From a virus: a stretch of 25,538 nt of DNA. The notes beneath the pieces were generated by a model, which was given only the letters and a program-made list of their open reading frames with translations, searched no databases and was not told where the DNA came from. Location: the IMG/VR virus record IMGVR_UViG_3300044911_000639, positions 1 to 25,538 of that record. The stretch is one strand, 5' to 3'. The position numbers and the translations under genes were made by a program. Below, piece after piece: positions 1 through 25,538 of this stretch. The stretch's first letter is position 1. Every line of letters starts with the position of its first letter.

Positions 1-357
1 ATCGCCAATACCATAGTTAGTACTAATAGCGGTAAACAAACGAGTGTATAAAGGATTAGTACGACTAATAGCCTGGCCCTGACACAACAACCAACCTGTC
101 GGCGCAGTACTACCACCATACTGAGTGATCACACCAGCAGGCGTATAGTTATCCACATACGCTTTACGCACAGCCTGATTATCAGTCGTAGGATCAGTCG
201 CAGGCAAACTAGGGATAGCCGTGAACGCAATACTTGCGTCACGCTGAATAGTTTCAGTGTTCAAAAAATTAACGACACTTGTAAAGTTGGAGTTAACTTG
301 AGTACCATCAGCGTTAGTACCATTAGCGAACGTATAAGTAACAGCAGCAGTAGCCAT
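1..357 (-). CDS. Tail collar domain protein, N-terminal part (cut by window edge)
   Basis: The minus-strand frame opens with ATG at 357-355 and runs off the left edge, so only the first 119 residues are seen. An N-terminal stretch rich in small and polar residues (MATAAVTYTFANGTNADG) is followed at about residue 75 by GVITQYGGSTAPTGWLLCQG and then AISRTNPLYTRLF, the hallmark of the phage tail collar domain found in tail fibres and receptor-binding proteins. The role is therefore probably host-surface contact at the tail tip; the C-terminal adhesin part is missing here. Its ATG overlaps the TGA of the upstream nozzle-like gene (TGATG), which suggests translational coupling. The domain is recognised by eye and is a confident match; the exact tail position is inference. 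Confidence 0.85.
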   Translation of the reverse strand, partial: MATAAVTYTFANGTNADGTQVNSNFTSVVNFLNTETIQRDASIAFTAIPSLPATDPTTDNQAVRKAYVDNYTPAGVITQYGGSTAPTGWLLCQGQAISRTNPLYTRLFTAISTNYGIGD

Positions 358-1970
358 CAGGCACGCACCTTTCGTGGATTATATTTATAAGTAATAGAGT
401 TAACACCCCAAGGTTTGCCACCCTCACCCTGAATACTAAGTTGGACACTGCGAGCAAGTCCTAAAGACTTGCCGACAGCAAGGGCAGAACCAGTAGCACT
501 TTCGCCCCAATCAGCCTCATTCCAACCTTCGTTACCATCAGGTTCACTACCAGCAGTAGCAGTCCAAATAAGAGAATCACCCGAAGCATCCAAACTAACA
601 ACATAAGTTCTAGCAACGACAGACTCTTCCCAATCATGATAAACACGCAAAGTTAAATTAGTAGCAACACTCGTCTGCTTCACAACAAAGTCAGGTCGTC
701 TCCACATCTTACGATTAGAAACATTATTAGCGTCCTGCCAAGGAGTTTTATAATACGAACTAAAATTAGAAGGACCAGTACCCACATCGTCCTGATACAC
801 GCTCAACTGGTCAACCTTCAATACATAAGCATTAGAAGGATGGCAAACCAAATTGTAAGTCGTACCAGTAGACGTAACAAAATTGCAGCCACTACCCAAA
901 CCTTTCCCATCAGAAGTCTGATACTTACTCCAAGCACCACTCTGCTTCAAAGAAGGATCATAAATGAAACAAGCAGAAGCCTTAGTATCAGTACCCAAAG
1001 CAAGAGAAACCCAAATCTTTTGATTTACATTCGCAACACGAATTTCGCTTTGAGCGATATCGTTAACCCGTCCAGTTTGAACCAAAGGGCGAATAGCAGT
1101 AAACAAATCCATAAACTGCTGACCATCATACTTAAACAATCCATCAGGCCAAGAAAAAAAATACACAGCAGCCTCAGTAGCCACAACACTCAAAGGATTA
1201 ACAGCACCAACCTCATTTGTCAAGTTCACAACCTGAAACGTGTCAGTTGAATAACCCAAAATAGAAAATATTGCACGCTTCTTAAACACGAGAAGGTTGC
1301 CATTAAAAGGAATGATCGCAGTAATACCCGAACCACCCTCAACAATGTCAATATAATCGTTAGTCGCCCACGACTCACGATTAATAGGATGTGAGAAACG
1401 CACACGGTTCGGATAGTCAACGCCACCCTCAGTCGTGTACGCACACCACAAACGATCCACATGCGAAGTAATCAAACGAGACTTAGGAGCGCGTCCAGTA
1501 ACAGGAGAAGAATAATCATCTGTATACGCCGTACTCGCATCAGTTAACGCAGTAGCAGTAGAACCATTCCACCTGTAAGAAACACCACCAGTAGCAACAT
1601 AAGCAAAACTTTCAGTACTAGCAGACCACGCAGTAAACGACGCACCAAAAGGTGCAGTCGTAGAAATACCCATAGAAGTAAACGCTGTTGTCGTCGCATA
1701 ATAAACAGCACTATTAGCGGACAACAAAACCTGTGGAGTACTATGATCCCAAGCGTACAACGCCTTGGGAGTAAACGAACCATTCGAGATAGAACCAATA
1801 GCAGACGTATTTAACTTCGTCATACCACCACGCATAGTTAAACCACCACGTGGATCAATATCCACGTTCAACAGATCGGGTGACTCAGTGCGACCTAACT
1901 GGAAAGGATCAGCACGAAGGTTAAGCCCACCAGTAAAATCGTCTGTACGAAGCAACGACAAACGGCTCAT
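357..1970 (-). CDS. Tail nozzle-like / beta-propeller virion protein
   Basis: This 537-residue protein starts with a phrase common in podoviral tail nozzle or stabilisation proteins: an FTGGLNLRADPFQL segment, then a DLLNVDIDPRGGLTMRGG segment, a pattern seen where the chain enters a beta-propeller. The rest is rich in short beta-strand-like repeats, with no signal peptide or membrane segment. It lies directly between the head-tail adaptor gene and the tail-collar gene, where T7-like and P22-like phages carry the tail tubular B or gp10-type protein. ATG at 1970 overlaps the stop of the adaptor gene (ATGA), so translation is probably coupled. Function is inferred from position, length and the N-terminal motif; the sequence similarity is only recalled and was not computed. 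Confidence 0.6.
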   Translation of the reverse strand: MSRLSLLRTDDFTGGLNLRADPFQLGRTESPDLLNVDIDPRGGLTMRGGMTKLNTSAIGSISNGSFTPKALYAWDHSTPQVLLSANSAVYYATTTAFTSMGISTTAPFGASFTAWSASTESFAYVATGGVSYRWNGSTATALTDASTAYTDDYSSPVTGRAPKSRLITSHVDRLWCAYTTEGGVDYPNRVRFSHPINRESWATNDYIDIVEGGSGITAIIPFNGNLLVFKKRAIFSILGYSTDTFQVVNLTNEVGAVNPLSVVATEAAVYFFSWPDGLFKYDGQQFMDLFTAIRPLVQTGRVNDIAQSEIRVANVNQKIWVSLALGTDTKASACFIYDPSLKQSGAWSKYQTSDGKGLGSGCNFVTSTGTTYNLVCHPSNAYVLKVDQLSVYQDDVGTGPSNFSSYYKTPWQDANNVSNRKMWRRPDFVVKQTSVATNLTLRVYHDWEESVVARTYVVSLDASGDSLIWTATAGSEPDGNEGWNEADWGESATGSALAVGKSLGLARSVQLSIQGEGGKPWGVNSITYKYNPRKVRA

Positions 1971-2659
1971 TGACCAAGAGTCCTACCAAGTGATTGTAGC
2001 CACCAGCGACGAGAGTTATGAGGAGCACCATCAGAAACAGCGAGAGGTCGTTGCGACGAAGGACGCATAAGATCCTGCGCTGTTAATCGTACCGCTTCGT
2101 CAAATGATTTACGATAGAAGGAGGCGAGTTCAATGTCCTCTTGCAACTGGTACACTTGCGCCACCCCATAGTACACAAGACACTGATGTAAGCGTTCGTC
2201 TGCGTCAACTTCCGTGGAATCTGAAGCAGACCAGTCGTTAGGCTTACGATATCCACGAATAGTAAGCGGATACGTTGTGTCAGGTTTGGGCCACAAATGC
2301 ACTTGGTCTTGCCACAACGTGAAATACAATGGCCGTTGAACTTGGTCATAAGATCCGACCCAAACCGCTTCAGCATCATCATAACTAATAAACTCCAAAC
2401 GATTACCAACAGTAGAAGTATCAACAATAGAAGTAATCTCACGCAAGTTACCATCACCAATAGCATTAATCGCATACGCCCGTTGACCAGGAGTGGTAGT
2501 CATAGTGAACGTTTTTTGGTAGAACGGCCAACGCCGTTCCAAAGCAATAATACGATCAAAACCATCTTTGATGTACATTGTCAAAAGAGTGTCAGAAACA
2601 TCCTGTTGATCAAGGTCAACTATCTCACGAATCTTGGAACGGATCTCAGCTAGGTTCAC
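1967..2659 (-). CDS. Head-tail adaptor (tail tubular A / gp4-like)
   Basis: This 230-residue protein has the N-terminal pattern of podoviral head-completion adaptors: an amphipathic helix (NLAEIRSKIREIVDLDQQ), then a helix reading LLTMYIKDGFDRIIALERRW followed by PFYQ, then beta-rich segments including TTTPGQRAYAI. Such proteins form the ring beneath the portal to which the nozzle attaches. The start is GTG at 2659, chosen because AAGGAG lies 7 bases upstream; the next upstream gene overlaps it by 14 bases. The order adaptor, nozzle, collar fits a podovirus tail. The family assignment is from pattern recognition and context. Confidence 0.7.
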   Translation of the reverse strand: MNLAEIRSKIREIVDLDQQDVSDTLLTMYIKDGFDRIIALERRWPFYQKTFTMTTTPGQRAYAINAIGDGNLREITSIVDTSTVGNRLEFISYDDAEAVWVGSYDQVQRPLYFTLWQDQVHLWPKPDTTYPLTIRGYRKPNDWSASDSTEVDADERLHQCLVYYGVAQVYQLQEDIELASFYRKSFDEAVRLTAQDLMRPSSQRPLAVSDGAPHNSRRWWLQSLGRTLGQ

Positions 2660-2879
2660 TGGCTATCTCCTTCGCTTTCTGTCGTAGATGACCAATGCAA
2701 TAGTCAGTGCCTTTAGCACGAGCGCCTTGACATGTTTCTTCGTTAGCCATGCAGCGTGTATGCCCCATATAGGGCATACCGCCTGCAGGCGCGGGAGCGG
2801 CGTCTGCTGTAGCAAAAGGACGTGAGCCTATGTTTGCAGAGACTCCGTAGTATGAATATATAGGTGTTCCAGCCATCAT
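2646..2879 (-). CDS. Small Cys/His protein, possible zinc binder
   Basis: This is a 77-residue protein whose C-terminal half reads TRCMANEETCQGARAKGTDYC-IGH, giving Cys, Cys, Cys, His in a spacing that could hold one zinc ion. The N-terminal half is Gly/Ala/Pro rich and probably flexible. Similar short proteins with a GxxYCxxH ending occur in phage structural operons, but their function is unknown to me. Two adjacent ATG codons (2879 and 2876) are possible starts and neither has a strong ribosome binding site; a GTAACG motif lies 13 bases upstream. It overlaps the adaptor gene by 14 bases, so the pair is probably co-translated. Confidence 0.65.
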   Translation of the reverse strand: MMAGTPIYSYYGVSANIGSRPFATADAAPAPAGGMPYMGHTRCMANEETCQGARAKGTDYCIGHLRQKAKEIASEPS

Positions 2880-2892
2880 TAGTAGGCTGAAT

Positions 2893-2899
2893 CGTTACC
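2893..2899 (-). promoter_or_regulatory. GTAACG late-gene motif, copy 5
   Basis: On the minus strand this reads GGTAACG, 13 bases before the first ATG of the small Cys protein, in a gap of only 19 bases. The same hexamer occurs in four other late-strand gaps (3387, 5261, 7743, 9918). A TACTAA sequence follows 8 bases downstream. Promoter activity is inference. Confidence 0.35.
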
Positions 2900-3348
2900 T
2901 ACTTCTTTTTAGCGCGTGCCTGAGCACCACGTGGAGCAGCCTTCTTGACAACTCTTGGTTTTACAATCGCATCAGATGACTTAATACGTTCACCGTAGTG
3001 TGACCACCAAGTTTCTCCTGAACTATCGCCTTCTTCGGCCATTCCTGACATTTTTTTATTTTCAGAAATGCGTTTCCCATTATTAATTTTTTTAGTACTA
3101 CTTTCAACAGTGCGGTAATTAGCGTACTCCTTCCCGTCACGTCCAGTATGCGTGCCTTTATTTTTTGAAGGTATTCCACGAGTATCTGCTCCACCAAACT
3201 GTTTGCCTGAACGACGAGCGAGACTGTCGGCAGTTCCCCTTGGTTTAGACTTACTTGCAGCAGCAGCACCAGCAGCAGCATCAGCAGAACGACCAGTTCG
3301 GCTAACAGTAGACTTCTTTGGCTTAGGCATAGGTGGCTTACGGGGCAT
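2899..3348 (-). CDS. Basic Lys/Ala/Ser-rich virion-region protein, unknown
   Basis: This 149-residue protein is strongly basic and low in complexity. The N-terminus is Pro/Lys rich (MPRKPPMPKPKKS), followed by an Ala run near residue 24 and a Lys/Arg-rich C-terminus ending ARAKKK. No catalytic motif, membrane segment or zinc motif is visible. It is the first gene after the capsid terminator, with ATG at 3348 preceded by a good ribosome binding site (TTAGGAG) and a GTAACG motif 38 bases upstream. It may bind DNA or act in the capsid interior, by charge and position, but I do not recognise a family. Confidence 0.7.
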   Translation of the reverse strand: MPRKPPMPKPKKSTVSRTGRSADAAAGAAAASKSKPRGTADSLARRSGKQFGGADTRGIPSKNKGTHTGRDGKEYANYRTVESSTKKINNGKRISENKKMSGMAEEGDSSGETWWSHYGERIKSSDAIVKPRVVKKAAPRGAQARAKKK

Positions 3349-3386
3349 AATATCTCCTAAAATAGATTCCTATAAGATGAATTAAG

Positions 3387-3393
3387 CGTTACC
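3387..3393 (-). promoter_or_regulatory. GTAACG late-gene motif, copy 4
   Basis: On the minus strand this reads GGTAACG, just downstream of the capsid terminator and 38 bases before the ATG of the basic protein. TTATAGGAAT follows about 11 bases later and could be a -10 element. Its place between a terminator and a gene with its own ribosome binding site makes this the best of the five candidates for a promoter. Confidence 0.45.
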
Positions 3394-3399
3394 CATAAC

Positions 3400-3428
3400 A
3401 ACAAAAAACCCACCCCGAAGGGTGGGTT
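3400..3428 (-). terminator. Intrinsic terminator after the major capsid gene
   Basis: On the minus strand a 9-bp perfect stem, AACCCACCC pairing with GGGTGGGTT, closes a TTCG tetraloop (plus-strand loop 3416-3419). A T-rich tail (TTTTGTTG) follows. It starts 25 bases after the capsid stop codon. The U tract is on the minus strand only, so it ends late transcription after the capsid gene. Confidence 0.85.
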
Positions 3429-3452
3429 CTCTGCATTCCTTGTCGGAAAAAC

Positions 3453-4418
3453 TCAGGCAGTCTTAGCCGTAAGCTTACCCTGCTTTTCGCGGTTACGAAT
3501 CGTAAGGTTACCGTAGCACAAGATGAGCGCATAGCGAGCATCCATGTTCTCAGGACGAAGGAATTCGGTATTAGCGAACCACTTGTCTGAGTGACCTACA
3601 AGGCTGATGTACTTGCTGTTCAAGAAGTACATAACACCCGAGGTGCAATGAACGTCATAAGCAACAGGAGCAGCCTTGAACAAAAGGTTTTGGAAGCCTG
3701 CATCAGCAGTCTTAGTGTCCGTGTAGCGCAGTTGAGGCTGCAACAATGATTCATACTTTTCAAACAAAGTCTGAGTAGTAAGAACCATATCAGGATGATC
3801 GTTACCAACACTAACAGTGTTGTAAGCAGTCGTCATCTGAGCAAGAGTCAAAGCACCAGCAGTGTTCTCTTCATATGAACGCCACCAATCGTTGTTCTGA
3901 CCTGAAGCCGAGTTGATCCCACCAACAGTGTTACCTGATTCAACCAAGTTACCAAGGCCGTTCCAAGACTTACCGCTGTCAGTACCACCAGCACCAAGAG
4001 TGTCAGTACCGTTACCGAAGAACATACGGTTGAAGCCTTCCTTCATTGATTCTTCAGCCTGCATAATCTTGGCTTCAAGAAGGTTAAGGATAGCCTGCTC
4101 ACCATTGTTCTTAGCTTCTTCAATACCGCTGATAGCGATAGAAACAGCGTACTGCTTCCAATCGTATTCAGCAGCCGACATTCCTTCTTGAGGAGTCAAA
4201 GCCAATGTGTCGTAGCCACTGTAAGGTGCAACAGTAGATGATTCACCATAAATCAATGGTTCAACAATCTTAGTTCCACCATTCAACATGCGGATACGGC
4301 CTTTGTCCATCAAATGATAGGTCAAAGGACGTGCAGTGAACACGTTGTCAGTGAGGGTCTTGCGATAGTTCGCAATCGTTGTGGATAGAAGTGCGTCAAA
4401 GTTAGCATTACCAGGCAT
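3453..4418 (-). CDS. Major capsid protein (HK97 fold)
   Basis: This 321-residue protein follows the scaffold gene and precedes a strong terminator, the usual place for the major capsid protein. Features typical of this HK97-type family are the N-terminal FDALLSTTIANYRKTLTDNV segment, the strand and helix around GTKIVEPLIYGESSTV, a long central helix (EQAILNLLEAKIMQAEESMK) and a C-terminal region ending in ALILCYGNLTIRNREKQGKL. The length is normal for podoviral capsids. ATG at 4418 has an AAAGGAAC ribosome binding site. It is probably made in large amounts from a scaffold-capsid unit bounded by the motif at 5261 and the terminator at 3400-3428. The fold call rests on recognisable sequence style and context. 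Confidence 0.88.
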   Translation of the reverse strand: MPGNANFDALLSTTIANYRKTLTDNVFTARPLTYHLMDKGRIRMLNGGTKIVEPLIYGESSTVAPYSGYDTLALTPQEGMSAAEYDWKQYAVSIAISGIEEAKNNGEQAILNLLEAKIMQAEESMKEGFNRMFFGNGTDTLGAGGTDSGKSWNGLGNLVESGNTVGGINSASGQNNDWWRSYEENTAGALTLAQMTTAYNTVSVGNDHPDMVLTTQTLFEKYESLLQPQLRYTDTKTADAGFQNLLFKAAPVAYDVHCTSGVMYFLNSKYISLVGHSDKWFANTEFLRPENMDARYALILCYGNLTIRNREKQGKLTAKTA

Positions 4419-4436
4419 GATAGTTCCTTTATAGGG

Positions 4437-5210
4437 TTAGGAGACGCCGTGAGTTCTCTTTGCAGAGTTCCAGGCATCAGAAATTGAACGGACGGTGCCG
4501 ACTGCATCCTTGCCAGCCTTAGCAGACGATGCACCTGAAACAACAGATGCAGTACGTTTACTTTCAACAGCCTTAGTATCACGAGAAGGTTCTGCCTTCT
4601 TTGTTCTAACGCGATCAAAAGCTACCTGCTTAAAAACGGCTTCAAGGTTAGTGTTGCCTTGCGCGAGCGCGGCGGCCACTACTTCTTGAGGGTTGAAATC
4701 TTCACCATAAGTGTTTTGCAGTCGCTGGATTTCCTCTTCAAGCCTCTGCTGTGCTTGCATCTGCTCAAACGCGCTAACGCGTTTATCAATTTCTTGCAGA
4801 CGCTTATCCACTGGGTCGTCTTGCTGGAATTCATCCATGAAATAGTCATCATCAACCATACGCTGTGCCTCTTTACGAGTCACACCATAATGGTTAGTTA
4901 ACAAATCAATAGTTCCAGCAGGGTCGTTTTCCAATGCCTGCCTAATGGCAGAAGCCCATTGAAGTTCCTGCTTCTGTGATGCTAGTTCTTGAGTCTTACG
5001 GGTATAATCCGCTTGACGTGAATAACCAGCAATTGCTTCCGAAAGAGGTACACGAACATCTTCTCCATCAACTTTAACAGTAATATAGTGATCACTGTAT
5101 TCGTCAATGTCTAAAAGTGGTGCATCAAATTCTTCTGCTTCACCCATCCCTTCAACTTGTCCATCATCAATGGGGTCGAATTCTGAGTCATTTGTAAAAG
5201 TGTCAGACAC
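4437..5210 (-). CDS. Capsid scaffolding protein
   Basis: This 257-residue acidic protein lies between portal and capsid, as scaffold genes do. The N-terminus is rich in Asp and Glu, residues 45-75 contain a YITVKVDGEDVRVPLSEAI strand-helix unit followed by GYSRQADYTRKTQEL, and a long helical, coiled-coil-like stretch (about 75-190, many Gln, Glu, Leu) follows. The C-terminus is basic, as expected for the capsid-binding helix. Scaffold proteins guide procapsid assembly and then leave or are cut. The start is GTG at 5210, supported by AAAGGAG 6 bases upstream. The gap to the capsid gene is 18 bases. Confidence 0.8.
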   Translation of the reverse strand: MSDTFTNDSEFDPIDDGQVEGMGEAEEFDAPLLDIDEYSDHYITVKVDGEDVRVPLSEAIAGYSRQADYTRKTQELASQKQELQWASAIRQALENDPAGTIDLLTNHYGVTRKEAQRMVDDDYFMDEFQQDDPVDKRLQEIDKRVSAFEQMQAQQRLEEEIQRLQNTYGEDFNPQEVVAAALAQGNTNLEAVFKQVAFDRVRTKKAEPSRDTKAVESKRTASVVSGASSAKAGKDAVGTVRSISDAWNSAKRTHGVS

Positions 5211-5260
5211 TTTGTTTCTCCTTTAGAGTCCACACGGTTGCTCTACATATAGGAATAGTG

Positions 5261-5266
5261 CGTTAC
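5261..5266 (-). promoter_or_regulatory. GTAACG late-gene motif, copy 3
   Basis: On the minus strand this reads TGTAACG in the gap after the portal gene, 50 bases before the scaffold start. A CCTATATG sequence follows about 8 bases later. A promoter here would give extra transcription of scaffold and capsid, and the unit ends at the 3400-3428 terminator. This is inference from position and recurrence. Confidence 0.4.
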
Positions 5267-5267
5267 A

Positions 5268-7115
5268 TTAAGTGTTAGGTAATTGCATACCCATACGCTG
5301 CGACAAAGCCGCAAGTACCGCAGGATCAACACCTGACAACGCTTCAGGACCTTGAGGCATCGGCCCCATAGCACCAAGATTAGTAGGTGGCATAGCCATA
5401 GCCTCGGGAGGCATGGGTGCGCCACCAGGAGGCAACATGCCCTGCTCGGGAGGCATAGGGACACCTTCAGGTGGCATACCACCCTGTTCAGGCGGAGCCA
5501 TAGGTGATGGTGCTTCCTGAATAAACTGATCAGGGTTCTTAATACCGAAACCGAACTGTAGAACATGTCCAGCCAATGCTGGCATGTTCACAATGCCCAT
5601 ACCAGCAAATGGGGCCATAGCATCTACAAGTTGCAAAGCCATTTGTCGTCGGAACGACTCATTACTAGGCGCAGTAGACCCAGCCTCAACTTCAAAGTCA
5701 AACTCACCAGCAATATAGTCAGCATCAAAAGTAACCCACAAAGGTTCGCCATCTCTACCAACAATACGAGCAACTTGTTCGCCAGTCATAAACTGCTGTG
5801 CTAACCCAACAAGACGCAAAGCAACCTCAGCAATAGCACCCTCAATGGTAGCCAACTTGTCAGCCGCACGAGCGTTAGCCGCGTCCTGCACAATAGCCGC
5901 TTCTGTCGCTGTGCGACGAATCTCGGGAACACCACCACGCTGATACTCGGACACACCCGAAACAGTCTGAATGTCACCTTCAATAATATCTGACTGACGA
6001 TAGAACTCGGGAGGAGTCATAACAGCAGGGAAAGGAGCAACAACATTAGCAAGGTTCTCGTCACCACTAACTGGAACCATCACATTGTCGTAGTCTGATT
6101 CTAAAGCGTCACGGCCATCAGCATCAAACGCCGATTCCTTATAGAGGTACTTACGTGAATACCGTTTACGGTGATTCATCATCTGAGTACGAGTCGCATT
6201 CAACTCACGTTGAAGCGGCTCAATAGCCTCAAGATCACCCATAGGATAGAAGTAGTCAGGAATATCGTAGTTGCGGATCATTACGAAAGGATGACCAAAC
6301 GCATACGGCATATCCATAGGCTTAACTAGATACTGATCGCCACCATCGCAGAACACAGACATCGTCTTTTTAACGATGTCGTAGAATTCCCAAACTTCAA
6401 CATATCCTTCTTCGGTATCTTGAATTTGACGTTTGCCTGGATCTTCGTTATAGCGACCCCAAGAAGTAGCATTGATGCTCTCGCGCGCCGCGCGTGAGTA
6501 TCGCTTATCCGACTTAACCTCAGTAAGCGTACGACGAATACGCTGAGCAATCCAACGCGCGTCCTGCATGGACGTAGCGTCAGGATCAACAAACACATCA
6601 AATGGTGATACACGCTCAACAAAAGGACGATCCTCAGTAACAATAATAGTAGGCGTAATCTCGTTGCCTTCTACCTGTGCATCAGATTGATCTCCTTCTT
6701 CAGAGATACTCTCCTCTTCCACATAACGATAACCACACTTAAGCCAGCCATGACCAACAATAAGAAAGTCTTTTACAGCCCTACGGAACTCAGGACGCAC
6801 TTTATAGTGCTTCCACCAGTAGTTAATAACAGCCTCAGTAATAATTGCTTTAGGTGCGTCATCGGGACGACGAGCGTTAACGGCGATCTTAGGATAGTTA
6901 ACAGCAACGCTAGGAGCAATAACGTTTACGGTAGAGAACGAAATATTAACAAGCAAACGATCTTCAGGAGAAATGTCCTCATACTGCTTACCCCGATACA
7001 AGTCAATTAGGCGACGCCAAAGATCATCATAATCTTCTTCACGACGCCACCGTTTTGTCGTAGCAATCTTCTGCTTATATTTGCTAAGAGTTTCTGAATG
7101 CGTTTGCCGCGCCAT
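5268..7115 (-). CDS. Portal protein
   Basis: This 615-residue protein forms the dodecameric channel at one capsid vertex through which DNA passes. Portal-like features are the N-terminal YDDLWRRLIDLYRGKQY helix, the segment LVNISFSTVNVIAPSVAVNY, the WLKCGYRYVEEES strand, FVERVSPFDVFVDPDA, a helical stem region (LEAIEPLQRELNATRTQMMN) and a helix near GGVPEIRRTATEAAIVQDAA. The last 100 residues hold a Pro/Met/Gly-rich repeat tract (PPEQGGMPPEG and variants) that is probably disordered. ATG at 7115 lies 2 bases after the stop of the small membrane-protein gene, so coupled translation is likely; no good ribosome binding site is seen. Confidence 0.88.
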   Translation of the reverse strand: MARQTHSETLSKYKQKIATTKRWRREEDYDDLWRRLIDLYRGKQYEDISPEDRLLVNISFSTVNVIAPSVAVNYPKIAVNARRPDDAPKAIITEAVINYWWKHYKVRPEFRRAVKDFLIVGHGWLKCGYRYVEEESISEEGDQSDAQVEGNEITPTIIVTEDRPFVERVSPFDVFVDPDATSMQDARWIAQRIRRTLTEVKSDKRYSRAARESINATSWGRYNEDPGKRQIQDTEEGYVEVWEFYDIVKKTMSVFCDGGDQYLVKPMDMPYAFGHPFVMIRNYDIPDYFYPMGDLEAIEPLQRELNATRTQMMNHRKRYSRKYLYKESAFDADGRDALESDYDNVMVPVSGDENLANVVAPFPAVMTPPEFYRQSDIIEGDIQTVSGVSEYQRGGVPEIRRTATEAAIVQDAANARAADKLATIEGAIAEVALRLVGLAQQFMTGEQVARIVGRDGEPLWVTFDADYIAGEFDFEVEAGSTAPSNESFRRQMALQLVDAMAPFAGMGIVNMPALAGHVLQFGFGIKNPDQFIQEAPSPMAPPEQGGMPPEGVPMPPEQGMLPPGGAPMPPEAMAMPPTNLGAMGPMPQGPEALSGVDPAVLAALSQRMGMQLPNT

Positions 7116-7117
7116 TA

Positions 7118-7306
7118 CTATTCACCATCAATGCTATTAATGTACTCTTCAGAAGCACGATAAACAAAGTTAATAAGTGCGCCAACACCAGTCCACAAGG
7201 CAGTTTTCCAAATTTCTAAACCACCTACAGCACCACCTACAAGGATACCTGTTGAGGCAAACACGAATGTTGCGACTGCTTTCTTGGCTGATTCTGAATA
7301 TTTCAT
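7118..7306 (-). CDS. Small two-helix membrane protein, holin candidate
   Basis: This 62-residue protein has two predicted membrane helices (about residues 9-27 and 33-50) with a short Gly turn between them and a charged C-terminus. Size and topology match small holins of the r1t type, which open the inner membrane for the lysin at the end of infection. Its ATG overlaps the stop of the next membrane gene (ATGA), so the two are made together. The lysin candidate is about 16 kb away at the other end of the window, so linkage does not prove the role; an unrelated membrane function is possible. Confidence 0.6.
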   Translation of the reverse strand: MKYSESAKKAVATFVFASTGILVGGAVGGLEIWKTALWTGVGALINFVYRASEEYINSIDGE

Positions 7307-7518
7307 AATCCCTCTTTCAAGTGGTATTCAACATGATCGTCCAAACGATCATCTATGTGGTCAACTTTATCTTCAATACGGCGAAGAACTTTATAGTTCT
7401 CGCCATGTTCCCTGGTATTGCGAGTGTCGTACCTTTTCAAAGCCAACATTAGAGGACCACCGATAAGTGCGACGACAATGGGGGTGATCCAATGCATTTT
7501 AGACCCAACGAGTCCCAA
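7303..7518 (-). CDS. Membrane protein with C-terminal coiled coil
   Basis: This 71-residue protein has one hydrophobic helix near the N-terminus (WITPIVVALIGGPLMLAL, about residues 10-27). A charged helix of heptad character follows (YKVLRRIEDKVDHIDDRLDD, about 43-62). Such anchored coiled-coil proteins lie beside holin genes in many phages of Gram-positive hosts, and may act as antiholin, second holin or lysis accessory. It overlaps the zinc-finger gene upstream by 20 bases and the next membrane gene by 4 bases. The role is inferred from architecture and neighbour only. Confidence 0.55.
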   Translation of the reverse strand: MGLVGSKMHWITPIVVALIGGPLMLALKRYDTRNTREHGENYKVLRRIEDKVDHIDDRLDDHVEYHLKEGL

Positions 7519-7726
7519 CAGGTTCGGCTTTAATACCAGCCGCAGTGGCTTGCCTCATTTGCTCATCTTGACGTTGTTTAATAGTCGGGCCATGAAAGTC
7601 CTCTTGGCCGTGTGCAAATCCTAGACGAATGCCTTTTAGATGGCATGCGAAACATACCGCGCCTCTACGCGGAAGTACGTCAAAGGAGAACAGTTTTGAA
7701 CATTCTGTGCAGTTAATAGATCCCAT
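7499..7726 (-). CDS. Small zinc-finger protein
   Basis: This 75-residue protein has two CxxC knuckles, CTEC at residues 6-9 and CFAC near 25-28, which would bind one zinc. A conserved-looking tail follows (GIRLGFAHGQEDFHGPT). Proteins with this tail are common beside terminase or portal genes of actinobacterial phages, but no function is known to me. ATG at 7726 is preferred to the GTG one codon upstream. There is no clear ribosome binding site, but a GTAACG motif sits 16 bases upstream. Confidence 0.65.
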   Translation of the reverse strand: MGSINCTECSKLFSFDVLPRRGAVCFACHLKGIRLGFAHGQEDFHGPTIKQRQDEQMRQATAAGIKAEPVGTRWV

Positions 7727-7742
7727 CACATTAACAATGGTT

Positions 7743-7748
7743 CGTTAC
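7743..7748 (-). promoter_or_regulatory. GTAACG late-gene motif, copy 2
   Basis: On the minus strand this reads TGTAACG. It overlaps the stop codon of the large terminase and lies 16 bases before the zinc-finger ATG, in a gap of fewer than 20 bases. A TTAATG sequence follows about 9 bases later. Function is inferred from recurrence only. Confidence 0.3.
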
Positions 7749-9337
7749 ATGGTTCTTCTAGTGTTATATGCACCGATAGGTATGGGATCTGTGCCATGAT
7801 CTTCACTCATAATGAATCTTTCAAACCAATGCAAACTATATTTAGGTATAGGGGCTTCGGCACGATATTCGGGCAACCACACATATTTCAGCATCTGATA
7901 TGTAATAGCCAGGGACATTACACGGTCGTCATGGGGTGAACCATGCATTTTGCCGTTAGGGTCACGGACGAATGTTCTTAATTCTGCAATAGTGCGGCTA
8001 TCAAACAAACCAAGCTCAGAGTCACGGATAGAAGCAGAAAGTTCGTCAATAGCCAAAGGTTTTGTGGCTGTCGTAGTACGCCAACCAAGTTGCTCAGTCG
8101 CCTCAGGGCGACGTTGCTGTAATCTGCGAGTGCGGTAAATATTTTTGTAACCATATCGTTGTAAAGCCTTTAGGGTAGTTAAGCCGTGGTTGTTATTTTC
8201 TACACCTACAAGAGCACCGTTAAACCACCAGCCCATTTCGGCAAGAAGGTCACCAAAAAGGTCAGGTTCAATATGACCATGCCAGTGTCCTACAACTTCT
8301 AACGATCTAGCCTCAATAATATGTGCGGTAGAATAGTCACCATGTACAAGACCTTCGGCAACGTCAGCGCCGACAACATACACACCATCGGGTCTAGGGT
8401 ATTCCCAAATAGCGAACTCGCCTTCAGGGACTATTCTGAAGTCACAGTTCTTTTTAGAGATAGTATGGAGATATCCGCGTGCTGGTTCAATAGTTTCTAT
8501 TGAATCCAGCAAATCAATATCAAAGACAGGGTTACCTGACTTAATGAACGCTTCTTCAGGAGTACGAGGGTATTCCTGATGCAACTGCCAGCCTGGCATA
8601 GTTTTGCATTTAGATTCGTACCAGTCCTCGTCGCGGTCGCCAGCAGACCAAGGCCAAAAGATACCTTTAAAAAGGTTTGCCCCTGTTTGCGAACCAGTCC
8701 ACAGATGATGAAAGAAGTTCCCTGAACCGTTAGCTGTGGATAAACAGATAACACGACCACCAACGTCAGCAATTGGCTCAATAGAAGCCCACGCCTCCTC
8801 AGAGTTAGGTAGGAACGCCATTTCGTCAACAATAACAAGATACACAGATTCACCACGAGCAGGATCATTGCCCGATGGCAATGATTCAATCGCAGACTCA
8901 TTCGAGAAAGTCATTTTCAACTGGTTGTCAGAAGTGATCTGAGGGCCACGTTCTTTCATCCATTGAGGAACAAACTTAAACCCATACTTAGACTTTTGTA
9001 GCAACTTGGCGGCTTCTCGTTCGGTGCGTGACAACATGACTACAAAGCGGTCTTGCCAAAAGAACGTTAACCAAAACGCGTAAGCAGCACCAAGAGTAGA
9101 AAACCCAATCTGACGTGCTTTTAAAACCACACTGTAACGGTTAGACAGCCATGCTCGGATTGTTTCAATCTGAGCTTCTCGCATCTCAAAAGGTATCCGT
9201 CCGCGCTCAGGATGTTTGATATACCAGTAGTTGGTACAGAAGTGCTCAAATGCGTCCACGAGGTCGTCAATTGAACCGTCTTGAGGTCCTTTACATTTAC
9301 GCCACTCACGTTCGTTGAGTAGTTCATTCAGATCCAT
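7745..9337 (-). CDS. terL: Terminase large subunit (packaging ATPase-nuclease)
   Basis: This 530-residue protein is the motor that pumps DNA into the procapsid and cuts it. The ATPase domain shows a Walker A variant KARQIGFST (73-81), a Walker B with catalytic acid VIVDE (168-172) and the coupling motif LSTANG (199-204). The C-terminal nuclease domain begins near residue 315 with YVVGADVAEG, whose Asp is the first metal ligand of the RNase H-like fold; VGVENNNHG near 380 and the HDDRVMSLA segment near 480 supply further acidic residues. ATG at 9337 follows an AGGA site and overlaps the zinc-ribbon gene by 14 bases. Confidence 0.95.
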   Translation of the reverse strand: MDLNELLNEREWRKCKGPQDGSIDDLVDAFEHFCTNYWYIKHPERGRIPFEMREAQIETIRAWLSNRYSVVLKARQIGFSTLGAAYAFWLTFFWQDRFVVMLSRTEREAAKLLQKSKYGFKFVPQWMKERGPQITSDNQLKMTFSNESAIESLPSGNDPARGESVYLVIVDEMAFLPNSEEAWASIEPIADVGGRVICLSTANGSGNFFHHLWTGSQTGANLFKGIFWPWSAGDRDEDWYESKCKTMPGWQLHQEYPRTPEEAFIKSGNPVFDIDLLDSIETIEPARGYLHTISKKNCDFRIVPEGEFAIWEYPRPDGVYVVGADVAEGLVHGDYSTAHIIEARSLEVVGHWHGHIEPDLFGDLLAEMGWWFNGALVGVENNNHGLTTLKALQRYGYKNIYRTRRLQQRRPEATEQLGWRTTTATKPLAIDELSASIRDSELGLFDSRTIAELRTFVRDPNGKMHGSPHDDRVMSLAITYQMLKYVWLPEYRAEAPIPKYSLHWFERFIMSEDHGTDPIPIGAYNTRRTM

Positions 9338-9452
9338 TGTTCCTCATCTTAAGAGGCTCATCATCCAATTCGCCACAGGCGGGACATTGCCACTTACAAG
9401 CTAGTGGTGGATACTCTTCACCACAAACAGGGCATTCAATTAGTTCGGTCAT
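9324..9452 (-). CDS. Tiny zinc-ribbon protein between the terminase genes
   Basis: This 42-residue protein has CPVC (7-10), Cys19 and CPAC (23-26), the pattern of a single rubredoxin-like zinc ribbon. It ends in a short polar tail overlapping the large terminase gene. The start is taken as ATG at 9452. A longer in-frame reading to 9515 exists, but its first 21 residues would come from sequence overlapping the small terminase gene and from a 23-bp duplication. Zinc-ribbon microproteins between phage terminase subunits are of unknown function; binding to DNA or to terminase is possible. Confidence 0.6.
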   Translation of the reverse strand: MTELIECPVCGEEYPPLACKWQCPACGELDDEPLKMRNNGSE

Positions 9453-9493
9453 ACAACCCGCAGTTTGGGAGTCATACAACCCGCAGTTTGCGA
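9448..9493. repeat. 23-bp tandem duplication at the terS stop / zinc-ribbon start
   Basis: Two adjacent 23-base units (9448-9470 and 9471-9493) are identical except at one base. Each contains the minus-strand sequence AAACTGCGGGTTGTATGAC. In one copy this holds the TGA of the small terminase and in the other the ATG of the zinc-ribbon gene. The simplest history is that the two genes once overlapped as ATGA and that a slip or duplication separated them. Confidence 0.9.
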
Positions 9494-9900
9494 GATTCTT
9501 TTTCCTGTGATGCAACAGCAGAAATTAGATCTTCAAGTTCCTTGTCTGACAACTGACCGATATTTGTCTCAGATTTAACGGTGAGGGTTGGGGGAGCCAT
9601 TCTGTTTGTAGCTTGCAAGTACAACTGGGCAGCTTTGATGTCGCCGCCCAACGCCTTCTCATACAGAGTGTCCAGCAGACGCTGAGAACGCTCAGGAGAA
9701 CCCTGGACATCATCAACCTTGGACTGCCATTCCTTGCGGAAAACTTCTTTCTTTTCCCAACGCCGTAAAGTACTAATATTGACCCCGATAGAGTCAGCGT
9801 ACTTTTCTTTGGACGCAGGTGTCCTTTCAGAAGGTGGTGTACACAACCAACTGATATACGCTTCTTGGCGCGAATCCAAAACATTTTCTTCAAGTCCCAT
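9472..9900 (-). CDS. Terminase small subunit-like DNA-binding protein
   Basis: This 142-residue protein lies directly upstream of the large terminase. It contains a helix-turn-helix (KEKYADSIGVNISTLRRWEK, about residues 31-50) preceded by WLCTPPSERTP. A helical middle region (RSQRLLDTLYEKALGGDIKA, then AAQLYLQATNRM) resembles the oligomerisation part of small terminases, and an acidic C-terminal helix (SDKELEDLISAV) may contact the large subunit. Small terminases recognise the packaging site. ATG at 9900 is preferred to a TTG one codon earlier; neither has a strong ribosome binding site. It is the first gene of the late strand, next to the divergent control region. Confidence 0.75.
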   Translation of the reverse strand: MGLEENVLDSRQEAYISWLCTPPSERTPASKEKYADSIGVNISTLRRWEKKEVFRKEWQSKVDDVQGSPERSQRLLDTLYEKALGGDIKAAQLYLQATNRMAPPTLTVKSETNIGQLSDKELEDLISAVASQEKESRKLRVV

Positions 9901-9903
9901 CAA

Positions 9904-10039
9904 AATACAGGCAACTTCGTTACCTGTTTAGGGATGTAACGGGTAACGCTTAGGTTAGGGGCCACCAAGTAATCCGTACCTACCGCAGGGGCGGTACGGA
10001 TCTAGTGACCAGTAACTAGTTGCGACGACAGGAGCTAAT
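9904..10039. promoter_or_regulatory. Divergent control region between late and early strands
   Basis: This gap separates the minus-strand packaging genes from the plus-strand early genes, so it should hold at least two outward promoters. It contains GTAACG on the minus strand at 9918-9923, and on the plus strand at 9936-9941 and 9943-9948. CGTTACC (9918-9924) and GGTAACG (9942-9948) form an inverted pair. A 9-bp hairpin pairs 9972-9980 with 9993-10001. A second hairpin, 9981-9986 with 9991-9996, would compete with it. CTAGT/ACTAG (10002-10006, 10015-10019) follows. No clear sigma-70 promoter is visible. GGAG at 10031 is the ribosome binding site for the first early gene. Confidence 0.5.
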
Positions 10040-10192
10040 ATGCCTAAGGTAGGAAACAAGACTTTTCCTTATACAGCGAAGGGTAAGGCTGCCGCTAAGA
10101 AGGCGGCTGCTAAGTCGGGGATGAAGGTGTCGGCTGGTAAAGCCGCACCCAAAAAGCGTTCTCAGACTCGTGTCAACAACATGGATTACTGA
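10040..10192 (+). CDS. Small Lys/Ala-rich basic protein
   Basis: This 50-residue protein begins MPKVGNKTFPYTAKGKAAAK and is rich in Lys and Ala throughout, with a basic PKKRS stretch near residue 37 and the end NNMDY. Very similar starts occur in short proteins of many environmental phages, usually next to the gene that follows here; the function is unknown, and DNA or RNA binding is suggested by charge only. ATG at 10040 follows GGAG with an 6-base spacing. It is the first gene of the early strand. Confidence 0.7.
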   Translation: MPKVGNKTFPYTAKGKAAAKKAAAKSGMKVSAGKAAPKKRSQTRVNNMDY

Positions 10193-10195
10193 GTC

Positions 10196-10486
10196 ATGGC
10201 ATCCAGTAAAGATCCACGTCTAGCACGAGCAGGAGTAGCAGGTTACAACAAACCTAAACGTACTCCTGACCATCCTAAGAAGTCACATATTGTCGTGGCT
10301 AAATCAGGGTCACAAGTTAAGACTATCCGCTTTGGTGAACAAGGTGCATCGACAGCAGGGAAACCTAAAGCAGGGGAATCTGAACGCATGACCAAGAAAC
10401 GTGCCTCTTTTAAGGCACGTCATGCTTCTAACATTGCTAGAGGACCAATGTCCGCGGCCTACTGGGCAGACAAAGTAAAATGGTAA
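10196..10486 (+). CDS. Conserved small phage protein (DUF6321-like)
   Basis: This 96-residue basic protein reads KDPRLARAGVAGYNKPKRTP near the start, then KSHIVVAKSGSQVKTIRFGEQ, and ends SAAYWADKVKW. This combination is a widely conserved phage family that I recall as DUF6321. Its function is unknown. The C-terminal KARHASNIARGPMSAAYWA segment resembles the conserved tail of the family. It begins 3 bases after the previous stop and overlaps the next gene by 7 bases, so the three first early genes form one unit. Confidence 0.75.
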   Translation: MASSKDPRLARAGVAGYNKPKRTPDHPKKSHIVVAKSGSQVKTIRFGEQGASTAGKPKAGESERMTKKRASFKARHASNIARGPMSAAYWADKVKW

Positions 10487-10752
10487 AAAAGAAAACCCCT
10501 AAAATCCCACCTCTAGTAGAAATCTTTTGGGAAGATCATTACAGCATGGGAGATGACTGGCACGAACCAGGACACATCCATGAACCCTGTGTACTATCAG
10601 CAGTAGGCTACCTTGTCGCAGAAAACGAACAGTACTACTGGGTCACCTGTACCTACGAATTAGCTACAGGAAACTACTCTGCAGGGACAGCAGTTCTCAA
10701 GAACTGCGTCACCTACTTCTGTGAGCATACTCCAGCCCGTAAATTACATTAA
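10480..10752 (+). CDS. Small conserved phage protein of unknown function
   Basis: This 90-residue protein has the pattern PPLVEIFWEDHYS near the N-terminus, followed by beta-strand-like segments (CVLSAVGYLVAE, YYWVTCTYELATG). It looks like a small beta-barrel or beta-sandwich fold common in phage genomes, sometimes in regulatory or accessory positions. No catalytic residues are recognised. The start overlaps the previous gene (ATGG within its last codons). It ends at a TAA after KLH; a differently framed open reading stretch follows directly. Confidence 0.65.
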   Translation: MVKKKTPKIPPLVEIFWEDHYSMGDDWHEPGHIHEPCVLSAVGYLVAENEQYYWVTCTYELATGNYSAGTAVLKNCVTYFCEHTPARKLH

Positions 10753-11086
10753 AAACATATTCTGACCTGCAGGGATCGTATTTAGAAACACGACAATACC
10801 CGCACTGTGACCATTGTCACCACAGTATATACATCCATCCCGATTTGGCTATACCCCAATGTATCTTTTCTCTTGTTTTGGCGTACGGGCACCCATGCTG
10901 GGGGGTGCATGATGACACGCAACGACATGAATATGCCCATATAACAGTTCCTGCTCAACAGCCTGTTTTCTCGTGCCATCTAGGGTGTAACAGATGTGCA
11001 ATACAACACTAGTGCGCTCACAAGAGTAGACATCAAGTGTTGGTGTTGCATGGTTGGTATCTGTTGGGTAGCAAATCACAAACCAA
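10753..11086 (+). other. 334-base stretch with no clear gene; possible start-less Cys/His-rich ORF
   Basis: No open reading frame with an ATG or GTG start and a ribosome binding site is seen here. One plus frame stays open from 10743 to a TAG at 11010-11012, and would read a Cys/His-rich chain (YPHCDHCHHSIYIHPDLA near its first third, CHLGCNRCAIQH at its end). It lacks ATG, GTG or TTG near its beginning. Either it starts at a rare codon or it is the remnant of a broken gene. The part after 11013 leads into the first palindrome and should contain the promoter or leader of the 11128 gene; no convincing -10/-35 pair is visible. Confidence 0.4.
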
Positions 11087-11111
11087 AAAGTGGACAACAG
11101 TTGTCCACTTT
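11087..11111. promoter_or_regulatory. Palindrome copy 1 (TGGACAA-N3-TTGTCCA)
   Basis: This copy has 12-bp arms around a single central A. It ends 16 bases before the ATG of the 11128 gene and directly precedes its ribosome binding site. It is one of five matching sites, all in gaps of the early region. The seven-base core arms are invariant between copies, as expected for a dimeric protein site. Confidence 0.8.
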
Positions 11112-11127
11112 CCTGAAAGGAAAAAAA

Positions 11128-11595
11128 ATGGAAACGAAAGTTAAAAGCAATATCAACTACGAAACCGTTCAGAAAGCGGTTGCGAAAAATGCAAAAGAGA
11201 AAATGCAATTAATCATTTTCTTGTACAAGACATGGGCGAAAGAGTCTGACCGACTCGCTTCGTTGCCTGAGAACCCGTTCGGCGCAACAGGTTTCACTGT
11301 TGGCAAGTTCATTGCTGAATGGTCTAAGACATTGGAATACGAACACCAAAAAGCTTTGGCAGTTTCGTTCAAGAAGCGCATTGAAGAGATGCATCGTGTT
11401 GCATTGAAAGGCATTGATATCAACAAGATCCTTGATACGAAAATGCTTGCTGAGAATGCGTTGCTTAAAACGCCTGCTGTTAAGCCTGCTGTTAAGCCTG
11501 CCAAGGTTGGCACTGTGAATGCCTTGTTCAACACCAAGGAATTCAAGGCTTTGCCTGCTGATGTTCGTAAGGCAATCAAGGCTTCGGTCAAGTAA
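11128..11595 (+). CDS. Unknown helical early protein
   Basis: This 155-residue protein is mostly helical and rich in Lys and Ala. After METKVKSNINYETVQKAV it has a long helix region, a low-complexity linker near residue 115 (KTPAVKPAVKPAKVG) and a C-terminal segment NTKEFKALPADVRKAIKASV. No known domain is recognised. ATG at 11128 follows AAAGGAAAAAAA. A long upstream in-frame extension would run through the palindrome and is rejected. It lies alone between palindrome copies 1 and 2, so it may be a separately controlled unit. Confidence 0.7.
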   Translation: METKVKSNINYETVQKAVAKNAKEKMQLIIFLYKTWAKESDRLASLPENPFGATGFTVGKFIAEWSKTLEYEHQKALAVSFKKRIEEMHRVALKGIDINKILDTKMLAENALLKTPAVKPAVKPAKVGTVNALFNTKEFKALPADVRKAIKASVK

Positions 11596-11596
11596 T

Positions 11597-11619
11597 AACT
11601 GGACAATAGTTGTCCACTT
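11597..11619. promoter_or_regulatory. Palindrome copy 2
   Basis: TGGACAA (11600-11606) and TTGTCCA (11610-11616) flank TAG. The arm extends outward with a C-C mismatch at 11599/11617 and then A-T pairs. It starts just after the stop of the 11128 gene and ends directly before the first hammerhead ribozyme. Confidence 0.8.
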
Positions 11620-11622
11620 TTA

Positions 11623-11680
11623 GTTGAAACGCCGTGAGGCGTATAGCAGAGTTCGCCTACTGCTACTGATGATACAGGCG
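11623..11680 (+). ncRNA. Type II hammerhead ribozyme 1 (HHR1)
   Basis: In type II order the elements are: open stem II strand GTT (11623-11625); conserved GAA (11626-11628); stem III ACGCC/GGCGT (11629-11633 with 11638-11642) closed by a GTGA tetraloop; cleavage base A11643; stem I TAGCAG/CTGCTA (11644-11649 with 11660-11665); CTGATGA (11666-11672); and the second stem II strand TAC (11673-11675). Loop I CGCCT (11654-11658) pairs with AGGCG (11676-11680) as a pseudoknot. Every invariant core base is present. The stem II pair nearest the core is U-U, so stem II is weak and the pseudoknot must help. Cleavage is expected between 11643 and 11644, before the ribosome binding site of the 11699 gene. 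Confidence 0.85.
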
Positions 11681-11698
11681 TACCGAAAGGGTAATGAC

Positions 11699-11863
11699 AT
11701 GACACGAATATTTGAGTTAGTTGAATACGAGCATTACGATGTTCTTTACGAGGACGGTGTTCTTGCTGTTGCCGATACTGTTGGTGGCGCATGGGAATGT
11801 GTTCGTGAAGAGGATGAAGCCGATGTGCAAGCATGGCTTGATGTTTTCTACGCTCGTTCATGA
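11699..11863 (+). CDS. Small acidic protein between two hammerhead ribozymes
   Basis: This 54-residue acidic protein (MTRIFELVEYEHYDVLYEDG and on) has alternating strands and a C-terminal helix ending WLDVFYARS. No motif is recognised. ATG at 11699 follows GAAAGGGTAATGAC. Its TGA stop codon (11861-11863) forms part of stem II of the second hammerhead, so the ribozyme can fold fully only when ribosomes have left the end of the gene. Both transcript ends of this gene would thus be set by self-cleavage. Confidence 0.65.
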   Translation: MTRIFELVEYEHYDVLYEDGVLAVADTVGGAWECVREEDEADVQAWLDVFYARS

Positions 11864-11921
11864 CGAAACGCCTTCGGGCGTAATCCGCAGGTGTGCTCTG
11901 CGGGTCTGATGAGTCAGCACA
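11861..11921 (+). ncRNA. Type II hammerhead ribozyme 2 (HHR2)
   Basis: Elements in order: stem II strand GAC (11862-11864, with U11861 as a possible fourth pair); GAA (11865-11867); stem III ACGCC/GGCGT (11868-11872 with 11877-11881) with a TTCG tetraloop; cleavage base A11882; stem I 11883-11890 with 11898-11905 (8 bp, one G-U); CTGATGA (11906-11912); stem II strand GTC (11913-11915). Loop I TGTGCT (11892-11897) pairs exactly with AGCACA (11916-11921) as a pseudoknot. Stem III is identical to HHR1 but the tetraloop differs (TTCG against GTGA), while stem I and the pseudoknot change with pairing kept. Cleavage is expected between 11882 and 11883. All core positions fit the family. Confidence 0.92.
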
Positions 11922-11937
11922 ACGAAAGGAAATCACA

Positions 11938-12291
11938 ATGTTCAAATATATTTTGTGGCTTGGGTCATCGGTGCTTTGCGCCTTTGGCTTTACTGCCATG
12001 CTCCAGCGATTGTTGCTTGTTCCCGAACACCGTGAACGAGCACGCTATCGCAACTCGTTTCACGATCACAGTTCTCATGATGACTTGGAGATCATTCTTG
12101 ACGACGACATGTGTTTGTTTCATTGGCGAACTGATTGCGTGTGTTTTGATGCGCCTGTTGTGATTGCAGATGTACACGATCCGTATGAGGTTGTGTTGCC
12201 GTTTCACCAACGCATTGAGCCACCTGATTGGGTTGATGGTTGGGTTGCACCGCAAGTGAAGTGGGTTGTGAAACCTAAAGTTAATAAGTAA
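11938..12291 (+). CDS. Membrane-anchored protein of unknown function
   Basis: This 117-residue protein starts with a hydrophobic helix (about residues 3-27: MFKYILWLGSSVLCAFGFTA and on) with few charges before it, consistent with a signal anchor. A charged His/Asp-rich stretch follows (SFHDHSSHDDLEIILDDD), then a domain with CLFHWRTDCVCF and a Trp-rich end (PPDWVDGWVAPQVKWV). No family is recognised. ATG at 11938 follows CGAAAGG, 9 bases upstream, in the 3' product of HHR2 cleavage. It ends at palindrome copy 3. Confidence 0.65.
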   Translation: MFKYILWLGSSVLCAFGFTAMLQRLLLVPEHRERARYRNSFHDHSSHDDLEIILDDDMCLFHWRTDCVCFDAPVVIADVHDPYEVVLPFHQRIEPPDWVDGWVAPQVKWVVKPKVNK

Positions 12292-12312
12292 GTGGACAAT
12301 AGTTGTCCACTT
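12290..12312. promoter_or_regulatory. Palindrome copy 3
   Basis: AAGTGGACAA (12290-12299) and TTGTCCACTT (12303-12312) flank TAG, a perfect 10-bp arm pair. It overlaps the end of the 11938 gene and abuts the first base of the structured leader at 12313. Confidence 0.8.
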
Positions 12313-12383
12313 TGCGTAGCCATGCGTGGCTTGTTCGGGTTCAATTCCCGACTACGCACTACCGAATACAATCCCGTATCGGT
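12313..12383 (+). ncRNA. Structured leader RNA A with tRNA acceptor/T-arm-like half
   Basis: P1 TGCGTAG/CTACGCA (12313-12319 with 12352-12358, 7 bp) encloses a small CCA-TGCG-TGG hairpin (12320-12329) and P3 TCGGG/CCCGA (12335-12339 with 12347-12351) with a 7-base loop TTCAATT. P3 joins P1 directly, exactly as a tRNA T-arm joins the acceptor stem, and the loop fits the T-loop pattern. No anticodon arm is present. P4, ACCGA(A)TAC pairing with GTATCGGT (12361-12383), has one bulged A. A second copy at 13565-13650 keeps P1, P3 and P4 with changed bases. The leader ends before GAAAGG of the 12404 gene. Confidence 0.7.
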
Positions 12384-12403
12384 TACATGAAAGGTAAATC
12401 ATA

Positions 12404-12664
12404 ATGAATATAGACCAAGATGATCTCTACGATGTCGCAGGTTATCTGCAACATCTAGAGAGTGTCGTTGCGCAACAGCGTATTGACACAGCGAATGTCA
12501 TTGCTGGTTTGCAGGAGGCACGCAATGTGTTGTCTCGTGCATTGACGAGTAACCAGGCTGATGCTCTTGAGCGTCGTGCTCGTGATGTTGAGCGTCGTGC
12601 AAAGTTGGCTGAGTTGCAAGCCAAGTATCCTGCTCGCCCAATCATTACTGTGGCAGGTGAATGA
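12404..12664 (+). CDS. Coiled-coil protein of unknown function
   Basis: This 86-residue protein is almost entirely helical, with heptad-like Leu/Val spacing (LYDVAGYLQHLESVVAQQRI, then VIAGLQEARNVLSRALTS) and an Arg/Glu-rich central part (ALERRARDVERRAKLAELQA). It probably oligomerises. No family is recognised. ATG at 12404 follows AAAGGTAAATCATA. It ends with a 4-base overlap (ATGA) to the next small membrane gene. Confidence 0.65.
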   Translation: MNIDQDDLYDVAGYLQHLESVVAQQRIDTANVIAGLQEARNVLSRALTSNQADALERRARDVERRAKLAELQAKYPARPIITVAGE

Positions 12665-12834
12665 TGTTTCCGTACATTCTTTTACTTCTAGCGTCATTGC
12701 TTTTTGTCGGCTGTGTCGTGTTTGCCTACGAGATGGGCAAGCGTGTTGGCGAGTACGAAACTCGTCGCAATTACCGTTTCCCGAACTATAAAGTTGTTCA
12801 ACACAGAACCAAAACGAAAGGAAAAAAGCGATGA
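12661..12834 (+). CDS. Small single-span membrane protein
   Basis: This 57-residue protein has a hydrophobic helix at residues 4-23 (PYILLLLASLLFVGCVVFAY) and then a basic C-terminus (TRRNYRFPNYKVV, and a Lys-rich end KTKGKKR). It is too short for most gene finders. The start codon overlaps the stop of the coiled-coil gene and its own TGA overlaps the ATG of the next gene. This chain of ATGA overlaps is the main evidence, together with the clean membrane helix followed by positive charges. Confidence 0.65.
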   Translation: MMFPYILLLLASLLFVGCVVFAYEMGKRVGEYETRRNYRFPNYKVVQHRTKTKGKKR

Positions 12835-13085
12835 ATTTTGACTCATATCAAGACGCCCGTCTCTCTGCTTTGTCGTCGTACGACAAGCGAGAGTTAGAGG
12901 CGTTGATCTGCAAACGACATGGTTTGACTGTTGGTATTCGTATCATGGAGTTGGCAGAGACGATTGACTATCGTCGCAAAAGTTTTATCAGTGCGCAGGC
13001 TAGCGTTGATCGTGCCACTGAATGGTTTCGTCGCTTGCGTGACGAAAGTATGACAACAAATAACAACTATCAGGAGGAATACTGA
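12831..13085 (+). CDS. Small helical protein of unknown function
   Basis: This 84-residue protein is helical and charged (SYQDARLSALSSYDKRELEA, then ICKRHGLTVGIRIMELAETI). The RELEALICKRHGLTVGIRIM part may form a small helix-turn-helix-like unit but lacks a clear signature. ATG at 12831 follows CGAAAGG. It ends 1 base before the next start. Confidence 0.6.
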   Translation: MNFDSYQDARLSALSSYDKRELEALICKRHGLTVGIRIMELAETIDYRRKSFISAQASVDRATEWFRRLRDESMTTNNNYQEEY

Positions 13086-13086
13086 A

Positions 13087-13539
13087 ATGATCACAGAAAA
13101 AGATTCATTGATCACCTTGCAAGGTGGTGGCGTTTATACCGCCGAAAAACTAGGGCGTAATTGCCAAGCCATTTACATTGTGAACCGTGATGCACCTGAT
13201 GATTTGGGTGGCGCAATGGTTTCTATGTTTTTGCAAATCAACCAAGACTCTTACGGTCATACACAATTTGGTTTGTTGCCTGTATTGCTTGAGGTCAAGA
13301 GCGTGGAATATCATGATCGCAACTTCAACCTTGGCACATATGGTGTGACTGACACATTTGTCTTGATGGGTCACGCTGTCAATCTTGCGTTAGAAATGAC
13401 AAGTCTCGCTGGCGAAAAATCGCCCGTGACTTTTCTTAAGAATGATTGCGCTATCTATGTGATCAACGAGAACGGTACGACAGAGAGCACGATGTGTTCT
13501 GTGTATTCGTACATGGCAGAGCGAGGTTTCCCGTTCTGA
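13087..13539 (+). CDS. Unknown early protein, alpha/beta
   Basis: This 150-residue protein has mixed strands and helices: SLITLQGGGVYTAEKLGRNC, a QAIYIVNRDAPDDLGG stretch, then TQFGLLPVLLEVKSVEY. It has four Cys but no zinc pattern. No family is recognised. ATG at 13087 has the strong ribosome binding site AGGAGGA nine bases upstream. It is the last gene before palindrome copy 4, which overlaps its stop codon by one base. Confidence 0.65.
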   Translation: MITEKDSLITLQGGGVYTAEKLGRNCQAIYIVNRDAPDDLGGAMVSMFLQINQDSYGHTQFGLLPVLLEVKSVEYHDRNFNLGTYGVTDTFVLMGHAVNLALEMTSLAGEKSPVTFLKNDCAIYVINENGTTESTMCSVYSYMAERGFPF

Positions 13540-13565
13540 AAAGTGGACAATAGTTGTCCACTTTT
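13539..13565. promoter_or_regulatory. Palindrome copy 4
   Basis: This is the longest uninterrupted copy: 12-bp arms (13539-13550 with 13554-13565) around TAG. It begins on the last base of the 13087 stop and runs into structured leader B. The A-rich left and T-rich right flanks make it look like a weak two-way terminator as RNA, but the other copies lack a T tract. Confidence 0.8.
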
Positions 13566-13650
13566 GCCTACCCATGCGTGGCACCACATTCGTGTGTGTG
13601 TTGAGTTCGCAACTCAAGTAGTGCACTACCGAACACAATACCGTGTCGGT
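13565..13650 (+). ncRNA. Structured leader RNA B (paralogue of leader A)
   Basis: P1 is TGC-CTAC (13565-13571) paired with GTAG-(T)-GCA (13618-13625), so the inner four pairs are the reverse of leader A with pairing kept. The CCATGCGTGG hairpin (13572-13581) is identical. An inserted stretch (13582-13600) may form a weak extra hairpin. P3 is TTGAG/CTCAA (13601-13605 with 13613-13617), which can extend to 7 bp with a CGC loop. P4 ACCGA(A)CAC/GTGTCGGT (13628-13636 with 13643-13650) keeps the bulged A and swaps one T-A pair for C-G. The AAAGGAG site of the 13670 gene follows. Confidence 0.7.
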
Positions 13651-13669
13651 TACATAAAAGGAGAAAGAA

Positions 13670-14920
13670 ATGCCTACAGATAATGTCAACATAGAGTTAG
13701 ATGAGCCCGAGGAGATTGAACTCTGCTTTTTTACGGGTGTCGTCCTGACAGACGAAACCCTTGAAAACGAGTTAGTTACATTCCGTCGTGACGCCGCATT
13801 TACATGGGACGCAACGACAATGAACTATGGGTATCGTCATGACCAGGAGTATGTCAATTACACCAACGAAATCGTTGATGGTCAGTATGTCGTTTACCTC
13901 TGCGAGGAATGCGACAGCTACTATCATCATGCGTTGTACAACACGGACAATGATCGTTGCACTAGTTGCAATGACAGTTACAGCGAGTGTCGTGATTGCG
14001 GTACGGAAGTACATGATGACGAGTCGTATCGTGACGATGATGGTGATCCGTATTGTGAGAATTGCTGGCAAGAGTCGGACTACAATCCTGACAACCAACA
14101 ATCACGAACGATTCAGTCGTACTCGTATCGCCCGACTCCTGTTTTTGGTTGGGTTGTTGAGTCAAAGTTGATTCGTGGTTTAGGTGTGCCTCGTGCAATT
14201 CAAAGCGAACCAATGTTTGGTTTTGAGTTGGAGACCAACGCTCGTGACCGTAGCACTATCAACGATGCAAGTGCCTTTCTTTTGGGTGAGTCACCCGAGG
14301 AATACTTGTACAACAAAGAGGACGGTTCAATCTCAGGGTTTGAGATTGTTACGCACCCATTCACTTTGGAGGCACACAAGATGTTGCTACCTCGTCAAGC
14401 AATTGCCAAGTTGTCATCGCAGTATTCGTTGTCATCATGGTCAAGTGTCAATGGCACAGGTGCTGGGCTTCATGTGCATATCAGCAAGAAATCTTTTGCT
14501 GGTTCTGCTCACCAGTTCCGTTTCCAAATGTTTCACTACCGAAACAGTGACTTCATTAAGAAGTTCGCAGGGCGTGACAGTGATCGTTGGGCGTCGTTCC
14601 GTCGCACCACTGAGCGTGGTGACTACGGCTACGATGACATGGTTGAAATCTGCAAAGGTAATCGTGTGCAGAACAACCGTTACAGTGCGTTGAACTTTCA
14701 GAATGCCAACACCATTGAACTTCGTTACTTCAGAGGTTCGCTTCGTCCCGAAACGGTTCTCGGTGTTCTTGAGTTCTGCCACTCTGTCCATAAGTACACC
14801 AAGTTGCTGACTGCAAAAGAAGTCATTGACGGTTGCTTGCAGTGGGGGTCATACAAGATGTGGCTTGCCGATCAGAACTACGAGTTCCTTCCATCAGTCC
14901 TCGCATCTCGTTGCGTGTGA
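13670..14920 (+). CDS. Amidoligase-family enzyme with N-terminal zinc ribbons
   Basis: This 416-residue protein has two parts. Residues 78-132 carry eight Cys in CxxC pairs (78/81, 97/100, 107/110, 129/132), consistent with two zinc sites. Residues 183-360 match the glutamine-synthetase-like amidoligase pattern (Pfam 'putative amidoligase'): FGFELE (183-188), DGSISGFEIVTHP (218-230), GAGLHVHIS (264-272) and RYSALNFQNANTIELRYF (337-354). Such enzymes use ATP to join carboxyl and amino groups; Glu and His residues in these motifs should bind metal-ATP. The substrate is unknown. The next gene is a class II glutamine amidotransferase, which could supply ammonia or process the product. ATG at 13670 follows AAAGGAG. 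Confidence 0.8.
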   Translation: MPTDNVNIELDEPEEIELCFFTGVVLTDETLENELVTFRRDAAFTWDATTMNYGYRHDQEYVNYTNEIVDGQYVVYLCEECDSYYHHALYNTDNDRCTSCNDSYSECRDCGTEVHDDESYRDDDGDPYCENCWQESDYNPDNQQSRTIQSYSYRPTPVFGWVVESKLIRGLGVPRAIQSEPMFGFELETNARDRSTINDASAFLLGESPEEYLYNKEDGSISGFEIVTHPFTLEAHKMLLPRQAIAKLSSQYSLSSWSSVNGTGAGLHVHISKKSFAGSAHQFRFQMFHYRNSDFIKKFAGRDSDRWASFRRTTERGDYGYDDMVEICKGNRVQNNRYSALNFQNANTIELRYFRGSLRPETVLGVLEFCHSVHKYTKLLTAKEVIDGCLQWGSYKMWLADQNYEFLPSVLASRCV

Positions 14921-14979
14921 CATATCCTTATCCCTACAACCAATTACAACCAACAACAAAACAGAAAGGACACATCAAA

Positions 14980-15933
14980 ATGTGTTTGTTAATATTAGCC
15001 AAGGGCGGTTCAACGCCTTCCAAGAAATCACTACGCCGAGCAGGTCAGGCTAACCCCGATGGGTTCGGCTTTGCCATTGTCGGCAACAACAAGATTCACA
15101 CTTACAAGAGTATGGATCTTGAGGACACCATCGGAAACTTTTACGATATGCGTGATCGTTTCCCTAAAGGCAATGCAATCTTTCACTTGCGTATCACTAC
15201 GCATGGTGTAACTGACATCAACAACTGTCACCCGTTCCAAGTGAACGAAGATTTGGTGATGGGTCACAACGGTATGTTGCCTATCAAAGCAGAGAACGGC
15301 AAGAGCGATACAAACTTGTTTGCTACCGAATGGTTACCTGAGTTTGACATGGCTGACTTGCTTGACACGCAGGCTGGTGTTGATGAACTCAGCAAGTTCG
15401 CTAGCGGTAGCAAACTTGCGTTCCTCAATACGAGTTCACATCTTGCCAAGCCGTTCTACATCATCAACGAACACCTGGGTCATTGGAAAGACGGTGTGTG
15501 GTACAGCAACTCGTCATACAAAGAGACGGTGTGGTATCCATCGCACTCGTATGGTTCGTATGGCAGTTCATACACGCCGACAAAGACGACATCTATGAGT
15601 GACTACGAGAAGTACAACATTCGTAGCCATTGGGACGATGAGGATTTGTTTGCTGAGGACATTGCTGACGACAATGATTTCTTGTGTGACACTTACATTG
15701 CTCGCACATGGAAAGATGGCGATCTCATGTACGATCACATTGAAGGTACATGGGTTCACCCCGATGACGCACATGAGATCTCTGATCTTGTTCAATGGGA
15801 ATGTCATACCTGCCACGAGCAAGTGATCTTTGATTTGCTCAATGACAGTGTTGATCTATGTTCCGAATGTGGAACCTGCTACTTTTGTGACAACAACTCT
15901 GATGCATGCAATTGCTACATCGCTGAGAAATAA
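14980..15933 (+). CDS. Class II glutamine amidotransferase-like Ntn hydrolase with zinc-ribbon tail
   Basis: This 317-residue protein begins MCLLILAKGG; Cys2, exposed after Met removal, is the nucleophile of this family. Further family motifs are NPDGFGFA (25-32), HLRITTHG (69-76), NCHPF (82-86), MGHNGML (94-100) and SDTNLFA (109-115). The last 47 residues add a Cys-rich module (ECHTC, CSECGTCYFC, CNC) that probably binds zinc. The enzyme would release ammonia from glutamine or cut a gamma-glutamyl amide. ATG at 14980 is chosen because it puts Cys at position 2 and has an AAAGGA site; a longer reading upstream overlaps the amidoligase. It is paired with that gene across a 59-base gap. Confidence 0.85.
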   Translation: MCLLILAKGGSTPSKKSLRRAGQANPDGFGFAIVGNNKIHTYKSMDLEDTIGNFYDMRDRFPKGNAIFHLRITTHGVTDINNCHPFQVNEDLVMGHNGMLPIKAENGKSDTNLFATEWLPEFDMADLLDTQAGVDELSKFASGSKLAFLNTSSHLAKPFYIINEHLGHWKDGVWYSNSSYKETVWYPSHSYGSYGSSYTPTKTTSMSDYEKYNIRSHWDDEDLFAEDIADDNDFLCDTYIARTWKDGDLMYDHIEGTWVHPDDAHEISDLVQWECHTCHEQVIFDLLNDSVDLCSECGTCYFCDNNSDACNCYIAEK

Positions 15934-15963
15934 CAACCAACAACAAATAGAAAAGGAAAAATC

Positions 15964-16572
15964 ATGACTAACTACAATCCACTTCCATACGAATGCATCC
16001 CTGTTCCTGGCTCTGAGCCAACTACTCCTGATATTTGGGGGGTGTATCCTGAGAACGCAATGTTGCGTGCGCAGATAGAAAAGAACGAGGAGTATCAAGA
16101 TTTCTTGTTGAAAGAAATGGCAAATCAACTGCATGAGATCAGGACTCTCAATGACCGCATTGGTTTCAATGATGTCATGCACAAAAGTCAATTTCATGCC
16201 ATCAACACTTTCTTCAAGTGGGTCATGGAACACTATGAGGTTGACAAGCAAGACGACATTTGGGAAATGCTTGACGGAATGTTCCAAGACGGATTACTCA
16301 GTGACCCTCGTAAGCGCACATACCGTATTCGTGTCACCAAGAAAGAGATTGACGAATACGATGTTGAGTTACCTTGGGATATGACAGATGAAAGAGCGCA
16401 TGACATCGTGCGTTCAGCAATCATCGCTGGCGAGTTCACCCGCACCAATTTCCAAGATGTTGAGTATCTCGGGGAGACACCTGTAGATGTCGTTGCACAT
16501 AGCCCTCTTGAAACAGAGTGGAATGTGTGGAACAGAGGACAAGTCAATCAACTTGACTCAAGTCCGTGGTGA
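15964..16572 (+). CDS. Unknown early protein, 202 residues
   Basis: The N-terminal 30 residues are Pro-rich and probably flexible (NPLPYECIPVPGSEPTTPDI). A helical region with coiled-coil character follows (NEEYQDFLLKEMANQLHEIR). The second half, from about residue 108, is a compact domain with basic and acidic strands (RTYRIRVTKKEIDEYDVELP) of a type seen in small DNA-binding or regulatory folds, but no family is recognised. ATG at 15964 follows AAAAGGA. Its leader shares an identical 15-base stretch, ACAACCAACAACAAA, with that of the amidotransferase gene. Confidence 0.65.
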   Translation: MTNYNPLPYECIPVPGSEPTTPDIWGVYPENAMLRAQIEKNEEYQDFLLKEMANQLHEIRTLNDRIGFNDVMHKSQFHAINTFFKWVMEHYEVDKQDDIWEMLDGMFQDGLLSDPRKRTYRIRVTKKEIDEYDVELPWDMTDERAHDIVRSAIIAGEFTRTNFQDVEYLGETPVDVVAHSPLETEWNVWNRGQVNQLDSSPW

Positions 16573-16677
16573 TCTATGTCAAAGACAAAAGATTGGTGGT
16601 ACGACCACCACATGGACAAACACAACAACTATAATTCATCTAACGCCACAAACGGCGAATCAAATAAGGAGACAACT

Positions 16678-16890
16678 ATGTCTGAAACTACATACCCATT
16701 AGACCTCACGATCACAGAACTTGAGGCACTCAACAAAACTGTCGGCATTGCCATTGATAATCTGACACAGAAAATCAACAAGCATGGTGCGGACAGTCCT
16801 CTAGGGCGTACCGCCAAAGCAGATCGCAGTGCCCTTTGGGATTGCGCTGTCCGTATTCACGAAGCGTTAGGGGAGGAATACAATGGGTGA
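16678..16890 (+). CDS. Small helical protein; alternative in-frame start at 16576
   Basis: From ATG at 16678 this gives 70 residues (MSETTYPLDLTITELEALNK and on), with two helices and a GRTAKADRSALWDCAVRIHE segment. The start is supported by AAGGAG 6 bases upstream. The frame stays open upstream to an ATG at 16576, adding 34 residues (SKTKDWWYDHHMDKHNN and on) that lack a ribosome binding site of their own. Either the longer protein is real, or a tiny separate reading frame has fused by loss of a stop. No family is recognised. Confidence 0.6.
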   Translation: MSETTYPLDLTITELEALNKTVGIAIDNLTQKINKHGADSPLGRTAKADRSALWDCAVRIHEALGEEYNG

Positions 16891-17143
16891 GCACCCCGAC
16901 ACACTTTACTATCACACCTTTGCACCTGAGATCACTGTGGTCACAGATGCTAACGGCGTGGTCACACAACCCATTGAGGTTCGCATTGGTAGGTTGGCAA
17001 CATTGAAAGATGACCAACTACTCATCATGACAACGGACAATCGTGGCGAACCAACGCCACAAGAAATCCAGGAGCGTGCTATGGAACAGTTCATGACATA
17101 CATCTCAGTGAGATGGTTCGGACAGAGGGTGGTGTACAAATGA
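16883..17143 (+). CDS. Unknown small protein
   Basis: This 86-residue protein has a beta-rich first half (YYHTFAPEITVVTDANGVVT, QPIEVRIGRLATL) and a C-terminal helix (PQEIQERAMEQFMTYISVRW). No family is recognised. ATG at 16883 follows GGGGAGG in the end of the previous gene and overlaps it by 8 bases. It ends in an ATGA overlap with the next gene. Confidence 0.65.
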   Translation: MGEHPDTLYYHTFAPEITVVTDANGVVTQPIEVRIGRLATLKDDQLLIMTTDNRGEPTPQEIQERAMEQFMTYISVRWFGQRVVYK

Positions 17144-17370
17144 AAGTAGCTACATTCATTCCTGTCATTGAAGTGTTACTCAATGACGATCTGACCATTG
17201 CCGATTACAAGATCAATTGGGAGGACTCCTATGTCGTCGCCAAAGAACTTGAAACAGGCAAGACAATCAAGGGCATTGACCACCATGACATTGGTGGTAA
17301 TGCTCGTACATTCATCAACGCCTTAAGCATTCAAGGCTATCCGAAAGGCTCCAATGACGAGCCGTTCTAA
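17140..17370 (+). CDS. Unknown small protein
   Basis: This 76-residue protein starts MKVATFIPVIEVLLNDDLTI and continues with alternating strands and loops (YKINWEDSYVVAKELETGKT). No motif is seen. The start ATG at 17140 overlaps the stop of the previous gene by 4 bases; an earlier in-frame ATG at 17113 would overlap more and is less likely. The next gene starts inside its last codons. Confidence 0.6.
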   Translation: MKVATFIPVIEVLLNDDLTIADYKINWEDSYVVAKELETGKTIKGIDHHDIGGNARTFINALSIQGYPKGSNDEPF

Positions 17371-17491
17371 TGCTATCACATGGAAGTGTCCATCGTGTGA
17401 TAACAAAATAGTGACACACATACCATTGAACTCTCCCCCCGTCTGTGCCAAACACACACGGGGAGGGCGTGAGATGAAGCCCCATAAGTGA
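17354..17491 (+). CDS. Zinc-ribbon microprotein
   Basis: This 45-residue protein reads ITWKCPSCDNKIVTHIPLNS, then PPVCAKHTRGGREM. CPSC and a later Cys-x2-His are consistent with one zinc site. Near-identical layouts (W-K/R-C-P-x-C, then IPL-x-PPVC) are frequent in actinobacterial phages, with no known function. ATG at 17354 lies within the end of the previous gene and has an AAAGG site 5 bases upstream. The coding DNA at about 17435-17461 could also form a long hairpin (CCCCGTCTGTG with CACACACGGGG, one mismatch). Confidence 0.75.
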   Translation: MTSRSNAITWKCPSCDNKIVTHIPLNSPPVCAKHTRGGREMKPHK

Positions 17492-17522
17492 ACCTGAAAC
17501 AGGGACTCGCAACTCAGAGAAC

Positions 17523-17554
17523 GCCTCCACCGCTACGGCGGTGGGGGCTTTTTC
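17523..17554 (+). terminator. Strong intrinsic terminator ending the first early block
   Basis: An 11-bp stem (17523-17533 with 17538-17548, one G-U pair) closes a TACG tetraloop and is followed by TTTTT (17549-17553). It lies 31 bases after the zinc-ribbon gene and separates the small-gene block from the replication block. Confidence 0.93.
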
Positions 17555-17596
17555 TGTTTACCCCCTGCCCATTCCACCGCTTATGCGACGACATGT

Positions 17597-17605
17597 TGTT
17601 ATACT
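17597..17605 (+). promoter_or_regulatory. Candidate extended -10 promoter for the replication block
   Basis: TGTTATACT gives an extended -10 (TG-N-TATACT) without a good -35 at 17 bases. It is 43 bases after the terminator and 112 bases before the start codon of the 17717 gene, so a new transcript starting here would make sense. This is inferred from one short motif. Confidence 0.4.
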
Positions 17606-17634
17606 GCTCTCGTCAGAGAGCCACAAGCACTAGA

Positions 17635-17661
17635 TCGGGACAAGCCCTGAGGCTTGCCCGA
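17635..17661 (+). other. Bulged 11-bp hairpin in the replication-block leader
   Basis: TCGGG(A)CAAGCC pairs with GGCTTG-CCCGA (17635-17646 with 17651-17661), leaving one bulged A and a CTGA loop. No T tract follows, so it is not a normal terminator. It lies between the candidate promoter and palindrome copy 5 and would fold in the leader RNA; an mRNA-stabilising or regulatory role is possible. Confidence 0.55.
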
Positions 17662-17678
17662 TACAGTAACCAATAAAA

Positions 17679-17699
17679 ACTGGACAACAATTGTCCACT
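17679..17699. promoter_or_regulatory. Palindrome copy 5
   Basis: TGGACAA (17681-17687) and TTGTCCA (17691-17697) flank CAA. As in copy 2, the next base outward is C on both sides, so the arm breaks there. It ends 17 bases before the ATG at 17717 and directly precedes the ribosome binding site, the same layout as copy 1. Confidence 0.8.
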
Positions 17700-17716
17700 C
17701 TCACAAAGGAAAAAGA

Positions 17717-18163
17717 ATGTCAAGACAATTACCCGTATACACCTGCGGTGTCGTCGCTCACGAGATTGACTGTCTCTGCGATGTCGTCGTAACGACTCCA
17801 ACGCCGATCCTCGTTGATCCCGTTGATGGTTGGCAAGGAGAACACATTGCTGAGTTCCTTGACCTATGCGTCCCTTGGACAGACGCAAGCATATTCAAGT
17901 TCCTGACAGCACAACTCATGTTCCATGACGAGTTCGTGATCATTCAGAAAACAGCACGACTCACAGAGTCTGATCGCAACCAACGACGCAAGATGACACC
18001 GTACGAATTCACAGAGGAAGAACACAATGAGATAGTTGGTCGTATACAATTAGGTATGCCATCTGTCGCCGTTCGTGTTTACGCCCTCTGTAAGTACGGC
18101 GTGACCATGTCGCCGTATCAAGCTAACCTACTAGTAGCAAAACACCGAGGAGAACAGCAATGA
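17717..18163 (+). CDS. Unknown protein, first of the replication block
   Basis: This 148-residue protein has an N-terminal beta-rich part (LPVYTCGVVAHEIDCLCDVV) and a middle part with WTDASIFKFLTAQLMFHDEF. The helical C-terminus (TPYEFTEEEHNEIVGRIQLG, then PSVAVRVYALCKYGVTMSPY) has a possible helix-turn-helix, VAVRVYALCKYGVTMSPYQA. It might be a DNA-binding regulator, but this is weak. ATG at 17717 follows AAAGGAAAAAG. It overlaps the nuclease gene by 4 bases. Confidence 0.6.
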   Translation: MSRQLPVYTCGVVAHEIDCLCDVVVTTPTPILVDPVDGWQGEHIAEFLDLCVPWTDASIFKFLTAQLMFHDEFVIIQKTARLTESDRNQRRKMTPYEFTEEEHNEIVGRIQLGMPSVAVRVYALCKYGVTMSPYQANLLVAKHRGEQQ

Positions 18164-18981
18164 GAATTGAACACAGGGAACACGGCATAGATGTGTATGT
18201 ACGCCAGTCATGGATTGGTGACGCACTCATGTGCAACGAACGAGGACGCAACGGTATTCTGCGTCCCGAATGGTCAATGCCTAACGACGCAACAATCCTT
18301 GGCACAGCAGTACACGCAGGCATCGCCAGCGTCCTGCTAGGCGAGGGCAGTGCCCGTGAGGTAGCACACGAGGAACTGCAACGCTTGTTGACAGAACCTT
18401 TCCAGCGTGTCAAATACACGGATCATGAACTGTTCAACTACGCCAACGATCTTTGTGATGAATGGGAAAAGTCAATTGCTCCCACTCTCGGCAAAGTCAC
18501 TGGTGTTGAAGAAGAGTTTCACTTTGAGTTTGACCGTTTCCAAATCGGTGACAAGCAAGTCACTGTGTATGGCAAAGGTACAATTGACTGTGTGACTGAG
18601 ACAGACATTTGGGATTGGAAAACATCGGCCAGGAAATACTCTGCCCGTGATAAACAATCTCAGGCTGTACAGCCAACAATGTATTCAGCCGCAATGGTTG
18701 CCAAAGGAACTCACGAGTATCCTGTGACATTCAAATACGGCGTTTTAGTTCGTGGTGGTAAGGGACAGATTGTTCCTGTTCACCGTAACGAAAGCCATGC
18801 CGATTGGCTTAGAGAGCAAGTGCGACCGCTAGTGCGGACAGCACTCTTAATCGGCACAGACGAATCGTGGACTAAGAATGACACACATTACTTGTGTAGT
18901 CAAACCTGGTGCTCGTATTGGTCAGTATGCAAAGGTAGCAAACTGTCCCCTGCGGACATTATCCCTAAGGAAGAATCATGA
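18160..18981 (+). CDS. Cas4/RecB-like PD-(D/E)XK exonuclease with Fe-S cysteines
   Basis: This 273-residue protein has the order of a RecB-family nuclease: GTAVH (48-52), an acidic GVEEEF strand (115-120), GTIDCV with the metal-binding Asp143, DIWDWKTS (149-156) giving D152 and K154, and the QPTMYSAA helix (171-178). Cys25 near the start and Cys246, Cys251 and Cys257 near the end match the four-Cys iron-sulfur staple of Cas4 and AddB. It should degrade DNA ends or single strands in phage recombination or host DNA breakdown. ATG at 18160 follows GAGGAGAACAGCA. It is co-translated with the genes on both sides. Confidence 0.88.
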   Translation: MRIEHREHGIDVYVRQSWIGDALMCNERGRNGILRPEWSMPNDATILGTAVHAGIASVLLGEGSAREVAHEELQRLLTEPFQRVKYTDHELFNYANDLCDEWEKSIAPTLGKVTGVEEEFHFEFDRFQIGDKQVTVYGKGTIDCVTETDIWDWKTSARKYSARDKQSQAVQPTMYSAAMVAKGTHEYPVTFKYGVLVRGGKGQIVPVHRNESHADWLREQVRPLVRTALLIGTDESWTKNDTHYLCSQTWCSYWSVCKGSKLSPADIIPKEES

Positions 18982-19454
18982 TTAGCAAAGACCAGTCCAT
19001 CGTGACACAAGTAGCCGCAAAGATTGCGAGCGAGTTGACATGCAAAACCGAAGCAGGTGGCACATTGGAAAGTATTCAGTCGGCTTTCCTCAGCAACTTT
19101 GACTTCGTTAACGAAGTCTTGCAGAGTGCTCACGGCAACAACATTGAACACGGCATGCAACTCGTACAGGAAGCGTTCCCGAACAGCACCACTGAGGAAT
19201 ACGCACCAGCACAAGCCAAGGCAATGATCGCTACACCCCCACCCATGATGGGTACTAAGGGTTCTGTCGCTGTCGCTGGCAAGCAACACGGCGATCTGCC
19301 CAATTGGTTGATCACCGCATGTCAAAAGGCTGGCGTTGCACGAGTGTGGGACAACCGTGACCAAGCAGTTGGCACGAAGCGTCCTTGGTTCAAGCAGGCA
19401 GACACAGTTGATGGACAAGAAGCTGTTGCCTTTTGGCCACCGAAAGGTTCATGA
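18978..19454 (+). CDS. Conserved protein between nuclease and helicase, possible ssDNA-binding role
   Basis: This 158-residue protein has a helical first half and a Pro-rich linker (TPPPMMGTKGS). The compact C-terminal segment DLPNWLITACQKAGVARVWD, then TKRPWFKQAD and AVAFWPPKG, recurs in actinobacterial phages. Its position between a Cas4-like nuclease and a DnaB-like ATPase suggests a part in recombination or single-strand handling, but no biochemical role is known to me. ATG at 18978 follows AAGGAAGAATC and overlaps the nuclease stop. Confidence 0.65.
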   Translation: MISKDQSIVTQVAAKIASELTCKTEAGGTLESIQSAFLSNFDFVNEVLQSAHGNNIEHGMQLVQEAFPNSTTEEYAPAQAKAMIATPPPMMGTKGSVAVAGKQHGDLPNWLITACQKAGVARVWDNRDQAVGTKRPWFKQADTVDGQEAVAFWPPKGS

Positions 19455-20494
19455 TGAGCCTTGAGGACTTCGCATCAAAATGGGAAGCGTTGAAAGCGGG
19501 GGGCGAAAGCCCCCCGTCCTCACTTCCCGAACAAAAACAAATGCATTACTACAGACCATTAGAGGAAGCCGCCGAAGAGTTTGTTCGTTGGGCGCAGTCA
19601 CCACATGAGCGTATCTACACAGGGTTCAACGACCTTGACCGTGAGATGCGTGGCATTGCGTCAGGCGAGATGTGCAACATCATCGGCTACAGCCACAGTG
19701 GCAAGACATTGGTTACATTAGAGATACTTAAAGCGAATCAGAATAAGAACGTGGTTTACTTCGTCCCTGACGAACCACGCACACTCGTTCTCATCAAGTT
19801 GGCTTGCGTAACTCACGGTGTCAACGCCATAGATCTTGAGCGTTCAATCGCTCAGGACGACGCTGGTGCTATTGATCTGCTCAAGCAGACAGCCAACGAA
19901 CACTTCCCCAACCTTGCCGTGTTTGATCAGCCTATGGCTTTATCGGACATGGAGAAATCAATGAGCGAAGTGTCAAGCATGTGGGGTCAGAAACCTGACC
20001 TCATCGTGTTTGACTACCTAGAACTATTGCAAGGTGGAGGAGAGGATGTCGCTTCTAAGGCCAACACACTCAAAGCATGGGGACGACGACATGATGTCCC
20101 ACTCATTGCTCTACACCAAACATCAAGAACATCGGGTGCTGATGGTAAACGTATGACCATCTCATCAGGTGCGTTCGGTGGAGAACAGCAAGCGACACAC
20201 ATCATTGGTGTGCGTCGCAAACGTTTTGAGATTGATGCACAGATACGTGAACTTGAAACCAAGCTTGACAAGTCGTCAGCGTCCGAACGGGCGATGGAAC
20301 AACTTGACAACCTACGTTACGAGGCTCGTATCCACACCCACACACTCACACTCAACCTGGTCAAGAACAAGCGTCCAGCAGGCAACCTCATAGATGACAT
20401 TGACTTTGAGATTGAGCAAGGCACAGGACGACTAACAAGACTGAGCGAGGGTGAACTGCCCTCGCAGTTCCTACGTGAGGCTCGCCATGACTAA
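19454..20494 (+). CDS. DnaB/RecA-type replicative helicase ATPase
   Basis: This 346-residue protein has Walker A GYSHSGKT (78-85) after a GFNDLDREMRGIASGE lead-in typical of DnaB/RadA-type ATPases. Walker B is LIVFDYLELL (183-192), and a motif HQTSR (221-225) resembles the sensor segment ALHQ. The C-terminal THTLTLNLVKNKRPAG segment carries the Lys/Arg finger region. The usual DnaB N-terminal domain is absent, as in many phage helicases. It should unwind the fork together with the primase encoded next. ATG at 19454 is preferred over 19451 because the AAAGG spacing is better; both overlap the previous stop. Confidence 0.85.
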   Translation: MSLEDFASKWEALKAGGESPPSSLPEQKQMHYYRPLEEAAEEFVRWAQSPHERIYTGFNDLDREMRGIASGEMCNIIGYSHSGKTLVTLEILKANQNKNVVYFVPDEPRTLVLIKLACVTHGVNAIDLERSIAQDDAGAIDLLKQTANEHFPNLAVFDQPMALSDMEKSMSEVSSMWGQKPDLIVFDYLELLQGGGEDVASKANTLKAWGRRHDVPLIALHQTSRTSGADGKRMTISSGAFGGEQQATHIIGVRRKRFEIDAQIRELETKLDKSSASERAMEQLDNLRYEARIHTHTLTLNLVKNKRPAGNLIDDIDFEIEQGTGRLTRLSEGELPSQFLREARHD

Positions 20495-21389
20495 CGAACT
20501 AGATGACGTACTCGCACAGTACATCGCCTTGTTCCGTGGTCGTGGAGACGCATACGGGTCGTGGGACGGTGGCTGTATCAGAGAACCACTAACCGACGAC
20601 ACATTCAGACAGCACCTATTTGGTGACACATTTGTAGGCGTATATCCATGCGTGTACTACAAAGGTGAAACGAAATGCGTGTGGGGTTGCACAGACATTG
20701 ACTATGACAACCCTGATGAAGCGTGGATGCTCCATGACGCATTCGAGTCAGTCGGTGTCAAGTCCTGGGTGGAACGCACAAGGCGTGGCTACCACATTTG
20801 GGTGTTCGCAACAGAACTTGTACCCGCATCAGAGATGCGACGCATGTTCCTAGCCGCCCATCAAGTCACAGGACTCAACCCTAAAGAAGTGAATCCCAAA
20901 CAGGAGACACTTAACGCTGGACAACTAGGTAACTATGTTCGTCTCCCCTATCCAAACGACAACACAGGGCAACGCATGATGGTCAACCGTGACCTCACAA
21001 CAATCCCCTTGTCGTCGTTCCTTGAGGAAGCACACAAGCATCTAGTGTTATCGGAAACGATCACACGATTGGCTGACTATTATCAGCCTCCAGTAATTAC
21101 ATACACGGTGTCCGCACCGTCTCATGACATGGCTGAGTCTGCACGACGACTCACACCACTAGGTCGTACCATCTTTAGAGATGGCCCGATTGAAGGGCGT
21201 GACAGGTCAACCACACTCACACATCTAGCCCACGAATGCAGAAAAGCGAACCTCAATCCCGAGGACGCACTATCAATATTGGAGGATGCTGATTTACGAT
21301 GGGGAAAATACATGATGAGGGGCGAAGCGGGGATACTGGAACTTCAGAAGTTACTGGTACGAGCGTACGGTCACATTCAATCTACATAG
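20487..21389 (+). CDS. AEP-superfamily DNA primase (prim-pol type)
   Basis: This 300-residue protein shows the archaeo-eukaryotic primase signature of phage and TOTE-type primases. It has a strand ending GVYPCVYY, the catalytic DID (70-72) inside CTDIDYD, then ERTRRGYHIWVF (96-107) with the conserved His103, then NPKQ (136-139) and NYVRLPY (149-155). A helical C-terminal domain from about residue 245 (STTLTHLAHECRKANLNPED and on) resembles a PriCT-type module. It would make primers for replication with the adjacent helicase. ATG at 20487 overlaps the helicase end by 8 bases and has a GAGG site. Confidence 0.88.
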   Translation: MTNELDDVLAQYIALFRGRGDAYGSWDGGCIREPLTDDTFRQHLFGDTFVGVYPCVYYKGETKCVWGCTDIDYDNPDEAWMLHDAFESVGVKSWVERTRRGYHIWVFATELVPASEMRRMFLAAHQVTGLNPKEVNPKQETLNAGQLGNYVRLPYPNDNTGQRMMVNRDLTTIPLSSFLEEAHKHLVLSETITRLADYYQPPVITYTVSAPSHDMAESARRLTPLGRTIFRDGPIEGRDRSTTLTHLAHECRKANLNPEDALSILEDADLRWGKYMMRGEAGILELQKLLVRAYGHIQST

Positions 21390-21712
21390 AGGGACGACCA
21401 CACCCAAAGGAACGTCCACGAGCAACAGCCAGGAACGGTAAAGCGTTCATGTACACACCAGCCAAAACTGTTGACGCTGAAAAGAAAGTAGCGCAAGCAT
21501 GGGATGGGCCTGTGTTTCACGGTGAAGTCGCAGTCCACATTGTCGTAGACAATGAAGGAACTGCGGTCATCGTAGAACGTGTGGACATTGAAACCAAATC
21601 ATCTTTGCGTGGCGACATAGATAACTATGTCAAAACGGTTCTTGATGGTTTGAATGGTGTAGCATGGTTAGACGACAAACAAGTCGTAAAGATTGTGGCG
21701 ATAAAAGCATGA
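21299..21712 (+). CDS. rusA: RusA-family Holliday junction resolvase
   Basis: This 137-residue protein has the RusA pattern. The basic KERPRATARNGKAFMYTPAK segment is at residues 37-56. RGDIDNYVKTVLDGLNG (104-120) and WLDDKQVV (123-130) supply the conserved acids D106, D108, D116 and D125/D126 and the Lys that make the nuclease site. It would resolve branched replication intermediates before packaging. The start at 21299 overlaps the primase end by 91 bases; no later in-frame start codon precedes the conserved domain, so this long overlap is real or the start is a rare codon. Confidence 0.87.
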   Translation: MGKIHDEGRSGDTGTSEVTGTSVRSHSIYIEGRPHPKERPRATARNGKAFMYTPAKTVDAEKKVAQAWDGPVFHGEVAVHIVVDNEGTAVIVERVDIETKSSLRGDIDNYVKTVLDGLNGVAWLDDKQVVKIVAIKA

Positions 21713-22173
21713 GCACTTACAAAAATCAGCCTTGGTCATCACGAATTAAAACGATGGGCGACACCGCCGAAACAGCGTTTGAATCAGTCCACCCCGAAGC
21801 ACACCGACTAGGAATGTTACGACCCTCGTTTGACACACGAGGCATGCGTGACACCATGCGGTACGCCCCCGACTACATGCTCCCTGACGGGCTGTATGAA
21901 GTCATGGGTTGTGCATCACGAGGAGACAGCCTACTCAAGACACGCTTTGACAAACTGACATCAATGTCAGTATGGCAAGCAGTCGGGCCAGTGAACTTGT
22001 GGATTTGGGATTCAAGTAAGAAACGTTATTGGGTAGCACCACTCAATGATTGGATTAAAGCCTTTCATAAGTTTGGTGAAGTCGCAAGATTCCCTGACAA
22101 CAACAAACCTTACTTTGCTTTACACATCAACTACTTCCCTACAGAACCGATTAAGCATGACATACAACCTTGA
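21709..22173 (+). CDS. PD-(D/E)XK-like protein of unknown function
   Basis: This 154-residue protein carries RYAPDYMLPDGLYEVMG (about residues 51-67), which has the PD...E pattern of restriction-like nucleases. The usual E-x-K ends as E-V-M, so the Lys is missing and may be replaced by the later LLKTRFDKLTSM. A strand-helix end follows (VNLWIWDSSKKRYWVA). Similar proteins occur beside RusA genes in actinobacterial phages; I regard a nuclease or degenerate nuclease as possible, not proven. ATG at 21709 overlaps the RusA stop (ATGA) and has no ribosome binding site of its own. Confidence 0.6.
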   Translation: MSTYKNQPWSSRIKTMGDTAETAFESVHPEAHRLGMLRPSFDTRGMRDTMRYAPDYMLPDGLYEVMGCASRGDSLLKTRFDKLTSMSVWQAVGPVNLWIWDSSKKRYWVAPLNDWIKAFHKFGEVARFPDNNKPYFALHINYFPTEPIKHDIQP

Positions 22174-22936
22174 TCTATTCGCATCTACACCGATTACAGA
22201 TGGAGATTGGTTACTGCAATTCGGAGAAGCACCCGACCTGCAGGACACTGATCATATCCACGCTGTCATAGAAGCAATTGAGCAACTGTCACCGCAATCA
22301 AAGTTCTGTATTGAAGCTATTTTTTATGAACGTATTCCATTCAGTGAACTTGGTGGACGCCTTGGCGTGAGTAAACCTCACGCTTGGCGTCTGTCTAATA
22401 AAGCAATGGAAGAATTACGCAATCTACTATCAACCAACAAAGTCTTAAACGAAAGGTACAACATGTTTTCCAATTGGAACGAAGCAGTGTCATCAGTAGT
22501 CCTAAACTTTCACAACGTTTCAGAGAAACGTAAAGTTGAAATCAGCGAACTAGACAAGTATGTTCAGAACATGTGGAACTATTCCCGTGACCTCGTGTAC
22601 GAAGAAGCAACATTCATGGACGTCAACGACCTCGGTCGCCTAGCAACATCACACCTGAAATCAATTGGTGCGTGGGATCTACACGCAACCATTGATTTGC
22701 TTGTCAAGAAACAACACGACTACGGTCACAACAACATTCTAGGATTCGGTTTACTTGGATTATGTATCCGCATCTCAGATAAGATTGCACGACTGGTTTC
22801 GTTGGAGAAGCGTGGCTCTAAGCCACATAACGAATCAGTCATTGATACTTGGACTGACATTGTTGGTTACGCATCAATTGCAAAGATGTTAGAAAACGGA
22901 ACATTTAAACTTGAACTGGAGAACACCAATGACTGA
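22157..22936 (+). CDS. Sigma region-4-like HTH fused to Nmad1/DUF1599 domain
   Basis: This 259-residue protein has two parts in one frame. Residues 43-92 (EQLSPQSKFCIEAIFYERIP, then FSELGGRLGVSKPHAWRLSN) match the sigma-70 region 4 helix-turn-helix. Residues 104-255 match the nucleotide-modification-associated domain 1: KKQHDYGHNNILGFGLLGLC, then RISDKIARLVSL, NESVIDTWTDIVGYASIAKM. A well-placed internal start, GAAAGG then TACAAC then ATG at 22463 (Met103), separates them, so a short C-terminal product is likely too. The HTH part could steer RNA polymerase, while the other part may serve nucleotide metabolism. No stop codon lies between. Start ATG at 22157 lacks a strong ribosome binding site. 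Confidence 0.75.
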   Translation: MTYNLDLFASTPITDGDWLLQFGEAPDLQDTDHIHAVIEAIEQLSPQSKFCIEAIFYERIPFSELGGRLGVSKPHAWRLSNKAMEELRNLLSTNKVLNERYNMFSNWNEAVSSVVLNFHNVSEKRKVEISELDKYVQNMWNYSRDLVYEEATFMDVNDLGRLATSHLKSIGAWDLHATIDLLVKKQHDYGHNNILGFGLLGLCIRISDKIARLVSLEKRGSKPHNESVIDTWTDIVGYASIAKMLENGTFKLELENTND

Positions 22937-23099
22937 CAAAGAACTAACATTCATTGACATCGCCGCACTTGGAATGGCAATCACCATATACCTAGGACGC
23001 GACGACAAGACCATCATTGACTACATTGGACACATTGCGGACAGTATCAAAGCCGAGATGGAGAAAGACAAAAATGATGCAGAACCTGAAACTACTTGA
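22929..23099 (+). CDS. Small helical protein
   Basis: This 56-residue protein is helical (DIAALGMAITIYLGRDDKTI, then DYIGHIADSIKAEMEKDK) with an acidic end. No motif is seen. ATG at 22929 follows GGAGAACACCA and overlaps the previous gene by 8 bases; the next gene starts inside its last codons. Confidence 0.6.
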   Translation: MTDKELTFIDIAALGMAITIYLGRDDKTIIDYIGHIADSIKAEMEKDKNDAEPETT

Positions 23100-23253
23100 G
23101 GAGTTGCTAGATGATCTCGTTCTTGAAGCAGTTCGCAAAGGAGTGCCTAAAGCACATCTCGCATGCATATACGATGTCAAAAACAAAACTATCCCCGCAA
23201 TTCGCAACTCAACTCCAACACGACGCTACAAGACAGGAGAAAAAGTTGAGTGA
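23074..23253 (+). CDS. Small helical protein
   Basis: This 59-residue protein has a helix (LKLLEELLDDLVLEAVRKGV) and then a segment PKAHLACIYDVKNKTIPAIR with a basic tail. The second part could be a tiny DNA-binding unit, but no signature is clear. ATG at 23074 or 23077 follows GGAGAAAGAC. It overlaps genes on both sides. Confidence 0.55.
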   Translation: MMQNLKLLEELLDDLVLEAVRKGVPKAHLACIYDVKNKTIPAIRNSTPTRRYKTGEKVE

Positions 23254-23491
23254 CGAATTCCTAAACTCAATAGATCCACAAGATCTTGCAGACTTACAAG
23301 CCCGGGCAGAAAAAGTAGAACACGAAGCAGACACCTACTTTGAGATCAAACTAATGATCCCATTTGAAGGAGCGATGCAGTTCCTAGATTCCTACGAGGA
23401 AGCAATGACAGGAGACATGATGTCAATCATGAACATGCTCTTCGTTGTCGGCGCTATCGCAGAGAGTTTAAAGTTCCAGTTAGACGAATAG
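23246..23491 (+). CDS. Small acidic protein with TTG start, last early gene
   Basis: This 81-residue acidic protein begins at TTG (23246), chosen because AGGAG lies 7 bases upstream and ATGs further upstream would overlap the previous gene heavily. It has a helical first half (NSIDPQDLADLQARAEKVEH) and a Met-rich helix near the end (AMTGDMMSIMNMLFVVGAIA). The family is unknown. Its stop abuts the stop of the convergent lysin-like gene with no space for a terminator. Confidence 0.55.
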   Translation: MSDEFLNSIDPQDLADLQARAEKVEHEADTYFEIKLMIPFEGAMQFLDSYEEAMTGDMMSIMNMLFVVGAIAESLKFQLDE

Positions 23492-23959
23492 TTATTTAAC
23501 TGGCTGAAGCAAGCAAGCAAACACAGCATCCACATAGCCAGCGTCGTTGGCTACTGTGGGGCTGAGTTCAACATGTATCCAAGAACCGCCAGTCCCAATC
23601 GTGGACTTCTTGTATACATCCCATCCGTTGCGGTCGCAACGCCAGCCTCGCCCAAAAGGTCCGCCGAGGTAATCCCCAATGTATTCCAAACCAAAAGCTT
23701 CAGCATGACGCACCAAGAAATCCATTAACGCCAAACCGTCCTCACGGTTGGCGTAACGCAAATCAATAGCACGACCAGTACCATGAACGCTCGGCTTAGC
23801 ATGCTCGCGTTGCAGGCGCACATTCCACGTCCCAAGATTCTTGATCTTGCCACCGTTTAAGAACACAACCCAGTCCTTAAACTTTTCTGTGCCTTTCAAC
23901 TTTCCTTTACTGTTGCCATTCCAACCCGTATAAGGACGACCTCTAAAAAATAAACCCAT
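23492..23959 (-). CDS. M15-type zinc peptidase, lysin candidate
   Basis: This 155-residue protein has the D-Ala-D-Ala peptidase (M15/VanY) pattern. The SVHGTGRAIDLR segment gives His59 and Asp66 (counting from the ATG at 23959), and SWIHVEL gives His129 and Glu131. Together these would bind the catalytic zinc and hold the active-site acid. It should cleave peptide cross-links of the host cell wall, either to lyse the cell or as a virion-borne enzyme during entry. No binding domain or signal peptide is present. The second of two adjacent ATGs is chosen because GGAGG lies 6 bases upstream. It follows the large virion protein gene. Confidence 0.75.
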   Translation of the reverse strand: MGLFFRGRPYTGWNGNSKGKLKGTEKFKDWVVFLNGGKIKNLGTWNVRLQREHAKPSVHGTGRAIDLRYANREDGLALMDFLVRHAEAFGLEYIGDYLGGPFGRGWRCDRNGWDVYKKSTIGTGGSWIHVELSPTVANDAGYVDAVFACLLQPVK

Positions 23960-25538
23960 CATTGACCTCCACTAGCAATATTACGAAGAGCATTCTGCTC
24001 CAACTTTTGACGTTTCAACTCTGACTCTTTCATACCAGGAGTAACAGTAGTCAACGGGATACCAAACAGACCCATCAACCTATTAGTCTGATTTTCCATT
24101 CCACGTTCACTTGAAGGCATAACACCCTCAGCCTGACCAAGCGGTGGGAACAAGTTACTAGCCGCATAGTTCATCTTAGGAGTAACACCCTGACTGCCAT
24201 CCTCCAACTGTCGTTGCTGACCAAAGAAAGCAGCAAGAGCATCAACAGCAGGTGATAGAGGGCCACCGATAGCACCCTCAGCCTTTGCTCGGAAAGGTAC
24301 ACCAGTATTCAAATGCGTATTACCCAACACTTCTAATGGCACACGCAAACCAGGGTTCACATAACCAAGCAGACGCTTCGGGTCTGCAATCATAGCGAAC
24401 TGTTCGTTCATCTTATTAAAACCAAGGTCAAGGTTCAAATAAGTGTCCCCACCTAACTTCACTCCGCCACTTTCACGAAGCCACTTAGGAACAACATCGT
24501 CCTCAGAATCCTGACCAAGGTTCTGCATCAAGTGCGTGTACAACAAATACGGACGTGGGTTAGCAAACCTGTTAATTGTTTGCATCGGCAAGTTACGAGA
24601 CATCCAAAACCAAAACGGCACAATGCCACGCAATGACTCATCAACACGACCAACATCCACATAATCAAACAAGTAACGCTTCACACGAGCAGCCGCCATG
24701 TTCATGTCGTAGCCCTGTACAGCAGAGTCGTATGCAAGCATGAAACGTGAAGAACCTTCAGCAGTTTCATTGTACTTACGGAAAAAACGTGTGTACTTGT
24801 TGTTTGCAAGAGTTGCACGCTTAGGGTTCCAGTTAGCGAACGCTTCACCGCTACGGCCATAGCCCGTAGCATCAGCGGCAGATATAGCAAGATTAAACAG
24901 TCGTGCTTCCTCTTCAGGTAAAGAATCAACAAAAGCTTTTGCTGTGCCAGCCTTCAACGCGTCCTGCCAGCCTCGGTACAAACCAAGACCTTTCATAAGG
25001 TTCTTGGTTTCTGCACCAGCCGCATACAAACTAAACGTGTTAGTCATGACGTTACGCACAACGAAACCAGGCGTTGACAAAGCGTACGCTTTAAAGAAAC
25101 CTGTGTATGAACCAAGGAACTTGTTGACCCCCCGAACAAATTCGGGTTGTTGGAAACGAGACATGTTGGTAATGATCGGGATCATTGATTCACGAGCTTG
25201 AAGGTTTGGCATACCAAACTTTTCAAGCGTTGTGAAACCATCCTTGATATCCAACCAAATTTCCTCACCAAGATTCTCATCAAAGAAATCATGAGTTAAA
25301 GCAAACATTGCTTTACGAGCCACATCCTGACCCATCATATAATCCATATGCATGTTGATGTAGTCTGCCTTGACACGCAAGAACGCGTCGTACTCTTTCG
25401 TGTTCTTGTATTCAAAACGATCAATCATTATGCCACGGACACGCTCAGAACCTCGTGGCTTAGTCCTATCTTCAACACGACCGTACTCACGAAGCAGTTC
25501 TTCAGCATCATTCACAAGTGAATCAAACTCCAAGCGTT
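23959..25538 (-). CDS. C-terminal part of a large virion-associated protein (cut by window edge)
   Basis: The frame is open to the right edge, so the real start lies outside; a TTG at 25533 is not a convincing start. About 525 residues are seen. Landmarks are NTKEYDAFLRVKADYINMHM, then FFKAYALSTPGFVVRNVMTN, then RYLFDYVDVGRVDESLRGIV, and PFWFWMSRNLPMQTINRFAN. These resemble the C-terminal domain of giant podoviral internal or 'polyvalent' proteins (LPD38-like) that are packed in the capsid and injected with DNA. No catalytic motif is seen in the part present. Its stop overlaps the lysin-like gene start. Confidence 0.6.
   Translation of the reverse strand, partial: RLEFDSLVNDAEELLREYGRVEDRTKPRGSERVRGIMIDRFEYKNTKEYDAFLRVKADYINMHMDYMMGQDVARKAMFALTHDFFDENLGEEIWLDIKDGFTTLEKFGMPNLQARESMIPIITNMSRFQQPEFVRGVNKFLGSYTGFFKAYALSTPGFVVRNVMTNTFSLYAAGAETKNLMKGLGLYRGWQDALKAGTAKAFVDSLPEEEARLFNLAISAADATGYGRSGEAFANWNPKRATLANNKYTRFFRKYNETAEGSSRFMLAYDSAVQGYDMNMAAARVKRYLFDYVDVGRVDESLRGIVPFWFWMSRNLPMQTINRFANPRPYLLYTHLMQNLGQDSEDDVVPKWLRESGGVKLGGDTYLNLDLGFNKMNEQFAMIADPKRLLGYVNPGLRVPLEVLGNTHLNTGVPFRAKAEGAIGGPLSPAVDALAAFFGQQRQLEDGSQGVTPKMNYAASNLFPPLGQAEGVMPSSERGMENQTNRLMGLFGIPLTTVTPGMKESELKRQKLEQNALRNIASGGQ

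Follow-up and report, generated by a model that had tools for sequence, protein, structure and literature searches.

Two type II hammerhead ribozymes bracketing an exchanged gene in the early region of an uncultured tailed phage

Bacterial and phage hammerhead ribozymes were surveyed in 2011 by Perreault et al. (PMC3088659), and their role was left open. Prophage hammerheads were found often to flank individual genes or short gene blocks. Three tandem hammerhead arrays cleaved in vitro, one of them also in E. coli.

The window analysed here is a stretch of 25,538 nucleotides from IMG/VR record IMGVR_UViG_3300044911_000639 and is part of an uncultured tailed phage. Genes for terminase, portal and major head protein are located in a leftward arm, and genes for exonuclease, helicase and primase in a rightward arm. 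A strong G+C-rich hairpin between the leftward structural genes (AACCCACCCcgaaGGGTGGGTT, 3407-3428) is probably a terminator. In the rightward arm, on the same strand as the early genes and between small genes without known relatives, two type II hammerheads bracket a gene of 54 codons. In a DNA search of phage records, the matches were all short and distant and lay upstream of the ribozymes. Probably both hammerheads are active, process the early polycistronic RNA and delimit, as fixed borders, a slot in which the gene can be exchanged.

Structure of the two ribozymes

The locus is composed of the following features.

11128-11595, + strand: upstream gene U, 155 aa, differing between relatives
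11600-11616, + strand: palindrome TGGACAAtagTTGTCCA, just upstream of copy 1; another palindrome is found there in relatives
11623-11680, + strand: type II hammerhead copy 1, from sequence, model R1 (54.7 bits, E 7e-14) and lineage alignment
11623-11625 and 11673-11675, + strand: copy 1 stem II strands, U.U at 10.1-11.1, then A-U and C-G
11626-11628, + strand: copy 1 GAA core
11629-11633 and 11638-11642, + strand: copy 1 stem III, loop GTGA
11643/11644, + strand: predicted copy 1 cut, after A11643 of the GUA triplet
11644-11649 and 11660-11665, + strand: copy 1 stem I
11666-11672, + strand: copy 1 CUGAUGA core
11654-11658 with 11676-11680, + strand: copy 1 loop I pseudoknot, 5 Watson-Crick pairs
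11686-11691, + strand: ribosome-binding site AAAGGG of the flanked gene, about five bases past the copy 1 pseudoknot
11699-11863, + strand: flanked gene, 54 codons and TGA; no relatives of the protein found in phage records or IMG/VR
11861-11921, + strand: type II hammerhead copy 2, from sequence, RF02276 (34.6 bits) and model R1 (53.5 bits, E 1.6e-13)
11861-11864 and 11913-11916, + strand: copy 2 stem II, fully paired, TGAC/GTCA
11865-11867, + strand: copy 2 GAA core
11868-11872 and 11877-11881, + strand: copy 2 stem III, loop TTCG
11882/11883, + strand: predicted copy 2 cut, after A11882 of the GUA triplet
11883-11890 and 11898-11905, + strand: copy 2 stem I
11906-11912, + strand: copy 2 CUGAUGA core
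11892-11897 with 11916-11921, + strand: copy 2 loop I pseudoknot, 6 Watson-Crick pairs
11925-11930, + strand: ribosome-binding site AAAGGA of the downstream gene, past the copy 2 pseudoknot
11938-12291, + strand: downstream gene, 117 aa, no assigned family, with homologues in some relatives

Both copies contain the GAA and CUGAUGA core, the A15.1-U16.1 pair and GUA as the NUH cleavage triplet, in the order open stem II, closed stem III, closed stem I. Copy 1 reads GTT-GAA-ACGCC(GTGA)GGCGT-A, cut, TAGCAG(AGTTCGCCTA)CTGCTA-CTGATGA-TAC-AGGCG, and copy 2 reads TGAC-GAA-ACGCC(TTCG)GGCGT-A, cut, ATCCGCAG(GTGTGCT)CTGCGGGT-CTGATGA-GTC-AGCACA. All elements named in an initial annotation of the window were thereby recovered at its positions, on the + strand and on either side of the 54-codon gene. 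Its description of an open stem II in both copies was correct for copy 2, which is fully paired, but overlooked a mismatch in copy 1. Copy 1 is weaker than described there because its stem II begins with U.U.

U10.1-U11.1 is present in natural hammerheads and allows more cleavage than any other mispair at this position (PMC3088659). An alternative stem II for copy 1 with a bulged U, like that of the TGGC/GCC members, was not preferred, as at most one pair would be left at the junction. Copy 1 may be a slow cutter, given its U.U, its GUA rather than the usual GUC and its place below the Rfam cut-off. With the same U.U, the same triplet and no Rfam match, it could even be a decaying, inactive ribozyme beside a working copy 2. 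Decay is nevertheless unlikely, as copy 1 is unchanged in nine contigs (the window counted) despite differing neighbour genes, and its mismatch is the one reported to be tolerated best. Cleavage by copy 1 is likely.

Copy 2 has the three-way junction as its minimum-energy fold, with four pairs in stem II; A11916 can be used either by stem II or by the pseudoknot. Cleavage by copy 2 is very likely.

Model scores, covariation and frequency in phages

A covariance-model search had been proposed in the initial annotation as a check, and the outcome was divided between the two models used. An Rfam search of the window at the gathering threshold gave no match. RF02276 spans copy 2 from end to end with 34.6 bits against a cut-off of 37 (E 3.7e-5 in 801 nt, 0.0012 in the whole window), and copy 1 was not listed by RF02276 even below threshold. 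The cut-off is a database threshold and no structural feature. Model R1, a covariance model made from 60 aligned ribozymes of other phages with close relatives of the window left out, matched both copies and nothing else in the window, at the scores given above. These E-values overstate the independence of the test, because the training sequences were picked by a pattern that both copies fit. Stem III and core were fixed by the choice of the training set, and independent evidence therefore comes from stem I, stem II and the pseudoknot.

The loop I pseudoknots and their covariation were supported, with 5 and 6 pairs in the two copies and covariation across the 60 phage ribozymes. Over the whole structure, 88.2% of the paired cells in these 60 sequences can pair, compared to 66.1% in shuffled and 30-42% in slid controls. 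Against shuffled tails the pseudoknot runs gave P values of 0.084 (copy 1) and 0.022 (copy 2); taken individually these are modest, and the weight comes from covariation over many phages. A hammerhead II descriptor found only the two copies in the window, and nothing in 400 simulated windows with the same dinucleotide make-up. A DNA pattern with fixed stem III and CUGAUGA occurred in at least 119 viral-contig stretches, compared to 4 for the reversed pattern. The identical stem III of the two copies is the family consensus and by itself no sign of duplication. Among 123 phage ribozymes outside the lineage, the third base of the cleavage triplet was C in 114, U in 5 and A in 4; it is A in both copies here.

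The initial annotation regarded a ribozyme pair around one gene as unusual. This view was not upheld: the 2011 survey already described such flanking (PMC3088659), and in the phage stretches examined it is a common arrangement. R1 found 232 ribozymes in the 118 stretches searched, some of which have about ten in a row. With a stricter descriptor 182 ribozymes were found in 108 stretches, 31 of which hold at least two and none of which has them on both strands. Ribozyme numbers per phage are lower bounds, because each locus was taken as an extract of at most 15 kb. Neighbouring ribozymes of the descriptor set are separated by a median gap of 454 nt, and 36 of the 65 neighbouring pairs closer than 1.5 kb enclose exactly one predicted gene, genes being counted by a simple rule of start codon plus ribosome-binding site. 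In L120, L110, L100/L071, L052 and L096, runs of about seven to eleven type II hammerheads were seen, all pointing the same way and with one at nearly every gene.

Constant ribozymes and exchanged genes in relatives

Relatives of the locus, all of them metagenomic contigs, were found with the variable segments of the two copies as DNA queries. Both ribozymes are present in seven contigs: the window, L019, L128, L130, L132, L133 and the variant L134. The overlap between stop codon and copy 2 stem II, formed in the window by the TGA at 11861-11863, is kept in all seven. Copy 1 is present in L127, L129, L131, L136, L137, L139 and L141, where the stretches searched gave no second ribozyme; L127 ends about 25 nt past copy 1 and is uninformative on copy 2.

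The gene between the ribozymes falls into three unrelated families: one of 54 aa, found in the window only; one of 68 aa in L019, L132, L133 and L134 (79-100% identity); and one of 61-62 aa in L128 and L130 (68% identity). None of the three was linked to another by blastp at E 1e-3, and the 68-aa protein had no relatives in phage records. In L129 and L131 the cassette is absent and copy 1 runs straight into a gene matching window 12404-12664. After copy 2, a gene of 114-117 aa is present in the window, L019, L132 and L128 and absent from that place in L130, L133 and L134. These gene combinations look like assortment around constant ribozymes.

By BLAST the ribozymes stand out as islands of 95-100% identity (about 92% in the case of L134 copy 2), and the stretches around them often fail to align. 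In other phages, too, ribozymes of 94-100% identity from end to end have neighbours that show little or no similarity on one side or on both, for example in L006/L015/L069/L095 and L036/L037/L080/L101. As stem I and the tail differ greatly among family members, such identity points to a descent of the ribozymes separate from that of their neighbours. The islands would also fit a role of the ribozymes mainly as recombination borders, that is as short conserved junctions for homologous recombination, with RNA cleavage of little importance, and so would the stem III variant that the two copies of L134 have in common. We consider this quite unlikely, since stem I, stem II and the pseudoknot covary, which argues that the RNA structure is under selection. 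Moreover, the cassette-free L129 and L131 keep an intact copy 1 and no copy 1/copy 2 hybrid.

Natural variants were found in the lineage. L089 has loop I and pseudoknot in common with copy 1 and has a different yet fully paired stem I, a compensatory change. U15.1-A16.1 replaces A15.1-U16.1 in L134, L136, L137, L139 and L141, and a hammerhead with U15.1-A16.1 has been shown to self-cleave, less efficiently (PMC3088659). The two ribozymes of L134 (3772-3836 and 4054-4119) both carry it and are identical over the 17 nt of stem III, suggestive of conversion between the copies. With U.U at 10.1-11.1 and U15.1-A16.1, the lineage offers natural variants for rate measurements in one setting.

Other elements of the region also differ between relatives. 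A palindrome, TGGACAAnnnTTGTCCA, occurs in the window at five dispersed intergenic sites (11091-11107, 11600-11616, 12293-12309, 13544-13560 and 17681-17697). All five matching sites of L128 hold a different palindrome (GGAACnnnnGTTCC, mostly TTGGAACGnnCGTTCCAA) in nearly the same flanks, and other relatives have TGACTTAATTAAGTCA or TTAATACAnnnTGTATTAA. Because the palindromes switch jointly between phages, they suggest either phage-specific sites like operators or stoperators or RNA hairpins, together with a cognate factor. Gene U lies between the first and the second palindrome; relatives have a replaced or mosaic version of it that goes with their palindrome type, which makes it a candidate for the palindrome-recognising protein. 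It gave no family match. Its models were of low confidence (mean pLDDT 69.5 and 45.8) and a PDB fold search with the better one found none (best E 2.9), so no DNA-binding fold is assignable. An RNA-like element follows palindromes 3 and 4 (window 12313-12395 and 13565-13655; L128 4815-4897 and 6036-6117) and is conserved. It resembles a small tRNA-like three-way junction, with an outer stem, a GCCATGCGTGGC arm and a T-arm-like hairpin that shows compensatory changes. A second hairpin comes next, and ARAGORN called no tRNA in the element.

Proposed processing of early RNA and a possible gene slot

Most economically, the two ribozymes would serve to divide the early polycistronic RNA into messages of one gene each, with hairpins at their ends. 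In the proposed mechanism, stems I and III would fold, loop I would dock on the bases after stem II and the RNA would be cut after GUA. Cuts at the two predicted sites would yield three RNAs: an upstream piece with the stem III hairpin at its 3' end, a one-gene piece of 239 nt and a downstream piece. The new 5' ends would be 5'-OH groups at the base of the stem I hairpin, and the new 3' ends would carry stem III and a cyclic phosphate. The start codons at 11699 and 11938 each stand shortly after a ribozyme and then a ribosome-binding site, so that each new 5' end would be placed shortly before such a site. For each small gene the likely benefit would be an RNA with a short leader and protected ends, by which decay and translation of neighbours would become independent. 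The analysis shows the sequence, the structure and its covariation, and also that the ribozymes stay constant and the gene is replaced; cleavage, end protection, an effect on expression and the route of exchange are inferred.

The position of the ribozymes also suggests a switch gated by translation, in which a ribosome terminating upstream or initiating downstream would open stem II or the pseudoknot and only untranslated RNA would be cut. The stop codon in copy 2 stem II, the ribosome-binding sites close behind the pseudoknots and, in phage ribozymes in general, a median of 3 nt from the end of the upstream stop to GAA are consistent with such gating. It is improbable all the same, as the spacing may merely reflect the compactness of phage genomes and the stem II strand of copy 1 lies 27 nt past the upstream stop codon. 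Circularisation of the excised RNA by the ribozymes into a circular message is highly improbable: two ribozymes in the same orientation yield the 5'-OH and cyclic phosphate ends needed for ligation, but the stem II strands at those ends do not pair (UAC of copy 1 against GAC of copy 2 leaves U.C and A.A mismatches and one C-G pair), and circular or spliced products were sought and none found (PMC3088659), although a host ligase may be another route to a circular RNA.

RNA processing remains the preferred reading, and beside it the two ribozymes would be the constant borders of a slot whose gene is exchanged between phages. Tentatively, the same may apply more widely in phage early operons, where hammerheads would be the fixed borders of a slot for one exchangeable gene. 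If so, a standard intercistronic part of stop codon, ribozyme and ribosome-binding site would make an incoming gene an independently processed message, and genes would be swappable without disturbing their neighbours. The ribozymes may promote exchange at the slot, render it harmless or merely persist there. A literature search, which is weak because it covered few subscription journals, gave no report of ribozyme-bordered cassette exchange. The constant ribozymes around an exchanged gene provide a concrete, testable proposal, insulating borders for swappable early genes.

Compared to the type II hammerheads of RF02276, both copies share the short open stem II, the closed stems I and III, the GAA and CUGAUGA segments, the pseudoknot of loop I with the bases that follow stem II, and the occurrence in phage DNA. 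They differ in the U.U at 10.1-11.1 of copy 1, and in the GUA triplet of both, which lie below or outside the Rfam cut-off. The locus also resembles the prophage hammerhead clusters described earlier (PMC3088659, Figure 3), where several ribozymes in one orientation surround small genes of changing identity. In contrast to those clusters, one locus has here been traced in close relatives, in which the same two ribozymes stay while the gene between them is replaced or absent.

Follow-up and report, generated by a model that had tools for sequence, protein, structure and literature searches.

Some phage endolysins are encoded by single genes that give two polypeptides from one frame, the full-length protein and a C-terminal product begun at an internal start; production of both has been demonstrated, as has, in one case, their 1:5 assembly (PMC9430671). 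Among phage transcription regulators, T4 gp33 is a sigma-4 mimic and late co-activator, a small protein that replaces sigma domain 4 although its sequence has no discernible similarity to sigma factors (PMC2988020), and the late regulators RinA and Ltr of staphylococcal phages stand alone (PMC13123087). The gene described here resembles the endolysin genes in its single frame and internal start, and gp33 in carrying a counterpart of sigma domain 4. However, the endolysins come from phages of Gram-positive bacteria, whereas here a DNA-binding domain is joined to DUF1599 and the two products are predicted. Moreover, gp33 has no DUF1599 fusion, while the HTH found here has a clear region-4 sequence with a conserved recognition helix and, unlike RinA and Ltr, is fused. 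The HTH-DUF1599 pairing is new; its parts are of known kinds and the coding trick is known.

The gene lies in the IMG/VR virus record IMGVR_UViG_3300044911_000639, which was analyzed over its whole length of 25,538 bases (the window). The relevant features are as follows.

21299..21712, plus strand: RusA-type Holliday junction resolvase (PF05866, 3e-17), a regular neighbor
21664..22173, plus strand: upstream ORF, PD-(D/E)XK nuclease-like by eye only, overlapping the fused gene by 17 nt; a similar neighbor is present in relatives and in phage MW202803
22157..22936, plus strand: fused gene of 259 amino acids, region-4-type HTH plus DUF1599/Nmad1 (open frame; Pfam and PHROG matches; fused in 84 of 160 loci)
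22274..22423, plus strand: sigma-70 region 4 domain, residues 40 to 89 (PF04545, E 1.3e-6; AF2 pLDDT of ~93; VIA-align Z 11.1)
22451..22456, plus strand: internal Shine-Dalgarno (SD) sequence GAAAGG, including the AGG codon of Arg100 (biased Arg codons at this column)
22463..22936, plus strand: predicted second product, DUF1599/Nmad1 alone, 157 amino acids, from an internal ATG (start and SD kept by 24 of the 37 fused clusters; coincides with where the stand-alone DUF1599 gene begins in split relatives)
22709..22882, plus strand: DUF1599 core, residues 185 to 242 (PF07659), with the motifs KQ-DYG..N, R..DK..R, and E..D...D in invariant alignment columns

The initial annotation had read this region as a region-4 HTH and an Nmad1/DUF1599-like domain in one frame, and both the frame and the domain names were borne out. 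Positions 22157 to 22936 form a single unbroken frame of 259 codons plus a stop, within which both domains are matched. The Sigma70_r4 match scores 28.3 bits, above the curated cut-off of 24.1. For the C-terminal domain, the DUF1599 profile (nucleotide modification associated domain 1) gives an E value of 2.4e-4 and 21.8 bits, slightly below the cut-off of 25, and PHROG 1485 matches residues 180 to 246 with an E value of 2.5e-13. Across 84 family rows comprising fused and separate proteins, DUF1599 was matched in 74 and Sigma70_r4 in 49, and the relative in MW202803 exceeds the DUF1599 cut-off at 27.4 bits. A Pfam search with the upstream gene gave no match.

Scans of viral contigs yielded 159 loci (160 with the window), among which some contigs are represented twice. 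Both domains share one ORF in 84 loci (window included; 77 distinct records), a separate HTH gene adjoins a DUF1599 gene in 13 (11 distinct), and DUF1599 occurs without this HTH in 63. Grouping the fused proteins at 80% identity gave 37 clusters. The DnaB-like helicase of the window was found at 57 to 85% identity in all 17 of the contigs tested, both fused and split, indicating one phage family; the phages that bear the fusion are of roughly 40 kb. In the window, a TOTE/AEP-type primase (PF22548, 5.3e-18; 20487 to 21386) adjoins this helicase. The annotated phage collection held no record matching more than 80% of the fused protein, and scans of genome contigs for a host found no relative. 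More distant HTH genes lie directly upstream of DUF1599 in L026, L027, and GenBank phage MW202803. In the last of these (MW202803.1, 17347 to 18292), neither gene of the pair is annotated, and the terminase is 52% identical to that of the window.

Because a second contig (L001) carries an identical copy of the gene and the fusion is retained down to ~30% identity, across 37 clusters, it is due neither to chance nor to a sequencing error that removed a stop codon. The dN/dS ratio is ~0.07 in the HTH half and likewise in the DUF1599 half; both are under purifying selection. As judged by sequence comparison, the gene fusion is real and old.

The relatives also indicate how it may have arisen. The split versions that the initial annotation suggested looking for were found, as overlapping or abutting HTH and DUF1599 genes. 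Overlaps measure 17, 11, 4, or 1 nt and other pairs abut, so that one small indel or stop loss is enough to fuse the genes. In L150-L152 the two genes are in the same frame, separated by a TAA that is followed at once by an ATG, and are thus one TAA away from fusion, which supports the loss of a stop codon as a route. Locus L139 reads GAAAGGTACAAACTGTGACC, with the GTG of the DUF1599 gene overlapping the HTH stop; the stretch GAAAGGTAC before this GTG recurs in the GAAAGGTACAACATG of the window. In the DUF1599 tree, fused and split states interleave, and well-supported branches force at least two changes, each of which could have gone in either direction.

Such ease of fusion raises the possibility that DUF1599 is an independent nucleotide enzyme to which the HTH was joined as a near-neutral accident of overlapping genes, with internal initiation maintaining the enzyme supply. 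In keeping with this, DUF1599 lacks this HTH in many phages (the 63 loci above, and crAss-like and Methylophilales phages), and the HTH in turn exists without DUF1599: a search with the HTH found 49 loci with no DUF1599 nearby. In 16 HTH-only contigs DUF1599 was absent from the whole record, though records may be fragments; the same search was positive in 5 of 5 control records. Most of the HTH-only loci inspected share the gene order of the window: RusA, nuclease-like gene, HTH, small gene, opposing late genes. The HTH-only relatives L251-L300, which mostly have the same neighbors, carry the recognition motif (S/T)K(P/T)HAWR. On the other hand, a fusion that 37 clusters retain, and in which purifying selection acts on both halves, is more than drift would suggest, and we consider an accidental joining possible but somewhat improbable.

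The initial annotation had pointed to a good ribosome binding site and an ATG at 22463 at the beginning of the second domain; GAAAGG does lie 6 nt 5' of this ATG. The upstream ATG at 22157, within the 17-nt overlap with the preceding gene, has no SD of its own. We scored a junction start as an ATG or GTG no more than 4 codons from the junction with an anti-SD duplex dG of -4 kcal/mol or lower, and took as background 8,917 ordinary zones of nine codons drawn from other genes of these loci. Such a start was present in 24 of the 37 fused clusters, compared with 10.1% of background zones, and at a dG of -6 or lower in 19 of 37, compared with 4.9%; the binomial P values for these comparisons exaggerate the strength of the signal, because the clusters are related. 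When a single row was kept per lineage, 12 of 16 retained the start. The median SD strength was -7.0 in the native sequences and -1.95 in synonymous recodings that followed the codon usage of the loci (Fisher's method over 14 lineages, P = 1.8e-5).

Codon choice at the junction agrees with these values. At residue 100, Arg is encoded by AGG in 10 cases, AGA in 7, and CGA in 1, while the other Arg columns contain 53 AGR codons out of 251 (P = 3e-10, ignoring relatedness). Where the start column encodes Val, the codon is GTG in 7 of 9 cases, against a background of 29%; of the two exceptions, L108 carries an ATG three codons upstream. Within the window's clade of ten, residues 100 to 102 fall in the strongest peak of synonymous conservation in the gene; with all 37 clusters taken together, the junction is not a peak of codon conservation. 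Designs at the junction differ between lineages. The start at the junction itself is lost in the clade of L010, L012-L014, L136, L149, and L156, several members of which have an SD and an ATG 11 to 12 codons upstream of the junction, and it is lost in L100.

These features could also mean that the full-length fusion is the sole product and that the SD-like AGG and AGA codons of the linker either remain from the split state or form a slow stretch of rare codons that aids domain folding. AGG and AGA are indeed minority Arg codons here, and some fused clusters lack the start. Yet Lys, Gly, and Glu codons also build the SD (L011, L140, L153, L119), GTG is favored among the Val codons of the start column, and a relic would be expected to decay in lineages diverged to 30% identity. 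We therefore regard a single full-length product as quite improbable.

We favor the reading that this is an old fusion from which two proteins are made in one frame, HTH-DUF1599 and DUF1599 alone, and put its probability at roughly 70%. The comparison lends good support to the internal ATG as a start for a second product, and the conserved internal start with its ribosome site is what would be looked for in an in-frame two-product phage gene; the model is patterned on phage endolysin genes that contain an in-frame internal start (PMC9430671). At the upstream start, an overlap of 8 to 17 nt with the stop of the previous gene is usual and a weak SD is frequent, which suggests translational coupling. 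Ribosomes coupled from the upstream gene would produce the 259-residue HTH-DUF1599, and those entering at 22463 would produce the 157-residue DUF1599 alone.

Structure prediction was in agreement with the region 4 assignment. The AF2 model of the fused protein, built from the 84-row alignment, had a mean pLDDT of 88.7 and a pTM of 0.80. Residues 27 to 101 adopt the sigma region 4 fold: VIA-align matched them to the SigL -35 domain (3hug_G) at 1.8 A over 73 residues, and to many other sigma region 4 structures with Z scores of 8 to 10. Thus, the HTH belongs to region 4 by both profile and fold, and relatives exist in which it is not a separate gene, contrary to the circumstances under which the initial annotation would have abandoned its reading. 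Several of the best-conserved HTH positions (K73, H75, W77, and R78) are in the recognition helix, which makes a conserved DNA target likely. In the split relative L018, the NCBIfam RinA model is matched weakly, below its cut-off (E 3.8e-4).

The region 4 profile and fold would also be expected of a phage sigma factor. Against this, the protein has no match to region 2 (core RNA polymerase and -10 binding), region 3, or other sigma domains, and the HTH is preceded by only ~30 residues, most of them modeled with low confidence; we reject this identity as extremely improbable. Judging from its sequence and predicted fold, the likeliest role of the HTH is that of a stand-alone region-4 regulator, and it is plausible that a factor consisting of region 4 alone would act together with host polymerase. 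We tentatively propose that this regulator cooperates with the host RNA polymerase or acts at -35-like DNA, and that DUF1599 subunits with and without the HTH arm coassemble, the internal starts keeping the arms in the minority.

The DUF1599 part, modeled alone (pLDDT 93.3), is a six-helix bundle. A profile search for solved relatives returned only designed proteins, and Foldseek returned nothing below an E value of 0.07. The best fold matches were all-alpha dUTPases (Z of ~6) and a MazG-like protein (Z of 5), which may be chance for helical bundles; the Campylobacter dUTPase 1w2y, at Z 6.1 and 4.0 A over 119 residues, is within that chance range. With hhalign, alignment of DUF1599 to dUTPase_2 and MazG gave a probability below 1%, and the dUTPase-MazG control also failed (6.7%). 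A literature search found no tested activity for the DUF1599/Nmad1 family. The invariant K, D, R, and E residues could bind nucleotide and metal; nucleotide binding or cleavage is a guess from the family name and the weak fold likeness, and nucleotide sensing or pyrophosphatase activity would be a further conjecture.

The initial annotation had also suggested GTAACG as a possible site of the regulator, and this suggestion was not supported. GTAACG occurs 19 times in the window, compared with 10.1 expected, a count reached by 1 of 100 shuffles; a longer motif common to the sites was sought and not found. A conserved cluster that precedes the small terminase gene is only a lead on this question. 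There, in the window (9904 to 9960) and in L161-L219, a block AGCGTTACCCGTTACAT and a hairpin ACAGGTAACGAAGTTGCCTGT lie directly before the small terminase gene, between the early and late modules. Their 8-mers recur in 15 to 19 of 29 related regions, and no link of this block to the HTH was established. A palindrome, GTGGACAA(N)TTGTCCAC or nearly so, with a short T run, occurs five times between early genes (11078 to 11111, 11587 to 11620, 12280 to 12313, 13531 to 13564, and 17668 to 17701); these copies may be terminators or an operator. Elsewhere in the window (13670 to 15933), an amidoligase-like protein (PF12224) precedes an overlapping ORF that resembles class II glutamine amidotransferases (PF13230, under the cut-off).

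The related phages form a natural series, comprising the HTH alone, an overlapping pair, a same-frame pair with one stop, and a fusion with a retained internal start, which allows direct study of how neighboring genes fuse while keeping the second product. By a Rosetta-stone argument, the fusion points to a possible partnership of DUF1599/Nmad1, a poorly understood domain, with a transcription regulator. It is conceivable, though unlikely, that the gene encodes a nucleotide-responsive region-4 factor, in which DUF1599 subunits would assemble and act as nucleotide sensors, the minority of them that carry HTH arms would reach host RNA polymerase, and internal initiation would set the ratio. If this were the case, phage gene expression would be tied to the nucleotide pool.
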